Of a DNA stretch of 64,000 bases, positions 1 to 64,000 are shown in pieces (positions within the stretch are counted from its first letter, which is position 1; the number at the start of each line of letters is the position of its first letter). Both the position numbers and the translations under genes were made by a program. The notes under the pieces were generated by a model. It did no database searches. It was not told where the DNA came from and saw nothing but the letters and a program-made list of their open reading frames with translations. The stretch covers positions 186,001-250,000 of the forward strand of contig NZ_JAAAKZ010000006.1 in assembly GCF_009905605.1 (NCBI RefSeq), in the 5' to 3' direction. The DNA is from Runella sp. CRIBMP (GTDB taxonomy: Bacteria > Bacteroidota > Bacteroidia > Cytophagales > Spirosomataceae).

Positions 1-2
1 AA

Positions 3-578
3 GTCCGAAAAGAGCGTTATGGCTCCAACGGTGTGCTCGCAACCTACGAAGGAACCATGCAAGGTACACCGGCCGTGTTGACAATCCTCTCCTTGTTGTC
101 GCCCTACGGGGGTGGGGTCACTTTCACGACCATTGCACCGCGCACAGAGCACACAACCGAGCTACCGCAAACGCTCAAGTCTATGGCAGCGAGTGCCACT
201 TTCAGCAAACCGCAAACCTCTCCCGCCGCCGATCAATGGCGCAATCGGCTCAATGGTAAGCAGTTATTGTATTTCTATACGGCAAGTGGTTATTCCGAAA
301 AACAAACTTTTGATTTATGCTCCAATGGCACTTTTATTTCGGGGGGAGATACGTCGGCGAGCAGTTCGGGAGGCTTTGGTGGCGATTTCTCGGCCGTGAC
401 TCAAGGGGGCGGCTCGGGTACGTGGCGTGTGGGGGCGGAAGGAAATCAGGTAATCTTGGTTTTTAATTACCGCAACGGAAATACTGCTCGGTTTACGGTG
501 GCCACGGCCCCCAACGGAACGAGTGTGTTGTTGAACAAAAAAAAATACTTTGTACAAGCCAGCCCGAGTTGTCGCTAA
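3..578 (+). CDS. Hypothetical protein, 5' end outside window
   Basis: The frame is open to the left edge of the window, so this is the C-terminal part (about 190 residues) of a longer protein. I do not recognise a family. The last 110 residues look like a small beta-barrel: a W-RNRLNGKQL start, an aromatic and serine-rich stretch, a Ser/Gly-rich loop (TSASSSGGFGG), then GTWRVG, VILVFNY and ARFTVA strands, like lipocalin-type domains that follow secreted Bacteroidota proteins. Two cysteines (in FDLCSNG and SPSC) could pair if the protein is exported. The first 60 visible residues are Thr/Ser/Pro-rich and may be a linker. The stop codon lies in the loop of the following terminator hairpin. Confidence 0.6.
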   Translation, partial: VRKERYGSNGVLATYEGTMQGTPAVLTILSLLSPYGGGVTFTTIAPRTEHTTELPQTLKSMAASATFSKPQTSPAADQWRNRLNGKQLLYFYTASGYSEKQTFDLCSNGTFISGGDTSASSSGGFGGDFSAVTQGGGSGTWRVGAEGNQVILVFNYRNGNTARFTVATAPNGTSVLLNKKKYFVQASPSCR

Positions 579-593
579 CGCGGGCTGGCTTGT
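554..593. terminator. Bidirectional terminator hairpin
   Basis: A perfect 13-bp stem (ACAAGCCAGCCCG with CGGGCTGGCTTGT) and a 14-nt loop that contains the stop codon of the plus-strand gene. The A-rich run just left of it becomes a U-run when read on the minus strand, so it should end the leftward lipoprotein transcript best and also separate the two convergent genes. Confidence 0.8.
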
Positions 594-599
594 TGGCTA

Positions 600-1160
600 T
601 TAATCCTTCAGGTTAAGGACTTTTTTCACTTCATTATAATCTTTCCAATTGACGTGCCCTAGGCGCGCGCCCGTGGCTGGCGGAACAATAACCGCCCGAA
701 ACTCTTCGTCGACAAAGAATTGATTTACGTCAACATCCTTGGAAAAAGAAATAAAAGCGGAAATGAGCCCAGGCTCCATGGCAAAGGAGTACGTTACGTG
801 GGCATCGTTGAAATATGTATCCCACGGCACTGCGTTTACAAACGCTTTATTGGCAGCGGTGCGGTTATAAAGAAACACCATGCCGCCATCCATCGTCTTT
901 TGGGTCAAGTACGTCTGAATAGCGCCCCCTTGCAATCCAATGGTGGTATAACGCTCTGTTTTGTTGTAATTGGTAATGAATGATTGTTTGGAAACCGCCA
1001 CCCAATTGGTTGAATAGAAGGCCGTTCCGCCTGTCGTTCCTGGGTCGCCTTTAGGTCCGACGGGGCCTTGTGGGCCAACGGGCCCTGGATCACCTTGTGG
1101 CCCCGCGCAAGCCGAGACAAAAAGTACGGCGGCAAGTGATAAATAACTTAGAGTCTTCAT
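600..1160 (-). CDS. Collagen-like repeat lipoprotein
   Basis: About 186 residues. The chosen start MKTLSYLSLAAVLFVSAC gives a compact lipoprotein signal with lipobox VSAC (Cys18); the frame extends seven codons further upstream without signal-like character. Directly after the Cys come about eight Gly-X-Y triplets (GPQGDPGPVGPQGPVG and onward), the bacterial collagen-like triple-helix motif. A globular C-terminal domain of about 140 residues of unknown function follows. Such lipoproteins are common in Bacteroidota and probably trimerise on the cell surface; that is family knowledge and is not shown here. It is transcribed alone, leftward, into the strong hairpin. Confidence 0.8.
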   Translation of the reverse strand: MKTLSYLSLAAVLFVSACAGPQGDPGPVGPQGPVGPKGDPGTTGGTAFYSTNWVAVSKQSFITNYNKTERYTTIGLQGGAIQTYLTQKTMDGGMVFLYNRTAANKAFVNAVPWDTYFNDAHVTYSFAMEPGLISAFISFSKDVDVNQFFVDEEFRAVIVPPATGARLGHVNWKDYNEVKKVLNLKD

Positions 1161-1370
1161 AATGTTAGAGAGTACTCCCACCTTCAGGGAGCCGTGTTTT
1201 GGGGTGATTCATATCCTGAAGGTCTTGTGGAGGATATGAAAATACAATGAAATCATTTTTGCAAGATTAACGAGTATTTCTGAAAGATATTTAGAAACCC
1301 TGTCATAAATAATACAATCCTGTTTGCCATGAATGAAGAACCATTTTATCCTAAACTATAGATAAATCTA

Positions 1371-3029
1371 ATGAAAAAGAACATTCTTATTTTGTCAATT
1401 CTGCTAATGCTACTGGGCGTTGGCGTGCGGGAAGTCCAAGCTCAAAATGTAACCATTTTGCCAAACGGTATCAGCCCCTCGCCAGCGGGAGCGGTGCCGC
1501 GTATTAGTTATGAAGCGATTATGGCATTGCCTTCACCGCAGGGTGGCGATTTGGCCTATGATATTACGTTTGGCGTAATGCGCATGTACAACGGCACCGA
1601 TTGGTTGATTCTCCGCGCCACCGATACCGCTCGCGGAGAAGCAGGTATTTATGAAACCATAAATACGAAGCAATTAGAAAATTATTCCGTCGCCGTAGAC
1701 GTAGCGGGCAATGTATACATCTCCGGCCGATTTAAAGGTACATTTTCCGCGGGTGGATTTACGCTAGTATCGGCGGGAGGATATGACCTATTTGTCGCTA
1801 AATTCAATTCATCTGGTACGTTGCAATGGCTGAGGCGTGGGGGAGGGCCTTTTGATGATTTTGATAATCACCTTACCATTGATGCTAGCGGGAATGTATA
1901 CATTACCGGTGGTTTTCAGACAACTGTGAATTTTAATACTCCCTCGGCGTCGGGAAGCAATGAGTTGGTATCAGCTGGGGATTTGGATATCTTCATCGCC
2001 AAATACAATTCTGCGGGTACACTTCAGTGGCTTAGGAGGGGGGGAGGAACGGGGTCTGACCAAGGAAATGATATTGCCGTAGATGGAAACGGTAACGTGT
2101 ATATTACGGGATATTTTACGGGTACGGCCAATTTCAATACGCCTTCCACTTTTGGAACCAACCAACTCATATCAGCCGGATCGGGGGATAGGGATATTCT
2201 TGTGGCCAAGTACAATACTTCTGGTACTCTTCAGTGGATTCGTCGGGGAGGAGGAACCGCGAGTAATGAAGTTGGATCTGGTATCGCTGTAGATCCAACG
2301 GGAGTGGTTTACGTAACAGGAAATTTTGCAACAACTGCCAATTTTAATACCCCCTCGGCTTCGGGTAGTCTTGAATTGGTGTCAGCGTCTGGTGGTGTAA
2401 CTGATTTATTTTTGGTCAAATATAATACGAGTGGTACGGTTCAGTGGATTCGGCGGGGCGGTGGGTCAAGTTTTGATTTGGGTACCGATGTAGCCCTAGA
2501 TGCAGCGGGTAATGTTTATGTAACGGGAGGGTTTTCTACAACTGCCAATTTTAATACCCCTTCGGCTTCTGGCAGCAACGAGTTGATAAGTGCAGGGAAC
2601 CAAGATATACTTGTTGCGAAGTTTAATTCATCAGGGGCCGTACAATTGCTCCGACGAGCAGGAGGAGCAATAAATGATACTGGGTATGGGATTGTAGTGG
2701 ATGGAAGTGGAAACATCTACGTAACGGGAGAGTTTAAACGGACGATTAATTTTAATACGCCTACTGCCACGGGAAGTAATGAGCTAGTGGCAGCAGGGGC
2801 TGATCCAGAAAGTACGGATATGTTTACGGCCAAGTATAACTCCGCTGGTACGGTGCAGTGGCTGCAACGTGGGGGCGGCGCTAGCTATGATCATGGCTAC
2901 GGGATTGCACTAGGCCCAAACAGTAATCTATATGTAGTGGGGACTTACCGAGGCTTAGCCCCTTTGGGACTTGGAACATTCAACACGGGTAGTAATAACG
3001 TATTGGGCGGTTTTTGGGCTTTTTTTTAG
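1371..3029 (+). CDS. Secreted SBBP-repeat beta-propeller protein
   Basis: 552 residues with a clear signal peptide (MKKNILILSILLMLLGVGV, cleavage near VQAQ). A short N-terminal module carries GGDLAYDITFGVMRMYNGTDW, typical of Cytophagales secreted proteins. Then come six SBBP-type repeats of about 65 residues, each with GNVYITG-F, FNTPS, VAKYN-SGT and QWLRRGGG. These repeats form beta-propellers. The DNA repeats are similar enough to allow recombination. There is no recognisable type IX secretion C-terminal domain; the protein stops at GGFWAFF over a run of eight T, where repeat proteins of this kind would be expected to continue into another blade, so the end could be truncated. Function is likely structural or adhesive (inference). 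Confidence 0.8.
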   Translation: MKKNILILSILLMLLGVGVREVQAQNVTILPNGISPSPAGAVPRISYEAIMALPSPQGGDLAYDITFGVMRMYNGTDWLILRATDTARGEAGIYETINTKQLENYSVAVDVAGNVYISGRFKGTFSAGGFTLVSAGGYDLFVAKFNSSGTLQWLRRGGGPFDDFDNHLTIDASGNVYITGGFQTTVNFNTPSASGSNELVSAGDLDIFIAKYNSAGTLQWLRRGGGTGSDQGNDIAVDGNGNVYITGYFTGTANFNTPSTFGTNQLISAGSGDRDILVAKYNTSGTLQWIRRGGGTASNEVGSGIAVDPTGVVYVTGNFATTANFNTPSASGSLELVSASGGVTDLFLVKYNTSGTVQWIRRGGGSSFDLGTDVALDAAGNVYVTGGFSTTANFNTPSASGSNELISAGNQDILVAKFNSSGAVQLLRRAGGAINDTGYGIVVDGSGNIYVTGEFKRTINFNTPTATGSNELVAAGADPESTDMFTAKYNSAGTVQWLQRGGGASYDHGYGIALGPNSNLYVVGTYRGLAPLGLGTFNTGSNNVLGGFWAFF

Positions 3030-3058
3030 CAGTAGAAGTGTTCAGATTTTGTCGAAAA

Positions 3059-3091
3059 TTGTTCTCTTCAGTTCATATCTGTTTATCTTTG
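3059..3091 (+). promoter_or_regulatory. Bacteroidota-type promoter
   Basis: TATCTTTG matches the -7 box TAnnTTTG exactly, with a TTG 22 nt upstream as the -33 element. It lies 24 nt before the ATG of the 76-aa gene and argues for that ATG rather than the upstream extension of the frame. Confidence 0.6.
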
Positions 3092-3115
3092 CGCCCAAAC
3101 CAAAAATCAGCTAAA

Positions 3116-3346
3116 ATGAGTTTAATGAAAGCCTACCCGTACCTCTACCGTTGGGCCGAAACGTACGGAAAAGTGGAGTTTGGAAAATTGGAGGGAGCCG
3201 AAGCAACAGTACGCTGTATTGATGAAACAGGGACGGTTTTTGAATCTCCTAAAAAAGTAAAAGACCTAGATGCCGCGCTGAAAATGGCCGAGGAAGCTAT
3301 TTATGAGTGGTTTGAGGTAAACGACCCCGATGAGTTAGATGATTGA
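3116..3346 (+). CDS. Small conserved acidic protein, unknown function
   Basis: 76 residues beginning MSLMKAYPYLYRWAETYG. The longer frame is open upstream, but a consensus promoter box sits just before this ATG, so I start here. The protein is acidic, with an alpha-helical tail (DLDAALKMAEEAIYEWFEVNDPDELDD) and a beta-rich middle (VEFGKLEGAEATVRCIDETG). No catalytic motif or membrane segment is visible. It resembles short hypothetical proteins that are widespread in Cytophagales. It stands alone upstream of purK with a gap of about 180 bp, so no functional link can be claimed. Confidence 0.7.
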   Translation: MSLMKAYPYLYRWAETYGKVEFGKLEGAEATVRCIDETGTVFESPKKVKDLDAALKMAEEAIYEWFEVNDPDELDD

Positions 3347-3528
3347 TTGAGCCGTTGTCAGGCTATTATAAACCGAAAAATAATTAATGTAAAAGGCTAA
3401 ATATGAAAGTGAAATTCGAATTGTCGTTGCGAAGAGTTAATTCTAAAATTTGATTGCAATCGTTTGATTAATAGGTGATTATGTTGATGTTTTGCATTTT
3501 TTTATTTTAAATTTTACATATCCTTAAC

Positions 3529-4662
3529 GTGTTTGATATTAAAGAAAAAGTAGGCGTTTTAGGTGGAGGGCAATTGGGCCTGATGCTGCTGCAAGCCGCG
3601 ATAGACTGGAATTTAAACGTCAAGATTTTAGATGCCGCCGATGCGCCCTGCGCGGCTATTGCGCCCGAGTTTGTCGAAGGCTCGTTGCAAGACTATGACG
3701 CAGTGTATCAATTTGGGCAGGACGTGGAGGTGCTGACCATTGAAATTGAAAAAGTAAACGTGGAAGCCTTGGAAGCGCTCGAACGAGAAGGAAAAAAGGT
3801 GTTTCCGCAGCCGCACGTCATTCGATTGATTCAGGATAAACGCTTACAGAAGCAATTTTATCGTGAACATGGCCTGCCTACGGCCGATTTTGTGCTAACT
3901 GAAAATCGAGCCGATGTGCGCAATTATGCTGATTTCCTGCCCGCGTTTCATAAACTAGGGAAAGATGGTTACGACGGTAAAGGGGTTCAGCGAATCGCAT
4001 CGACCGCTGATTTTGACAAGGCGTTTGATGCGCCAGGGCTACTGGAAAAAGCCGTTGATTTTGACAAAGAATTGGCCGTAATCGTGGCCCGGAATGAGCG
4101 CAGTGAAGTAGCCACTTTTCCCACCGTCGAAATGGTGTTTCATCCCGAAGCCAATCTGGTCGAATACCTTTTTGCACCCGCCGATATTTCACCTGAAATA
4201 GAACAGCAAGCTCAAGAATTGGCAAAAAAAACGGCACAGGCCATCGGAATCGTGGGACTTTTGGCGGTGGAGATGTTTTTGACCAAAGACGGGCAAGTGC
4301 TCATCAATGAAGTGGCTCCGCGCCCACACAATAGTGGTCACCACACTATTCGGGCCAATTTTACGTCGCAGTTTGAGCAGCATTGGCGGGCTATTTTAGA
4401 CTTTCCGTTGGGCGATACTACCGCATACACGCCTGCCGCTATGGTCAATTTATTGGGCGAAGAAGGTCACACTGGCCCCGCGTATTACGAAGGAATGGAG
4501 GCGTTGTTGGCTACCCACGGTGTATTTCCTTTTTTATACGGCAAAAAAATTACCAAGCCATTTCGTAAAATGGGCCACATCACGGTGACGGACAGTGATT
4601 TGACAAAGCTGAAAGAAAAAGCCGAATGGGTGAGAGGGGCATTGAAAGTGATAACCAAATAA
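3529..4662 (+). CDS. purK: 5-(carboxyamino)imidazole ribonucleotide synthase
   Basis: PurK converts AIR, ATP and bicarbonate to N5-CAIR in purine synthesis; PurE then makes CAIR. The 377 residues begin at GTG with MFDIKEKVGVLGGGQLGLM, whose GGGQLG (12-17) is the family's N-terminal nucleotide loop. The ATP-grasp core shows KLGKDGYDGKGV (about 142-153) and the metal/ATP site NEVAPRPHNSGHHT (about 260-273). Length and motifs fit full-length PurK. No purE is adjacent in this window. The 182-bp upstream gap shows no clear promoter consensus. Confidence 0.95.
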   Translation: MFDIKEKVGVLGGGQLGLMLLQAAIDWNLNVKILDAADAPCAAIAPEFVEGSLQDYDAVYQFGQDVEVLTIEIEKVNVEALEALEREGKKVFPQPHVIRLIQDKRLQKQFYREHGLPTADFVLTENRADVRNYADFLPAFHKLGKDGYDGKGVQRIASTADFDKAFDAPGLLEKAVDFDKELAVIVARNERSEVATFPTVEMVFHPEANLVEYLFAPADISPEIEQQAQELAKKTAQAIGIVGLLAVEMFLTKDGQVLINEVAPRPHNSGHHTIRANFTSQFEQHWRAILDFPLGDTTAYTPAAMVNLLGEEGHTGPAYYEGMEALLATHGVFPFLYGKKITKPFRKMGHITVTDSDLTKLKEKAEWVRGALKVITK

Positions 4663-4748
4663 CGAACCAACGTTGGATTGGATGTGTTTAAAATGTAGAT
4701 TTCGGCACATTTGCCGCGACATACCGACTATAAACTGCCAATTTAAAA

Positions 4749-6062
4749 ATGACACCTAATCTCCCAAAAACTGAACTCAAGCGCGTCGTCATTGTAGGCG
4801 CGGGGTTTGGTGGGCTTGTGCTGGCGCGTGAGCTTTCAAAACGTTCTGATTTACAGATTGTATTGATAGATAAAAACAACTACCACCAATTTCAGCCGCT
4901 ATTTTATCAAGTAGCCATGGCGGGATTGGAGCCGAGTTCTATTTCTTTCCCGCTGCGTAAAGTATTTCAATCGAAACATAACGTTCATATCAGGGTCACG
5001 GAAGTGGTGAAAATTGATACTGAATCCAACGTCATTGAAACAAAACTCGGACCCGTTGAATATGACTTTTTGGTATTGGCAACGGGCGCAGATACCAACT
5101 TTTTTGGCATGAAAAACATGATCGAAAATGCCATGCCCATGAAGTCGGTGTCGGAGGCGTTGGCGCTGCGTAACCGAATGTTACAAAATTTTGAGGATGC
5201 CCTCAGTGTGGAGACCATTGAAGAACGTCACGGCCTGATGAACGTGGTGATTGTGGGTGGCGGGCCAACGGGCGTGGAAGTGGCGGGTACATTGGCCGAA
5301 ATGAAACGGCATATTTTGCCGAAAGATTATCCCGAATTAAACTTCGATTCGATGCAGATTTACCTGTACGAATCATCGCCCGAAGTACTGGAAGTGATGT
5401 CGGACCAAGCGTCTAAAAAAGCCAAGCAGTATTTGACCGATTTGGGCGTCAATCTGCGTCTGGGCGTTAGAATCATTGATTTTGACGGAAAATACGCCAC
5501 CACCAACACGGGCGACCGCATCCGTACCAACAACCTAATTTGGGCGGCGGGCGTTAAGGCCAACGCTATTGAGGGTATTCCGGTGGCTTCTATTGTACGG
5601 GGAGGTCGGGTAAAAGTGAACCAGTTTAGTCAGGTTGAAGGCACAAAAAACATATTTGCGTTGGGCGACTTGGCCTTAATGACCGAAGAAAAATATCCCA
5701 ATGGGCACCCCCAATTGGCGCAGCCGGCCATGCAGCAGGGCGAATTGCTCGCCAAAAATCTGGTACGGATGCTGAAGGGACAGGAAATGAAACCGTTTGT
5801 TTACAAAGATCTAGGGTCGATGGCGACCGTGGGCCGCAATCTTGCCGTGGTAGACCTGCCTTTCTGGAAGTTTCAGGGATTTTTTGCGTGGTTGACTTGG
5901 ATGTTTGTGCACCTTATCTCGATTGTTGGCGTTAAAAACCGTCTTTTGATTTTTATCAACTGGCTTTGGAATTACGCTACCTACGACCAATCCCTTCGGT
6001 TGATTATTAAACCTAAAATTTTAAAGGAGAAAGAACCTGATGTGGTAAAAGAAACTGTTTAG
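4749..6062 (+). CDS. ndh: Type II NADH:quinone oxidoreductase (NDH-2)
   Basis: 437 residues with two dinucleotide-binding folds: VVIVGAGFGGLVLARELS (about 13-30, FAD) and VVIVGGGPTGVEVAGTLAEM (about 165-184, NADH). The FAD-phosphate motif IFALGDLA (about 301-308) and the LAQPAMQQGELLAKN segment are typical of NDH-2. A hydrophobic C-terminal stretch (FFAWLTWMFVHLISIVGVKNR) should anchor it to the inner membrane. It passes electrons from NADH to menaquinone without pumping protons. A complex I subunit gene (nuoH) and a menaquinone gene (menB) lie a few kb downstream, consistent with a respiratory neighbourhood but not an operon. Confidence 0.9.
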   Translation: MTPNLPKTELKRVVIVGAGFGGLVLARELSKRSDLQIVLIDKNNYHQFQPLFYQVAMAGLEPSSISFPLRKVFQSKHNVHIRVTEVVKIDTESNVIETKLGPVEYDFLVLATGADTNFFGMKNMIENAMPMKSVSEALALRNRMLQNFEDALSVETIEERHGLMNVVIVGGGPTGVEVAGTLAEMKRHILPKDYPELNFDSMQIYLYESSPEVLEVMSDQASKKAKQYLTDLGVNLRLGVRIIDFDGKYATTNTGDRIRTNNLIWAAGVKANAIEGIPVASIVRGGRVKVNQFSQVEGTKNIFALGDLALMTEEKYPNGHPQLAQPAMQQGELLAKNLVRMLKGQEMKPFVYKDLGSMATVGRNLAVVDLPFWKFQGFFAWLTWMFVHLISIVGVKNRLLIFINWLWNYATYDQSLRLIIKPKILKEKEPDVVKETV

Positions 6063-6149
6063 ACAGTTGCCTTTCTTCCTGCTTTTTTACCAGCTCCGGC
6101 CCGCTAAAGCCTATCCTCAATATAGTGTACAATCAGACCAGAAAACGTG

Positions 6150-6157
6150 TACGTTTG
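6150..6157 (+). promoter_or_regulatory. Promoter -7 box
   Basis: TACGTTTG, an exact TAnnTTTG match 27 nt before the start of the prohibitin-like gene. No clear -33 TTG is at the right distance. Confidence 0.4.
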
Positions 6158-6184
6158 TGGCATAAATTTTAAACCCAAACTATT

Positions 6185-7090
6185 ATGTTTCTGATTGTTA
6201 TCGGAGTAATTTTGGTCATAGCAGGCTTTGCGATCAATACTCCATCGTTGGCGTTTGCCAAATTTTCCCGCCCTGTCAAGGTGGCGGGTGTTGTCTTGGC
6301 TATTTTCGGGGTTCTTACGTCATGTATCAAGCAGGTTGATGCGGGTTCGGTGGGGATTCAATCTTTGTTTGGAAAGGTAAGTAATACTGTCTTGAGCAGT
6401 GGATTAAACTTTGTAAACCCGCTCGTGGATGTTACATTGTTGGATACAAAGACGCAAAACTATACCATGTCGGCCGTTCATGATGAGGGAGATAAAACAG
6501 GCGATGACGCTATCCGTATTCTGACGGCAGACGGACTTCAGGTCGAAATAGATTTAACGATTCTCTACCGCGTTATTCCCTCTGAGGCGCCTAAAATTTA
6601 CCGCGAGATTGGCCCTACTTACGTTGAGAAAATCGTTCGTCCCATTACCCGCACGCGCATCCGCGACAATGCCGTTAATTATGACGCAGTGGCGTTGTAT
6701 TCCACCAAGCGTGATGAGTTTCAGGCGCGTATTTCTAAGCAAATTGAACAGGAATTTAAAAACCGAGGAATTTTTCTGGAAAACGTCTTGATTCGGAATA
6801 TCAACCTGCCCGAATCGGTCAAAAAAACCATCGAGTCCAAAATCAATGCCGAGCAGGAATCGCAGAAAATGCAGTTTGTGTTGAGCAAAGAGAAGCAAGA
6901 AGCCGAACGTAAACGTGTTGAGGCGCAGGGGATTTCCGATTATCAGCGCATTATCTCCGAAAGTTTGACCGACCGTCAGTTGCAGTACGAGCAAATCAAG
7001 GCCCAAAAAGAATTGGCGGCGTCGCCCAATGCCAAGGTCATTATCATGGGTGGGAAAGGCAACGTGCCCGTGATATTGGGTGAGAAATAA
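6185..7090 (+). CDS. Prohibitin-like SPFH/Band 7 membrane protein
   Basis: 301 residues. Two N-terminal hydrophobic segments (MFLIVIGVILVIAGFAI and VAGVVLAIFGVLTSC) precede an SPFH domain that starts VDAGSVGIQSLFGKV and runs to about residue 210, followed by a charged coiled-coil (SKINAEQESQKMQFVLSKEK) and a C-terminal KVIIMGGKGNVPVILGE. This layout matches bacterial prohibitins, which assemble into ring-like membrane scaffolds and often protect or control membrane proteases. The LTSC before the SPFH domain resembles a lipobox but is internal, so lipidation is uncertain. Single gene ending at a long hairpin. Confidence 0.88.
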   Translation: MFLIVIGVILVIAGFAINTPSLAFAKFSRPVKVAGVVLAIFGVLTSCIKQVDAGSVGIQSLFGKVSNTVLSSGLNFVNPLVDVTLLDTKTQNYTMSAVHDEGDKTGDDAIRILTADGLQVEIDLTILYRVIPSEAPKIYREIGPTYVEKIVRPITRTRIRDNAVNYDAVALYSTKRDEFQARISKQIEQEFKNRGIFLENVLIRNINLPESVKKTIESKINAEQESQKMQFVLSKEKQEAERKRVEAQGISDYQRIISESLTDRQLQYEQIKAQKELAASPNAKVIIMGGKGNVPVILGEK

Positions 7091-7116
7091 TACTAAGTCC
7101 TAAAATATGCGGTATG

Positions 7117-7151
7117 TACCTGTCTGACGGTTTTGAACCGTCGGACAGGTA
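7117..7151. terminator. Hairpin between convergent genes
   Basis: A 16-bp stem with one G-T pair (TACCTGTCTGACGGTT with AACCGTCGGACAGGTA) and a 3-nt loop. There is no strong T-run on either side, but its place between two convergent genes suggests a transcript-end barrier. Confidence 0.6.
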
Positions 7152-7159
7152 TACGATTG

Positions 7160-7591
7160 CTAGACGAGACTTCGAAACTGATAAAGGCCAAACGACATAA
7201 TAACGCCCCAAATTGTGCCCCAAAGTAGCATCTGAGCAATGATAGTCATACGGGGTACTTTGAACGACACTGCAATCAACGTGCCGCCGATGGGCGTAAA
7301 AAGCAGAGGCGTAAGCAAGGCAATGCCTGTCATTCCCGATTTTTTCCAGACCCTAACGGCTAGCCGTGAACGCTTGCTGAAAAGGCGAGGTTGGGTCTTT
7401 CGATAGCGGGCCATTAATAGCTGAATGGCGCTGCCCAAAAACACAAATATAACTACGCTGAGCATCATGCCCACAACGGTGCAAATGGCCGTTTCCCACC
7501 AACTTAGGCTGAGTGCCAGGCCTGCCAATGGGCCTGCTACAAATTTGACCATGCTTGCCAATACAACTGAAATATATTTTGCCCAAGGCAT
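7160..7591 (-). CDS. Small integral membrane protein
   Basis: 143 residues with about four hydrophobic segments: near 5-28, 33-58, 92-112 and 118-140. The loop RYRKTQPRLFSKRSRLAVRVWKKSG is strongly basic and should be cytoplasmic. The pair of segments with TPLLFTPIGGTLIAVSF resembles the small multidrug-export-like family (PF06695), but similarity is weak by eye, so no function is assigned. Transcribed leftward alone, divergent from nadA across a 131-bp gap. Confidence 0.7.
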   Translation of the reverse strand: MPWAKYISVVLASMVKFVAGPLAGLALSLSWWETAICTVVGMMLSVVIFVFLGSAIQLLMARYRKTQPRLFSKRSRLAVRVWKKSGMTGIALLTPLLFTPIGGTLIAVSFKVPRMTIIAQMLLWGTIWGVIMSFGLYQFRSLV

Positions 7592-7695
7592 TTTTAGAGG
7601 TGTGGTTTTGTTAAATAATCAGCAAAGTAGTCATTAACTTATGACTAACAACCCAAAAACCCAAAAATCTGCTTAAAATCAAAAAACAAATTGCG

Positions 7696-7703
7696 TAAGT
7701 TTG
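7696..7703 (+). promoter_or_regulatory. Promoter -7 box for nadA
   Basis: TAAGTTTG, an exact TAnnTTTG match 19 nt before the nadA ATG; -33 element unclear. Confidence 0.4.
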
Positions 7704-7722
7704 GGCCAAATATCAGACGAAA

Positions 7723-8721
7723 ATGGAAATCCTTGAACAAGTACAAAAATATGGATACGTGCGCGAAGCAGTTGCGCCAGAAGTAGATTTAGTGGCGGAA
7801 ATTAATCGGCTTCGTAAAGAAAAAAATGCCGTTATCTTGGCGCATTATTATGTAGATGGTGCCATTCAGGATTTGGCCGACTACATCGGCGATAGCCTCG
7901 GGCTTTCACAGCAGGCCGCCGCTACTCCTGCCGATATGATTGTTTTTTGCGGCGTTCATTTCATGGGTGAAACGGCCAAAATCCTCAGCCCTGAAAAAAA
8001 AGTTGTGATTCCTGACCTGAACGCGGGCTGTTCGTTGGCCGACTCGGCCCCAGCTGATAAATTCGCGGCTTTCAAAGCGCAATACCCCGATCATTTGGTT
8101 CTTTCCTATATCAACTGCTCGGCTGAAATCAAGGCATTATCAGACATCATCGTGACCTCGTCCAATGCCGTCAAGATTGTGGAGCAATTGCCCAAAGACC
8201 AAAAAATTATCTTTGCCCCCGACGCCAATTTAGGTCGTTATGTATCCAAAAAAACGGGCCGTGATATGGTGCTGTGGGACGGTGCCTGTATCGTTCATGT
8301 TGATATTTCGGAAGCCAAATTAAAAGCCCTGCGCGAAAAATATCCCAGTGCCCTGCTCGTAGCGCACCCTGAATGCAAAGACAACATCTTGCTTCAGGCC
8401 GATTTTGTAGGCTCAACCACCGCAATCCTGAAATTTGTGGCTGAAACACCGCACGATGAATTTATCGTAGCCACGGAAGCGGGAATTTTGCACAAAATGA
8501 AACAAGCAGCGGCAGGAACGGGCAAGAAAATCATTCCCGCCCCCGCCACCGAAAACAACACTTGCGCGTGCAGTGAATGTCCGTACATGAAAATGAACAC
8601 GGTCGAAAAACTGTACAATGCGCTCCTGTACGAGCAACCCGAAATCACCGTTCCAGAAGATGTACGTCTGAAAGCCTACGAATCAGTCAATCGAATGCTG
8701 GAGATGAGCAAGAATCTGTAG
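7723..8721 (+). CDS. nadA: Quinolinate synthase
   Basis: NadA condenses iminoaspartate with dihydroxyacetone phosphate to quinolinate in NAD synthesis and carries an oxygen-sensitive [4Fe-4S] cluster. The 332 residues show all three cysteine regions: NAGCSLADS (Cys103), [10 protein letters not shown] (Cys189) and the C-terminal [14 protein letters not shown] (Cys281-286). The substrate motif [19 protein letters not shown] is at 40-57. Length and motif order are normal. nadB and nadC are not in the window. The stop is followed after three bases by the ATG of a degenerate gene. Confidence 0.96.
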
Positions 8722-8724
8722 CGG

Positions 8725-8952
8725 ATGTCTGATTTATACATCATTGCTGGGCCAAACGGGGCAGCGAAGACGACTGCGGTATCAACAATTTTGCCTGAGA
8801 TGCTTCACAGTTGGGAATTTGTAAATGTCGATAACATTTAAAAGCTATATTTCGCTTATGTAATTGCTGATGCTAAAGGGGGAATGAAAACCATTCCTGC
8901 AAAACAACTCTTAAAAAAGATTCAAAGTAAAAAAAATGGCATTAAGCCTTAG
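8725..8952 (+). pseudogene. Degenerate zeta-toxin-like P-loop gene remnant
   Basis: The frame starts MSDLYIIAGPNGAAKTTAVSTIL and stops after 38 codons at VNVDNI. This is the start of a zeta-toxin/AAA-type kinase of the form seen in Bacteroidota (IAGPNGAGKTT, then EFVNADEI). The Walker A loop has GAA where GAG is expected. The same frame then runs open for 36 more codons (KLYFAYVIADAKGGMKTIPAKQ onward) to a second stop. Full-length relatives are about 190-200 residues, so most of the body, including the catalytic region, is missing. I read it as an internally deleted remnant. It starts 3 bp after nadA. Confidence 0.6.
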
Positions 8953-8982
8953 GCTCATTCACTCTCACATTTACACATTTAA

Positions 8983-9879
8983 ATGAAACCCACCCTCTTA
9001 ATACTTGCCGCAGGCATGGGCAGCCGCTACGGCGGAATAAAACAACTCGACCAATTTGGCCCCAACGGCGAAACCATCATTGATTATTCTCTCTACGACG
9101 CCATTCGGGCTGGTTTTGGCAAAGTTGTCTTTATTATTCGTGAAGAACTTCGTGCTGATTTTGAAGAAGTATTTGGTCCCAAACTCAAAGGGAAAATTGA
9201 CTACGATTACGCCATTCAGGGTTTCCAAAGCTACGTGCCCGTGGAATTAGGGGAAATCGAACGCGCCAAACCTTGGGGCACAGGCCACGCCATGTTGTGC
9301 GGCTGGGAACAGACCCAAACGCCTTTTGCCATCATCAATGCCGACGATTTTTACGGCCTTGAAGCCTTTCAACTCGTGGCGGATTTCCTCAATACCAGCG
9401 CAGACGACAGCGAGCATACGCTAATTGCGTACCAAGTAAAAAAGACACTTTCGGAAAACGGCACCGTTTCGCGAGGGGTGTGTGAAGTCAATGATGAAGG
9501 TTATTTGGACGTGGTGACTGAGCGCACAAAAATCTTCCCGCAGGAAGGAAAAATCTATTTTGAAGAAAGCGGCGAGCTTACCGAACTTGGTCCTGAAACG
9601 CCCGTTTCGATGAATTTTTGGGGTTTTAAGCCGTCTGTTTTCCCCATTACCCAGACGCTTTTCTCTGATTATGCCCGCAATAACTATAATGCACCTAAAG
9701 CGGAGTTTTATATTCCGGTAGTAGCTACTCATTTGATTAAGAGTGGTTTAGGTAAGCTTAAAGTGATTCCTAATGCTTCTGAATGGTTTGGTGTTACCTA
9801 TCCAGAAGATAAACCCACCGTGCAGGCGGCATTGAAAAAGCTGCATGAGGAGGGGAAGTATCCGAGTCAATTGTGGTAA
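8983..9879 (+). CDS. Sugar nucleotidyltransferase family protein
   Basis: 298 residues. The N-terminus LILAAGMGSRYGGIKQLDQFGPNGETIIDYSL is the NTP-transferase signature (G-x-G-x-R then K), and the middle INADDFYG carries the metal-binding Asp pair after GTGHAMLCGWE. These enzymes activate sugar phosphates with NTPs (GlmU/RfbA fold). The conserved QLDQFGPNGETI signature marks a subgroup of unknown substrate, so I give no gene name. The C-terminus ends in GVTYPEDKPTVQAALKKLHE. A hairpin repeat and yidD follow. Confidence 0.85.
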   Translation: MKPTLLILAAGMGSRYGGIKQLDQFGPNGETIIDYSLYDAIRAGFGKVVFIIREELRADFEEVFGPKLKGKIDYDYAIQGFQSYVPVELGEIERAKPWGTGHAMLCGWEQTQTPFAIINADDFYGLEAFQLVADFLNTSADDSEHTLIAYQVKKTLSENGTVSRGVCEVNDEGYLDVVTERTKIFPQEGKIYFEESGELTELGPETPVSMNFWGFKPSVFPITQTLFSDYARNNYNAPKAEFYIPVVATHLIKSGLGKLKVIPNASEWFGVTYPEDKPTVQAALKKLHEEGKYPSQLW

Positions 9880-9909
9880 AATCCTCACCGCGCGGCTGAC
9901 CGCCCTAAA

Positions 9910-9932
9910 TCCCTCTCCGCATCGGAGAGGGA
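9910..9932. repeat. Short inverted repeat of the CCCTCTCC/GGAGAGGG type
   Basis: A 9-bp perfect stem (TCCCTCTCC with GGAGAGGGA) and a 5-nt loop, lying between the nucleotidyltransferase and yidD. There is no T-run. Elements with this core recur in intergenic regions of many genomes; a related purine-rich stretch (GGAGAAGGGGTAGGGGAGG) appears near 42023-42041 of this window. Confidence 0.5.
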
Positions 9933-9944
9933 CTTAATCCAACT

Positions 9945-10154
9945 ATGAAAACCATCCTCATCTTCATTGTACGGGCTTATCAGGTGGCGCTTTCGCCGTA
10001 TCTGCCCAATTCGTGCCGCTATACCCCGACTTGCTCGCACTACATGATTCAGGCCGTTCAAAAACACGGTGCGCTCAAAGGTGGGTGGTTGGGACTCAAG
10101 CGCATTGCAAGTTGCCACCCGTGGGGTGGGCATGGGTATGATCCGGTGCCATAA
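9945..10154 (+). CDS. yidD: Membrane protein insertion efficiency factor YidD
   Basis: 69 residues. YidD is a small membrane-associated protein that helps YidC insert proteins. The family core is fully visible: [26 protein letters not shown] followed by [29 protein letters not shown], with the three conserved cysteines (Cys24, Cys30, Cys57). An N-terminal amphipathic/hydrophobic helix ([16 protein letters not shown]) is expected. In many genomes yidD sits between rnpA and yidC; here it stands apart from them, just upstream of a broken kinase gene. Confidence 0.95.
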
Positions 10155-10156
10155 AA

Positions 10157-10683
10157 ATGATAACCATGAAATACCCCCGTAAACTTTCGTCGGGTGCCAA
10201 TAACACCGTGATTGTGCTTTCAGATACGGAAGTGGCCAAGCTGTTTACGGGTGATACCCGCTCGGACATTGGCTCGGAAGCCGAAAAAATGAAGTTTGCT
10301 AATACAGTGAATGATTTGATAGTCAAGTTTATCCGTTTGGATTATAACGAAGACTTACAAGCTGAAATGTTGGTGATGGAACGCCTCCTCCCATGGACTA
10401 CCGCACCTACGAAGTGGAAATGCGCGAACTATGGCTTGATGTGTTTGAGGATGAACTCCGCGCTTTGCATCAAGCGGGCTTTGTACACCGAGACCTAAAA
10501 GGCCCTTCGGATATTGGTGGGTTGGCCTTTGATAATATTTTGCTGACCGAGCAGGGGCTGAGCCGGATTGATGTGGGTATCTCCGCGTTGCGCTCGCAGG
10601 TGGGCGATGTGATTTTTGAGAAATACGTAGCGGTAGAAATCCCAAAGATGCACTTATTTAGAAACTATTTTTTAAACCGATAA
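10157..10683 (+). pseudogene. Small protein-kinase-like gene with frameshift
   Basis: Two overlapping frames give one protein if read with a -1 shift at the C-run near 10390. The first ends its meaningful part at MLVMERLLP and the second continues directly with MDYRTYEVEMRELWLDVFED. The second holds a kinase catalytic loop (HRDLKGPSDIGG) and a DFG-like RIDVG. The joined product of about 175 residues is shorter than a typical kinase. A one-base loss in CTCCCC would explain the break. The expected catalytic-loop Asn is Asp, and GPSD replaces a more usual basic residue, suggesting relaxed selection. A sequencing error cannot be excluded. Starts 2 bp after yidD, so probably co-transcribed. Confidence 0.7.
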
Positions 10684-10704
10684 TTTGTAGAAAAAACCAT
10701 CGCT

Positions 10705-11541
10705 ATGCTAAACTGGATTACGGCCAAAGAATATACGGATATTACTTACAAAAAATGCGACGGAGTAGCTCGCATTGCGTTTAATCGCCCTGAAGTGCGC
10801 AACGCCTTCCGTCCCAAAACTACCTTCGAACTCCTCGATGCCTTTGGTGATGCTACCCACGACCCCAAAATAGGGGTGGTGTTGCTGTCGGGTGAGGGAC
10901 CATCGCCTAAAGATGGCATTTGGGCATTTTGTTCAGGAGGAGACCAAAAAGCCCGTCAAAAAGGTGGCTATCGCGCCGAAGATGGCCGCGACCGCCTCAA
11001 TATTTTGGAAGTACAACGCCAAATCCGTTTTATGACCAAACCCGTGATTGCGGTCGTGCCAGGTTGGGCGGTAGGTGGTGGACATAGCTTGCACGTTGTC
11101 TGCGACCTGACGTTAGCCAGCAAAGAACACGCAATTTTTAAACAAACCGATGCCGACGTTGCTAGTTATGACGCAGGATACGGTTCGGCCTATTTGGCGC
11201 GGATGATTGGCCAGAAACGTGCCCGTGAAATTTTCTTTTTAGGACGTAGTTATTCGGCCCAAGAAGCCTTCGAAATGGGTATGGTCAACGCCGTGGTTCC
11301 GCACGAAGAGCTGGAAGATACGGCCTTTCAATGGGCGCAGGAAATTCTTGGAAAGAGCCCAATGGCGATTCGGATGTTGAAATTTGCTTTCAACCTCGTC
11401 GACGATGGCTTGGTCGGGCAGCAATTGTTTGCAGGAGAAGCCACTCGTTTGGGATACATGACCGAAGAGGCGCAAGAGGGGCGTGATGCGTTCCTCGAAA
11501 AACGCAAACCCAACTGGGATAAGTTTGAGCGATTCTCGTAA
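10705..11541 (+). CDS. menB: 1,4-dihydroxy-2-naphthoyl-CoA synthase
   Basis: MenB closes the naphthoquinone ring in menaquinone synthesis (O-succinylbenzoyl-CoA to DHNA-CoA). The 278 residues show the crotonase fold: ITYKKCDGVARIAFNRPEVRNAFRP, the MenB-specific CSGGDQKARQKGGY, the oxyanion-hole segment VPGWAVGGGHSLHVVCDLTLAS, then DADVASYDAGYGSAYLARMIGQKRAREIFFLGR. Length is normal. No other men genes are adjacent. It is 21 bp downstream of the broken kinase gene. Confidence 0.96.
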   Translation: MLNWITAKEYTDITYKKCDGVARIAFNRPEVRNAFRPKTTFELLDAFGDATHDPKIGVVLLSGEGPSPKDGIWAFCSGGDQKARQKGGYRAEDGRDRLNILEVQRQIRFMTKPVIAVVPGWAVGGGHSLHVVCDLTLASKEHAIFKQTDADVASYDAGYGSAYLARMIGQKRAREIFFLGRSYSAQEAFEMGMVNAVVPHEELEDTAFQWAQEILGKSPMAIRMLKFAFNLVDDGLVGQQLFAGEATRLGYMTEEAQEGRDAFLEKRKPNWDKFERFS

Positions 11542-11616
11542 TAAAACTTCGCCGAAGGCACTACATACCAAAGACATGCTAAAAGTGCAATGGGCTTTGT
11601 CTGAAAGATTGACAAA

Positions 11617-11648
11617 TTGCCAGTTTTTGGGATTTTTGCGTAGTTTTG
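11617..11648 (+). promoter_or_regulatory. Promoter for nuoH
   Basis: TTG-N21-TAGTTTTG, an exact -7 box with a -33 TTG at standard spacing. A start site near 11655 would leave a short leader before the ATG at 11671, supporting that start and independent expression of nuoH. Confidence 0.6.
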
Positions 11649-11670
11649 GGCAAATTTTTCGCGAGTACCC

Positions 11671-12756
11671 ATGCCCGTAACGCTACCGATCTTCTTGATA
11701 ATGGCCCTTTCCTCCGTGGTGGTGGGGGTATATTTGGAACGTAAAGTCTCCGCTTTTATTCAGGACCGTATGGGACCGATGGAAGTAGGGAAATGGGGCT
11801 TGCTGCAACTCATCGCTGATTTGCTCAAACTTCTGCAAAAAGAAGACATCGTTCCCGCCACTGCCGACCGAAAGCTGTTTCTGTTGGCCCCGTTGGTGAT
11901 TTTTACGGCTATTTTTGCGGGTTATGCGGTGCTTCCATTAAGTCCTGATTTACAGGGTTCTACCACTTCGGTCGGGATATTTTATTTGATGACGATTATC
12001 TCCGTGGATGTAATTGGAATCTTGATGGCGGGCTGGGGTTCCAACAACAAATTTGCCCTTTTTGGGGCGGTTCGTTCCGTGGCTCAAATCATTTCGTATG
12101 AAATCCCGCTGGGGTTGGTCATACTGTGCGTAGTGATGACGGCCCAAACCCTTGATTTGCAGACCATAAGTTATCAACAAGGGATTTATTCTGACGAGAT
12201 AACGTACCTGTTTGGGTTAAAATCAATGGGCGTTGATATTACGCGGGTTGGCGGTTTTTTTAGTTGGAATATCGTCAGAAGTCCCTTTTTGATTGTCGCC
12301 TACATTGTGTTCTTTATCACTACATTGGCCGAATGTAACCGCGCCCCTTTTGACATCCCCGAAGGAGAGTCAGAACTCGTGGGAGGATTCCACACGGAGT
12401 ATTCGGGAATGCGGTGGGCGCTGCTGTTTTTGTCAGAATACGCCATGATGCTGTTGGTGTCGTTGTTGGGGGCCATTTTGTTTTTAGGAAGTTGGAATAC
12501 TCCATTGCCCAACATTGGCCCGCTGCGCCTTGCCGACTGGACAAGCGGCGCTCCTGGCACCATTTGGGGCAACGTAACGGGCGCTTTTTGGCTGATTTTT
12601 AAAGCAGGTTTTGCCATTCTGATTCAGATGTGGGTTCGTTGGACGTTCCCGCGTTTGCGCGTAGACCAGCTCATGTTTTTGTGTTGGAAAGTGCTTACTC
12701 CCGTGGCATTGATTCTGTTTCTTTTCTGCGGGATTTGGCGTTTGTTGATGGTATAA
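11671..12756 (+). CDS. nuoH: NADH-quinone oxidoreductase subunit H (NuoH)
   Basis: NuoH is the inner-membrane subunit that links the peripheral arm of complex I to the proton pumps and forms much of the quinone chamber. The 361 residues have about eight membrane spans and the hallmark segments YLERKVSAFIQDRMGPMEVG (near the N-terminus), LFGAVRSVAQIISYEIPLG, and NRAPFDIPEGESELVGGFHTEYSGMRW. The N-terminus before ERK is somewhat short compared with many NuoH, but the frame closes a few codons upstream. It sits alone: no other nuo gene lies within the window. Confidence 0.96.
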   Translation: MPVTLPIFLIMALSSVVVGVYLERKVSAFIQDRMGPMEVGKWGLLQLIADLLKLLQKEDIVPATADRKLFLLAPLVIFTAIFAGYAVLPLSPDLQGSTTSVGIFYLMTIISVDVIGILMAGWGSNNKFALFGAVRSVAQIISYEIPLGLVILCVVMTAQTLDLQTISYQQGIYSDEITYLFGLKSMGVDITRVGGFFSWNIVRSPFLIVAYIVFFITTLAECNRAPFDIPEGESELVGGFHTEYSGMRWALLFLSEYAMMLLVSLLGAILFLGSWNTPLPNIGPLRLADWTSGAPGTIWGNVTGAFWLIFKAGFAILIQMWVRWTFPRLRVDQLMFLCWKVLTPVALILFLFCGIWRLLMV

Positions 12757-12811
12757 ATTTTTTTTAAGAATATTTTCAGCCCAAAATAAAATAATTCAAT
12801 CCTCTTTTTCC

Positions 12812-12819
12812 TATTTTTG
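12812..12819 (+). promoter_or_regulatory. Promoter -7 box for the valS leader
   Basis: TATTTTTG matches TAnnTTTG. It is 18 nt before the ATG of the valine-rich leader ORF, leaving an A-rich leader of roughly 12 nt. A -33 TTG is not obvious. Confidence 0.5.
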
Positions 12820-12837
12820 CAAATAAACAAAATTACG

Positions 12838-12927
12838 ATGTACCTCACGCTGAGCAACATACCTGCCGTCAAAGTCACGAACGTTCGTGTGGTGGGCTGT
12901 GTCCGAGTCGGGAGCGTCGTATTTTAG
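12838..12927 (+). CDS. Valine-rich leader peptide upstream of valS
   Basis: A 29-codon ORF, MYLTLSNIPAVKV at its start and CVRVGSVVF at its end. Nine codons are valine (residues 11, 13, 16, 18, 19, 22, 24, 27, 28), using GTC, GTT, GTG and GTA, so half of the last 18 residues are Val. It follows a -7 box and precedes a terminator whose left arm can pair with codons 23-25 of this ORF. The next gene is valyl-tRNA synthetase. The composition and position fit a leader peptide that senses charged tRNA-Val by ribosome stalling. There is no database support here, and translation is not shown. Confidence 0.7.
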   Translation: MYLTLSNIPAVKVTNVRVVGCVRVGSVVF

Positions 12928-12985
12928 GTAGCTATTAACCCCTAAAAATATATCGCCCGACTCGTCTGAGTCGGGCTTTTTTTTT
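12904..12985 (+). promoter_or_regulatory. Predicted transcription attenuator of valS
   Basis: Terminator: GCCCGACTC (12955-12963) pairs with GAGTCGGGC (12968-12976) around a GTCT loop, followed by nine T (12977-12985). Alternative: CGAGTCGGG at 12904-12912, inside the leader ORF, is perfectly complementary over 9 bp to CCCGACTCG at 12956-12964 and would prevent the terminator. A ribosome reaching the stop at 12925-12927 would cover or approach the 12904-12912 arm and favour termination; a ribosome stalled at upstream Val codons would leave it free and favour read-through to valS. A palindrome CACGAACGTTCGTG (12876-12889) in the ORF may be an additional pause or competing structure. Confidence 0.65.
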
Positions 12986-13074
12986 AATGCAAATTATCAA
13001 ACAACTCAGAAACAATGAAAGTCTATTCCTCCGCATTCCAGGCCATTGTGTGACCGGGTTCACAGAGAATTCCC

Positions 13075-13082
13075 TATCTTTG
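13075..13082 (+). promoter_or_regulatory. Second promoter -7 box, proximal to valS
   Basis: TATCTTTG, an exact TAnnTTTG match 79 nt before the valS ATG and downstream of the attenuator. No -33 TTG lies at the usual spacing. If active, it would give attenuator-independent valS transcription. Confidence 0.45.
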
Positions 13083-13160
13083 CACACATTTTTTGACCGT
13101 AATAACGGATATTTTACCTAGTATATACCACCCGACATCCAAAGTCAATACAACTAAAAC

Positions 13161-15788
13161 ATGATTTCGAAGACCTACAATCCGCGTGAAATTGAAGACA
13201 AATGGTACAGTTATTGGATTGAAAACCGCTATTTCAATTCCAAGCCGAATCCTGACAAAGAGCCTTACACCATCGTCATTCCGCCGCCCAATGTGACGGG
13301 GGTGTTGCACATGGGCCACATGCTCAACAATACCATTCAGGATGTACTCGTCCGCAAGGCACGCATGGAAGGCAAAGAGGCATGTTGGGTGCCGGGCACC
13401 GACCACGCTTCGATTGCGACCGAAGCCAAAGTGGTGGCGATGCTCAAAGAACAAGGCATTCAGAAAAGTGACCTGACCCGCGAAGAATTCTATAAATATG
13501 CTTGGGAATGGACCGATAAATACGGCGGCATTATCTTGAAGCAATTGCGCAAATTGGGCGCCTCTTGCGATTGGGACCGCACGCGGTTTACCATGGAGCC
13601 GTCGCTTTATGATGCCGTGATTGACACTTTTATTGACCTGTACAACAAAGGCTACATTTATCGTGGTCATCGCATGGTCAATTGGGACCCACAGGCCAAA
13701 ACCACCGTCTCCGATGAGGAAGTCATCACCAAAGAGGTAATGACGAAACTGTGCTACCTGCGGTATCCCATCGTGGGAGAGAATGAGGACATTATCATTG
13801 CAACCGTTCGCCCCGAAACCATCATGGCCGACTCCGCCATTTGTGTGCACCCTGACGACGAGCGTTTTAAGCATTTACACGGTAAAAAAGCGCTTATTCC
13901 GCTCATTAACCGCGAGATTCCGATTATCACGGATGAATACGTGACGATGGATTTTGGAACGGGAGCCTTGAAAGTGACGCCTGCGCACGACCAAAATGAC
14001 TATGATTTGGGCGTAAAACACAAGCTCGAAATCATCGATATTTTGACCGAGGAAGGAAAACTCAACGAGAAAGCGCTGATTTTGGTGGGTGAAGACCGTT
14101 TTGTAGCCCGTAAAAAAATCATCAAACTGCTTGAAGAGTCGGGGAACTTGGAGAAAATAGAAGACTACAAGAGCAACGTCGGTCACTCTGAGCGCACAAA
14201 CGCCGTCATTGAGCCACGCTTGTCGTTGCAGTGGTTTGTCCGGATGAAGGAGCTGTGTCAACCCGCGCTCGAAAACGTGATGAATGACAATATTCAGCTG
14301 CATCCGCCTAAGTTTAAAAATACCTATCGAATCTGGATTGAAAATATTCGCGATTGGAACATCAGCCGGCAGTTGTGGTGGGGGCAGCAGATTCCTGCCT
14401 ATTATTTGTCGGACGGCACCGTGATTGTGGCCAAAAACAAACGAGAAGCCCTTCGCAAAGCCCAGCACGAAATGCAGTTGTTTGCCCTGACCGAAGCCGA
14501 CCTGACCCAAGACCCCGACGTGGTGGATACGTGGTTTAGCTCGTGGCTCTGGCCTATTTCGGTTTTTGACGGTATCAAAGATACTAACAACGAGGACATC
14601 AACTATTATTATCCTACCAATGACCTCGTTACAGCGCCTGAGATTCTGTTTTTCTGGGTCATGCGGATGATTATTGCGGGTTATGAGTTTAGAGGCGAAT
14701 TGCCTTTCCGGAATGTCTACTTGACGGGAATTGTGCGTGACCCTAAAGGACGTAAAATGTCAAAATCGTTGGGGAATTCTCCTGAACCGTTGGCATTGAT
14801 TGAACAATATGGTGCCGACGGGGTACGCACGGGAATGCTGTTCAGCTCGCCCGCAGGCAATGATTTACTGTTTGACGAAAAGCTCTGTGAGCAGGGGCGC
14901 AACTTCTGTAATAAGATTTGGAACGCATTTCGTCTGGTTAAAGGATGGGAAGTGTACAGCCCACAGTCTCCAGTTTTCAGTGCACAGTTGGCGGTCAATT
15001 GGTTTGAGTCAAAACTCAACCAAACAGTCACGGAAGTCCTTGACCTATTCTCAAAATACCGTATTTCTGACGCTCTAAATGCGGTATACAAATTGATTTG
15101 GGATGATTTCTGCTCGCAGTATTTGGAGATGATTAAACCCGAATACGGCCAACCCATTGACAAAGATACTTTCGAGGCAACCATTGACTTTTTTGAGCGC
15201 ATCATGGCGCTGACACATCCTTTCATGCCGTTTATCACCGAAGAAATTTGGCAGGATATTCGTCCAAGAGGGGAGAAAGAAAGTCTTTGTGTGGCTGAAT
15301 ACCCAACGATTGGAGCAATTGATACGGCGCTTTTGGCTAACGTTGAGATTTTCTTTGAGATTGTGACCAACATCCGTAACCTGCGGAGTACCAAGAATAT
15401 AAGCCCTAAAACGGCATTGCCTTTGACAATAAAGACCGAAAATCAAGGTCTATACCAGCCTTTTGAAGGGTTGTTGGTAAAACTGGCCAACATTTCAGAA
15501 ATCAACTACGCGACCGACCAAGCTGATGGGATGTCGTTTTTGGTGAAAGCCGATGAGTTTTTTGTGAATCTCGCGGGAGAACTTGACGTAGCTGCCGAAA
15601 TCGAAAACCTCCAAAAGGAATTGGAATACAGCTTAGGCTTCAAAAAATCGGTAGAAGCAAAGCTGTCTAACGAACGTTTCGTCCAAAACGCCAAAGCGGA
15701 TGTGGTCGAAAAAGAACGCCAAAAACTCGCCGATGCCGAAGCTAAAATTGTCGCGATTCAGGAATCGTTGACGCGCCTGAAAGCTTAG
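13161..15788 (+). CDS. valS: Valyl-tRNA synthetase
   Basis: Charges tRNA-Val; class I synthetase. The 875 residues show PPPNVTGVLHMGHM with the HIGH motif as HMGH (50-53), the CP1 editing domain (VRPETIMADSAICVHPDD and DFGTGALKVTPAHDQNDYDLG), NISRQLWWGQQIPAYY, and GRKMSKSLGNS with KMSKS at 532-536. The anticodon-binding region follows, and a C-terminal coiled coil (from about 800, EIENLQKELEYSLGFKKSVE) binds tRNA. Complete and of normal length. Regulation by the upstream valine-rich leader is predicted. It ends at a convergent hairpin. Confidence 0.98.
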   Translation: MISKTYNPREIEDKWYSYWIENRYFNSKPNPDKEPYTIVIPPPNVTGVLHMGHMLNNTIQDVLVRKARMEGKEACWVPGTDHASIATEAKVVAMLKEQGIQKSDLTREEFYKYAWEWTDKYGGIILKQLRKLGASCDWDRTRFTMEPSLYDAVIDTFIDLYNKGYIYRGHRMVNWDPQAKTTVSDEEVITKEVMTKLCYLRYPIVGENEDIIIATVRPETIMADSAICVHPDDERFKHLHGKKALIPLINREIPIITDEYVTMDFGTGALKVTPAHDQNDYDLGVKHKLEIIDILTEEGKLNEKALILVGEDRFVARKKIIKLLEESGNLEKIEDYKSNVGHSERTNAVIEPRLSLQWFVRMKELCQPALENVMNDNIQLHPPKFKNTYRIWIENIRDWNISRQLWWGQQIPAYYLSDGTVIVAKNKREALRKAQHEMQLFALTEADLTQDPDVVDTWFSSWLWPISVFDGIKDTNNEDINYYYPTNDLVTAPEILFFWVMRMIIAGYEFRGELPFRNVYLTGIVRDPKGRKMSKSLGNSPEPLALIEQYGADGVRTGMLFSSPAGNDLLFDEKLCEQGRNFCNKIWNAFRLVKGWEVYSPQSPVFSAQLAVNWFESKLNQTVTEVLDLFSKYRISDALNAVYKLIWDDFCSQYLEMIKPEYGQPIDKDTFEATIDFFERIMALTHPFMPFITEEIWQDIRPRGEKESLCVAEYPTIGAIDTALLANVEIFFEIVTNIRNLRSTKNISPKTALPLTIKTENQGLYQPFEGLLVKLANISEINYATDQADGMSFLVKADEFFVNLAGELDVAAEIENLQKELEYSLGFKKSVEAKLSNERFVQNAKADVVEKERQKLADAEAKIVAIQESLTRLKA

Positions 15789-15801
15789 TATTTATTCTTC
15801 T

Positions 15802-15856
15802 CACAGACAAGGCATATGAGACCAACTAACGAATGTGGTTTTATATGCCTTCTGTG
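15802..15856. terminator. Hairpin between valS and DoxX-like gene
   Basis: CACAG plus AAGGCATAT pair with ATATGCCTT plus CTGTG, with a 2-nt bulge and a long loop. It spans the stop codon of the minus-strand gene and probably ends transcripts from both sides. Confidence 0.55.
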
Positions 15857-16620
15857 GCTTTAAGCAGATTCTTCTTAAAAAATAGTATCCATGCCAAGGT
15901 TGAAAAATAGGCCAAGGCAGTTCCAATAATAGGTATCGAAATAAGAAAGAAGGGGTTGAATGGCATAGTTTTGTGCAACAGGCCGATCCATGTAACTGCT
16001 AAAATGGAAACAAGAGCCAGAATGATTACGGAACGATAAAAGAATGGAAACCGCTGACTTTTGAAAACGTTATAAAAAGTCAACGCATACGCTACGGTAG
16101 CCAACCCGCTGGTTGCGAGGATTTGGTATCTGCTCAACACGCACGAAATTCCGAAAATACCGATAATTACGAGAGGAAATTTGGTACCTGGAAAAAGTTG
16201 GTTTACTCGAAGCGGCAGTTCAATGGAAGTTTGTTCAGGAAAAAGCAAGAATTTCAACGTATTCCATTCGTACAAAAGCGCGAAAATATTCAACGTCGTA
16301 AAGACCGCATCTACGTATGGCGTACCTGCCCAATTTTGTGAAATGGTCACCAGCAATATGCCTAAATTCATGGGAATGAGCATAATCAGGCCCAGTACGG
16401 AGTAGCGTTGCGATAAGACCAAAGCCCCCGCCATCACTTGCGAAATAGCAATGAAAAAACCAAATGTACGCAAACCGTGGGGGGTAAGTTGCTGAATGAG
16501 AAGGGGCGGGCCAATCAGTTGACCAAAATGCCCTTCGGTGAGCTTACATAATCCCGAAGACGTGAATAAGTAGCCCAAAAAAAGGCGAATAAGAAGCACA
16601 TTGAAATCTTTGAACGTCAT
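15841..16620 (-). CDS. DoxX-like integral membrane protein
   Basis: 259 residues. The N-terminal half (LIRLFLGYLFTSSGLCKLTEGHFGQL, then GFFIAISQVMAGALVLSQRY, LIMLIPMNLGILLVTIS) has the four-helix layout of DoxX/DoxD-type membrane proteins. The second half has further hydrophobic segments (FPLVIIGIFGISCVL, SVIILALVSILAVTWIGLL, FFLISIPIIGTALAYFSTLAWILFF), so the protein has about eight spans. Function in Bacteroidota is unknown; some relatives are oxidoreductase partners. Transcribed leftward alone, 137 bp downstream of the Lrp-type regulator and separated from it by a hairpin. Confidence 0.7.
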   Translation of the reverse strand: MTFKDFNVLLIRLFLGYLFTSSGLCKLTEGHFGQLIGPPLLIQQLTPHGLRTFGFFIAISQVMAGALVLSQRYSVLGLIMLIPMNLGILLVTISQNWAGTPYVDAVFTTLNIFALLYEWNTLKFLLFPEQTSIELPLRVNQLFPGTKFPLVIIGIFGISCVLSRYQILATSGLATVAYALTFYNVFKSQRFPFFYRSVIILALVSILAVTWIGLLHKTMPFNPFFLISIPIIGTALAYFSTLAWILFFKKNLLKATEGI

Positions 16621-16703
16621 CGGATTGTTTTTTGAGGAACAAAATAGCGGGGCTTTTGTTGAATCTCAACCAAAATGTGACGAACGGCGGTCTAAACTCA
16701 AAT

Positions 16704-16740
16704 TGAAAAGAGGCGTGACCGTAAGCCACGCCTCTTTTCA
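16704..16740 (-). terminator. Terminator after the Lrp/AsnC gene
   Basis: A perfect 14-bp stem (TGAAAAGAGGCGTG with CACGCCTCTTTTCA) and a 9-nt loop. The arms themselves supply A and T tracts, so it can act as an intrinsic terminator on either strand; its place downstream of the leftward regulator suggests it ends that transcript. Confidence 0.75.
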
Positions 16741-16757
16741 ACAAAATTTAGTGGAAA

Positions 16758-17222
16758 TTAATAAGGGATTGGTAAAACCTTGCTTTCCTTGAAAGTTGAA
16801 AGAATCACCATGGTTTGGGTATTGGCTACTTCCTCAATTTCATTGATGCACTCCAATAATAATTTCTGGTAAGACGCGATGTCTTTCGAAATCACTTTCA
16901 ATAAAAAGTCTCCTGAACCCGTAATATGGTGGCACTCTATGATTTCGGGAATTTCGTTTATTCTTCGGGCAAACGAATCTGTAACATCTTTTTTGTGACC
17001 AGTCAAAGATACTTGGATAAAAGTTGTGACGCCCAACCCTACTTTTTCGCGATCTAACTGTGCGTGATAACTTTGAATAATACCATGCTGTTCAAGTTTC
17101 TTTACCCGTTCCAGGGTAGGAGCCGGAGAAAGACCAATTTCTTTCGAAAGTTGTGCATTGGTAATTTTTGCGTTAGCTTGCAAAATGTCCAAAACCTTGC
17201 GGTCTATTTGGTCTAATTTCAT
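16758..17222 (-). CDS. Lrp/AsnC family transcriptional regulator
   Basis: 154 residues. The N-terminal helix-turn-helix (LDQIDRKVLDILQANAKITNAQLSKEIGLSPAPTLERVKKLEQHGII) is followed by the RAM ligand-binding domain (VTTFIQVSLTGHKK, ECHHITGSGDFLLKV, and the terminal EVANTQTMVILSTFKESKVLPIPY). Members bind amino acids and work as octamers or dimers on AT-rich sites. The ligand is unknown. A promoter and a triple AT-rich inverted repeat upstream suggest autoregulation. The neighbouring genes do not point to a specific pathway. Confidence 0.92.
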   Translation of the reverse strand: MKLDQIDRKVLDILQANAKITNAQLSKEIGLSPAPTLERVKKLEQHGIIQSYHAQLDREKVGLGVTTFIQVSLTGHKKDVTDSFARRINEIPEIIECHHITGSGDFLLKVISKDIASYQKLLLECINEIEEVANTQTMVILSTFKESKVLPIPY

Positions 17223-17271
17223 GTGAAATGCTTAATTTTTATAAAAAAGGCCGTAAACAAATAATATACTG

Positions 17272-17330
17272 CAAATGTAAGGACTTTGTGGAATTATTTT
17301 ACAATAAAATGCTAATTTTATTCAATAAAA
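17272..17330 (-). promoter_or_regulatory. Promoter and likely operator of the Lrp/AsnC gene
   Basis: On the minus strand TTG-N22-TACATTTG (-7 box at 17272-17279, -33 at 17302-17304) lies 50 nt upstream of the start. Overlapping the -33 element are three alternating 7-8 bp units: AATAAAAT (17303-17310), its inverted copy ATTTTATT (17315-17322) and AATAAAA (17324-17330). Lrp/AsnC proteins bind AT-rich inverted repeats and often repress themselves, so this is a good operator candidate. Confidence 0.5.
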
Positions 17331-17429
17331 CCAAAGAAAAAATAACTTTTGAAAAATAATCAAAAACGTAAAAACAAACTTTTTTATTAAAATAACACGA
17401 ATAATTACAAAAAAATCATCCAATATTTT

Positions 17430-17437
17430 TATATTTG
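17430..17437 (+). promoter_or_regulatory. Promoter -7 box for the GmhB-like gene
   Basis: TATATTTG is an exact -7 match and overlaps a possible TTG start codon. A start site about 6 nt later makes the ATG at 17462 the more likely translation start. Confidence 0.45.
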
Positions 17438-17461
17438 AATTTGACAGAATTGATTAGACTA

Positions 17462-17980
17462 ATGAAGAAAAAGTGTGTATTTCTAGACCGTGACGGTGTT
17501 CTGAATCAAGATACGGAAGGATATCTGTATCAAGTAGAAGAAATGATTATCCCAGAAGGAGTGGTTGAAGGGCTAAAGAAAATGAAAGATGCGGGATATT
17601 TATTGATTGTGGTGACCAATCAGGCGGGTATTGCCAAAGGGCTGTACTCAAAAGAGGAGGTATGGAAATGCCATCAGTATTTCCAAGAGCAATGTGGATA
17701 TTTATTGGATGATTTATATTTCTGCTCACATCATCCTGATTATGATAGCCGTTCGTTGATGCGCAAGCCCGAATCACTTATGCTTGAAAAAGCAATTGCC
17801 AAATACGACATTGATGTGATGTCTTCTTGGATGGTGGGTGACCGCTCCCGCGATATGCAGGCAGGAAAACGCGTCGGAGTACGCACAATACACCTTACCT
17901 CCGCACCTGAGAAATCGGCTGGGGATAGTTATGCATCTAATTTCTTAGATGTCACTCAATTGGTTATTGAAGCTAATTAG
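17462..17980 (+). CDS. HAD-family phosphatase, GmhB-like
   Basis: 172 residues from MKKKCVFLDRDGVLNQDTEGYLY. The HAD motif I is DRDGVLN, the loop VVTNQAGIAKGLYS is motif II, and motif IV is MVGDRSRDMQAGKRVGV. The CSHHPDYDS stretch in the middle corresponds to the zinc-loop region of D,D-heptose 1,7-bisphosphate phosphatase, but only part of the four-cysteine/histidine set is evident, so the histidinol-phosphatase/GmhB-like substrate is uncertain. Heptose synthesis is plausible in a Gram-negative. Its stop codon shares two bases with the stop codon of the convergent small lipoprotein gene. Confidence 0.75.
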   Translation: MKKKCVFLDRDGVLNQDTEGYLYQVEEMIIPEGVVEGLKKMKDAGYLLIVVTNQAGIAKGLYSKEEVWKCHQYFQEQCGYLLDDLYFCSHHPDYDSRSLMRKPESLMLEKAIAKYDIDVMSSWMVGDRSRDMQAGKRVGVRTIHLTSAPEKSAGDSYASNFLDVTQLVIEAN

Positions 17981-18093
17981 GCTTTCTTGACGGTTTTTGC
18001 CGAGCTATCATAAGCGGGGCAGTATCCTTTGCGGTTGCAGCTTGTAGCGGCAAGTACGACCATTAGTAAAGCAAGAGTAAGTAACTTTTTCAT
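17977..18093 (-). CDS. 38-residue lipoprotein
   Basis: Reads MKKLLTLALLMVVLAATSC, a perfect short lipoprotein signal with lipobox AATSC (Cys19), then NRKGYCPAYDSSAKTVKKA and stop. The mature peptide is only 20 residues, with a second Cys (GYCPAY) and a basic end. The signal peptide, codon use and placement support a real gene, although it is very short. It is convergent with the GmhB-like gene and the two stop codons overlap (TTAG). It lies downstream of speA on the same strand, beyond a hairpin. Function unknown. Confidence 0.65.
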   Translation of the reverse strand: MKKLLTLALLMVVLAATSCNRKGYCPAYDSSAKTVKKA

Positions 18094-18112
18094 ATGATGG
18101 ATTGATTATTTG

Positions 18113-18138
18113 CGCAGGCAACCCGAGGGTTGCCTGCG
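18113..18138 (-). terminator. Hairpin after speA
   Basis: An 11-bp GC-rich stem (CGCAGGCAACC with GGTTGCCTGCG) and loop CGAG. The downstream minus-strand sequence AAATAAT is only weakly U-rich. It separates speA from the small lipoprotein gene. Confidence 0.65.
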
Positions 18139-18181
18139 TGTCTATCAAGTGTTTATTACGAAAATCGTGCCGATTTTATTG

Positions 18182-19663
18182 TTAACTGTGCGCTAATTCT
18201 GTTTGAGCTTCCAAATCAAGCGCGGTAGCTTTTTGCTCTTCAAGTTCATTGGCCGCAGAGTTATTTTTGGTATATCCCAAAATTGTCATCATGCTATCGC
18301 TATCTTGTTGACCAGCAAAGAGTTTGGTTACAATGTTGCCATTTTCGTCGCGATCTACGAGCACATGCTGAGGCGCTGGTATAAGACAGTGCTGAATACC
18401 GCCGTATCCTCCCAATGACTCTTGATACGCCCCTGTGTGGAAAAACCCAACGTACTGTACTTCGGTATCAAGTCCAAAAACGGGAAGGTATAAATCGGCG
18501 CTGTGCGCTTCTGTATTATAAAAATCTTGCGAGTCGCAGGTCAAACCACCAATGTTTACTTTTTGGTAGGGATTGTCCCAGTTATTGACCGCCAACATGA
18601 TGTATTTTTGGTTCATTCCCCATGAATCAGGCAAATGGGTGATAAACGAACCGTCAATCATGTACCACATCTCCTTGTCATTTTGGAGTTTTTGGTCGAT
18701 GATTTGATAAATAACCGCGCCGCTTTCGCCCACGGTGTAGCTACCAAACTCCGTAAAAAGATGCGGTACTGGAACGTTGTTTTTGTTACAAATCCATTGG
18801 ATGTTTTCCACGATTTCATCAATCATTTGCTGATAATCGTAGTTGAACTGCAACGAAGTCTGAATGGGAAGCCCGCCGCCGATGTCAATTGAGTCCAAAT
18901 CAGGGCAAATCTTTTTCAGTTCGCAGTATTTAAACATAAAACGCGTCAGTTCGCTCCAATAGTAGGCGGTATCTTTCATGCCTGTATTGATAAAAAAGTG
19001 AAGCATTTTAAGCTTAAACTTCGGATTTTGCTGTATTTTGTCCTTATAAAGGTCATTAATGTCGCTGTAGCGCACTCCCAGACGTGACGTATAAAAGGCA
19101 AAATTAGGCTCTTCGTCGGTAGCGATTCGGATACCAAAATTGACCGACTCGGCCGTTACATTTTGTTCATAGTATTCAATCTCGCGCAGGTTATCCAATA
19201 CAGGCATTACATTGAAGCCTTCATTGATAAGCTCCGTGATGGCTTTTTGGTACCCTGGTAGTTTATAGCCGTTGCAAATAATGTAGGTACTTTTGGCAAT
19301 TTTTCCCTCCTTGTAGAGATTCCGAATAATGGGAATATCAAACGCCGACGAGGTTTCGATGTGGATGTTGTGCTTCAGCGCTTCTTCTAAAACAAAACTA
19401 AAATGAGAAGACTTGGTGCAATAACAATAAGTGTAGGAACCCTTGTAATTGAAACGTTTAAAAGCGTTTTTGAAAAACTGTTTGGCGTTGCCGATATGCT
19501 CGCCGATTTTGGGTAAATAAGTGATTTTTAGCGGTGTACCATACTGGCGTATAATGTCCATAAGGGGTACATTGTTAAACGACAGCTCGTCGTTTTGGAC
19601 GTTAAACTCCAGCGTGGGGAATTCAAACGTCTGCTCAATTAGGTTTGTGTAAGAACTTTTCAT
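18182..19663 (-). CDS. speA: Biosynthetic arginine decarboxylase
   Basis: 493 residues, the shorter Bacteroidota-type PLP-dependent decarboxylase of the alanine-racemase fold. SpeA makes agmatine from arginine, the first step to putrescine. The PLP lysine is in YTYCYCTKSSHFSF (about residue 84). Further markers are IETSSAFDIPIIRNLYKEG, GGGLPIQTSLQF (PLP phosphate), EFGSYTVGESGAVIYQI and the C-terminal TCDSQDFYN with FHTGAYQESLGGYGG. The C-terminal 40 residues (AANELEEQKATALDLEAQTE) look like an unstructured tail. No agmatine-processing genes are adjacent. Single transcription unit ended by a hairpin. Confidence 0.9.
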   Translation of the reverse strand: MKSSYTNLIEQTFEFPTLEFNVQNDELSFNNVPLMDIIRQYGTPLKITYLPKIGEHIGNAKQFFKNAFKRFNYKGSYTYCYCTKSSHFSFVLEEALKHNIHIETSSAFDIPIIRNLYKEGKIAKSTYIICNGYKLPGYQKAITELINEGFNVMPVLDNLREIEYYEQNVTAESVNFGIRIATDEEPNFAFYTSRLGVRYSDINDLYKDKIQQNPKFKLKMLHFFINTGMKDTAYYWSELTRFMFKYCELKKICPDLDSIDIGGGLPIQTSLQFNYDYQQMIDEIVENIQWICNKNNVPVPHLFTEFGSYTVGESGAVIYQIIDQKLQNDKEMWYMIDGSFITHLPDSWGMNQKYIMLAVNNWDNPYQKVNIGGLTCDSQDFYNTEAHSADLYLPVFGLDTEVQYVGFFHTGAYQESLGGYGGIQHCLIPAPQHVLVDRDENGNIVTKLFAGQQDSDSMMTILGYTKNNSAANELEEQKATALDLEAQTELAHS

Positions 19664-19785
19664 TTTGCCTTAGAAGCATAAAAAGTGTGTTTGGTGAAAC
19701 AAAAAAAGTCTGCGAAAGTCTGCCAAAATAACGGCTTTTGCAAGAAAAAAGTGCAAAAAACCTCCCATTATTCTTTACTTTTGTT

Positions 19786-19793
19786 GACCGATA
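19786..19793 (+). promoter_or_regulatory. Promoter -7 box
   Basis: TACTTTTG, an exact TAnnTTTG match 35 nt before the ATG of the membrane glycosyltransferase gene. Confidence 0.45.
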
Positions 19794-19827
19794 CAGAGGG
19801 TAGTTTGTGTAATTTATAATTTCTCGG

Positions 19828-21162
19828 ATGTTGATTTCTTTTTTTGAACGTGAACGAGCGCTTACCTTCTTGCTTTGGTTTGGCATTGCGTTGAGAGTAT
19901 TTCTCTATTTTTTTATTTCTGCTTACGGCGCCGATGCACACGGCGAAGTCATCAATTTTATTGCTACTCAGCATCGGCTCCCGCTTACCCGCGAGATTTT
20001 TTGTGCTATGCACCCGCCGCTTTACTATTTGTTGGCGCAGCCGTTCTTTGCTTTTGATACGCTCTCAAGTTTGAAAGTTACTCAATTATTGTCGGTTATC
20101 TTGTCGTGTTTGAATTTGTACGTACTGTATTTGTTGGCAAAACATTACTTTAGCCATGTTTTGACCCGCAATGTAAGTTTTTTACTGGCCATTTTCCTGC
20201 ATTCCTACATTACCTTTTCTTTATATGTCACCAACGACAGTTTGGCGTTTATGGTCGGGACGTGGTGTTTTTGGTTGTTATCTCGCTTTTTTCAATCTCC
20301 CTCTCCCAAAACCGAACGTTGGTTGGCATTGGCCCTTGGTATCGGGCTTTTAACCAAAGGCACTTTTTTGGCGTTTGTTCCCATCATTTTTGGGGCTATT
20401 GCCCTTACGCTTTGGCACTTTAAAATCAAATGGCAAACGATAGTGCTACGGCTGATGATTTTGGGGTTCATTACTGGTATAATAGGAGGGTATAAATTTG
20501 CGGAAAATTGGTACTATGAAGGAAAACCCGTGGTTCATAACATGGATATTTTTCCGTTGAGTGACCAAAAAATGTACACTGGTCCGAAAAGCTACTACGG
20601 ATTTCATTTGGTACGTTTGATGAAATCGCCAGTCATTTATCATGGCGATGAAAAGTTATTGCATGTCTATCCCATTCTTTTCTACAGTACCTTTTGGTAT
20701 AAATTCGCGGACCTCGAAAATGATTTTAATTTGGGGGTAAAAACGCGTTTTCGGTACATCGGCAGTTTGATTTACTTGGTGGCGATGATTCCCACGTTGA
20801 TTATTTTGTTGGGTTTGGGGTTATTAATTCGTCAAACCGTTCTTTTTTTAACAAAAATACCTTCGTTGACGGTCACAGAATTTCGTGAAAATATCGAAAA
20901 AAGTACGTGGCTTGGCCTTCTGGTGGTGAGTGTAGCCCTGGTATTGACGGCGGGTTTTAGGTACGATGCGTGGTCTTGTTTTCAGGGGCGTCTGTTTTTG
21001 CAATCCTTCTTCAGTATATTGGCCATGTTTTATTTGGGGCTTTCTTATTTGCAAACGCGAAGTGCCTTTTTGTACAGAATCGGATTGTTTAGTATGATAG
21101 GTTTGGCATTTTTATACAGTATTTATTTCGGTATTGAAAGTTTGTTTAAGTTTATTGCTTAA
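19828..21162 (+). CDS. GT-C type membrane glycosyltransferase-like protein
   Basis: 444 residues with about 10-11 membrane spans. The first periplasmic loop has [19 protein letters not shown] followed by [14 protein letters not shown], the acidic residue pair and HPPLYY signature of dolichyl/undecaprenyl-phosphate-sugar mannosyltransferase-like enzymes (PMT/ArnT class). A substrate cannot be named. A second loop with [25 protein letters not shown] is probably periplasmic too. It ends 17 bp before glpK on the same strand and may be co-transcribed with it. Confidence 0.75.
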
Positions 21163-21179
21163 TAAACCTTTCACCAATA

Positions 21180-22679
21180 ATGTCTAAATACGTAGCTGCC
21201 ATTGATCAGGGTACCACGAGTACCCGTTGTATTATTTTTGACCGACAGGGAAACATTATTTCAGTGGGTCAAAAAGAACACCAACAAATTTATCCTCAGC
21301 CGGGTTGGGTGGAACATAACCCCGAAGAAATCTGGAAAAATACGCTTGAAGTAATTGCAGGGGCCCGCATCAATGGGTCGATTTCGGCTACCGAAATTGC
21401 CGCTGTCGGGATTACAAACCAACGCGAAACTACTGCCGTTTGGAATCGAAAAACTGGAAAACCTTATTACAATGCCCTAGTTTGGCAGGATACCCGTACG
21501 GGCGACCTAGTAAATCATTTTGCCCAAGATGGCGGACAGGACCGCTTTCGTGCCCAAACGGGCTTGCCTTTGGCCACGTACTTCAGTGGGTTAAAACTGA
21601 AATGGTTGTTGGATAATGTACCCGGCCTGCGCGAAGATGCCGAAAAAGGAGAGGCGCTCTTTGGTACCATGGATACCTTCCTGATTTGGAATTTGACGGG
21701 TGGGCCACACGGCGGCACGCACGTAACCGACGTGACCAATGCCAGCCGAACGCAGTTGATGAACCTCCATACGTTGGCTTGGGATTCAGATATGTTGGCT
21801 GCATTTGGCATTCCAAGTGCGATGCTTCCGGTCATCAAAAGCAGCAGTGAAGTGTACGGAAACGTGGTACTTGATGTATTGCCCAATGTGCCGATTGCGG
21901 GAGATTTAGGCGACCAACACGCAGCATTGGTTGGGCAAACCTGCTTCGAGCCGGGGCAGGCCAAAAACACCTACGGAACGGGCTGTTTTATGCTGCTCAA
22001 TACAGGCACTGAACTAAAAGTTTCCACGCAAGGATTGCTTACGACGGTGGCGTATAAATTTGGAAATCAACCCGTTAATTATGCTTTGGAAGGAAGCGTT
22101 GCCATTGCGGGAGCGTTGGTTCAATGGCTACGTGATAACTTGGGAATGATTGAAAAAAGTAGTGACGTAGAAACACTGGCAAAATCGGTCGAAGATAATG
22201 GTGGGGCGTATTTTGTGCCGGCATTTTCGGGATTATATGCGCCTTATTGGAAGGCCGACGCTCGAGGAGTAATTGCGGGCTTGACGCGCTATGTGACCAA
22301 GGCCCACATTGCACGGGCGGTACTGGAAGCAACGGCCTATCAAACCCTCGACGTGATGAACGCCATGGAGAAAGACGCTGATATTGAGCTTAAATCATTG
22401 CGGGTAGATGGTGGGATGGTGGCTAACGAAACCCTCATGCAGTTTCAAGCCGATATGCTCAATGTACCCGTCGTTTGCCCAGCAGTGACCGAAACCACGG
22501 CTTTGGGGGCGGCTTATGCGGCTGGTTTGGCGGTAGGCTATTGGGAAAACTTCGACGATTTACGTCAGAATTGGGGAATAGCTCATACTTGGAATCCTAA
22601 AATGGAAAATGCGCAACGGGATAAATTATATAAAGGTTGGCACAAAGCCGTAGAGCGTTCTTTTGGCTGGGAAGATTGA
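21180..22679 (+). CDS. glpK: Glycerol kinase
   Basis: Phosphorylates glycerol to glycerol 3-phosphate. The 499 residues show the FGGY-kinase phosphate loop [16 protein letters not shown] (about 5-20), the glycerol-contact segment [60 protein letters not shown], and the [21 protein letters not shown] and [20 protein letters not shown] signatures. Full length. No glpF or glpD is adjacent; the upstream gene is an unrelated membrane glycosyltransferase 17 bp away. Confidence 0.97.
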
Positions 22680-22697
22680 AAAAGTGCTGAGTGTAAT

Positions 22698-22757
22698 GAA
22701 AGTGTAAAGTATAAGGGTAAAATAGTCAATATTTCACCCTTATACTTTAACACTTTC
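22698..22757. terminator. Long bidirectional hairpin after glpK
   Basis: About 20 bp of near-perfect pairing (GAAAGTGT and AAGTATAAGGGT against ACCCTTATACTT and ACACTTTC) around an AT-rich loop. It overlaps the last codons of the minus-strand hydroxylase gene and separates two convergent units. A second copy of the word GTGTAA lies just left of it, so the hairpin may have arisen from short tandem words. Confidence 0.7.
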
Positions 22758-23540
22758 CCCTTCCTTTCTCGTTTTTTTCTCAAACAACTTCTTGAAATCT
22801 GGGCTTTCGGTGCCAATCCACTTGTCCCAAAAGGTAAAATATAGCCCGTAATTGTATTTAAACTGAGAATGGTGTAGGCTGTGATGTGTGGCGCCAATCC
22901 ACCATTTGCCAAACCAATGACGGTGAAAATCGCGCGGATAGAGTTCGGTATTCAAATGATTGATAACGCTGGTGGTGGTCATAATCAATAAAATGATACC
23001 AATCGCAACGTAATGAAGCGGAATAATAAACAGCAATACTGGCAGGACAATCGCCTGTAAAATGCTTTCTATCGGGTGGAATGAAAATGAAGTCCAGGCC
23101 GATGTGGTAATGCTGTCGTGGTGTGCTTTATGAACCCATTTGTACACTTTGGGGTGGTGCATCCAGCGGTGAAGCCAATAATAGTAGGTTTCGTGGCAAA
23201 AGAGAATAATCAGAATGCTGACAATAAACCAAAGGGTGGAATTCTCATGGAAGTCGGTGTAAATTTGGGTGTACCCTTTTTGCCAAGCCACCACCATTCC
23301 GGTACCAACAAAAGCAAAAATTAGAGCGGTGATGAACGAAAAACCGATTTCTCGCCAATGTTGTCCTTGACGTCGGGGGCGTTGGTTTACTTCGCGGGGT
23401 TGAAAATAAGCCTCGTATTTTACTTTAAAAAGGTAATGAAATAGGGCCGCAATGAGTACATAACGTCCGAAAATCCCCAAAAAAAAGTACAAAGCAGTTT
23501 GGGCAAAAGTCCATGGTTGGGTAAAATCAATGGTATCCAT
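22740..23540 (-). CDS. Sterol desaturase/fatty acid hydroxylase family protein
   Basis: 266 residues with about five membrane spans and the complete histidine-box set of the FA_hydroxylase superfamily: HETYYYWLHRWMHH, HKAHHDS and HHSLHHSQ, which bind a di-iron centre. Members hydroxylate or desaturate lipids such as fatty acids, sterols and carotenoids. The bacterial substrate here is unknown. The start MDTIDFTQPWTFAQTALYFFLG is a reasonable N-terminus. It is 47 bp downstream of the tsaC gene on the same strand and could share its transcript. Confidence 0.88.
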   Translation of the reverse strand: MDTIDFTQPWTFAQTALYFFLGIFGRYVLIAALFHYLFKVKYEAYFQPREVNQRPRRQGQHWREIGFSFITALIFAFVGTGMVVAWQKGYTQIYTDFHENSTLWFIVSILIILFCHETYYYWLHRWMHHPKVYKWVHKAHHDSITTSAWTSFSFHPIESILQAIVLPVLLFIIPLHYVAIGIILLIMTTTSVINHLNTELYPRDFHRHWFGKWWIGATHHSLHHSQFKYNYGLYFTFWDKWIGTESPDFKKLFEKKTRKEGESVKV

Positions 23541-23587
23541 GCGTTTTTAACTGCTTTTGGCCTGTTTATGTTTCATACAAATAAGAT

Positions 23588-24550
23588 TTATACCTCCCTC
23601 ACCGCCGCCCGACGAATGCGGTCATTGATGGCACGCCCCAAGTCTTTTTCGGGGAGCAATTCCGCGTATATCACTTCAATTGGGAGGCTGTCTAGCTGGC
23701 GCATGTACGCAAAAAGATGTTTGGCAGCTTCGGGGTAATCAGCGGCGGGAGACAGAACGCGTTGGTTTTCAGCGGGAATTGAATCCACCAAATGATTAAA
23801 TGTCAGACTTCCGATTTTGTTGGGTGAATATTGTTGTAATATTTCAGGTAAATGATTGATAACCAATGGTTTTCTAGGAGAATAGTGGCTTTTTAACATC
23901 CCTGGCGCTTTGGGGTTGGAAGTAGAATGCGATACGGTTTGCACAGGGCCGATTATGCCCTCAATGGCTTCTACGGCAATCCCGCCCAGACGATACACTA
24001 CGGCATCTTCTCCTTCAAACCCTACAATGGTGGATTCAATGCCTACCGTGCTCTCACCGCCGTCGAGGATGTAAGGGATTTTCTTTCCTAGTTGGTTTTC
24101 AACGTGCAGCGCCGACGTAGGGCTAATGTACCCAAAGGGATTGGCACTTGGAGCGGCCAACGGAAAATCAAGGGAGGCAAGCAACTCCAGCGTCAGTGGG
24201 TGGTTGGGAATGCGGACGGCAACGGTGGAGAGGCCAGACGTTACCAAATCAGAAACGGTGTCAGATTTGGGTAAAAGCAACGTAAGCGGGCCCGGCCAAA
24301 AAGCCTCGGCCAGTTGCTTTGCTTTTTGGGGAAAAGAACGGACAAAGGTGGAGGCATGAGCAATGGAATCAGTATGAACAATAAGGGGGTCAAATTGCGG
24401 GCGATTCTTCACGTTGAAAATCTTCAAAACAGCATCGTCGTTGAAGGCGTTGCCCGCCAAACCATATACTGTTTCGGTCGGAATGCCCACTACTTCTCCT
24501 GCGCTGAGGAGTTTTTTAACGGATAGAATATCGGTTCCAATGGTTGCCAT
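23588..24550 (-). CDS. L-threonylcarbamoyladenylate synthase (TsaC/Sua5)
   Basis: Makes threonylcarbamoyl-AMP for t6A37 modification of ANN-decoding tRNAs. The 320 residues comprise a YrdC domain (VGIPTETVYGLAGNAF; KNRPQFDPLIVH; FWPGPLTLLLP; VAVRIPNHPL; PLAAPSANPFGYISPT; TVGIESTIVGFE) and a C-terminal Sua5 domain after the linker KAPGMLKSHYSPRKPLV, so it is the long Sua5 form. The partner tsaB is in the same window about 19 kb away. A -7 box (CAAAATTA on the plus strand, 24555-24562) ends only 5 nt before the ATG, implying a very short or absent leader. Confidence 0.94.
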   Translation of the reverse strand: MATIGTDILSVKKLLSAGEVVGIPTETVYGLAGNAFNDDAVLKIFNVKNRPQFDPLIVHTDSIAHASTFVRSFPQKAKQLAEAFWPGPLTLLLPKSDTVSDLVTSGLSTVAVRIPNHPLTLELLASLDFPLAAPSANPFGYISPTSALHVENQLGKKIPYILDGGESTVGIESTIVGFEGEDAVVYRLGGIAVEAIEGIIGPVQTVSHSTSNPKAPGMLKSHYSPRKPLVINHLPEILQQYSPNKIGSLTFNHLVDSIPAENQRVLSPAADYPEAAKHLFAYMRQLDSLPIEVIYAELLPEKDLGRAINDRIRRAAVREV

Positions 24551-24554
24551 GCTG

Positions 24555-24562
24555 CAAAATTA
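24555..24562 (-). promoter_or_regulatory. Promoter -7 box next to the tsaC start
   Basis: Minus-strand TAATTTTG, an exact TAnnTTTG match that ends 4 bp before the start codon. The start site would fall at or next to the ATG. Confidence 0.35.
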
Positions 24563-24634
24563 GTCTATAGTGTAGCGTTAACCCTCCTTCTGCAACGGTT
24601 TTTTTGTTAATTTGGCCATTATTTCACCCTTTTT

Positions 24635-25594
24635 ATGAATTTTAACTACGAACTCACCGCGGTTGAATACATTTTTATGGGTACGTTTCTCGTACTCTAT
24701 GTACTTTACATTGGCCGTACTTTTTTGGTTGCGAGGGCGTTAGGGGCAACGGCCCGGGCTGTTGTGATTAAATTTTTTCTGCGCACTACGTATTTTGCAT
24801 TGCTGATTGTGGCGTTGTTGGGACCTTTTTTCGGGGAGCCCGAACGCGATATTATTGCGGAAGGAAAAGATGTGATGGTATTGGTTGATGTTTCTAAATC
24901 CATGGACGCTACCGATATTCAGCCCTCACGACTGGAAAAAGTGAAGTTTGAGTTGCAACGGCTCAGTGCTTCGTTGGTTGAAAATCGTTTTGGATTAATT
25001 GTGTTTTCTTCGGATGCTTTTTTGCAAGTTCCCCTTACGTTTGACCTCAATGCGTTTGAGTTATTTACTCAATCGCTGAGTACGTTGCAGGTGAGTAATA
25101 CTGGTACTGATATTTGCAGTGCGCTGGAATTGTGCATTCAGAAATTGCTCCAGAATCCATCGGCAAATACGTCAAAAATCATTTTGTTGATGACCGACGG
25201 GGAAGATTTTGGAAACTGTGAGCGCAAAACTTTGGCTTCCGTTAGGCAGTTTGGATTTAATCTGTTTATCGTAGGAGTCGGCACAAACGCAGGGGGGCAT
25301 ATTCGTCAAAAGGGGGATTGGATAAAAGATGAAAACGGGCAGGTAGTGACGACCAAATTAAACGCGGCTTACCTGCGAGACTTAGCCACTACCACCGGCG
25401 GGAAGTATTTTGAGATAAACAACCAATCTAATGCTATTCCAGAAGTAGTAAATGCGATAAATTCGGTGGAAAGTCGATTAATAGATAGTCGGAAGGTGGC
25501 CGTAGTCAGTAATAAATACAGGTATTTTTTACTAGCAGCATTGGTGTTGATTGCGTTTGACGTATTGGTCACCGTCACCACTTTTCAGGTCTAA
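24635..25594 (+). CDS. BatB-like VWA-domain membrane protein
   Basis: 319 residues. Two N-terminal hydrophobic segments (EYIFMGTFLVLYVLYIG and FFLRTTYFALLIVALLGPFFG) precede a von Willebrand A domain with a complete MIDAS: DVSKSMDATD, the Thr in NTGTDICSAL, and LMTDGEDFGN. A last membrane span (YFLLAALVLIAFDVLVTVTTF) closes it. This is the BatA/BatB layout; Bat proteins are linked to oxidative stress tolerance and usually sit in a moxR-bat operon. Here no moxR or other bat gene is adjacent, so it is an orphan member. Confidence 0.85.
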   Translation: MNFNYELTAVEYIFMGTFLVLYVLYIGRTFLVARALGATARAVVIKFFLRTTYFALLIVALLGPFFGEPERDIIAEGKDVMVLVDVSKSMDATDIQPSRLEKVKFELQRLSASLVENRFGLIVFSSDAFLQVPLTFDLNAFELFTQSLSTLQVSNTGTDICSALELCIQKLLQNPSANTSKIILLMTDGEDFGNCERKTLASVRQFGFNLFIVGVGTNAGGHIRQKGDWIKDENGQVVTTKLNAAYLRDLATTTGGKYFEINNQSNAIPEVVNAINSVESRLIDSRKVAVVSNKYRYFLLAALVLIAFDVLVTVTTFQV

Positions 25595-25686
25595 CCGTAA
25601 CTTTTTGGCATTTTTTAAGTATCCACGTTATACAACATTACACACTCTTATTATATAACCCACTCTACGCTCTTAACAGATTTCTT

Positions 25687-27012
25687 ATGTCCCAAAATGA
25701 AAATTTGCATCGTTCACTTACCCCTACTTTACTTTGGGGGTTAGGTGTAGGTTACGTTATTTCTGGAATGTATTTCGGGTGGAACTTTGGACTAGAGAAA
25801 GGGGGTACCTTAGGAATGGCCATAGCCACGGTATTGTCGGTCATTATGTACGTTTGTTTTACGTTAGGATACGCCGAACTATCGTGTGCTATACCTAAAG
25901 CGGGCGGTGTGTTTGATTACGCCACGCGGGCTTTAGGACGGGATTGGGGGTTTATGGCGGGTATTGCCCAAGTGTTTGAATTTGTATTGGCGCCGCCCGC
26001 GATTTCGGTGGGTATCGGGGCTCACATTAATTTGTTCTTTCCTGAATTGCCCCCAACCTACGCGGCGTTGGGTGCGTATATGCTCTTTACGTTACTGAAT
26101 GTCGTGGGAGTTCAGTTGGCAGCTACGTTTGAGTTGCTGATTACTTTTTTGGCCGTGGCGGGATTAATCTTGTTTGCGGGGGCAACCTACAACCAAATTT
26201 CAATTCAAAATCTTACGGCCAACGCGCTACCCAATGGATGGGCGGGCGTTTGGGCGGCTCTGCCTTTTTCTATCTGGTTTTTTCTGGGCATTGAAGGCCT
26301 AGCCAACGCCGCCGAAGAAAGCCGAAACCCTCAGCGGGATCTCATTCGCGGTTTTGGTTCGGCCATGCTTACGTTGGTGGTGCTGTGCGCCTTTACGTTT
26401 GTTTGCTCCGTTGGCGTAGGGGGGGGGGAAGCCATTGTCTACAAACCAGACGGTACAACGTCTGATTCACCGTTGCCATTGGCTTTGGCGCGTCTCGTGG
26501 GGGAGGCCAATCCGCTGTATTTTGCGGTCATTGTTTTTGGCCTTTTTGGTCTGGTAGCCTCTTTCCATGGATTGTTGATGGCGGCTGGAAGAGCTACTTT
26601 TGAAATGGGACGTATCAGGCATTTTCCGGGCGTACTCGGAAAAGTTCATGCTAAATTTAAAACTCCTACCAATGCCTTGGTGGTCAATATGTTAGTGGGG
26701 ATTTTGATATTGTTTTCAAATACCGCCGCCGAAATCATCATTTTGTCGGTGCTCGGGGCGCTGACCTTGTATTGCTTTGGTTCTATTTCTGTCATCCAGC
26801 TTCGTCGTAAAGAGCCTGCTCTAAAGCGTCCTTTTTTGTCGCCTGCTTACCCTTTTGTTCCGCTTTGTGCCCTGATTCTCGCGGGAGTAGCATTGGTGGC
26901 GGTGGCAGTTTCCAACCCGTTGCTTACGGGTTATTACATTGGAGCGCTGGTGGTGGCGTTTGTGCTTTACAAAGTATTTAATCGAAATGAAGAGACCGAA
27001 ACCCAAAAGTAA
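25687..27012 (+). CDS. eat: Ethanolamine permease (APC superfamily)
   Basis: 441 residues and about 12 membrane spans. The N-terminal LTPTLLWGLGVGYVISGMYFGWNFGL, then GYAELSCAIPKAGGVFDYATRALG and FVLAPPAISVGIGAHINLFFP, is the characteristic pattern of Eat-type ethanolamine permeases; GIEGLANAAEESRNPQRDLIRG and MAAGRATFEMGRIRHFP are further family blocks. It probably imports ethanolamine as carbon or nitrogen source. No ethanolamine ammonia-lyase (eutBC) is present in the window, so the catabolic partner lies elsewhere, or the substrate differs. Single gene ending in a hairpin. Confidence 0.85.
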   Translation: MSQNENLHRSLTPTLLWGLGVGYVISGMYFGWNFGLEKGGTLGMAIATVLSVIMYVCFTLGYAELSCAIPKAGGVFDYATRALGRDWGFMAGIAQVFEFVLAPPAISVGIGAHINLFFPELPPTYAALGAYMLFTLLNVVGVQLAATFELLITFLAVAGLILFAGATYNQISIQNLTANALPNGWAGVWAALPFSIWFFLGIEGLANAAEESRNPQRDLIRGFGSAMLTLVVLCAFTFVCSVGVGGGEAIVYKPDGTTSDSPLPLALARLVGEANPLYFAVIVFGLFGLVASFHGLLMAAGRATFEMGRIRHFPGVLGKVHAKFKTPTNALVVNMLVGILILFSNTAAEIIILSVLGALTLYCFGSISVIQLRRKEPALKRPFLSPAYPFVPLCALILAGVALVAVAVSNPLLTGYYIGALVVAFVLYKVFNRNEETETQK

Positions 27013-27039
27013 CCGCCTCGCTGAGGAGACAGTTACTTT
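27006..27039 (+). terminator. Terminator after the permease gene
   Basis: AAAGTAAC pairs with GTTACTTT around an inner CCTC/GAGG helix, overlapping the stop codon; it is followed after a few bases by TTTTT. Confidence 0.6.
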
Positions 27040-27057
27040 CGGTTTTTCCAACTTTCG

Positions 27058-27363
27058 TTAAGCAGGAATCTCTTTGGATGTCAACTCACTTACCCGCTTG
27101 GCCCATGAGGTATAGGCACGCAGGATCTTGTTGAGTTTCCGCCGGGTTCCTGCTTTTTTTATATCAAGTTCTACGTTCGAAAGTTGCTTTTCATACACAA
27201 GTTGATTGTCGTCGCGATAAATGCGGACAATGCTAAACGGCTGTGTCTCCGTTCCGTTTTCAATTACCCAAAAGTAGGTGTGTTGAGAGGTTTTCTTGGC
27301 ATGGGTGCTCGTCAGGCTGAGGGCACCTACCAGAAGGGCAATGGATACTGTTTTGATGTTCAT
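27058..27363 (-). CDS. Small secreted protein, unknown function
   Basis: 101 residues with a signal peptide (MNIKTVSIALLVGALSLTSTHA). The mature part is basic: TYFWVIENGTETQPFSIVRIYRDDNQLVYEKQL, then a helical RRKLNKILRAYTSWAKRV. No family recognised. It is the kind of short exported protein common in Cytophagales. Leftward and convergent with the permease gene, with an isolated promoter region of about 160 bp upstream. Confidence 0.7.
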   Translation of the reverse strand: MNIKTVSIALLVGALSLTSTHAKKTSQHTYFWVIENGTETQPFSIVRIYRDDNQLVYEKQLSNVELDIKKAGTRRKLNKILRAYTSWAKRVSELTSKEIPA

Positions 27364-27527
27364 AGCTGTAAAATAATCAATAAATGAAATGTGTTGGCTG
27401 TTGTAATTTCGGCGGTTGGCCGAATTGCGAAGTGAAGTTCAAGATATAAAAGGATTTCGTCAATACCATTTGGCATGAATTGCTATCATTTGGTTCTAAA
27501 ATGACTTAAATCAATCCCCAACAGAAA

Positions 27528-28328
27528 TCAATAATAGCTAAAAAGCAGTTTTTCGGTCCCACCGATTACCCTTTTGATTGGCCAACCCTTGTCGTTGTAT
27601 TCATAGGCATTGGTAATGAGGTAGGAGTACCAGCCCCCTTTTACAATAATTTCTTGGGGGTTGTTGCGATGCATGATTACATGTGGGAGAAGCGGGTATT
27701 TCATCATCTGTTCGACGTAGGGCTTATCGTCGTATTTACGATACAGCACGGTTTGATAAACCGTCCAATCTTCGGGTGTTTTCCCCGGGCTATAACTGGT
27801 TTCCTGAGTTAGGTTGCCTTGAGCGTCATAAACGTAGACATACTTCAGTGTTTCGGGTTCTTGGTCGTTGGGCTGGGCAACTTTTCGGGTTTTTTCTACG
27901 AGTTGTCCGTCGGGATTAAATGTAAACGCAGTCGTTCTTGTGAGAATTTTATTGGAATACTCCTCGGTTTTGACGAGCGAAGTTTTGTCGTAAAAATAGT
28001 TAGTTTCTCTAACGGTGCCAGATTCTTCCTGCCCCAAGACTTTCACTAGTCTGCCGCTAGAATTGTACGTTAGTGTGTAGTAAGTGCTAAACTCGTCTTC
28101 GCTTTGATAATTATTGATAATGTTGATTCGATTGACGAAATCTTTTGAATCATAAAAAAATTCGTGCTTTCGATTGAAGGCAACAACATTGTTTAGTTTG
28201 GGGAGTTTCTGGACTGGCAGCGGTTCTTCGAATAGGTTCGGCCGATTGCAGCCGTGCATACAAAATAATATCCAAAAAAACAAAAGCCCTCTTAGGGCTC
28301 TTAAGTAGGTGTATTGAGATGTTTCCAT
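27528..28328 (-). CDS. YD-repeat-like lipoprotein
   Basis: 266 residues from METSQYTYLRALRGLLFFW, a lipoprotein signal with lipobox MHGC. The frame extends 13 codons upstream, but those do not improve the signal. The body has short repeats of YNSSGRLVKV, FNPDGQLVEKTRK, YDAQGNLTQETSY and YNDKGWPIKRV, the Y-D/N-x-x-G-x-L pattern of RHS/YD-type and DUF4595-type repeats, which form beta-hairpin stacks. Probably a surface or periplasmic binding module. Function unknown. Transcribed alone. Confidence 0.75.
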   Translation of the reverse strand: METSQYTYLRALRGLLFFWILFCMHGCNRPNLFEEPLPVQKLPKLNNVVAFNRKHEFFYDSKDFVNRINIINNYQSEDEFSTYYTLTYNSSGRLVKVLGQEESGTVRETNYFYDKTSLVKTEEYSNKILTRTTAFTFNPDGQLVEKTRKVAQPNDQEPETLKYVYVYDAQGNLTQETSYSPGKTPEDWTVYQTVLYRKYDDKPYVEQMMKYPLLPHVIMHRNNPQEIIVKGGWYSYLITNAYEYNDKGWPIKRVIGGTEKLLFSYY

Positions 28329-28583
28329 TTTTAATGGGTAATAAGTGGCTGTATAATTTGGAATCAAATGTCTTAAATTGACATAAGGGGGCTAAGTGAA
28401 AAAACGATGAGTTGATTATTAAGTGAGATGAAATGCCGAAATGTAGGTCTGAATGGGATAGATTTATGATAGAAATCAGGAAAATTTTCGCTTTCAAAAA
28501 AGTAAACTTGAAATAGTTATAGTATTACTTTAAAGAGTTTAAAAAGGCTAGAATATTGTTGTTTTTTTAATAAAATTTTAATA
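28329..28583. other. AT-rich intergenic region, no gene seen
   Basis: Between the YD-repeat lipoprotein and the small RNA element copy 1. Very AT-rich, no frame of note, no clear hairpin with a T-run; probably holds the lipoprotein promoter, but no exact TAnnTTTG was found on the minus strand. Confidence 0.5.
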
Positions 28584-28612
28584 TTTGATTAATGGATATT
28601 TAAGTATTATTG
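28584..28612 (+). promoter_or_regulatory. Possible promoter of small RNA copy 1
   Basis: TTTG-N17-TATTATTG, one mismatch from the -7 box. A start near 28618 would begin just before a perfect 10-bp hairpin (AATTCAATTC with GAATTGAATT, 28619-28649). Confidence 0.4.
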
Positions 28613-28617
28613 CAACA

Positions 28618-28712
28618 TAATTCAATTCCAGCTCAAACTGAATTGAATTTATAGAAATGGTGTGGATAACGTCGGAAAGCTGTTCGAAATTTCGGGCAGC
28701 TTTTTGTTTTTT
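28618..28712 (+). ncRNA. Candidate small RNA or xerD leader, copy 1 of a two-copy element
   Basis: A conserved block ATGGTGTGGATA, two variable bases, then GTCGGAAAGCTGTTCGA leads into an intrinsic terminator (AAAGCTGTTCGA with TTTCGGGCAGCTTT, followed by T5-G-T6). The same block and terminator occur on the minus strand at 35857-35912. Between copies the stem differs at one base (G or A opposite T), which keeps pairing. In this copy a 10-bp AT-rich hairpin precedes the block. It ends 95 bp before xerD and could be a stand-alone RNA or an attenuator-like leader of xerD. Confidence 0.5.
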
Positions 28713-28807
28713 AACTAAGGGCATTTTTTAAACCCAATAGATAGTAAATTCGAGGGTTTTAACGGAGACTTTATATCTAACGCCCAAGACTTGTGCTGCA
28801 ATCTAAC

Positions 28808-29701
28808 ATGTGGGATTCTTACCTCAAACATTTTAAGGACTACCTGATGCTCGAACGGGGCTTGGCCGATAACTCAGTGGAAGCATACGTCCGGGACGCT
28901 ACCAAATTGTCGGAATACATGGATTTGTTGGGAGGTAAAGACCTGACAGAAATGACAGAATTGGATATTCTGGGCTTCTTGGGGTATCTGCACGATTTGG
29001 GATTAGTGGCCTATTCTCAGGCACGGATGCTTTCGGGTATCAAGGCATTTTTCAATTATTTGGTGCTAGAAAATGTATTAAAGGTCGACCCCACCCAGTT
29101 GATTGAGTCGCCGCATTTGTCTCGTAGCCTTCCTGATGTACTTACCTATCCCGAAATTATTCAGATTCTAGAGGCCAACGACGTTTCTACGGCCGAAGGA
29201 GCCCGCAACCGTGCCATGTTGGAGGTTTTGTACAGCTCAGGGTTACGGGTTTCCGAACTGGTCAATTTACAGATTACCAATTGTTACTTTGATGCAGGTT
29301 TTATGCGGGTGATTGGCAAAGGAAGCAAAACGCGACTCGTGCCCATTGGCAGTGATGCCATCAAGTATACTTTATTGTATATTGAGCACATCCGTAGTTT
29401 GGTGGAAGTGCAAAAAGGCCATGAGGATTATGTGTTTTTAAACCGTCGCGGAAAGCAATTGACGCGCGTTATGATATTCCTGATTATCAAGAATTTAGTG
29501 GAGGAGGTAGGGCTAAAGAAAACCGTAAGCCCGCACACCTTTCGTCATTCTTTTGCCACGCACCTGATTGAAGGCGGGGCGGATTTGCGGGCGGTGCAGG
29601 AGATGTTGGGGCACGAATCCATTACAACGACCGAGATTTATACGCACCTAGACCGTGAATACCTGCGAGAAGTGGTCACTAAATACCACCCAAGGGCCTA
29701 A
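28808..29701 (+). CDS. xerD: Tyrosine site-specific recombinase XerD
   Basis: Resolves chromosome dimers at dif with XerC. 297 residues from MWDSYLKHFKDYLMLERGLADNSVEAY; a GTG five codons upstream is possible. The N-terminal SAM-like core-binding domain covers about 1-100. The catalytic set is present: Arg147 in SSGLRVSEL, Lys in GKGSKTRLVPIG, HTFRHSFATHL, GH in EMLGHESITTTEIYTH, and Tyr278. Spacing and length match XerD/XerC rather than a phage integrase. It stands alone, with the small RNA element in its upstream region. Confidence 0.93.
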   Translation: MWDSYLKHFKDYLMLERGLADNSVEAYVRDATKLSEYMDLLGGKDLTEMTELDILGFLGYLHDLGLVAYSQARMLSGIKAFFNYLVLENVLKVDPTQLIESPHLSRSLPDVLTYPEIIQILEANDVSTAEGARNRAMLEVLYSSGLRVSELVNLQITNCYFDAGFMRVIGKGSKTRLVPIGSDAIKYTLLYIEHIRSLVEVQKGHEDYVFLNRRGKQLTRVMIFLIIKNLVEEVGLKKTVSPHTFRHSFATHLIEGGADLRAVQEMLGHESITTTEIYTHLDREYLREVVTKYHPRA

Positions 29702-29710
29702 AAAAAAGTC

Positions 29711-29750
29711 GCGAAGGTCAGTGACCCTCGCGATCTTCGCCTTTATTTTA
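29711..29750 (+). terminator. Terminator after xerD
   Basis: GCGAAG pairs with CTTCGC, enclosing a GGTCA/TGACC helix; followed by CTTTATTTTA. Alternative pairing of TCGCGA with TCGCGA is possible. Confidence 0.5.
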
Positions 29751-29794
29751 CCCCATATTCAAATCATCGCTGAAGCAGCGTGATTCAGATTCTT

Positions 29795-30334
29795 CTATGC
29801 AGTATCACTGGTGGTTTTTTCCCCTACAAAATAGTGCTCAGAATGTTTGAAGAGCAGATTGAAGGATGTCATAGAACCGTATATTTTGGTGATATACTGC
29901 TGTATATTTACTTTTTCTTCGTCGTTTAGATTGCTGGCATTCACGCGTTGTTCGAGCACCCTGAGGCGGTCCCGAATCATTACAATTTTGTGAAAAAAGC
30001 TATCAATTGTCATTTCTTTGGACGCCAAGTCGTGTCGCCCAGGTTTTAAAATAATTTTTCCGCCCTTCCATTTGTCGCCGAGTGGCACAGTTTCGGTGGC
30101 GTCCATCCACTTTTGGAGTACTTTGTTTAATGTTTGCTCAACATCAAACAGGCTCACTAAATCGGTGTCTAATTCAACGGCCTCGATTATTTCCAGCGGT
30201 GCATTTATTTTAATAACTTTGGCTCCGTGCTGCAGGAATGTAATGGTATAACCGTTGGATTTTACATTAATTACTACCCCTTCTCCAAATTCGGCATCAC
30301 GAACTCGTGAACCAATGCCTAGTATAATATCCAT
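29795..30334 (-). CDS. Conserved protein with Tudor-like N-terminus
   Basis: 179 residues. The first 55 (ILGIGSRVRDAEFGEGVVINVKSNGYTITFLQHGAKVIKI) match the G-x-x-V-x-x-x-x-F-G-x-G-V pattern of the small Tudor/SH3-like domain found at the C-terminus of UvrD/PcrA helicases, where it contacts RNA polymerase. The rest is alpha-helical (SFFHKIVMIRDRLRVLEQRV, NLNDEEKVNIQQYITKIYGSM) with no known motif. A role with transcription or nucleic acid is only a guess from the N-terminal domain. Leftward single gene. Confidence 0.7.
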   Translation of the reverse strand: MDIILGIGSRVRDAEFGEGVVINVKSNGYTITFLQHGAKVIKINAPLEIIEAVELDTDLVSLFDVEQTLNKVLQKWMDATETVPLGDKWKGGKIILKPGRHDLASKEMTIDSFFHKIVMIRDRLRVLEQRVNASNLNDEEKVNIQQYITKIYGSMTSFNLLFKHSEHYFVGEKTTSDTA

Positions 30335-30498
30335 GCGTTTAAATATACTTATGAGTTATAGTAGTCATGTTATCAAACTTTGTGCCATAATTTATTTATT
30401 TTATAATAAAAACATAAAATAGTTGTAAAAGGCTGATTTTTAGGCTCAATATTTGGCTTTTTGCCTTAATATTTAGGTGTATTACATTCATAAACGAC

Positions 30499-31671
30499 AT
30501 GTTGAAAAATAACACTTCATCTCTTTTTTCTCTCCCTGAAGGCATACATTTCATCAATTGTGCCACTCTTGGCCCTTTTTCAAAAGCCGTTGAACAAGCG
30601 GGGATTGATGCCATTCAACAGTTCAGCCCGTCGATTCACCAAATCCGCCCTGATGATTTTTTTGAGCGAGCATGGGTTGTTCGGGAATTATTTGACCAAC
30701 TGATAAACAGCCAAGATAAAGAGCGCATTGCGATTATTCCGTCGGTTTCGTATGCAATGGCGGTGGTGGCACGCAACCTATTCCGTAAGCCGGGGCTGCG
30801 GGCTGGTCAACATATTCTATTGTTGGGCGATGAGTTCCCCAGCGATGTGTACGCTTGGTCGCGGGTTTGTAAAGAGTTGTCTTTAACGATTGTGACCGTG
30901 CCGATGCCAGATTCCGAAGCCGTGGGGCAAGAGTGGAATGCACGTATTCTGGAGGCCATCAATGACGATACGGCCTTGGTGGTAATGCCGCACGTGCATT
31001 GGCAATACGGGATTAAGTTCGAAATCGAAAAAATTGCCGAGCGTGCAAGGGCGGTCAATGCCCTCGTTGCTATTGACGGTACGCAGTCGGTGAGTGCCCT
31101 TGATTTTGATGTTCAGAAAGTAAAACCCGATATGCTAGTCTGCGCCGCTTATAAATGGCTGATGGGGCCTTATGGAATGGGGCTGGCGTATTTCGGCGAA
31201 TTTTTTGACGGAGGAATTCCCCTCGAAGAGTCTTGGATGGCCCGCCAAGAGAGCAATTTGTTTTATAAACTCACGGAATACCAAGAAAACTACCGCCCCA
31301 AAGCGTATCGGTACAACGTAGGAGAGCATTCACATTTTATTCAAATGCCAATGCTGGAAGTGGCACTGCGCGAAAAATTAGCTTGGGGCTGTGAATCGAT
31401 ACAGGCGCATTGCCAATCACTTTGGCAGCAACCCGTCCAAAAGCTAGCCAGCCTTGGCGTGCGGTTTGAGCCTGAAGCGGAGCGGGCGCATCATTTGGTC
31501 GGAATCAGGCTACCCGCTTCGACGGATGTTATGAAAGTACAGCAGGCATTGGAAGCACGAAAAGTAATTGTAGCGGCGCGTGGGCAGGGCATTAGGGTGT
31601 CGCCGCATTTGTACAATACCGCCGCCGACATGAATGCCTTGGTAGAAGCGTTGACCAATGTATTGACCTAG
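30499..31671 (+). CDS. Class V aminotransferase-fold PLP enzyme
   Basis: 390 residues. The PLP lysine is in VKPDMLVCAAYKWLMGPYG, with the Asp of ALVAIDGTQSVSA upstream and VMPHVHWQYGIKFEIEKIAE in the cofactor region, as in cysteine desulfurase/isopenicillin-epimerase-like members. The N-terminal FINCATLGPFSKAVEQAG is the usual substrate-loop start. No catalytic Cys of a SufS/IscS type is obvious, so the reaction is unknown. Its stop codon overlaps by 4 bp the 3' end of the convergent small membrane protein gene. Confidence 0.85.
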   Translation: MLKNNTSSLFSLPEGIHFINCATLGPFSKAVEQAGIDAIQQFSPSIHQIRPDDFFERAWVVRELFDQLINSQDKERIAIIPSVSYAMAVVARNLFRKPGLRAGQHILLLGDEFPSDVYAWSRVCKELSLTIVTVPMPDSEAVGQEWNARILEAINDDTALVVMPHVHWQYGIKFEIEKIAERARAVNALVAIDGTQSVSALDFDVQKVKPDMLVCAAYKWLMGPYGMGLAYFGEFFDGGIPLEESWMARQESNLFYKLTEYQENYRPKAYRYNVGEHSHFIQMPMLEVALREKLAWGCESIQAHCQSLWQQPVQKLASLGVRFEPEAERAHHLVGIRLPASTDVMKVQQALEARKVIVAARGQGIRVSPHLYNTAADMNALVEALTNVLT

Positions 31672-31850
31672 CGACGAGTGGTATCTACCGCAATGGAGTC
31701 ACTGGGCGCGGCTACGTCAAACGCCCGGATAATCTGTTTTTTCTTGTTCCACGGTGCCGTGGTGCGTCTTGCCATGTCGATGGCAAAGAAAGCCACAATG
31801 GCTACAAAAACTACGCTGACGATAATAAATATCTTACGATTTCGGTTCAT
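31668..31850 (-). CDS. 60-residue single-span membrane protein
   Basis: MNRNRKIFIIVSVVFVAIVAFFAIDMARRTT: a basic N-terminus and one membrane helix (about 7-26), then a hydrophilic tail that ends SDSIAVDTTRR. Starts 37 bp after sixA on the same strand, so probably co-transcribed. Short, but the membrane-anchor design and conserved-looking tail argue for a real gene. No known family. Confidence 0.65.
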   Translation of the reverse strand: MNRNRKIFIIVSVVFVAIVAFFAIDMARRTTAPWNKKKQIIRAFDVAAPSDSIAVDTTRR

Positions 31851-31887
31851 TGGGGAGTGGCCAAAGGCAAAAGTGAAAACAGGCGTT

Positions 31888-32388
31888 CTATTGTTTTAAG
31901 TGTTTTGGCGCGTCGTAGCTGATGAATTTTCCTGTTCTGGAAGAAATTTCTTCCCAATCTAAATTGGTAAATTCTACGGTGACAACCGAGCCTTTTGACA
32001 TGGAGCCGATGTCATAATTGGTAAGGTATTCGGCAAAGTAAGTGATGTCGGGGTTATGGCCAAACACCATCAGGTGTCGACATTTTTCTGGAGCGGTATT
32101 GACGGCAGCAAGGTAGGCTTTAGGGCCGTTGTCGTATAGGTCGCGGGTGGTTTTGATGGCTTCATATTCGTAATGCAGCTGTTCGGCCATGATGCGGGCC
32201 GTCTGAAATGCCCTAGCCGCCGAACTGCTCACCAACAAGTCGGGTTTTAGGCCTTTGTCGGCCAGAAACTTCCCCATGCGGGCAGCGTCAATGGTGCCCG
32301 ATGAAGTAAGCTCGCGGTCGAAATCCCCGAAGAATGAAGAACTATCTTCCGCTTTGGCGTGGCGGACTATGTACAGATAACGTTTCAT
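31888..32388 (-). CDS. sixA: SixA-type histidine phosphatase
   Basis: 166 residues from MKRYLYIVRHAKAEDSSSF. The RHA motif at 9-11 carries the catalytic His; the second His is in HLMVFGHNPDITYFAEYL, and the Arg pair is in FDRELTSSG and SSSAARAFQTA. SixA removes phosphate from histidine phosphotransfer domains. An ATG three codons upstream is open, but the minus-strand -7 box ends only 6 nt before it, so the later ATG is preferred. Divergent from the GT-C-like membrane gene with promoters only a few bases apart. Confidence 0.88.
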   Translation of the reverse strand: MKRYLYIVRHAKAEDSSSFFGDFDRELTSSGTIDAARMGKFLADKGLKPDLLVSSSAARAFQTARIMAEQLHYEYEAIKTTRDLYDNGPKAYLAAVNTAPEKCRHLMVFGHNPDITYFAEYLTNYDIGSMSKGSVVTVEFTNLDWEEISSRTGKFISYDAPKHLKQ

Positions 32389-32402
32389 AGAAGTCATTTT
32401 TG

Positions 32403-32421
32403 CAAAAATAAGCTATCTTTG
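32403..32421. promoter_or_regulatory. Back-to-back divergent promoter boxes
   Basis: Minus-strand TATTTTTG (32403-32410, for sixA) and plus-strand TATCTTTG (32414-32421, for the membrane protein) are exact -7 boxes three bases apart. Both polymerases could not bind at once. Confidence 0.55.
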
Positions 32422-32444
32422 CGGGCTCGCCAAGTGTCGTACGC

Positions 32445-34151
32445 ATGAAAATTTTAAATGTCTTTGCTGCTTTCACAGTACTTATTATTGCCTTCTTATT
32501 TTATCGTTTTGTGGGCCAAAATGCGGTAAATGTCCCTTATTTTGATGATTATGCGTATTTAGAATACATCATTAAGTTTATCAATGCTCCCAATGCCCTG
32601 CATTTTATGCAAGAATTGGAGTACAAACACAACGGACACGGTGTGATTACGGCCAAATTGGTGTTTTGGCTGGATTATTTACTGACGGGAGAAGCCAACT
32701 ATCGGACGCTAATTTTGGCGGGAAGCGGCTTGGTCATTGGCCTGTTTGCGTATTTTTGGAAGATACTATCGATCAACCGTTTGCCATTTTGGTATGCATT
32801 GCCAGTGGCCCTGTTTTTGTTTACGCCAGCGTATCATGAGAACATCTTTTGGGCGGCGGCACTGTGGCAATATACTGCTTCATTTGCCATTGGATTATTG
32901 ACCTATTTTTTATTGTCGAAAAAAAACAATTGGGCGTTTACGGGGGCCATTATTGGAGGATATTTATTGACCTATACCAACGGAAATGGCCTTTTTGGAA
33001 TGTACGTCGGATTGGTCATTCCGCTGCTTCAAACACAGTACAAAAAAGCTACTTTTTGGTTGGCCGCCTGCATCTTAACTACTATTTTGTTTTATTGGTA
33101 TTATCCCTTCGGGTTTGGGTCTTTAGGTCAAGAAAAAAGCCTTAGAAACTCCGCTTTAACCATTGTGTCGTTTTTTGGCTCCTGCGCTTCCTACTTTCGT
33201 GGTCGTCTGCCTGAAGTGGCGGTTTTGGGCGTTGGAATTACGCTTTCATTGATAGGCTTAGCGCTTTGGTTGGCGGTAGAATACGTCAAAAAATTAGTGA
33301 ATAACGCTTCGAAAGGCAAGATTTTATCCGTTTTTACCGATACACCTGCCAATTTATCGCTTTTGGCCTTACTAGCTTGGCTACTCGTTACGGGGTTGGG
33401 CGTAGCAACGGCGCGGGCCGTAGATACCCTCGAAACCCCCGCGCGCTACATGATTTATTCTGTGATGTCGGTAGTGGCACTTTATGTAACGTTTTTGTTG
33501 ATTTTATCCCAAAGAGGTCAAAAAATACTTACGGGGGGAATGACAGTTGTAGGTGCCTTTTTTGCCGTAAGTACTTACATGTTTGCCGCACCTGATGTAA
33601 TTAATTTTCGAAATTCGCTCCTATCCGATGCTTTCTCGCTTCATCAACATCGTCGGGTAACGGGGAAGCTGGAGACTATGACAAACACGGTGGTCAAGCA
33701 ATATTTTGATGAAGCAGTAAAAAAAGGAATCTACGTGATTCCAACCACCGTGCTGAATGAAGTAAACGTAATCAGCGCCGATACATTGACCATGCCCAAT
33801 GTGTCTTTAAGCGTTGACATTGATACTTTACCCGCCTACGGCGGAATTCTCATCAATAAAGTAAGGAATGAACAATTGACAGTCAGTCAAGACAAACCCC
33901 AAAATGCGTTATTTATGGTGCTTAAAAATGATTCTACAACCTACGTGACGGCTGTAAAACAGCGGCCAAACCGAGAACGAAGGTCTTTTTTACGCACAGG
34001 AAACTACTTTAAAGAAGGGTTTGAAGCTTGGATTTACCAAGATAATATCCCTGAAGGAAACTACCAAGTGGGATTTCTCTTCAGCGAACCCCAAAAACCT
34101 CGCCTTGTTTATACTTCTCAACGCCTTATAATTCAGGATTTTCAGAAATAA
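32445..34151 (+). CDS. Polytopic membrane protein, GT-C glycosyltransferase-like
   Basis: 568 residues. About 11 hydrophobic segments occupy residues 1-390, followed by a soluble C-terminal domain of about 180 residues. After the first span, VNVPYFDDYAYLEYIIKF is an acidic DD loop typical of GT-C enzymes (the catalytic aspartates) and KHNGHGVITAKLVFWLDYLL follows. The C-terminal domain is beta-rich (VSLSVDIDTLPAYGGILINKV; YLFSE-type strands) and may be periplasmic. I cannot name a substrate. Single gene just upstream of prfC. Confidence 0.7.
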   Translation: MKILNVFAAFTVLIIAFLFYRFVGQNAVNVPYFDDYAYLEYIIKFINAPNALHFMQELEYKHNGHGVITAKLVFWLDYLLTGEANYRTLILAGSGLVIGLFAYFWKILSINRLPFWYALPVALFLFTPAYHENIFWAAALWQYTASFAIGLLTYFLLSKKNNWAFTGAIIGGYLLTYTNGNGLFGMYVGLVIPLLQTQYKKATFWLAACILTTILFYWYYPFGFGSLGQEKSLRNSALTIVSFFGSCASYFRGRLPEVAVLGVGITLSLIGLALWLAVEYVKKLVNNASKGKILSVFTDTPANLSLLALLAWLLVTGLGVATARAVDTLETPARYMIYSVMSVVALYVTFLLILSQRGQKILTGGMTVVGAFFAVSTYMFAAPDVINFRNSLLSDAFSLHQHRRVTGKLETMTNTVVKQYFDEAVKKGIYVIPTTVLNEVNVISADTLTMPNVSLSVDIDTLPAYGGILINKVRNEQLTVSQDKPQNALFMVLKNDSTTYVTAVKQRPNRERRSFLRTGNYFKEGFEAWIYQDNIPEGNYQVGFLFSEPQKPRLVYTSQRLIIQDFQK

Positions 34152-34156
34152 GCTGT

Positions 34157-34164
34157 TAACTTTG
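34157..34164 (+). promoter_or_regulatory. Promoter -7 box for prfC
   Basis: TAACTTTG, an exact match 6 bp after the previous stop and 39 bp before the prfC ATG. Confidence 0.45.
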
Positions 34165-34202
34165 CAACCTTTTTCGGAAGTCCGATATCCAATAATATTA
34201 CA

Positions 34203-35798
34203 ATGAGTACGATCCAACAGGAAATAGCCAAAAGGCGCACATTTGCCATTATCAGTCACCCCGATGCGGGAAAAACGACCTTGACCGAAAAGCTCCTGCT
34301 TTTTGGAGGAGCCATTCAAACGGCGGGCGCGGTTAAGTCAAACAAAATCAAGAAGACCGCTACGTCTGACTTCATGGAAATCGAGAAACAACGTGGTATC
34401 TCGGTGGCTACATCGGTGATGACATTTGAGTATAATAACTTACTTATCAATATCTTAGATACCCCTGGTCACAAAGATTTTGCCGAAGATACTTACCGTA
34501 CCCTTACGGCGGTAGACTCGGTTATCTTGGTGATTGACTGTGTAAAAGGCGTGGAGGAACAGACCGAACGGCTGATGGAAGTATGCCGTATGCGGGATAC
34601 CCCAGTGATTGTGTTTATCAATAAAATGGACCGTGAAGGGCAAAATCCGTTTGATTTGCTTGATGAGTTGGAGCAAAAACTAAACCTGAAAGTGCGTCCG
34701 TTGACATGGCCCGTCAACGGCGGTGCTACTTTTAAAGGGGTTTATCACTTGCTGGAAAAACAGATGTATTTTTTCAAAGTGAATAAAACTAAAGTAGAAG
34801 ATGATGTGGCGCTGCTGGAGTTGGATTCTGACGAATTGGATGCAAAAGTAGGCGCGCGCGATGCCGCTCAATTGCGGGAAGACGTCGAACTTATTGATGG
34901 GGTATACGACCAATTCGACCGTGAAGATTACCTGTCGGGCAAAGTGGCTCCTGTGTTTTTTGGGAGTGCGGTAAATAATTTTGGCGTACGTGAATTGTTG
35001 GAAGCTTTTTGCCAGATTTCGCCGTTGCCTATTGCCCGTCAAACGAATGTGCGCGTCGTAAAGCCCGATGAGAAGAATTTTACGGGTTTTATTTTCAAAA
35101 TACACGCCAATATCGACCCACGTCACCGCGACAGAATTGCGTTTTTGCGGGTTTGTTCGGGTATTTTTGAGCGGGGTAAGTTTTATAAAAATACCCGCCT
35201 CGAGAAAAATGTCCGTTTTTCCAATCCCTATAGTTTTATGGCTTCGGCAAAAGAGGTGGTTGATCAAGGATTTCCGGGAGATGTAATTGGTTTGTACGAT
35301 ACGGGTACTTTCAAAATCGGCGATACCCTCACCGAAGGGGAGGAGTTGCAATATGCGGGTATTCCGAGTTTCTCGCCCGAAATCTTCAAGGAGTTAATTA
35401 ATCTTGACCCGATGAAATCCAAGCAATTGGAAAAAGGAGTACAGCAATTGACCGACGAAGGAGTGGCGCAGTTGTTTACGGTACAGCCTGGAAATCGGAA
35501 AGTAGTGGGTACGGTAGGCGAACTGCAATTTGAAGTAATTCAGTACCGATTGGAGCATGAGTACGGCGCTAAATGTCGTTGGGTGCAGATGAATACGACA
35601 AGGGCCTGTTGGGTAACTAGCGAAGACCCCAAAAAACTTCAAGAATTTATTCGTTTGAAAGGAACACAAATCGGGTACGATAAAGATGACAACCCCGTTT
35701 TTCTGGCCGACTCCGAATGGATGTTGCGCATGAATCGGGACAACAACCCCGATATTCAGTTCCACACAACTTCAGAATTTAAAGTAATGGCAGATTAG
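34203..35798 (+). CDS. prfC: Peptide chain release factor 3
   Basis: RF3 is the GTPase that recycles RF1/RF2 from the ribosome after peptide release. The 531 residues contain G1 [19 protein letters not shown], the switch region [18 protein letters not shown]3 [12 protein letters not shown]4 [13 protein letters not shown] and the RF3-type C-terminal domains ([45 protein letters not shown]). Full length. It has its own promoter box and a good terminator. Confidence 0.97.
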
Positions 35799-35800
35799 TG

Positions 35801-35825
35801 AAGAGCGGGTAATTGCCCGCTTTTT
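35801..35825 (+). terminator. Terminator after prfC
   Basis: AGCGGG pairs with CCCGCT, extended outward by A-T pairs, and is followed by TTTT. A compact intrinsic terminator just after the stop. Confidence 0.75.
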
Positions 35826-35856
35826 ATCATTTTGAGACATTTAGCCGAGGGCGATA

Positions 35857-35918
35857 AAATAAAAAAAGCTGCTCGAAATCCTCGAACAGCTTTCCGACTA
35901 TATCCACACCATTATTAG
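35857..35918 (-). ncRNA. Candidate small RNA, copy 2 of a two-copy element
   Basis: On the minus strand ATGGTGTGGATA, two bases, GTCGGAAAGCTGTTCGA and GGATTTCGAGCAGC form the same block and terminator as copy 1, ending in a run of seven T and then ATTTT. It has its own promoter (next entry), so a transcript of about 60 nt is predicted. The gene to its left, prfC, is on the other strand, so the RNA would not lead into a coding region. It could alternatively be the terminator region of pgmB. The 4-codon start MVWI is not conserved as an ORF between copies, which favours an RNA function. Confidence 0.55.
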
Positions 35919-35923
35919 TTGTG

Positions 35924-35954
35924 CAAATATAGATAGAAAACAATTTATTCCAAA
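35924..35954 (-). promoter_or_regulatory. Promoter of small RNA copy 2
   Basis: Minus-strand TTTG-N19-TATATTTG, an exact match to both promoter elements at consensus spacing, immediately upstream of the conserved block. Confidence 0.65.
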
Positions 35955-35996
35955 AAAAATCCTGTGTTTTTTTGTGGGTAGAAAACCCCTTTGCCC

Positions 35997-36659
35997 CTAA
36001 AAATGCAAGGCTTTTCGTAAGTCCTCAATTGTCATATTGTTTAGATTGGCTAAAACTACATCGGCTTCGGTCAAAATATCTGGTTGACCTATTCCAACGG
36101 TTTTCATGCCAGCTCTTCTGCCTGCTTCGATACCTGCTACGGCGTCTTCAAATACGACGCATTCGTCGGGAGAGGCGCCTAATTCTTCCGCTCCTTTCAA
36201 AAAAACTTCGGGGTCGGGCTTGCCTTTGGTTATTTTTGTGCCGTCGATGATGGCATCAAAAGCGCTGAGAATGCCGATACGTTCTAGAATCGGTTTGGCG
36301 TTTTTGCTCACCGAACCCAATCCGATTTTTATTCCTGCTAAACGTGTTTTTTCTAGAAATGCGTTAATACCTGGCAAAATATCATCGGGGGTCATCTTAT
36401 TGATTAACTCCACATACCAGTCGTTTTTGAGCGTGGCCAAATTCTCTTTTTCAGCGGGAGAGAGCGTCACATTTCCGTGGGCGAGAATACGGTCCAGCGA
36501 CTCGGTACGACTCACTCCTTTGAGGCTTTCGTTAAATTCTTCCGAGATGTCGAACCCTAATTTTTCATTGGCCAATCGTCGCCATGCTTGGTAGTGAAAG
36601 TGGGCGGTATCTACAATGACCCCGTCGAGGTCAAATAAAAATGCTTTTGGCTGGGCCAT
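35997..36659 (-). CDS. pgmB: Beta-phosphoglucomutase
   Basis: 220 residues of the HAD superfamily. Motif I FLFDLDGVIVDTAHFHYQAW has the nucleophile Asp10 and acid-base Asp12 and the HFHYQAW cap signature of beta-PGM; KGVSRTESLDRIL follows in the cap. GLGSVSKNAKPILERIG carries motif II, KITKGKPDPEVFLKGAEELG motif III, and VVFEDAVAGIEAGRRAGMKTVGIG motif IV. It interconverts beta-glucose 1- and 6-phosphate, used in maltose/trehalose breakdown. No phosphorylase gene is adjacent. A -7 box lies 29 nt upstream. Confidence 0.93.
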   Translation of the reverse strand: MAQPKAFLFDLDGVIVDTAHFHYQAWRRLANEKLGFDISEEFNESLKGVSRTESLDRILAHGNVTLSPAEKENLATLKNDWYVELINKMTPDDILPGINAFLEKTRLAGIKIGLGSVSKNAKPILERIGILSAFDAIIDGTKITKGKPDPEVFLKGAEELGASPDECVVFEDAVAGIEAGRRAGMKTVGIGQPDILTEADVVLANLNNMTIEDLRKALHF

Positions 36660-36687
36660 GTCTGAGTATCATAGGTTTGGTGAGGCG

Positions 36688-36695
36688 CAAAAATA
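36688..36695 (-). promoter_or_regulatory. Promoter -7 box for pgmB
   Basis: Minus-strand TATTTTTG, an exact match 28 bp before the start codon. Confidence 0.45.
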
Positions 36696-36749
36696 CGCCG
36701 AAAGGCCTTACTTCTTCGCATTTAGTACGTAGTAAATTTAAGAGAGTGA

Positions 36750-37628
36750 CTATTTGGTCGGAAATCCACTTTTTTTGAGGGTCTCAAATAGCTGTTTTAC
36801 TTCCGCAATTCTTTGGTCACCATTAAGGGCAAAATACCAGAATGTTTCCAATTCTCCGCGGTGCATGGATTGGTTCATGTCGCCGCTCTGGGACTTGTGC
36901 GACGCCTTCACCCAGTCTGCTACAATCATGTAACTATGCTTATTGTCTTCCCCAAATCCAAAAGAACGGTCGAATTCAAAAACGGGCGCGGCAGGGCTGA
37001 TGGTAGATTCTGGGTAGCCGTCCAGCGAAGAAAATGTAAACGTATACCCCTTGTTGGCCGACTGGCCGCCCAACACAATGGGCGGTTTGGGGCCTTTGTA
37101 GCGCTGCACTGCCCGTAAAGCGCTCAGCGAGGCGGCTTTATGATGGGCGTGTTGACCTTCATGGGGGACCATGCAAAAGATGTAGTCGTATTGTCCTTTG
37201 GCTAGAATCCCGTCCAATCGGCGCTCTATGTAGCTGATGTCCCAGTTTTTGCCTTGCAGATACGGTTTTTCGTTGCGATTGTAATAATCGTCGATTTGGT
37301 CAAAAAAGAAGTAATTGCCGATTCCGAGTATTTCGCCCGCGGCCATCATTTCTTTCTTACGTATAAGGGGTAAGTTCTTGCGGCCCACTACCGAATCGAG
37401 CATGTTCATGCCATAATACATCGAAGCCAACATTCCGTTAAACCCACCCGAAGCATCCGTAATCAGGCCAAGGTCGGCACTTCCTTTGAGCTCACGCGTA
37501 ATTTTAAAAACTGTAACGGGAAACATGGTTTCATCGTCGGGGTGAGCCGTGACGATAAGCACTTTGGGGCCTTGGGCAAAGCCACTAAATGCACACAATA
37601 ATTGGAGGGTTACAAGTAATGATTTCAT
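36750..37628 (-). CDS. Secreted PIG-L family deacetylase
   Basis: 292 residues with a signal peptide (MKSLLVTLQLLCAFSGFAQ). The mature protein starts with VLIVTAHPDDETMFPVTVFKI, the PIG-L/LmbE zinc motif A-H-P-D-D-E; the third zinc ligand is in VPHEGQHAHHKAASLSALRAV. Members remove N-acetyl groups from sugars such as GlcNAc derivatives. Being exported, it probably acts on periplasmic or external glycans. Leftward single gene, separated from pgmB by about 90 bp. Confidence 0.9.
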   Translation of the reverse strand: MKSLLVTLQLLCAFSGFAQGPKVLIVTAHPDDETMFPVTVFKITRELKGSADLGLITDASGGFNGMLASMYYGMNMLDSVVGRKNLPLIRKKEMMAAGEILGIGNYFFFDQIDDYYNRNEKPYLQGKNWDISYIERRLDGILAKGQYDYIFCMVPHEGQHAHHKAASLSALRAVQRYKGPKPPIVLGGQSANKGYTFTFSSLDGYPESTISPAAPVFEFDRSFGFGEDNKHSYMIVADWVKASHKSQSGDMNQSMHRGELETFWYFALNGDQRIAEVKQLFETLKKSGFPTK

Positions 37629-38069
37629 GGTTTCGGAGGAAAAATAAAAGATGAATTTAAGGCTGACTATTGGGCATGTGCTTAGAACCGTTTGATAATT
37701 ATTTGCAAAATTTAATATAATAAAACTGCCTTTTTAGGGCGGAATAACTATATTTAGACTTCTTAAGATATTTTCTATTCCATTGATTATTAAATAAATA
37801 TACCCATTTAATCAACAAAAATCTTATATGGTATAAATTTATATCCTCGGCTAACCTTTACTGAGATAGCCTTTATCCTCCTTTAATCTTCTCTCAGATT
37901 TGTCTTTTTTCCATCGACATTTTTTGAAGGTGGTAGATTTGGCGTGTCTTTTAGAAAGGGTGCAATGCCCAAAAATAGAACTGCTTTTTTTTAAAATGAA
38001 AAGTAGCGATTTGAATTATTTATGCCACTGGCAAAGAGTGCTTACCCTGCAAAAATTACACCATACTAA
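37629..38069. other. AT-rich intergenic region, no gene seen
   Basis: About 440 bp between two divergent genes. It must hold both promoters, but I find no exact TAnnTTTG box. There are many A/T runs and no convincing hairpin or frame. Confidence 0.5.
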
Positions 38070-39953
38070 ATGTTTACTTATCAACCCTCAACTAATAAAA
38101 TTACAATACTGCTTTTTTTACTGGTGATAACGGCAAGTTCTTCGGTTAAGGGGCAACTTACAATCACCTTTCCGTTCGACGGGGCTGTTTTTCAAAGGAA
38201 TACCTCTAACATGGCCACCATTTCAATTGCAGGGAGTTATACTGGTGGAGTAGAGCGCGTTGAGGCGCGGTTGATTGCCGTAGCGGGTGGAACAGGTGTT
38301 GGTTGGACAAGCATTGATACAGCTCCTGCGGCGGGTATTTACAAAGGCACATTAAATGGAGTGACAGGAGGATGGTATACGTTGGAAGTACGTTCTATTT
38401 TGTTTAATAATGTAGTTAGTACCGCCACTTTGTCGCGGGTGGGAGTGGGTGAGGTATTCGTTATTGCAGGCCAGTCCAATGTGCAAGGGATTGAAAATCA
38501 TGGGCATAAAGCCTCCGTTGATGCAAATGCCCGAATCAAATATGTCGATTGGTTGTTGCCATGTCCCGATGGTACTTGTCAAAATGTGTATCCGCCATTT
38601 CCGCAGATTTCCACGCTAAATAGCACCGATCAGGCAGTTCATATTGCGCCCAACGGCATTACCTCTTGGGCTTGGGGGGAGTTGGGAGATGCATTACTGA
38701 GCCGTTTTAACGTACCTGTGTTGTTTTTTAATGCGGCAGCAAGTGGCTCATCTATTGGCAATTGGAGCCGCAGTGCCGACGGACTCCCCGCCGCCCATCC
38801 ACACATTGGAATCCAATATGCAAACAATCCGAATTTTCCATATCACTACTTGAGGAAGGCGCTTAATTTCTATGCTTCGTTGTTTGGTATCAGGGCGGTG
38901 CTTTGGCATCAGGGAGAATCGGATTTGGTAAAAAATAGAAATGCAGACCCCAATGATAATACCTCCGCCGCCGAATACCGGGATAGCCTAAATCACGTCA
39001 TCAGTCGCTCGCGAAGCCACTCCAATAAGGTGCTCTTGCCTTGGGTAATTTCCAGGGTGTCTTATTGGGAGTACGGAAGTGCTCCGTTTACAGATTCTGA
39101 AGTAATTGCGGGCCAAAATTTGACCCTTAACCCCACGGACAAAATTTTTGCGGGCCCTGAAACTGATGTTATTCTAATTCCTCGTCCCGATGGAGTACAC
39201 CTTCAAAATGTAACGAATGGTACACAGGGGATTTCTGAAATGGCTACTAGCTGGAATACTTACCTTGATAATAATTTCTTTGCCAATGCCACACCTTACG
39301 CGGCAATGGCTCCGCCTTCGCTGACCTTAGGATGTTCGGGAGGCACCTATTCCGTTATGGCTCCTGCGGGAGCATACACGTATTTTTGGGTGAGTGGCAA
39401 CAACGATATTTCTACTGCCTTCTCAAATGCTCAGATAATAACGCCTGGGGCGGGTACCTATCGGGTATATTTAAAGGACAATTTTGGCAATATTATTTTA
39501 TCCCAATCAGTAACAGTTCCTGGAGGGGGGCCGACCTCTCCTTCTTTGACGGTCAGTGCCTCACCAGTCGTAGCAGGGCAACCAGTTACGTTATACGCGC
39601 AGGGGTGTATGGGGTCGGTAAGTTGGTCTACTGGGCAATCGGGGTACAGTATTTCGCAGACACCCACGCAAACAACTACGTACAGCGCTACTTGTAGTAT
39701 CGGGAGCTGTGCGTCGGTGGCGGCCAATATTCAGGTCAGTACCTGTCCAGCCACGGCTACTTTATCTTCACCCTATGTTTCGGGGCAAACGCTCACCATA
39801 AAAGCCTCAAATACATTGATTGGGGTTAACGCCATTCGGGCGGGAGCCAATATTACGTACGATGCTAAAAACTCCGTAACTCTTCAGCCAGGCTTTTTAG
39901 CCGAAAAGGGTAGTATATTCACGGCGGTTGCGGGAGTGGGTTGTAGCAATTAA
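38070..39953 (+). CDS. Secreted sialate O-acetylesterase-like protein
   Basis: 627 residues: a signal peptide (about 10-28, ending SSSVKG), an N-terminal beta domain (about 30-130), then an SGNH-type esterase domain (VFVIAGQSNVQG, about 132-143; FFNAAASGSSIGNW; AVLWHQGESD; PRPDGVHLQN) like DUF303/sialate O-acetylesterases. Two Ig-like Ser/Thr-rich segments follow. The last 75 residues (TCPATATLSSPYVSGQTLTI, ASNTL, GANITYDAKNSVTLQPGF, GSIFTA, GC) match the 3-coathanger-stack domain of Cytophagales secreted proteins. It likely deacetylates external glycans (inference). Confidence 0.85.
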   Translation: MFTYQPSTNKITILLFLLVITASSSVKGQLTITFPFDGAVFQRNTSNMATISIAGSYTGGVERVEARLIAVAGGTGVGWTSIDTAPAAGIYKGTLNGVTGGWYTLEVRSILFNNVVSTATLSRVGVGEVFVIAGQSNVQGIENHGHKASVDANARIKYVDWLLPCPDGTCQNVYPPFPQISTLNSTDQAVHIAPNGITSWAWGELGDALLSRFNVPVLFFNAAASGSSIGNWSRSADGLPAAHPHIGIQYANNPNFPYHYLRKALNFYASLFGIRAVLWHQGESDLVKNRNADPNDNTSAAEYRDSLNHVISRSRSHSNKVLLPWVISRVSYWEYGSAPFTDSEVIAGQNLTLNPTDKIFAGPETDVILIPRPDGVHLQNVTNGTQGISEMATSWNTYLDNNFFANATPYAAMAPPSLTLGCSGGTYSVMAPAGAYTYFWVSGNNDISTAFSNAQIITPGAGTYRVYLKDNFGNIILSQSVTVPGGGPTSPSLTVSASPVVAGQPVTLYAQGCMGSVSWSTGQSGYSISQTPTQTTTYSATCSIGSCASVAANIQVSTCPATATLSSPYVSGQTLTIKASNTLIGVNAIRAGANITYDAKNSVTLQPGFLAEKGSIFTAVAGVGCSN

Positions 39954-39975
39954 AGCCCAAGAAATTTCGTTTTTT

Positions 39976-40833
39976 TTAAACTGAAATTACCGCCGACTCG
40001 CACACGTAGGTCGGGATAATGCCCGTACTTCTAATTCGAATTTCGGCGTCTTCGGCTGGGATGTTTCCCGTGAGTACCAACACCGTGTCTAGCCCAAATT
40101 TATTGCCCCCCGAAATATCGGTCCGGAGGGTATCACCCACCATGACAATGTCTTTTTTGCCGATGGTGGGGTTTTGAGCCACCACTCGCTCATAGGCAAA
40201 CATGAACAATTGAGCGTCGGGTTTACCGAAACGGATGAATTGTTTTCCAACAATGTTTTCAAGCATATCGGCCACGCCGCCAATCGCGATGGCTACGTGG
40301 GTTTTTGAGGTAGGGTAAGTATTGTCGGTGTTGGCAACAATGACAGGAATCGTACGTCTCCGCAGCAGATTGACCGCTTTATTGAGGTCGTTGTTCCAGT
40401 CAAAACCTTCGTCGTCGAGCAGCACTAGGGCATTAATATCAGCGGTATTGTCTAAATCTACATCGGAGATAGAAAGCGTTCTTAAGTCGGCTGTTTCAAT
40501 ATAATGGGCCGAATCTTCGGTGCCCAAATATACGGCAGTTCCTTGTTTTACCTTTAGTTGTAAATACTCACGCGCTAACATTCCCGAAGAAATGATGCTG
40601 TCGGCGGTGACATCGTGCAGTCCCAGCCTCCAATAAGATTCGGCCAATTGTTGCGGGCTCCGCGAGGCGTCGTTGGTGAGTATATAAAACTGTTTTTGCT
40701 GCTGTCGTATATAGGAAAAAGTATCAACAATGTTGGGAATCAATCCATGGGCGTTTTTCAACACCCCAAAAGCATCGAAGAAAAAGACTTGATAATTGTC
40801 GGCTATTTCTTTAAAATTATCCAGATTTAACAT
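39976..40833 (-). CDS. HAD-IIA family (NagD-like) phosphatase
   Basis: 285 residues. Motif I is FFFDAFGVLKNAHG: the nucleophile Asp20 is present, but the usual second Asp is Phe22, as in the HAD-IIA hypothetical subfamily that has DxWG or DxFG. Motif II is FYILTNDASRSPQQLAESYW, the C2 cap follows, and motif IV is GKKDIVMVGDTLRTDISGGNKFGLDTVLVLTG with PD in RFGKPDAQLF. Without the acid-base Asp, its phosphatase activity is uncertain. Substrate unknown. The 99-bp upstream gap has no exact promoter box. Confidence 0.85.
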   Translation of the reverse strand: MLNLDNFKEIADNYQVFFFDAFGVLKNAHGLIPNIVDTFSYIRQQQKQFYILTNDASRSPQQLAESYWRLGLHDVTADSIISSGMLAREYLQLKVKQGTAVYLGTEDSAHYIETADLRTLSISDVDLDNTADINALVLLDDEGFDWNNDLNKAVNLLRRRTIPVIVANTDNTYPTSKTHVAIAIGGVADMLENIVGKQFIRFGKPDAQLFMFAYERVVAQNPTIGKKDIVMVGDTLRTDISGGNKFGLDTVLVLTGNIPAEDAEIRIRSTGIIPTYVCESAVISV

Positions 40834-40932
40834 GCAGTGAAATGTTAGGTAAACGAGCGAAAGGTTTCAGTCGCCGTTATTTTTAGGTTTAATTAGTGGA
40901 TATATGTGGTTCTTAACCAATGTATTAGTTTA

Positions 40933-41973
40933 TTATAATTTCAATCGTTCCAAAATAGGCTCTACCGAAAACGTATCAATCGACGGGAAATACGTACTGT
41001 AGGCTTCGCTTTGGAGTTTGGTAGCGTAGGTACGATGGAAAAAATAGCGCCCGTATTTGATTACGTAGTTTAAAATGAAAAAACGGTAGGCTTCTGGCAA
41101 GAAAAGAACTTCGCGCCGGGTGAGCGGAAATACTTTGTGATATTCTTCCAAAAACCAGCCAAAACGCTCTTCGGCTAGGGGATTAATCCAATACGAAAAC
41201 ACAGTACGGTCTCCTGCATCGGAACAAACGCGACTGAAAAAATAAAAGTCCATGACCCGATAACTAATGCGGAACCAGTCGTAATCCCAACGTGAGAACA
41301 GTTCTAAGTTGTTGGTAACCGAAAAATTGCCGATGTTCCAATCCAAAAACACAGGGATGGTTTCGATTGCCCCCGCAACAATCGTTTTACGGTTTTCCAG
41401 AAAACGATTGCACTGAACACGAAGGGCTTCGATGTTCATTCGGTGTTCGTAGCTGCCCGTTTCGGTATCTAGCAGGTCGAGCAAATCCTGAATATCCGAA
41501 CGTAGGGTTTTGGAAGACTTGGGCATGACGGTGCTCACGCGTGAGCAAGCCAAATGAAACCGCGCAATCTCTGAGCCGAGCTTTCTGATGTGGTGCTCTT
41601 CTAACCGGCGGGGAAGCTTTTCAGCGACCCGGATGGGGTTATAAAATACCACCCAAACGTCGATATCCTCCTGTTGGTGACGGTATACGTACACTTGGTT
41701 GTTTTTGACCAGCGACTTCGCCAGCACCGTTTCAAACGGATACAACAGGTTGTTGGCCAGGGTATGAATCAGGCGATGGTCTTCTTTAAAGTGCTCAAAC
41801 TTACCGAAATACGAGAGTTTGGCAATGACACGGTCGCCGCCTTCTAGGGTTACCCTGAATACGTGATTGGTAGAAACACGGGCACTTATGTCTTCAATGT
41901 GGTCGATGGGGCGACTGGAATCAAAATCGGCCCACGCAAATCTGATGATGGAAGGATAATCTAAAAAACGCAT
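40933..41973 (-). CDS. Phosphotransferase/APH-fold kinase-like protein
   Basis: 346 residues from MRFLDYPSIIRFAWADFDSS. The upstream extension of the frame overlaps the promoter and the hairpin of mpl and is rejected. HVFRVTLEGGDRVIAKLSYFG is the nucleotide-binding Lys strand, and IPVFLDWNIGNFSVTN with SRWDYDWFRISYRVMDF corresponds to the catalytic and metal-binding loops (D-x-x-x-x-N and WDYDW) of aminoglycoside-phosphotransferase/choline-kinase-like proteins. The substrate is unknown. It starts about 100 bp after mpl on the same strand, beyond a terminator. Confidence 0.8.
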   Translation of the reverse strand: MRFLDYPSIIRFAWADFDSSRPIDHIEDISARVSTNHVFRVTLEGGDRVIAKLSYFGKFEHFKEDHRLIHTLANNLLYPFETVLAKSLVKNNQVYVYRHQQEDIDVWVVFYNPIRVAEKLPRRLEEHHIRKLGSEIARFHLACSRVSTVMPKSSKTLRSDIQDLLDLLDTETGSYEHRMNIEALRVQCNRFLENRKTIVAGAIETIPVFLDWNIGNFSVTNNLELFSRWDYDWFRISYRVMDFYFFSRVCSDAGDRTVFSYWINPLAEERFGWFLEEYHKVFPLTRREVLFLPEAYRFFILNYVIKYGRYFFHRTYATKLQSEAYSTYFPSIDTFSVEPILERLKL

Positions 41974-41987
41974 TGTAAAAATTTTTA

Positions 41988-41995
41988 CAAAGATA
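41988..41995 (-). promoter_or_regulatory. Promoter -7 box of the kinase-like gene
   Basis: Minus-strand TATCTTTG, an exact match 14 bp before the start codon, giving a leader of about 8 nt. It lies between the mpl terminator and the gene, so the gene can be expressed independently. Confidence 0.5.
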
Positions 41996-42043
41996 GCGTT
42001 AGTTTTGATGGAATCCTCGCTAGGAGAAGGGGTAGGGGAGGAA

Positions 42044-42067
42044 GTTAAGGGGGAAGCCCCCCTTAAC
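42044..42067 (-). terminator. Terminator after mpl
   Basis: A perfect 10-bp stem (GTTAAGGGGG with CCCCCTTAAC) and a 4-nt loop, starting 7 bp after the mpl stop. No T-run follows on the minus strand. Confidence 0.6.
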
Positions 42068-42073
42068 AAACGT

Positions 42074-43438
42074 TTAATTCTTGATAATTTTACCCGCGAG
42101 TTCTTTCAGATTCAATCCACCGAAGGTTCCCGAACTCATCATCAACAAGTTGGATTGTTCCCACTTTTGTTCGAGCAAAAACTGTTGCAATGCTTCGTTA
42201 TTCGTAAAAACCTGCAAATCATCGCGCTGAAAAGCCGCTTTCACTTCTGAGGGTTCAATGGCATCGAGGCGTTTGTGGGCCAGCGTATGAGGGTTATAAT
42301 AGACCACGGCCACGTCGGCATCATCGAGTCGGTGGGCGTATTGGCCGATGAAATTTTTATTTAAACTGCTGAACGTGTGCAACTCGACGCAGGCTACTAA
42401 GGTTCGTTTCGGAAACTGCGCTTTGGCGGCTTTGGCGGTGGCTTCTACTTTGGAAGGAGCGTGGGCAAAATCTTTGAAAGCGGCCGATTTGTCATTTTTA
42501 GCCAACGTTTCCATGCGATTGGCCGCACCCTTAAAATTCTGAATGGCTCGGTAAAATTGCGCCTGAGTCAGGCCAAGTTCTTCACACACCGCCAATGCTC
42601 CACTGATATTTTTCATGTTATGCTCCCCAAAAACCAACAAAGGCACGTCGCCATAATCGTTGGTAGTGAGGAAGGTTTGTCCATTGTTGATTTTGTGGGG
42701 GTGAGCCTCGTACGAAACCGGACGGACATCCAGCCGTTCGTTTTTGCCGATGACGTCGAGCATATCATCGGTTTCGTCAAAAATCAAAACCCCCGATTTT
42801 GGCAGCGAGTCGGCAAGTTTTTCAAACTGTTCTACATACACTTCCCAGGTCGGGAAAACGTTATAATGGTCCCACGCAATGCCGCTGATGAGCGCTATGT
42901 GAGGGTGATAATGCAAAAACTTGGGGTTGGGGTCGGTAGGAGAGGCGGGGTATTCGTCGCCTTCAATAACAATCACGGGGGCGTTGTCGGTTAGCTTCAC
43001 CATCGTGTCAAAACCTTCCAGTTGGGCACCTACCAAATAATCAAAGACGCGATTGTTGAAACGAAGCACGTGCAGAATCATCGACGTGATGGTGGTTTTG
43101 CCGTGGCTTCCAGCAATCACAACACGCTGTTTATGAAGACTTTGTTGGAATATATATTCAGGATATGAATAGAGTGGCAGGCCTAATTCCGTGGCGCGGG
43201 CTAGTTCAGGATTATCTTTACGGGCGTGCATTCCTACAATGACAGCATCGAGTCCCGCGTGGATTTTTTCGGAAAACCAGCCCATCTCGGCAGGAAGTAA
43301 ACCCAAGTTTTGGAGTCGGGTGAGGGCGGGGTCGTATATTTCGTCGTCCGAGCCAGTCACTTGGTATCCTTTATGATGTAAAGCAATCGCTAAATTGTGC
43401 ATCACGCTTCCGCCGATGGCAATAAAATGAACCTGCAT
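42074..43438 (-). CDS. mpl: Mpl, UDP-MurNAc:tripeptide peptidoglycan-recycling ligase
   Basis: 454 residues of the Mur ligase family. It reattaches recovered L-Ala-D-Glu-mDAP to UDP-MurNAc. The N-terminal Rossmann piece starts MQVHFIAIGGSVMHNLAIALHHKG, with the IGG-x-x-x-x-x-L signature shared with MurC; MurC itself has GIGGSGMSG, whereas VMHNLAIAL is typical of Mpl. The P-loop is GSHGKTT (110-116). HYNVFPTWEVYVEQF and the Mur C-terminal GAANRMETL and FKDFAHAPSKVEATAKAA follow. Full length. Single unit, ended by a hairpin. Confidence 0.9.
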   Translation of the reverse strand: MQVHFIAIGGSVMHNLAIALHHKGYQVTGSDDEIYDPALTRLQNLGLLPAEMGWFSEKIHAGLDAVIVGMHARKDNPELARATELGLPLYSYPEYIFQQSLHKQRVVIAGSHGKTTITSMILHVLRFNNRVFDYLVGAQLEGFDTMVKLTDNAPVIVIEGDEYPASPTDPNPKFLHYHPHIALISGIAWDHYNVFPTWEVYVEQFEKLADSLPKSGVLIFDETDDMLDVIGKNERLDVRPVSYEAHPHKINNGQTFLTTNDYGDVPLLVFGEHNMKNISGALAVCEELGLTQAQFYRAIQNFKGAANRMETLAKNDKSAAFKDFAHAPSKVEATAKAAKAQFPKRTLVACVELHTFSSLNKNFIGQYAHRLDDADVAVVYYNPHTLAHKRLDAIEPSEVKAAFQRDDLQVFTNNEALQQFLLEQKWEQSNLLMMSSGTFGGLNLKELAGKIIKN

Positions 43439-43580
43439 TTCTCTATAAATAGGGGTTTGAAAAACTTACCATGTTTCTGTTGATGAACTTGGAAAGTTTG
43501 AGTAAATGAGTTGTATTTGCAAACAAATTAACAGCCAATCATTCAAACTATCAAACTTTTCACACAATACCAACAAAAAC

Positions 43581-44276
43581 GTGCCACTTTTATTAAGTAT
43601 TGATACTTCCACACGCGGCTGCTCGGTTGCGTTACACCAAAACGGTCAGTTGCTTACGAGTTATGACCTTTTGGCCGAAAAATCCTCGTCGGGGATGCTG
43701 ACTACGCTTATTCAAAATGCCGTCGAACATGCGGGCTTTGTGTTGTCCGACGTCGATGCCATTGCCGTAGCCAAAGGGCCAGGTTCTTACACAGGGTTAC
43801 GGATTGCCGTTTCTACGGCCAAAGGACTGTGTTTTGCGCTGGAAAAGCCCCTTTTGGCTGTCAATACCCTCGAAGCGATGACGCTCCAGGTCAGCGGTTT
43901 TTTTGACGAAGAAACGCTTTTTTGTCCCATGCTCGACGCCCGCCGCATGGAAGTATACTGCGCGGTTTTTGACTATGACTTGAATTACATTGAGCCTACG
44001 CAGGCCAAAATTATGGATGGAGAGTCGTTCGCGGAGCTATTACGTCGCCAAAAAATCGTGTTTTTTGGCGATGGTGCCGCCAAATGTCAGCCCGTCATGG
44101 AAGCCCACGGCAATGCCTTTTTTCTCCCCGTAGAGGTGCATCCTTCGGCCAAAACGGTGGGACAATTGGCAGTTGAATTGTTTGAGAAAAGTAAATTTGA
44201 GGATGTCGAAACCTTTGAGCCGTATTATTTGAAAGAATTTATGACCACCGTTCCTAAAAAAACGCGTTTGATTTAA
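43581..44276 (+). CDS. tsaB: tRNA threonylcarbamoyladenosine protein TsaB
   Basis: 231 residues from a GTG start (VPLLLSIDTSTRGCSVAL). The longer frame begins inside a promoter-like TGTATTTG, with TTG 20 nt before it, so the later GTG is preferred. IDTSTRGCSVALHQNG is the ASKHA ATPase strand, and DAIAVAKGPGSYTGLRIAVSTAKGLCFAL is the TsaB signature. TsaB partners TsaD and TsaE to place the threonylcarbamoyl group on tRNA A37. Its substrate-making partner (TsaC/Sua5) is in this window. Confidence 0.92.
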   Translation: MPLLLSIDTSTRGCSVALHQNGQLLTSYDLLAEKSSSGMLTTLIQNAVEHAGFVLSDVDAIAVAKGPGSYTGLRIAVSTAKGLCFALEKPLLAVNTLEAMTLQVSGFFDEETLFCPMLDARRMEVYCAVFDYDLNYIEPTQAKIMDGESFAELLRRQKIVFFGDGAAKCQPVMEAHGNAFFLPVEVHPSAKTVGQLAVELFEKSKFEDVETFEPYYLKEFMTTVPKKTRLI

Positions 44277-44353
44277 CTTAAAAGTACTATCTAAAGTGAT
44301 TTGCCGTTGTTAACAAAGTTTTGATTGCATTCTAAAAACAGATGAATTGGTTC

Positions 44354-45457
44354 ATGAAAAACAGTATTCTCTCTCTCCTTGGCCTTGTGCTATTGGCAAG
44401 TTGTTCTAAAACAAAAGACCCGATGCCCAAAGGCATTGACGCGATTTTTGTGGGAAGCAGTGACAACAAACTCTACGCCATCAATTCCAAAACGGGAATG
44501 AAACTGTGGGATTTTACGGCCGCTGACGCCGTGCATTCGTCGCCAGTGCTAGGCAATGGGCTAGTGTTTGTTGGAAGCTCAGACGAGAAAGTCTATACCT
44601 TAGATATTCAGACGGGGGCCAAAGCGTGGGAGTTTGCCGCTGGAATGCGAATTTCTTCCGCACCTTTTTTTGCCGATGGCACTGTATACGCTGGTATGGG
44701 CAATACCGCCAATTTTACCAGTAAATTATACGCACTTAACGGCGTGACTGGCGCAAAAAAATGGGAGTTTACGGCCGAGGGGCTGAGCGTATCTTCTTGT
44801 ACGGTGGTCAACGGCAAAGTGTACGTGGGCGGCTACACAAATATCTACGCATTGGATGCCAAAACGGGGGAGAAAGTGTGGGAGTTCGCCACCGGAACGG
44901 GGGTCGATTCTTCGCCCGCCGTAGCCGATGGGATAGTTTACATGGGCAGTAATGATTATAATCTGTACGCGGTAGATGCACTGACGGGGGTGAAAAAATG
45001 GCAATTTTCGACGGGCGGTGAAGTAACTTCCTCACCTACGGTGGCTGCTGGAACGGTATTCGTGGGCAGTTTTGACCGTAAAGTCTACGCGCTGGATGCT
45101 AAAACGGGCACAAAACAGTGGGAGTTTAGGACCGACGGTCCCGTGCTTTCATCGCCAGTGGTATCCAACGGTGTGGTGTACACGGGCAGTAATGATTATA
45201 AACTATACGCTCTGGATGCCAAAACGGGCGCGAAAAAATGGGAGTTTTGGACGGGCAATCGCATCCAATCCTCGCCTGTGGCTTCCGATAGTTTGGTGTA
45301 CATCGGTAGTTTGGATCGAAAACTCTACGCCGTAGATATTCAGACTGGCGCTAAAAAATGGGAGTTTCAAACGGGAGGTAGCATTTATTCTTCGCCCGTG
45401 ATTCTCAACGCAAAAGGGGGGACTTACAGTGCGAGCGTCAGTGGACTCCAACAATAG
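44354..45457 (+). CDS. PQQ-like beta-propeller lipoprotein
   Basis: 367 residues from MKNSILSLLGLVLLASCSKTK, a lipoprotein signal (lipobox LASC, Cys17). The whole body is made of about eight repeats of 38-40 residues with V-Y/F-V-G-S-x-D-x-K-L-Y-A-L-D-x-K-T-G-A-K-x-W-E-F, the PQQ-like propeller blade (PF13360). The repeats are so regular that an eight-bladed propeller is likely. No PQQ-binding enzyme residues are recognised, so it is more likely a scaffold or binding module like BamB than an alcohol dehydrogenase. Ends upstream of tmRNA. Confidence 0.88.
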   Translation: MKNSILSLLGLVLLASCSKTKDPMPKGIDAIFVGSSDNKLYAINSKTGMKLWDFTAADAVHSSPVLGNGLVFVGSSDEKVYTLDIQTGAKAWEFAAGMRISSAPFFADGTVYAGMGNTANFTSKLYALNGVTGAKKWEFTAEGLSVSSCTVVNGKVYVGGYTNIYALDAKTGEKVWEFATGTGVDSSPAVADGIVYMGSNDYNLYAVDALTGVKKWQFSTGGEVTSSPTVAAGTVFVGSFDRKVYALDAKTGTKQWEFRTDGPVLSSPVVSNGVVYTGSNDYKLYALDAKTGAKKWEFWTGNRIQSSPVASDSLVYIGSLDRKLYAVDIQTGAKKWEFQTGGSIYSSPVILNAKGGTYSASVSGLQQ

Positions 45458-45590
45458 CCTCATAATATTTTGACAACGGGCGAACTTTTTTAGCTAATGC
45501 GGGTGTTTCACCAGAACCTGATTTCAAATGGTTGTTTTAGTAAACGCTTTTCTAAAAACAGTCATCGGTTGTAGGGCGTCAACTTTTATT

Positions 45591-45961
45591 GGGGCCGCCA
45601 TGGTTTTGACAGCGAGTTGAGGCAATACGTATAAGCACGTCGGGACGTGTGCGCGAGTCCTGTTAAAAACACGCATAAACAATAGCTGGCGAATATAGCT
45701 ACGCTATGGCTGCCTAATCCGGAGTGATTAAGCTTTAGCCATCGTTCCTCCAACCTCCGCCTTGCGGGTTGGGTCAAGGAGCGTCGAAACGTGAGGCTGG
45801 TCGGGTTGATGGTGTTGATACCCGGCGAGACACAACACCTAAGGTGCAGGATGAGGTCTGATTTGAACCTTGCCGGCACTCGAAAATTCAATCAAATCTA
45901 AGCGTGTAGAAGGCGTACGGTTTCCTTGTTCTGGACGTGGGTTCGACTCCCACCGGCTCCA
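45591..45961 (+). ncRNA. ssrA: Transfer-messenger RNA
   Basis: Rescues stalled ribosomes and tags the peptide. The 5' GGGGCCG pairs with the 3' CGGCTCC as an acceptor stem, with the G3-U wobble needed for alanine charging, and the T-arm reads GGGTTCGACTCCC before it; the discriminator A follows and CCA is not encoded. The tag frame reads GGC GAA TAT AGC TAC GCT ATG GCT GCC TAA after the CAATAGCT resume region, giving the tag GEYSYAMAA. It is one piece, not permuted. Length is about 371 nt. Followed by a very strong terminator. Confidence 0.95.
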
Positions 45962-45962
45962 C

Positions 45963-45997
45963 AAAAGCCGCCAAATCGAAAGATTTGGCGGCTTTTT
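45963..45997 (+). terminator. Terminator of tmRNA
   Basis: A perfect 15-bp stem (AAAAGCCGCCAAATC with GATTTGGCGGCTTTT) closed by a GAAA tetraloop, with T5 at its end. It starts two bases after the mature 3' end. Confidence 0.92.
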
Positions 45998-46159
45998 CCG
46001 TTTTTGATAGTTTAATTGATACCAAACATATTTATATGTTGTAGTTCCCAGAAAAGTTTCGCTCTTAGTTCTGTCACGGCTTTTTGGTGAAATGGCGTAT
46101 CAATAAACTGGTAATTTCTCCCTACTTCTGACTTTTGAAGTTTGATACCTAACTCACTT

Positions 46160-47218
46160 ATGCCAATTTCCAAGTATCCTGATCTTGCCCCCATTACCCG
46201 ACACGCCCGGGCCATGTACAGTTCGCGCCTGCTCATTGCCGCAGTTCATCACCTCCGTGCGTTTGAAGCACTCAGTGCGGGCCCGCTTGCCCCATCTGAC
46301 TTGCAGGCACAACTTGGGTTAAAGGAACGCCCAGCCATGGTTCTGTTTCCTGCATTATGTGCCATGGACATGTGGGCGTACAATGCCGCTGGAAAACTTC
46401 AGTTAACGGCTCTTGGACAACACCTTACCCAAGGCGCAAGGCACACATTGACGGAGTATTTGGGGTTGGAAAAGAATGACTCTGGAGTGGTAGAAATGGC
46501 CGAACGGCTCCAAAATGACGGTCCGTGCCAATCACAGGCTGGTGGTACGGCATACGTAAAAGAAGGGGCTGGCCCCTCGCCGATGGATGATCCAACCACG
46601 GCTCGGGCGTTGACGTTGGCGCTGGCGGGCCGTGCGGAGTGTTTAGCGCCAATTGTAGCCACAAAACTCCCCAAACACAACGGGCATTTGTTGGATATTG
46701 CGGGTGGAACGGGGTACTTTAGCTATGAGTGGCTGTTGGTCAATACGCAGGCTACGGCTACGGTGTTTGACCGCCCGGCGGTGTTAGAGGTGGCGGCTGA
46801 ATTGCTCGATGAGTTTTGCCAAAGCGGCCGTGCTGGGGCTGCTGGGGTTCGGGAGCGCATTAGGTTTCAACCGGGTGATATGCTGACGGATGCATTGCCA
46901 CAGACTGATATTGTACTGGCGGCGAGTCTGTTTCACGACTGGCCGACTGATACTTGTCAGCGATTGGCGCATCGCTTTGCGGCGGCCCTTCGACCCGAAG
47001 GCGAACTGTGGATTCATGACGCTTTTCTTAACGACGAACTGGACGGGCCATTGGCCGTTACGGATTATTCGGCGCAGTTGTTTTGGGTGACCAAAGGTCG
47101 GGCGTATAGCCGTCGAGAGTACCGAGGATGGCTACAAGAAGCTGGGTTGACTCCTTCTACTGAGAGCTTTGAAACACAAATGGATTATGGGCTTATTTGG
47201 GCAAAAAAAGATAAATAG
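46160..47218 (+). CDS. SAM-dependent O-methyltransferase
   Basis: 352 residues from MPISKYPDLAPITRHARAMY; a TTG six codons earlier is open. The N-terminal winged-helix dimerisation domain (about 15-95, SDLQAQLGLKERPAMVLFPALCAM) is followed by the SAM fold with LLDIAGGTGYFSYEWLLV (motif I), FDRPAVLEVA, GDMLTDALP and FHDWPTDTCQRLAHRFAAAL, as in the plant-type OMT family (PF00891: CrtF, TcmO, hydroxyindole OMT). The substrate is unknown. The gene looks somewhat richer in G+C than its neighbours, which could mean transfer, but no mobile-element traces flank it. Confidence 0.87.
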   Translation: MPISKYPDLAPITRHARAMYSSRLLIAAVHHLRAFEALSAGPLAPSDLQAQLGLKERPAMVLFPALCAMDMWAYNAAGKLQLTALGQHLTQGARHTLTEYLGLEKNDSGVVEMAERLQNDGPCQSQAGGTAYVKEGAGPSPMDDPTTARALTLALAGRAECLAPIVATKLPKHNGHLLDIAGGTGYFSYEWLLVNTQATATVFDRPAVLEVAAELLDEFCQSGRAGAAGVRERIRFQPGDMLTDALPQTDIVLAASLFHDWPTDTCQRLAHRFAAALRPEGELWIHDAFLNDELDGPLAVTDYSAQLFWVTKGRAYSRREYRGWLQEAGLTPSTESFETQMDYGLIWAKKDK

Positions 47219-47270
47219 GGTGCCGTAAAGATGAGTGGTGTTTCGTTTCAATGCTCTTTAATAATGTTGA

Positions 47271-47318
47271 AACCCAAAAATGACCTCGTGTTTTACGGGC
47301 CGTTTTTGGGTTGCCTTT
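47271..47318 (+). terminator. Terminator after the methyltransferase
   Basis: AACCCAAAAATG pairs with CGTTTTTGGGTT, followed by GCCTTTTTTATT. It also separates the gene from the convergent Crp/Fnr gene. Confidence 0.8.
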
Positions 47319-47348
47319 TTTATTAATACGGAATATTAGGGGCTAAAA

Positions 47349-47999
47349 TTATACAGTTACGGCATCCAACAACTCAATTTTGTTCCGTGAGAGTTTGACG
47401 CGCCCCAGATTTTCGAGTTGTTTGAGAAGGCGAGAAATGACCTCGCGTGAGGTGGCTAACTCGTTGGCAAGTTCTTCGTGGGTGATGTTAAACACGCTGC
47501 ATCCGCACTGCTTCGACTTGCGTTTGAGCAAGTTGATAAGGCGCTCGTCGAGCTTGTGAAAGGCAATCTGGTCAATGGCTCCCAGCAAATCGTCAAAGCG
47601 TTTTTGGTAGGTGGCAAATACATATTGTTTCCACGAAGGATATTTGTTCATCCAATCTTCTACTTTTTCGACAGGAATGGTGATGAGATGGGTTTTTTCG
47701 TCGGTTATGGCTGTAATTTCACTTTGCCGACGGTTTAGGCAGCAAGTCAATGACATGGCACACGAATCCAGTCCGCCGAGATAATACAGCAACGCTTCGC
47801 GGCCGTCGGGGTCAGACCGCGAAATCTTAACCGAACCTTTCAAAATAATAGGAATGGTACGAATATACCCGCCAGGCCGCATAAGCACGTATCCTTCGTC
47901 TACTTCCATATAGTTGCCAATCTCGGCCAATTCGTTCAGCAAACCTGCCTCAAATATGTTTCCGAATTGTGTTTTTAAGGTCTGATTGTCTATTTTCAT
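47349..47999 (-). CDS. Crp/Fnr family transcriptional regulator
   Basis: 216 residues. The cyclic-nucleotide-like domain covers about 20-115 (LMRPGGYIRTIPIILKGSVKISRSDPDGREALLYYL) and the winged helix is near the C-terminus (ITHEELANELATSREVISRLLKQLENLGRVKLSRNKIEL). Cysteines are unusually placed: Cys80, Cys86, Cys87 (GLDSCAMSLTCCLN) and Cys165, Cys167 (KQCGCSV). The first group is common in Bacteroidota members and may sense redox or bind a metal; this is inference. Single leftward gene. Confidence 0.9.
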   Translation of the reverse strand: MKIDNQTLKTQFGNIFEAGLLNELAEIGNYMEVDEGYVLMRPGGYIRTIPIILKGSVKISRSDPDGREALLYYLGGLDSCAMSLTCCLNRRQSEITAITDEKTHLITIPVEKVEDWMNKYPSWKQYVFATYQKRFDDLLGAIDQIAFHKLDERLINLLKRKSKQCGCSVFNITHEELANELATSREVISRLLKQLENLGRVKLSRNKIELLDAVTV

Positions 48000-48101
48000 G
48001 TTTGTTTTTCGGTCGTATTGAGTTTACAACACATTTGAAGGAAATTCAATTGCTGAAATGAAGATTTTTTTATTTAGAAAGGTATAGTAGTAAAAATTCT
48101 A

Positions 48102-48752
48102 TTACTCGTACAAGAGGGGTGTTTCTCGTTCGGCATTGAGAATAACAACCTTTATTTTAAAGGCTTCGGAGGGATGATTTTCGGTGGGATACCAATTCCG
48201 GCCAACAGGAACGATAATCAGTAGTCCAGTATCTTCTCCTATCACGCTGAAGGTGTCGCTTGGAGGTTGTTTGTCAAAATATCCCAAATGATGCTGATTA
48301 ATCAATTTTTCACATTCGTCCTTTACATTCTCCACGGGCAGGCCGATTTCGCTCACTGATAAAATAAAGGGGGAATCCATTTTATCCCTGTCGGGAAGGT
48401 CATTGCGGCCAATGAATTCGAGTATATTGCCGTTGTTATCGTAGAAATAGAAAGATTTTGCATTCCAATTGACAAAGTCGGCAAGTTTGGAGTTTTCCGA
48501 AATTGGCAAAATTTCAACTTTCTTGCTCATTTGACTGAATGCATCCATCACCGACGTATAGGGTATATTAAATGCAAAATGATAGTGTGGCCGTAGGTTT
48601 GTAGATTGTTCAAAACAAAGGAGGGTTGCGCCGGCGGCAAAAGAAAGGGCAGATGTATTTTCGCTGACAATGGGTAATCCCAAAATTCGGGCATAAAATT
48701 GTTTGGTTTCTGCAAGATTGTCGGACAGCAAGGTCAATTCTTTGATGGTCAT
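48102..48752 (-). CDS. VOC family (glyoxalase-like) protein
   Basis: 216 residues with two beta-alpha-beta modules. The first starts MTIKELTLLSDNLAETKQFYARILGLPIVSE with the strand FAFNIPYT and FYFYDNNGNILEFIGRN; the second begins LSVSEIGLPVENVKDECEKLINQHHLG. These are vicinal-oxygen-chelate folds, used by glyoxalases, dioxygenases and resistance proteins. Metal ligands cannot be assigned with confidence, so no reaction is given. Divergent from a GNAT gene across a 77-bp region. Confidence 0.8.
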   Translation of the reverse strand: MTIKELTLLSDNLAETKQFYARILGLPIVSENTSALSFAAGATLLCFEQSTNLRPHYHFAFNIPYTSVMDAFSQMSKKVEILPISENSKLADFVNWNAKSFYFYDNNGNILEFIGRNDLPDRDKMDSPFILSVSEIGLPVENVKDECEKLINQHHLGYFDKQPPSDTFSVIGEDTGLLIIVPVGRNWYPTENHPSEAFKIKVVILNAERETPLLYE

Positions 48753-48829
48753 TTCTGCGGCAATTTTAAAATGGATGCGGGGTTGAATTTATACCTTTTG
48801 GAACGCTAAAGATAAATTTTTAAGGGCAA

Positions 48830-49378
48830 ATGAGTCAAAAAATAGAAACCAAACATTTACTGGTTATTCCCTGCGATAAACTATTTCTCGAAACAGCGAT
48901 TGAGGGAAATTCGGCCTTGGAAAAATACCTGAAAGTTTCGGTGCCTGAAAAATGGACCGAATTTGGTACGCGGCCCTTCAAATATGCCCTTCAAAAAATC
49001 AAAGCAAATGAAAATGAACAGGGCTGGTGGACGTATGTGTCTATCCATAAAAAAGACAATGTATTGATTGGAAGCTGCGGGTACAAGGGAAAACCCGATG
49101 CCGACGGAATCGTGGAAATAGGCTACGAAATTATCAAGTCCTACCGCAACCAAGGCCTAGGGATGGAATTGGCAAATGCATTGGTAATGAACGCCTTTGC
49201 TGCCCCTTCCGTAAAAGTGATTAAAGCCTATACATTGGCAATGGATAATGCCTCAACGCGTATTTTGACTAAAAATGGGTTTCTGAAAAAAGGAGAAATA
49301 GACGACATCGCCAACGAAAAACTGTGGCGGTGGGAATTACAAAGATCAATAGCAGTGAGCATAGATAATAAAAAATAA
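48830..49378 (+). CDS. GNAT family N-acetyltransferase
   Basis: 182 residues. The acetyl-CoA loop is EIGYEIIKSYRNQGLGMELANALVMNAF (the R-x-x-G-x-G/A motif in RNQGLGM), preceded by the strand NVLIGSCGYKG and followed by KAYTLAMDNASTRILTKNGFLKKGEI, as in ribosomal-protein or small-molecule acetyltransferases (RimJ/RimL-like). Acceptor unknown. The first 70 residues are less conserved. Ends in a hairpin that overlaps the stop region. Confidence 0.88.
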   Translation: MSQKIETKHLLVIPCDKLFLETAIEGNSALEKYLKVSVPEKWTEFGTRPFKYALQKIKANENEQGWWTYVSIHKKDNVLIGSCGYKGKPDADGIVEIGYEIIKSYRNQGLGMELANALVMNAFAAPSVKVIKAYTLAMDNASTRILTKNGFLKKGEIDDIANEKLWRWELQRSIAVSIDNKK

Positions 49379-49404
49379 AGCACAGCGAAGGTCACTGTGC
49401 TTTT
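49377..49404 (+). terminator. Terminator after the GNAT gene
   Basis: AAAGCACAG pairs with CTGTGCTTT around a 9-nt loop, followed by TATTATTAT. Confidence 0.75.
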
Positions 49405-49789
49405 ATTATTATACTCAACGTTATGAAAAAATTGTACTTATAAAGTCTATAAGTTTGATGCTTTAGGATTATTTTCAAGATATTGGTCTGTATTCAGCAG
49501 ACCTACCTAAAATATAATATACTCTGGAAATGATTTAAAATCAAAATTGTTAATTAAGGCTGCAATATTATACCAATATGTTAAAATTACCAAACTTAAT
49601 TATCGAACGGTCGTTTTAGAGGCTTGTTTATGACAAATAGTGCATTATGATGCATTCAATATTTATTTAGTATATTCCAATATTGTTGTCAAAAATGTTT
49701 AAAATAATTGGTAATCTCCCCTGAGGTTTTGTGTCAAACAAGAATAAAGGGGGATAGTTCTAATATGTAATTTGTATGATGGGTATATT
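49405..49789. other. AT-rich intergenic region, no gene seen
   Basis: About 385 bp between two terminators. It contains a short GGTCTG/CAGACC hairpin and a TGCAT/ATGCA pair but no frame, no exact promoter box and no second terminator-like element. Confidence 0.45.
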
Positions 49790-49840
49790 AAAAAGCAGCG
49801 CTCCCTAACTCTGTATAGAATACGGGAGCGTTGCTTTTTT
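49790..49840. terminator. Bidirectional terminator
   Basis: A 16-bp stem with one G-T pair (AAAAAGCAGCGCTCCC with GGGAGCGTTGCTTTTT) and A/T tracts at both ends. It lies 19 bp after the SDR stop on the minus strand. Confidence 0.82.
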
Positions 49841-49858
49841 TCAATGAAGCTTTCTGAA

Positions 49859-50503
49859 TCAATGTATAATTTCTACTTTGCTTCTATCGGTGTTTAAGTC
49901 CCAAAACTTCTGCGCCAGAATCTCGGGCGAATGGGTGGGGCTGCTGGGGCTGATTGCCCCGCTTACGGTCACCGTACCCACAAAAACATTGTCGGATTTT
50001 AAGGCTTGGTGCAATTGTAGGGCAAGGTTTCTGATGCCCGCTTTTCCCAAAGAAATAGAAGCCACTGCGGGGCTTGGATGAATAGACAAGCCGCCGCCCG
50101 TGAGCAGTACAGCGCCTTTGTTTTCCTTCAAATCGGCCAACAAAAATTGGGTAGCGGCTAAGGCATTGGCTACGCTGATTTTGAACCCGTTTGTCAAATC
50201 TTCTACGGTTTCTTCCATCAGGGGCTTTATTCGATAGTCTACGGCATTGTATTGCAGAATAGAAATACTGCCCAACTGAGACTTTATATCAGTGATGGCC
50301 TTTTTCAATTGGTCGGTGTCGGCTACATCGGCGGCCGAAAAAGCAGAGGTGATGCCCAAACTTTGCAAATGATTTTTAAAACCTGCCAGTTTTTCTGGGC
50401 TTCGACTCACCATTCCTACTTTATAGCCCTCTTTACCGAATTTTTCGGCAATGCCTAAGCTAAGCCCTTGCCCCATCCCGATGATTAAAATTGTCTTGGT
50501 CAT
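49859..50503 (-). CDS. SDR-family NAD(P)-dependent oxidoreductase
   Basis: 214 residues, the short end for SDRs. TILIIGMGQGLSLGIAEKFGKEGYKVGMVSR is the nucleotide-binding start (G-x-G-x-G-x-x-x-G with NADP-type R31), SAADVADTDQ the Asp-binding motif and LQYNAVDYRI replaces the common NNAG. The catalytic Tyr-x-x-x-Lys is not obvious: the segment AVASISLGKAGIRNLALQLHQAL has Ser-x-x-Lys-like spacing without Tyr. It may be an atypical SDR without classical activity. Transcribed from the same strand as the nitrilase-like gene, 74 bp downstream of it. Confidence 0.8.
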   Translation of the reverse strand: MTKTILIIGMGQGLSLGIAEKFGKEGYKVGMVSRSPEKLAGFKNHLQSLGITSAFSAADVADTDQLKKAITDIKSQLGSISILQYNAVDYRIKPLMEETVEDLTNGFKISVANALAATQFLLADLKENKGAVLLTGGGLSIHPSPAVASISLGKAGIRNLALQLHQALKSDNVFVGTVTVSGAISPSSPTHSPEILAQKFWDLNTDRSKVEIIH

Positions 50504-50577
50504 TGGTTTTTTTAGTTTGATGTTTTATCGTCAAAAAATCAAATTGAGCGTATCGCTTTAAGTATTGAGAACCCTCA

Positions 50578-51306
50578 TTATAGATAATGCGCAATGGCTT
50601 CTTTGGTTTGGGTATCATATAGCAAAATTCCCTCACTTTTATCGTCGAGTTGCCCCATCAATACGCCTTTCTCGGTCCAAACGGAGGTTTTTCCGCCGCT
50701 TTCAAAATTATCGCAATACCCTATGCAGTTGGACATGAGCACTGTCATTGATTGGTTTCTGGCAATATCAGACAACGTTTGTGCGGCCTTTTCAACTCCT
50801 GCTGCCGACTTAGCCACGCTTGCTAGGTAGATTTCGGCACCGTTTTTTAAGGCCGTTTCCGAATGTGCAGGAATTGATAGTTCATAACAGATGGCAAGCG
50901 CAATATTAGATTGAGCACCAATCAGACCAACGCTACTTTGTCCACTGATAAAAAAAGGCTCTTCGTCGGGGTGTAAATACTTTTTGGAGTATGCCCCGCG
51001 TGGGGTATGGGGCCGAAACAAAATCATGCTGATGCTGATGCCCAAATCGTTTTTGACGGGCATTCCTAGGCCAATTGTGCAATGTGCCGCGTCGCTGATG
51101 CTCTGAAAATCATCTAGTTGTGGTGTGTCGATAGGTGCGGCCAAGGCATTGGCCAGCTCAGGTTCGTAACCCGTTAAAGAAAGCTCTGGAAAGATAATGA
51201 TGTCGGCACTGTTGGCCACCGCCAATGCGATTAACTTTTTGTGAATCTCAATATTTCTTGGGATGTCGCCTTTGACGGGTTTAGTCTGAACTGCACAAAT
51301 TCTCAT
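50578..51306 (-). CDS. Carbon-nitrogen hydrolase (nitrilase superfamily)
   Basis: 242 residues from MRICAVQTKPVKGDIPRNIEIH, the usual family start; a GTG and an ATG 8-9 codons upstream lie in or at the edge of a hairpin. The catalytic Glu is in IIFPELSLTGYEPELA, the Lys in YSKKYLHPDEEPFFISG, and the Cys in ALAICYELSIPAHSETALKNGAEIYLA. All three residues of the E-K-C triad are present. These enzymes cleave amide or nitrile bonds. Substrate not identifiable. Two genes of the same strand flank it, with a hairpin upstream. Confidence 0.88.
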   Translation of the reverse strand: MRICAVQTKPVKGDIPRNIEIHKKLIALAVANSADIIIFPELSLTGYEPELANALAAPIDTPQLDDFQSISDAAHCTIGLGMPVKNDLGISISMILFRPHTPRGAYSKKYLHPDEEPFFISGQSSVGLIGAQSNIALAICYELSIPAHSETALKNGAEIYLASVAKSAAGVEKAAQTLSDIARNQSMTVLMSNCIGYCDNFESGGKTSVWTEKGVLMGQLDDKSEGILLYDTQTKEAIAHYL

Positions 51307-51328
51307 ACCATTTGGCGTTTTGAAAGGC

Positions 51329-51372
51329 ATCACCTTGTGAAATGCCCTAAATCCAGCATTTCACAAGGTGAT
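51329..51372 (-). terminator. Long hairpin between NmrA-like and nitrilase-like genes
   Basis: A perfect 17-bp stem (ATCACCTTGTGAAATGC with GCATTTCACAAGGTGAT) and a 10-nt loop. It lies 9 bp beyond the NmrA-like stop and just before the next gene on the same strand; T-run weak. It may be a terminator or an mRNA-processing barrier. Confidence 0.6.
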
Positions 51373-51380
51373 TTGTGTGG

Positions 51381-52277
51381 TTAATGAAGAATGGCACCCA
51401 GGAATTGCGCCGCACTCGTAAAGGTCACATCTGGGTAGCGGTTATTGTCGAGAGCATCGTGGTGAACGCTAAACATTCCGTGCATGTATTGGGCATTTTG
51501 CCAGTCGGGATAAAGTGCATTTTCTCCATCAGGATGTGCTTCGCGTTCGCTCTTAATGTAAGCGGCCAGCCCGTCGAGGCTACCCATCGGGGCAAGACTA
51601 AACGTCGATTTTGTGAGTTCACTCGCCAGCGTTACCAATTCTTTAGGGCTTATTTGGAAACTAGCGATTCTGAGGTAACGAGGTGTGGAGGCGTCTAGGG
51701 CGGCGGCGGCGGTGTAAGCCGCGGTGTCGTCCATGGTAGAGTAGTCTACGTGCCAGTCAATGTCGTCACCCCAGTAGCCAATGGTTTTGTTGTTGGCATC
51801 AAGAGGAGGAATGTTGTAGGCCAACAACTCCGCAAAACAACCGTTGAAAATCGTCGTTGCGGCAATCGGAGCTTTGTCAATATGGGTATGGAATTCGCGT
51901 CTTAAATCAAAATTGCGGTTGGCCCCAACGGGGATTTTGGTAAAGTCGGTGGCGTAGTCGGAAGGGATAAAACGGGGTACACCTGCCGCTACTGCAGCTT
52001 CGAGCAATCGGGCTTGAGTGTCAACAATCACATCGTGGAGGCCTTGCAAGGCCGAAACCACGCAGGATACGCCTGTACAAGCCTTGGTAAGTTCTTCGAC
52101 GCTCGACATATCTACTGGAATAACCTGTACGCCGCGTTGTTCAAAAGTGGCCCATTTTGTAGCGTCGCTGTCCGACCGAACCACCATACGGACTTCCGCG
52201 CCTCTTTCGAGTAATGCATTAATAATTTTTCCGCCGAGATTACCAGTACCGCCGGCGATTAAGATAGCGTTTTTCAT
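51381..52277 (-). CDS. NmrA-like NAD(P)-binding reductase
   Basis: 298 residues from MKNAILIAGGTGNLGGKIINALLERG. The G-G-T-G-x-L-G loop and VRMVVRSDSD fit the atypical SDR/NmrA group, and VSALQGLHDVIVDTQARLLEAAVAAGVPRFIPSDYATDF is characteristic of isoflavone/pinoresinol-reductase-like members. The C-terminal half is the substrate domain. Substrate unknown. The frame is open upstream, but the start used here is the canonical Rossmann beginning. An imperfect palindrome and direct repeats lie in the upstream region (next entry). Confidence 0.85.
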   Translation of the reverse strand: MKNAILIAGGTGNLGGKIINALLERGAEVRMVVRSDSDATKWATFEQRGVQVIPVDMSSVEELTKACTGVSCVVSALQGLHDVIVDTQARLLEAAVAAGVPRFIPSDYATDFTKIPVGANRNFDLRREFHTHIDKAPIAATTIFNGCFAELLAYNIPPLDANNKTIGYWGDDIDWHVDYSTMDDTAAYTAAAALDASTPRYLRIASFQISPKELVTLASELTKSTFSLAPMGSLDGLAAYIKSEREAHPDGENALYPDWQNAQYMHGMFSVHHDALDNNRYPDVTFTSAAQFLGAILH

Positions 52278-52296
52278 GTTTTGTTTTTTGTGAGAA

Positions 52297-52440
52297 ATTA
52301 AGGTACTTAAAGTAACAACTTTTTTGAAGGTTGGTTCCACAGCGGAGGCCGTCAACGGGCCAAAAACCAAATACGTCTTTGACCCATCGACAACTTTTAA
52401 ATCATTTCTATCTTTTAGGGGAATTGTTAAGGTACTTTTT
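52297..52440. repeat. Direct repeats TTAAGGTACTT upstream of the NmrA-like gene
   Basis: TTAAGGTACTT occurs at about 52298-52308 and again about 130 bp further on. The first copy continues into TACTTAAAGTA, a perfect 5-1-5 palindrome. HxlR- and MarR-type regulators bind sites of this kind. No regulator gene is adjacent. Confidence 0.35.
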
Positions 52441-52487
52441 TTTGTTTTGAGATGTCTTCTTGATGGTTGCTATATTGGCTCATTATA

Positions 52488-52940
52488 CTAGTGACTCAGT
52501 TGCGCATTGATATGTTTGTTAAGTCCCACTAATACAATCGCGCAGACCGCTAGCATGGCCAACGAAACCGAGACCAGCAAAAATGAAATAATGGCTTCTT
52601 GGATGGGTGTTCCCTCTTTGCCCAGGGCGATTGGCATCATCCTTCCAGCCCCAGTAATGGCGGCAAACAATACCGCGGCAAAATTGGAAAACGTGCCGTA
52701 GAGCGTGAGTCCAAAAGTGATCTTGAGCCATTTGTCAGGTAGGGCCACCCGGTTCCAAATCAACCCCAATACTATCAAAAAAATGCCGTTCATCACGCCT
52801 TCAAGGTGAGTGCTTAGCCCCATTCGGGGGTTGGCCATCAGCGGAACGAACAAACCAGCCGCTAATCCAAAAAAGAATAAAAGAACGCCATAAAAAAGCA
52901 ACTTATTGGCGTGCTTGTTTGGTGATTTTACATTTTCCAT
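52488..52940 (-). CDS. Hydroxylaminobenzene-mutase-like membrane protein
   Basis: 150 residues from MENVKSPNKHANKLLFYGV; an upstream extension is less likely. Four membrane spans: LLFYGVLLFFFGLAAGLFVPL, LEGVMNGIFLIVLGLIWN, ITFGLTLYGTFSNFAAVLFAAITG, FLLVSVSLAMLAVCAIVLVG. The segment ANPRMGLSTHLEGVMNGIFLIVLG with AITGAGRMMPIA and GTPIQEAII matches HabA/HabB, which rearrange hydroxylaminobenzene to aminophenol during nitroarene breakdown. The match is by recall, so the specific substrate is uncertain. A single leftward gene. Confidence 0.7.
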   Translation of the reverse strand: MENVKSPNKHANKLLFYGVLLFFFGLAAGLFVPLMANPRMGLSTHLEGVMNGIFLIVLGLIWNRVALPDKWLKITFGLTLYGTFSNFAAVLFAAITGAGRMMPIALGKEGTPIQEAIISFLLVSVSLAMLAVCAIVLVGLNKHINAQLSH

Positions 52941-55732
<2,792 letters not shown>

Positions 55733-55767
55733 TTGGCCTGATTTCAGTGCCATGTTATATACCTACC

Positions 55768-55804
55768 AAGAGGTGGCTCGGCAACGAGCCACCTCTTTTA
55801 TTTT
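55768..55804 (+). terminator. Terminator of katG
   Basis: A 13-bp stem (AAGAGGTGGCTCG with CGAGCCACCTCTT) and a GCAA tetraloop followed by TTATTTT; a strong intrinsic terminator. Confidence 0.92.
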
Positions 55805-55964
55805 CGATAAGTCTAAAGAAATGATGAGACTGTCTTTTATGATAACAATTGATAGTTGTCTCTGTAAAATGCGGTATTTCTTGCGGTTATTTTAAAATTG
55901 CTCGGAAAATTTGGAGAGATTGATATTTCCCAAGTGTTCGGAAAACTTGGAAAGTCTGACCTTG

Positions 55965-56813
55965 TTAGGCCCAATGTTTTTTAATTACTTCTAAAAGCTC
56001 GGCTTGAGCCGCACAACCCGCAATGACATCGCCACCAAAGAGCCATTCTTGACCGCCCGAAAAATCGGTAATTTGACCGCCTGCTTCCAATATAAGGAGC
56101 GCACCAGCGGCCATGTCCCAAGAGTTGAGATTGTACTCATAAAAGGCCTCAAAACGACCCGCCGCTACGTAGGCTAAGTCAATGGCCGCTGCACCCATAC
56201 GCCGTAGTCCGTGGCAACTTTGCATGAGCGTTTCTAGCACTTTGAGGTATCGGTCCTGTTTTTCAAACTTATAATACGGGAATCCCGTTGCCAATAGGCT
56301 GTCGCCGAGGGTGGTGGCTGCCGAAACTTTCAGGCGAGTTGCACCCTGGAGAAAAGCGTTGTCCAACGGTAATCCGCCAAGCATATACCGTAAGTTGACC
56401 GTCCACGCACCGCCGCCTTGCCAACCGTAGAATAGCTCCTCGGTTCCTAAATGATAGATGACGCCCGCAATAGGAATTTTATTCTTTACCAATCCCACAC
56501 TGACGCAATACACGGGCAAACTATGGATGAAATTGGCTGTGCCGTCGAGTGGGTCAATGATCCAATACAGCTCGTCGGGATTTGATTCTTCGCCAGCGGT
56601 GCCTTCTTCGGTGATAAAACCTGCTTCGGGCAAGATTTGGCGTAGGCCCGTCACCAACAGCTTTTCTGTTTCTTTGTCTACGTACGACACCAGGTTGTTG
56701 GCGGCTTTGTACTCGGTCAACGAGCGGTCAAACTTGGCGGCTTCGTGTTTGATAAATGCTCCCGCTTCGCGGACAATTTCTATGGTTTGGTGGGTAATAA
56801 GTTCGAGATTCAT
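55965..56813 (-). CDS. Inositol monophosphatase family protein
   Basis: 282 residues from MNLELITHQTIEIVREAGAF. The frame is open far upstream but overlaps the DUF4105 gene and looks non-coding there. The metal/phosphate motif is YWIIDPLDGTANFIHSLPVYCVSVGL, the upstream Glu is in FITEEGTAGEES, and the C-terminal motif is NSWDMAAGALLILEAGGQIT. Family members dephosphorylate inositol phosphate or 3'-phosphoadenosine phosphate (CysQ); the choice is unclear. It starts 29 bp after the DUF4105 stop on the same strand, so they are probably co-transcribed. Confidence 0.9.
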   Translation of the reverse strand: MNLELITHQTIEIVREAGAFIKHEAAKFDRSLTEYKAANNLVSYVDKETEKLLVTGLRQILPEAGFITEEGTAGEESNPDELYWIIDPLDGTANFIHSLPVYCVSVGLVKNKIPIAGVIYHLGTEELFYGWQGGGAWTVNLRYMLGGLPLDNAFLQGATRLKVSAATTLGDSLLATGFPYYKFEKQDRYLKVLETLMQSCHGLRRMGAAAIDLAYVAAGRFEAFYEYNLNSWDMAAGALLILEAGGQITDFSGGQEWLFGGDVIAGCAAQAELLEVIKKHWA

Positions 56814-56842
56814 GGTATTTGTAATTGATAAATTAGGATGGC

Positions 56843-58069
56843 TTAAACGCGTTTGCGGAGAAAGTTGAGGCGTGCAATGAGACTTATAATAAAAACGCTT
56901 GCGCCCGAAGGAATAGCGGAATCTCCCACTAGAAAATTGTCGAGGACAGAAAAAACAACCGCAAGGATAGCAGAAATTAGACTTATCGTAACAAACTTTT
57001 TTCCTACGGGATGCTTGAGGAAAAAGATAAGTGGCAAATGAAAGGGAAATACCCATAGCAAATTTACGTTCCAAGCGGTTACTCCGTGGTCAGTAGCAAT
57101 CCATAGTAGTAACAAAATCCAACCAGCGAAACCGATAAGGCCAAAGAAAATCTTGTCAAATAGGAAGTTTACTTTTGCTTTTTTTTGTTGTAGGTTGGTA
57201 AAAAGAAGGATTAAAATTCCCAAAAGAGCGAAGATTGTTATTGGGCTGTAAAGCATCTCCCATGCGTTGGTATTTGTTTCTTTCTGCGTCTTGGTGAATA
57301 AGCCTTTATGTTCTAAGACGGCTTTTTGTCCGCCAATGGTGGCTAATTCCATGTGCAGTTTCAAATTATCAGGCAAGTACATTTCTTCTTGAACGAGTGC
57401 CTTTCTATCGGAAGGCAAACCAATGGCGAGATTCATTCCAAATTTTGCCCAAGGTTTTTCCCCTAAATACTTGTTCATCCACCACCGAAAGCTTTTTAAC
57501 ATACCCTCTTTTTCAATAGTGTTACGGCTGAAAACTAAACTATCCCCGCAGGCCGCTTTTAGCGCATCCCGCAGGCGCGTTGCACAGTTGTCGTAAAAGA
57601 ATTTATAAGCGTACTGTCGATTTTGGGGAAGGTAATTGTTCTCCAAGTAATCGTACAGTTTTTGTTTTTGGTTTTGCGAAAGATTCAATACCTGCTCCGT
57701 TACGCTACGATTTTCGGCTTGTGCGCCGTACATCGTGTAGTACATCGGCGAAACCGACAACTGATACGGAAGGGTGCCGCGCATAAACTTGATATAAAAC
57801 CCCTCGGTTCTAAAATCAAAAGTGCCATAATTATAGACTTTGTCGATGCCCTGCATGGGGTCAGAAACCCAAAGCGCATTGTGGCCAAAGCTGCTGTATA
57901 ATTCTTCTCCTGGCGAGACCGTGATGAGGCTTACTTTGGCATCCCTGCTCAGGGATTGGGCAAAGAGGGGAGAGTATACCGCAGAAAGTGTTAAGAAAAA
58001 TATAATCAGACAGGAGATTGTTCGGACAGCAACATGCCCAAGAACAGAGATAATGCAGTTGTTAAACAT
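56843..58069 (-). CDS. DUF4105 (Lnb-like N-terminal) membrane protein
   Basis: 408 residues from MFNNCIISVLGHVAVRTISC. The frame is open further upstream into rsmI, but this start gives a plausible membrane/signal segment (SCLIIFFLTLSAVYSPLFAQ). The periplasmic domain DAKVSLITVSPGEELYSSFGHNALWV with FFYDNCATRLRDALKAAC is the DUF4105 signature (a conserved His and a Cys/His-like site reminiscent of cysteine peptidases or the apolipoprotein transferase Lnb). The C-terminal third has about five membrane spans. A role in lipoprotein processing is plausible but not shown. Probably an operon with the monophosphatase. Confidence 0.8.
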   Translation of the reverse strand: MFNNCIISVLGHVAVRTISCLIIFFLTLSAVYSPLFAQSLSRDAKVSLITVSPGEELYSSFGHNALWVSDPMQGIDKVYNYGTFDFRTEGFYIKFMRGTLPYQLSVSPMYYTMYGAQAENRSVTEQVLNLSQNQKQKLYDYLENNYLPQNRQYAYKFFYDNCATRLRDALKAACGDSLVFSRNTIEKEGMLKSFRWWMNKYLGEKPWAKFGMNLAIGLPSDRKALVQEEMYLPDNLKLHMELATIGGQKAVLEHKGLFTKTQKETNTNAWEMLYSPITIFALLGILILLFTNLQQKKAKVNFLFDKIFFGLIGFAGWILLLLWIATDHGVTAWNVNLLWVFPFHLPLIFFLKHPVGKKFVTISLISAILAVVFSVLDNFLVGDSAIPSGASVFIISLIARLNFLRKRV

Positions 58070-58160
58070 ACGATAATGGGCAGATATACGGGTAAAATGG
58101 GCAGACCCAAGGCCTTGGGCAGACGCAATCGGCTGCCGCTCCGGACCTGCCCCTATGGTT

Positions 58161-58835
58161 TTATGGTTTTCCTGCAACGATAATAACGATTTCACCTTTG
58201 ATTGTTTTTTCGGCAAAATAAGCAATAATTTCTGTTAAAGTTCCACGGATGGTTTCTTCATAAAGTTTTGTTAATTCTCGGGAAACGGAGGCTTGCCGGT
58301 CGGCTCCGAAGTACTCCACAAACTGTTGGAGCGATTTGAGCAGGCGGTGTGGCGATTCGTAAAAAATCATCGTGCGCTCTTCTTCTTTTAGTTCAGTAAG
58401 GCGCGTTTGGCGGCCTTTTTTGTGAGGCAAAAAACCTTCAAAAGTAAAGCGGTCGGTGGGCAGTCCTGAATTGACCAAGGCGGGTACAAAAGCCGTAGGC
58501 CCGGGCAGACATTCGATGTCGATGCCGTTTTTGAGGCATTCACGTACCAGTAAAAAACCAGGGTCAGATACCGCTGGCGTACCCGCATCCGAAATCAGCG
58601 CCATGTTTTCACCTTTCAGAATGCGTTGAATAATTCGCTGCACTGTTTGGTGCTCGTTATGGATATGATAGCTCTGCAAAGGTTTGCTGATGCCCAAATG
58701 TTTGAGCAAATGCCCCGACGTTCGGGTGTCTTCGGCCAAAATAACATCTACACTTTTCAACATATTGATGGCGCGCAGAGTTATATCTTCTAAGTTGCCG
58801 ATGGGCGTAGGGACCAGATAAAGTTTTGGATTCAC
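58161..58835 (-). CDS. rsmI: 16S rRNA 2'-O-methyltransferase RsmI
   Basis: Methylates C1402 of 16S rRNA. 224 residues from a GTG start (MNPKLYLVPTPIGNLEDITLRAINML). The Tetrapyrrole/RsmI fold shows VDVILAEDTRTSGHLLKHLGI, ALISDAGTPAVSDPGFLLVRECL, CLPGPTAFVPALVNSGLPTDRFTFEGFLPHKKGRQTRL and FYESPHRLLKSL. Length slightly shorter than E. coli RsmI (286), as in the Bacteroidota form without the C-terminal extension. It is followed on the same strand by the DUF4105 gene. Confidence 0.94.
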   Translation of the reverse strand: MNPKLYLVPTPIGNLEDITLRAINMLKSVDVILAEDTRTSGHLLKHLGISKPLQSYHIHNEHQTVQRIIQRILKGENMALISDAGTPAVSDPGFLLVRECLKNGIDIECLPGPTAFVPALVNSGLPTDRFTFEGFLPHKKGRQTRLTELKEEERTMIFYESPHRLLKSLQQFVEYFGADRQASVSRELTKLYEETIRGTLTEIIAYFAEKTIKGEIVIIVAGKP

Positions 58836-59200
58836 TGTATATGTTAATTTATGACGTCATTTATTGAATTAGGGCAATTTGTACGATTTCAAGGTGTTAA
58901 CAAATATGTTTTATTGGTTTACACTTGGCTTTATGTTTTGCTTTTTTGTGACAAAAAAGCCATTTTAAGGTCAAAATAGGGGCAAAAATGTTGTTAACAA
59001 TTATTTAAACAAAGGATTTGGAAAAAAAACGATAAAAAAATGTATTATTCCAATAAATCAGGCATTTAGGTCCGCTAACGTACTATTTTCTTTCCAAAGT
59101 GCTTTTGTTTGTCCCATAATTTTCTTGTTTCTTTGCAGCGATTTTTGACATCAACCAACTGATTTTACCAAACACAATTCTAACCAAAATTCCCAAATTT
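58836..59200. other. Intergenic region upstream of the TonB-dependent receptor
   Basis: About 365 bp holding two divergent promoters. On the plus strand TTTG-N16-TTTCTTTG (59108-59135) is a one-mismatch promoter about 65 bp before the receptor ATG. Near 58940-58960 GCTTTTTT pairs with AAAAAAGC. A palindrome ATGACGTCAT is 15 bp upstream of rsmI. Confidence 0.4.
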
Positions 59201-62200
59201 ATGAATGTTAAACATTTACAAAGGAAGAGGGTAATAATTGCACTTTTCGCAGTCGTTGCTTCTCTTTTTATGGTTTTACCAGCAGCACAAGCCCAAGTTA
59301 CGGCTTCTTCAATTCGGGGTATTGTAAAAGATGATAAAGGAGCAGAGCTTCCGGGCGCTACCATCGTAGCTACTCACTTACCTTCTGGAACAAAATACGG
59401 AACCGTTACCAATGAAAAAGGACGTTATGTATTACCCTCCGTGCGGGTAGGTGGACCCTACAAAGTTACGGTTACTTTTGTTGGCTTTAAAGAACAATCT
59501 AAAGAAGACATTGTTGCAAACTTAGGTGCTTCTGCTGATGCAAACTTCTCGTTGGTTGAAGATGGCAAAGAGATTCAGGAAATTGTGGTAACCAGCGGTC
59601 GTTCGGATATTTTCTCTTCAGGACGTACGGGTGCGGCTACAACATTGGGCCTCAACGCCGTAAACAGCTTGCCAACCATCGGTCGTACCATTGATGATAT
59701 TACCAAATACAATGCTTACAGCAACGGTCGCTCATTTGCGGGTCAGGATAGCCGCCTTAACAACTTCACCATCGACGGTGCAGTGTTTAACAATGGTTTT
59801 GGATTGGGTTCTTCAGCTCAGGCAGGTGGACGTACTGGAACTACTGCCGTATCATTGGATGCGATTGAGCAGGTACAAATCAACATTGCACCTTTTGACG
59901 TACGTCAGTCAGGTTTTGCGGGTGCAGGTATCAACGCCGTTACTCGCTCAGGAACAAACGAAGTAACGGGTTCGGCCTACTTTCTTACAAGAGGCAGCAA
60001 CTTAGTCGGCAAAAAAGCGGACGGAAGAGATTTGCCAACGGTGAACATCAACGAGAAAACGTTTGGTTTCCGCGTGGGTGCGCCAATCATTAAAGATAAA
60101 TTGTTCATTTTCGCCAACTTCGAAAACTTCACTAGCTCTACACCAGCTACCACTTGGGTGGCGGCTCGTGCGGGTGCGGCGGGTAACGTATCTCGCGTTA
60201 CTTACGATGATTTGACCGATCTCGCCAATTTCATGAAGACCAACTTCAATTATGAATCAGGGGCTATCGACAACTTTAACAACGAAGTTAAAAGTACCAA
60301 AGGATTGGTTCGTCTTGATTACAACATTAATAACAACCACAAGTTGACGTTGCGCTACTCGCACCACAATTCACAGTCGGGGGCCATCATCAGCAACAGT
60401 AACAGTAGCAACACCGCAGGAAACGGTAACCGTACGAACTCTTCGTTGGCGCTTTCGCCCGAAAACACGGGTTATCTGATTGCTGATAATACTCGTTCTT
60501 TGGTTGCTGAACTGAACTCAAACTTTGGCGGTAAATTTGCCAATAACTTCATCGCTACGTATAACAAACAAAATGAAGATCGTCAGTACAAGAACGAAAT
60601 CTTCCCAACGATTGACATTTTGAAAGACGGAAGTACCTATACTTCTACGGGTTTTGACCCTTTTACACCCAATAACAAGCTGAACTACTCAACGTTGAAC
60701 TTTACCAATAACTTGAGCTACTTTGCAGGGAAACATACCTTGACGCTAGGTTTAGCCTATGAGCACTTTACTTCAAACAACGTATTCTTCCCTTCTTCAA
60801 ACGGGGTATGGGTGTTTAATTCTATTGCGGACTTTAAAACTGCCGCGTTGGCCTATAAAGCTGATCCAAACTTGACTACTTCTCCTGTACAAGTTGCACG
60901 TTTTAACTACCGCTATTCGTTGTTGCCAAACGGAGCTGAGCCTTTGCAGACCTTGAAGCAATCCACCTACACAGCTTATGTACAGGATGAGTTTCAGGTA
61001 AATGACAAATTCAAAGTTACTGGTGGTGTTCGTTTTGACCTGTTTGATTACAATGATGATTTAGCCAAGGACTTCAACAACCCAGTCGTTGCGGGTTTGA
61101 CGTACAAAGATGAAAACGGGAAAGACTTGAAAGTAAGCACAGGTACTTTTCCAAGTAACAAACTTTTGGTGTCGCCACGTATCGGCTTTAACTTGGATGT
61201 GAAAGGTGACAGAACGACCCAAATCAGAGGTGGAACGGGTATTTTCGTGTCACGCATTCCGCAAGTATTGGTCTCAAACCAATTGGGTAACAACGGGGTA
61301 AACACCGCAGTATTAAACTTTACCAACACTACTGCTTATCCGTTTACGTTGGATCCTACTCGTTATAAGCCTGCTACAACTGACATCACTAAACTGCCTG
61401 CGTACGTAATCAACGCCTCGGTAGACGGTTTGAAAAACCCAGTCATTTGGAAGTCTAACTTGGCAATTGACCAAAAATTGCCTTGGGGATTAATCGGAAC
61501 ATTAGAAGGTATCTACAACAAGAATATTCAGGCACTTCGCTACATTGATGGTAACTTAAACGGTCCCAACCGAACTTTGAGCGGTCCAGATACGCGCGGT
61601 CGTTTCCCTGGTTCAGGATTGTCAGGAGCCGCCGTAAACCCTGCTCGTTTTATCAACTCCGCAAACACCAACGCGTTTATCCTGACCAACACGAAAGAAG
61701 GTTATTCGTACTCTTTCACGGCTAAATTAGAAAAAACAGCTACCAAAGGCTTGAGCGGTATGTTAGGCTATACTTACTCGTTAGCGAAAGATATTCAATC
61801 AGTAGCGAGTACGGTATTGGCCAACATCCCAACGGTTGCGGGTCAAAACTTCTTGACTCCATCATGGTCTGACAACGACTTGCGTCACCGTTTTGTAGGA
61901 TACCTCAACTACCGTTTGAATTACGGCGGTAAATTGGGTGGTTCTACCATGTTTACGTTGGGTATGGTTTCCAACAGCGGATTCAAAATCTCATATACTT
62001 CAGGAAGTGACATCAACGGCGACGGTCAGAACAACGACCTTATATTTGTACCTAACAAAGGAAGCGATTTGACTTTCGCTACTTTGACTGCGGGTGGAAA
62101 GACCTTCACGCCCGACCAACAGGCGGCAGCGTTTGATGCTTACATCGAAAACGACCCTTATTTGAAATCACGTCGCGGTCAATATGCAGAACGTAACGGT

Positions 62201-62536
62201 GCCACTGTACCTTGGTTGACTCGTTTTGACTTTACCGTTGAGCAAGATTTTTATGTGTCGGTGGGCGCAAAAGGAAAGAAAAACATCATCCGCCTGCGTT
62301 TTGACGTGCTAAACGTAGGTAACCTCATTAACAATGCCTGGGGTGTAGCTGAAACAACTACTACCACCAACCCATTGACAATGGCGTCTATCAGTGCAAC
62401 GGGCGTTCCAACCTATCGTATGGCTACGCAATCTGTAAATGGCGAAACTATCTTGTTGCGTGATGCTTTTGTGAAGAGCATCAACGTAAACAACGTATGG
62501 CAAGGTCAGTTCGGGATTCGCTACATTTTCAACTAG
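59201..62536 (+). CDS. TonB-dependent receptor with carboxypeptidase-like regulatory domain
   Basis: Outer-membrane transporter of 1111 residues. A signal peptide ([22 protein letters not shown], about 13-34) is followed by a CarboxypepD_reg/CNA-B domain ([23 protein letters not shown], about 35-110), the plug ([54 protein letters not shown]) and a beta-barrel of about 850 residues. Such Oar-like receptors import glycans, peptides or siderophore-like ligands; no SusD partner follows, so ligand class is unknown. It ends [14 protein letters not shown] with a terminal aromatic Phe as expected for a BAM-inserted barrel. Confidence 0.93.
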
Positions 62537-62555
62537 CAATCGCCGTTTTTATCAT

Positions 62556-62590
62556 CAAAAAATCCCACGCCTAAAACGTGGGATTTTTTG
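62556..62590 (+). terminator. Terminator of the receptor gene
   Basis: A perfect 14-bp stem (CAAAAAATCCCACG with CGTGGGATTTTTTG) and a 7-nt loop, with T6 inside the right arm. Confidence 0.9.
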
Positions 62591-62738
62591 TGAAAAAGAG
62601 CCAAATTCGTCGGATAATAAAAAAAAAGCTCCCTTTTGAATTTTTCAGTTTTTCTGTTTCTAATTTTTCTGTTTCTTAGTGTCGCTTTTCTTTGTTCTTT
62701 TGCAAGGAAAACAGTAAACCACCAAAACTTAATACATT

Positions 62739-63116
62739 ATGTCGCAAAAGCGCGTTCTCATCGCTGAGGATAGTTCCGTAATCCAAAACTTAGCCCGTAA
62801 GATTTTGGAATTTCAAAATTATGAAATTACAGCCGTCAAAAACGGTGAGCAAGTAATGCAAATTGTAGACAAAGAAGATTTTGACATCGTTTTGCTCGAT
62901 ATCAACATGCCCATCATGGATGGCATGGAGTGCGTAAAAGCCATCCGAGCGCTCGGCGATAAGAAAAAATCAAACTTGCCGGTTGTGGCAATCACGGGCA
63001 ATGCCAAAAACTACTCAGAAGAAGAATTTAAGGCCGCAGGCTTCAACGATGTGTTGGTAAAACCACTCAACTTTGACCGCCTCGTGGAGATTGTAAATGA
63101 ATTAACGGAAGAGTAA
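62739..63116 (+). CDS. Single-domain response regulator
   Basis: 125 residues, a receiver (CheY-like) domain without output. Phosphoacceptor Asp54 is in FDIVLLDINMPIMDGMECV, the acidic pair Glu10-Asp11 in VLIAEDSSVIQN, the switch Thr86 in PVVAITGNAK, and Lys108 in VLVKPL. All catalytic residues are present, so it should be phosphorylated by a histidine kinase. No kinase is adjacent. In Cytophagales such stand-alone receivers can act in phosphorelays or gliding/chemotaxis-like control; this is not shown here. Confidence 0.93.
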   Translation: MSQKRVLIAEDSSVIQNLARKILEFQNYEITAVKNGEQVMQIVDKEDFDIVLLDINMPIMDGMECVKAIRALGDKKKSNLPVVAITGNAKNYSEEEFKAAGFNDVLVKPLNFDRLVEIVNELTEE

Positions 63117-63128
63117 TAGCAGAAGCGA

Positions 63129-63190
63129 GAAGTGAGAAGCGAGAATGAATAAAAATCATCACTCGCTCCTGACTTCTCGCTCCTCACTTC
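63129..63190. repeat. Inverted repeat made of GAAGTGAGAAGCGAGAA words
   Basis: GAAGTGA-GA-AGCGAGAA (63129-63145) faces TTCTCGCT-CC-TCACTTC (63174-63190), 15 bp of pairing with a 2-nt mismatch; extra copies of the AGAAGCGAGA word flank it. It looks like simple-sequence expansion between two genes. Confidence 0.6.
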
Positions 63191-63196
63191 TTAAAA

Positions 63197-63958
63197 ATGA
63201 TTGTCACACTCCTAGGTACCGGAACTTCTTCGGGCGTACCGCTGATTGGCTGTAGTTGCGATGTATGTCGCTCATTGGACTACCGCGACAAACGGCTGCG
63301 GGTTTCGATACACTTGGCAGTAAGCGGCCATCACTTTGTCGTTGATACTGGCCCGGACTTTCGTCAACAGATGTTGAGGGAAGGTATCAGTCAATTGGAT
63401 GCCGTACTCTTCACGCATCAGCACAAAGACCACACCGCAGGGCTGGACGACGTCCGTGCGTTTAATTTCCTTCAGCAGCGTGATATGCCCGTATATGGAC
63501 GGGCGGAAGTACTGGAGCAAATTCACCGCGAATTTGAGTACGTTTTTGCTGAACACCGTTACCCGGGCATTCCCCGCCTCCAACTACACGAAATTAGCAA
63601 TAACCCTTTTGAGGTCAAAGGCGTCACTTTTACCCCTATTGACGTGCTACACCATAAACTCCCCGTTTTTGGCTTTCGGGTAAACAACTTCGCGTACGTG
63701 ACCGACGTAAATCATATTGCGGAGTCTGAACAACACAAATTGAAAGGATTGGACGTGCTGGTGCTGGGAGCCTTACAGCGAGATCAACATATTTCTCACT
63801 ATTCACTTGAGCAGGCATTGGGCATGGTGGAAAGGCTGCAACCCAAAATGACCTATTTTACGCACGTCAGTCATAAAATGGGCAAACACGGCGACGTAGA
63901 AAAGGAGCTGCCGCCCACGGTGCGACTGGGATACGATGGCTTAAAATTGAGATTGTAG
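63197..63958 (+). CDS. MBL-fold metallo-hydrolase (PhnP/RNase Z-like)
   Basis: 253 residues. The first strand is MIVTLLGTGTSSGVPLIGCSCDVCRSLD, with a CxCDVC segment as in PhnP-like phosphodiesterases, and the zinc site is LFTHQHKDHTAGLDDVRAFN (His74, His76, Asp78, His79). Downstream zinc ligands are in YVTDVNHIAESE and FTHVSHKMGKHGDVEKELP. PhnP cleaves cyclic phosphoribosyl phosphate or related esters; the exact substrate is uncertain (a lipoate or tRNA-related relative is possible). The frame is complete and ends 42 bp before the window edge. Confidence 0.88.
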   Translation: MIVTLLGTGTSSGVPLIGCSCDVCRSLDYRDKRLRVSIHLAVSGHHFVVDTGPDFRQQMLREGISQLDAVLFTHQHKDHTAGLDDVRAFNFLQQRDMPVYGRAEVLEQIHREFEYVFAEHRYPGIPRLQLHEISNNPFEVKGVTFTPIDVLHHKLPVFGFRVNNFAYVTDVNHIAESEQHKLKGLDVLVLGALQRDQHISHYSLEQALGMVERLQPKMTYFTHVSHKMGKHGDVEKELPPTVRLGYDGLKLRL

Positions 63959-64000
63959 CAAAGCAAAAATAAAAGTGCAAATTTTTTCAATCCGAAACCG

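Follow-up and report, generated by a model that had tools for sequence, protein, structure and literature searches.

Upstream of valS in Runella sp. CRIBMP lies a short leader that is probably an orphaned copy of a leader-peptide attenuator, one that normally heads RNA-repair operons and that, as we propose, works by responding to failed translation. The window, by which we mean the whole 64,000-nucleotide stretch of DNA analysed, holds this leader between nuoH and valS. The case for an orphaned leader is built on homology, gene order, the absence of matches to the operon, conservation, anatomy and predicted folding; what we infer from these is that the ORF is translated and that the terminator is read through on an inducing signal, as well as any effect on valS. 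The attenuator family that heads the RNA-repair operons is apparently widespread and undescribed.

Results

Anatomy of the leader

A sequence-only reading of this stretch had described a 29-codon ORF with nine valine codons between a TAnnTTTG box and a perfect terminator (a nine-base-pair stem and nine U), then valS, with a second TAnnTTTG box after the terminator. Our coordinates agree with each of these elements (Table 1). That reading had also paired positions 12904-12912 with 12956-12964, taken as the left arm of the terminator; the complementarity stands, and the arm itself begins one base earlier, at 12955. The TAnnTTTG motif, which we take to be the Bacteroidota promoter box, reads TA(C/T)TTTTG before the leader in all seven nuoH-linked homologues and TAATTTTG in the remaining three.

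Table 1 Features of the leader region, in window coordinates
Feature	Position	Strand	Evidence or remark
nuoH (NADH dehydrogenase subunit)	11671..12756	+	Gene 5' of the leader, outside the switch; ORF; orthologue matches Pfam NADHdh
TAnnTTTG -7-like box TATTTTTG, putative leader promoter	12812..12819	+	Sequence motif
Leader ORF, ATG..TAG, 29 codons, 9 Val	12838..12927	+	ORF list; open in 10/10 Runella homologues
Small intra-ORF hairpin CACGA/TCGTG	12876..12889	+	3/5 pairs changed on both sides (compensated); 98% of cells paired
Predicted antiterminator strand, pairs with 12956-12964	12904..12912	+	Perfect complement; 6-bp core kept in 10/10 Runella homologues; folding
Predicted stop-codon hairpin, 12922-12928 with 12941-12947	12922..12947	+	Folds; 84% of cells paired in Runella
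Terminator: stem 12955-12976 (9 bp, 4-nt loop), U tract 12977-12985 (nine U)	12955..12985	+	All stem cells paired across 10 homologues
Junction zone: ~3.2 kb with PcfJ-like gene and rtcB in G003, none in the window genome	13039..13070	.	blastn
TAnnTTTG box TATCTTTG, putative proximal valS promoter	13075..13082	+	Kept also where the leader is not nearby; 0/18 differences within the window's species group
valS, 875 aa ORF, now 3' of the leader	13161..15788	+	ORF; matches in 38/39 relatives searched

The valines stand at leader codons 11, 13, 16, 18, 19, 22, 24, 27 and 28, and none of 7,966 Runella protein windows of 29 residues reaches nine. The start ATG and the sequence TTTTAG are invariant in all ten Runella homologues, among which every indel in the ORF is of 3 nt. 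The fold of the whole leader beats those of its shuffles (z -2.6; 0 of 200 as good), and an anatomical scan of both strands found the full leader anatomy at this single site in the 64-kb window. When Rfam 15 was run over the window, the tmRNA (45591-45964) was the only match at gathering score, with no T-box and no catalogued leader RNA. Within 12740-13160 there were 16 sub-threshold matches, none of them a T-box, and these seem to rest mainly on the terminator.

Leader homologues and gene order in Runella

A covariance model built on ten Runella leaders, the window's sequence included, found leader homologues in 10 of 13 Runella genomes. DNA matches, the covariance model and alignment all relate the window's leader to the leaders of rtcB clusters. 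The order nuoH-leader-valS occurs in the window genome, G012, G010 and G002. Another arrangement is found in G003, G006 (Runella sp. MFBS21) and G009 (R. zeae; Runella zeae): here nuoH and the leader are followed by a PcfJ-like gene, an RNA ligase gene (in G006 and G009) and rtcB, and valS comes at a distance. The leader of G001, G004 and G011 sits at another site, directly before rtcB. An assignment of this last gene as HMG-CoA reductase was ruled out by Pfam, which identifies it as RtcB.

RtcB is present in exactly six Runella genomes, and in each of them a leader stands at the head of the cluster on the same strand; three of the six also carry the PcfJ-like gene. The Pfam assignments of PcfJ, RNA_ligase and RtcB were made on representatives. 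No tRNA genes were found in the Runella operons (L158, L159), and G005, G007 and G008 gave neither a leader nor an RtcB match.

By blastn, window positions 12700-13039 and 13070-13200 match stretches of G003 that lie 3.2 kb apart. The window genome gave no RtcB, PcfJ-like or TROVE match, and neither RtcB nor PcfJ was found in its four-species group, which has the leader (the G002 genome is only 83% complete). In this group the RNA-repair operon is absent between leader and valS.

The wider family

The covariance model R1, run over 222 genomes of the family, gave a match in 45, and leaders were traced through it in Emticicia and in one further genus of that family. Besides the ten Runella and the eight Emticicia-type leaders, its weak matches, not all of which were read, include many plain terminators or other attenuators. 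Among side matches of the leader model, L081 and L088 have a His-rich leader before his genes, and L082 and L087 have Tyr-rich leaders before an aminotransferase-like gene; these look like ordinary attenuators.

All eight Emticicia-type genomes that were read carry leaders in tandem, the first of 30-31 codons and the second of 54-55, each with its own terminator. Behind them lie, with varying completeness, a PcfJ-like gene, an RNA ligase gene, tRNA genes, TROVE/Ro60, a slipin-like Band_7 gene and rtcB, the Pfam assignments for the cluster genes being taken from representatives. The tRNA genes sit between the PcfJ-like gene and slipin/rtcB and cover many amino acids; 7, 11, 13 and 15 were detected in four named Emticicia loci (L160, L161, L162 and L163, respectively). 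The array is perhaps an inducible spare tRNA set. In G139 and G145, the leaders are followed by a tRNA gene, a slipin-like gene and rtcB, with no PcfJ-like match, and in G156, from the further genus, leader and rtcB lie on separate contigs. Sub-threshold matches to YrlA (Y RNA-like) occur inside two Emticicia clusters (L097 3004-3101; L100 1796-1887, minus strand). The Emticicia aquatilis cluster (L160) also contains an RNase_T-type exonuclease gene (14680-15255) and encodes a 746-aa protein without a confident Pfam family (12412-14649).

Over 390 genomes of the order, R2 gave matches in four: two known Emticicia, one that resembles a plain terminator, and a new clear leader in G316. The last, found by the leader-1 model in a member of another family, has 36 codons with 19 amino acids and stands before a TROVE gene. 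R3, over 395 genomes of the class, gave low-scoring matches in 22. The window genome itself has a weak match to the second-leader model on contig C1 (L180; E 9e-4).

Of 390 genomes searched for TROVE, 92 were positive. In 91 of these we scanned the stretches upstream of the gene, at 95 loci and over 439 kb; the genome left out, G141, was read separately. Leader anatomy was found on the operon strand at 31 of the 95 TROVE (Ro60) loci, a count that comes in large part from one genus, so the cases are not independent; the opposite strand shows it at 1 of 95. Restricted to the first 60 loci, the scan yielded 12 vs 0 and 13 vs 0, operon against opposite strand, at two settings. The remaining 64 of 95 loci gave no leader match. 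Because the scan required an ORF, the leader ORFs that it returned are no independent proof; leaders with a GTG or TTG start were outside its scope, and one doubtful leader of 17 codons (L253) is counted in the anatomical and TROVE scans. At least five tRNA genes lie on the TROVE strand in 3 of the 31 leader-bearing loci, and two or more TROVE loci with tRNA arrays gave no leader match. Four loci (L244, L273, L309 and L310) have 3-9 tRNA genes on the TROVE strand and no leader that we found. Several other genera have a WYL/WCX-domain regulator, instead of a leader, near rtcB and a slipin-like gene; the example in L142 (9332-10351, minus strand) was assigned by Pfam, and similar proteins occur in other loci.

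The leader before valS

Thirty correctly oriented valS loci were retrieved from 38 matching genomes of the order, one of them with only 423 nt upstream. Leader and terminator precede valS in three of the 30, all in the window's species group; the fourth species with the order nuoH-leader-valS, G002, was seen at a separate locus outside the 30. A Val-specific valS attenuator as an order-wide feature is ruled out by the 27 of 30 loci without a leader. A TAnnTTTG box lies within 300 nt before valS in 24 of the 30, including G003, G006 and G009, and in these three genomes, where the leader does not adjoin valS, the stretch with the proximal valS box precedes valS as well.

These comparisons divide the earlier proposal of a ribosome-mediated valS attenuator. 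Its attenuator build holds, and in four species the leader is conserved above neutral expectation; a Val-rich leader before valS is also found in close relatives, but only inside the window's species group, so that this check speaks for the proposal within the group and against it outside. As an account of origin the proposal is not supported: the same element heads an RNA-repair operon in six Runella genomes. The match between Val codons and the downstream gene, on which the proposal leaned, holds in the window, with nine Val codons and valS, but not in five evaluated relatives, in which an RNA-repair gene follows leaders with 4 (G003), 2 (G006), 2 (G009), 4 (G004) or 5 (G011) Val codons.

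Predicted working of the switch

In our folding calculations, a ribosome blocked the RNA up to 12 nt past the A-site codon, and pairing of the terminator's left arm with upstream sequence was scored before the right arm exists. For the window's leader, the predicted probability that the left arm is sequestered is 0.99 with no ribosome or with a stall at or before codon 17, falling to 0.77 at codon 19, 0.22 at codon 21 and 0.02 at the stop. Early stalls give values of 0.75-0.99 in all ten Runella leaders and 0.58-0.98 in all eight first leaders of the tandems; at the stop, the value is at most 0.13 in all of these 10 and 8, with some rebound at intermediate codons. Among the second leaders, the three of eight that were evaluated (the terminator finder missed the terminator in five) give 0.86 early and 0.28-0.40 at the stop, which suggests a leaky off state. 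Nine further leaders, from ten, give 0.68-0.90 early and 0.00-0.33 at the stop. With no ribosome, readthrough is predicted in most leaders (0.51-0.99), which makes it look like the default state, one that a passing ribosome would close; the antiterminator is predicted to exclude the terminator and to be masked by a ribosome near the stop codon.

Dinucleotide shuffles seldom reach the early value in the window's group (0-1 of 150; 1 of 150 for the window with a mid-ORF stall), and the value also stands out in G135, G141, G142 and the second leaders. Elsewhere in Runella, 4-20 of 150 shuffles reach it, and the signal is weak in G006, G156 and G011; in G138, G143 and G145 the early value is no better than in shuffles (48-64 of 150). 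The antiterminator helix varies little within Runella and shows little covariation, with 114 of 500 shuffles as good.

A valine-specific function may have arisen in the present group. After loss of the operon, the leader could have been re-tuned to valine so as to control valS through charged tRNA-Val, on top of the proximal promoter. This would be compatible with an orphan origin, and we consider it unlikely. It draws on the excess of valine over the relatives (9 of 29 codons vs 2-5), and, at the 12 codons where the window and G003 differ, five are Val only in the window (binomial P 0.0007 at 6.7% Val, a post hoc test). Five of the Val codons, moreover, fall within the predicted stall-sensitive part, codons 11-19, the leader has remained conserved after loss of the operon, and the stretch from leader to valS showed no second terminator. 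What tells against it is that the proximal valS promoter box is fully conserved and that a stall at any early codon, not at Val alone, is predicted to trip the switch. The Val codons also lie in paired segments, where structure may dictate GT-rich codons; the Val-rich leaders all belong to one clade and amount to one event, and at least one of the five Val positions, 16, is Val in G004 and G011 too and hence perhaps ancestral.

Composition of the leader peptides

The test ORFs of the family have 25-55 codons. Twenty-two leaders, hand-picked at one per lineage, with L253 and the leaders first found in the 95-locus TROVE scan left out, use a wider variety of amino acids than do length-matched protein windows (Stouffer P 9e-10) or short ORFs (4e-10), with kinship ignored. 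Compared singly with protein windows, 7 of the 22 have P < 0.05. No unusual richness in different amino acids is seen in the four Runella leader types, the window's among them, and six of the eight second leaders contain all 20.

Substitutions in the ORF show no codon-position bias (32/24/36), so the peptide sequence is not conserved, and for want of a third-position excess the substitution pattern leaves translation of the leader ORFs unproven. What is kept across leaders is the start, the stop, the length, the distance from stop to terminator (23-37 nt) and the pairing. The pairing sequences themselves differ by lineage, for example GAGTCG in Runella, and GGTTCGG or GTTCGGGT in other families. 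This pattern fits a leader that would serve as a meter of ribosome passage, with no functional peptide.

The leader might instead sense one specific signal, for example through an arrest peptide, or an antibiotic or cysteine, rather than general translation failure. In its favour, cysteine makes up 4.0% of leader residues vs 0.9% in long ORFs, and all Runella leaders end in VF-stop. We judge a specific signal improbable: the peptides are almost wholly different between lineages, the codon positions are unbiased, and for stalls anywhere in at least the first half of the ORF much the same response is predicted.

Conservation where the operon is missing

Within the window's group (the window, G012, G002 and G010), differences affect 2-7 of the 90 ORF sites and 1-3 of the 58 sites from stop to terminator, whereas divergence is 13-24% at four-fold sites of nuoH and valS and 5-29% in the spacer 3' of the terminator. 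Promoter box, start, stop and terminator are intact in all four species. The low divergence relative to four-fold sites therefore indicates continuing selection on the orphan leader, and likewise on the 5' region of valS. It is decidedly improbable, given these differences, that the leader is a functionless relic decaying in this group. A relic would agree with the fact that the operon which the leader heads elsewhere was not found in the group, and the conservation is to be read with the caveat that the spacer (4 of 83 differences between the window and G012) and the valS 5' UTR (1-10 of 74 within the group) are fairly conserved as well.

A free-standing, trans-acting small RNA of ~160 nt ending at the terminator, to which the leader's own promoter and terminator, strong fold and changing neighbours within Runella would correspond, is very improbable, because wherever RtcB is present in Runella the RNA lies on the same strand just upstream, because ORF start, stop, length and antiterminator pairing are kept, because tandem copies head the Emticicia operons, and because no Rfam family is found for the leader at gathering score.

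Discussion

As we envisage the attenuator that was orphaned before valS, RNA polymerase would transcribe a short test ORF, and a ribosome passing through it would cover the antiterminator strand near its 3' end, letting the terminator form and keeping the operon off. With a stall before about two thirds of the ORF, or with no ribosome at all, the antiterminator would pair with the left arm of the terminator and readthrough would follow. Its products would be RNA ligases, the Ro60-type protein and, in some genera, a spare set of tRNAs. The usual test ORF draws on so many different codons that the switch should respond to the loss of almost any tRNA. In the window's group, the operon would have been lost, leaving a constrained, Val-rich leader before valS, where readthrough would add to the output of valS's own promoter. 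The combined proposal, that a family of all-codon leaders monitors completion of a test ORF and switches on RNA repair (with spare tRNAs in some genera), and that in the window's Runella group such a leader, its operon lost, is in the course of re-tuning to valine before valS, is one that we put forward tentatively and rate at a little under an even chance.

A leader that tests translation itself could do without a dedicated sensor protein. Where tRNA arrays follow a leader, they suggest an alarm response, in which broken tRNAs are repaired and new ones supplied. With a reporter of ~160 nt, the question of what induces RNA repair becomes testable. The leader in the window also offers a case of a regulatory RNA outliving its operon; its capture by valS, to judge from sequence, is possible.

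The leaders share their logic with attenuators of the trpL and hisL type, in which a short ORF is followed by mutually exclusive antiterminator and terminator and the position of the ribosome decides between them. They differ in that the leaders here usually mix many amino acids and, with no ribosome, have predicted readthrough as their default. The genes behind them also differ, being for RNA repair and tRNAs here and for amino-acid synthesis there.

Our literature search covered open-licence PMC articles and is thus weak evidence of absence; within it, no leader peptide was described for valS, and armZ was the one case of a leader attenuator among rtcB, RNA-ligase and TROVE operons. For Bacteroidota, passages of one article treat leader-peptide attenuation before amino-acid operons, along with aminoacyl-tRNA synthetases that have structured 5' regions (PMC9723704), and a passage of another mentions possible leader ORFs (PMC7366714). 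As far as the passages cited here extend, published control of RNA repair consists of proteins (RtcR and TrcR) and one leader-peptide case, that of armZ with its RtcB-like protein.

In Salmonella, according to PMC7790460, the RtcR-controlled rtc operon switches on RNA repair upon tRNA damage, and the sensor is a CARF-domain protein. An RNA-repair operon is common to both systems, with a protein sensor there and a leader here; a term search of the text of that article found neither "leader" nor "attenuat" (PMC7790460). In Anabaena, the repressor TrcR acts on the trn operon, and translational stress turns on a tRNA array and rtcB, as passages of PMC10272220 describe. A tRNA array and rtcB are thus shared with the clusters described here, whereas control there is by a repressor protein, array and rtcB are separate loci, and the organism is a cyanobacterium (PMC10272220). 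Among the articles cited here, the nearest described case comes from Pseudomonas aeruginosa, where armZ has the leader PA5471.1, for which passages of PMC12057347 propose attenuation of an RtcB-like protein by a stalled ribosome. Both systems place a leader peptide gene before an RtcB-like gene; ArmZ, however, is an anti-repressor of an efflux pump in an unrelated bacterium, and the two are likened by description, not by homology of their leaders (PMC12057347).
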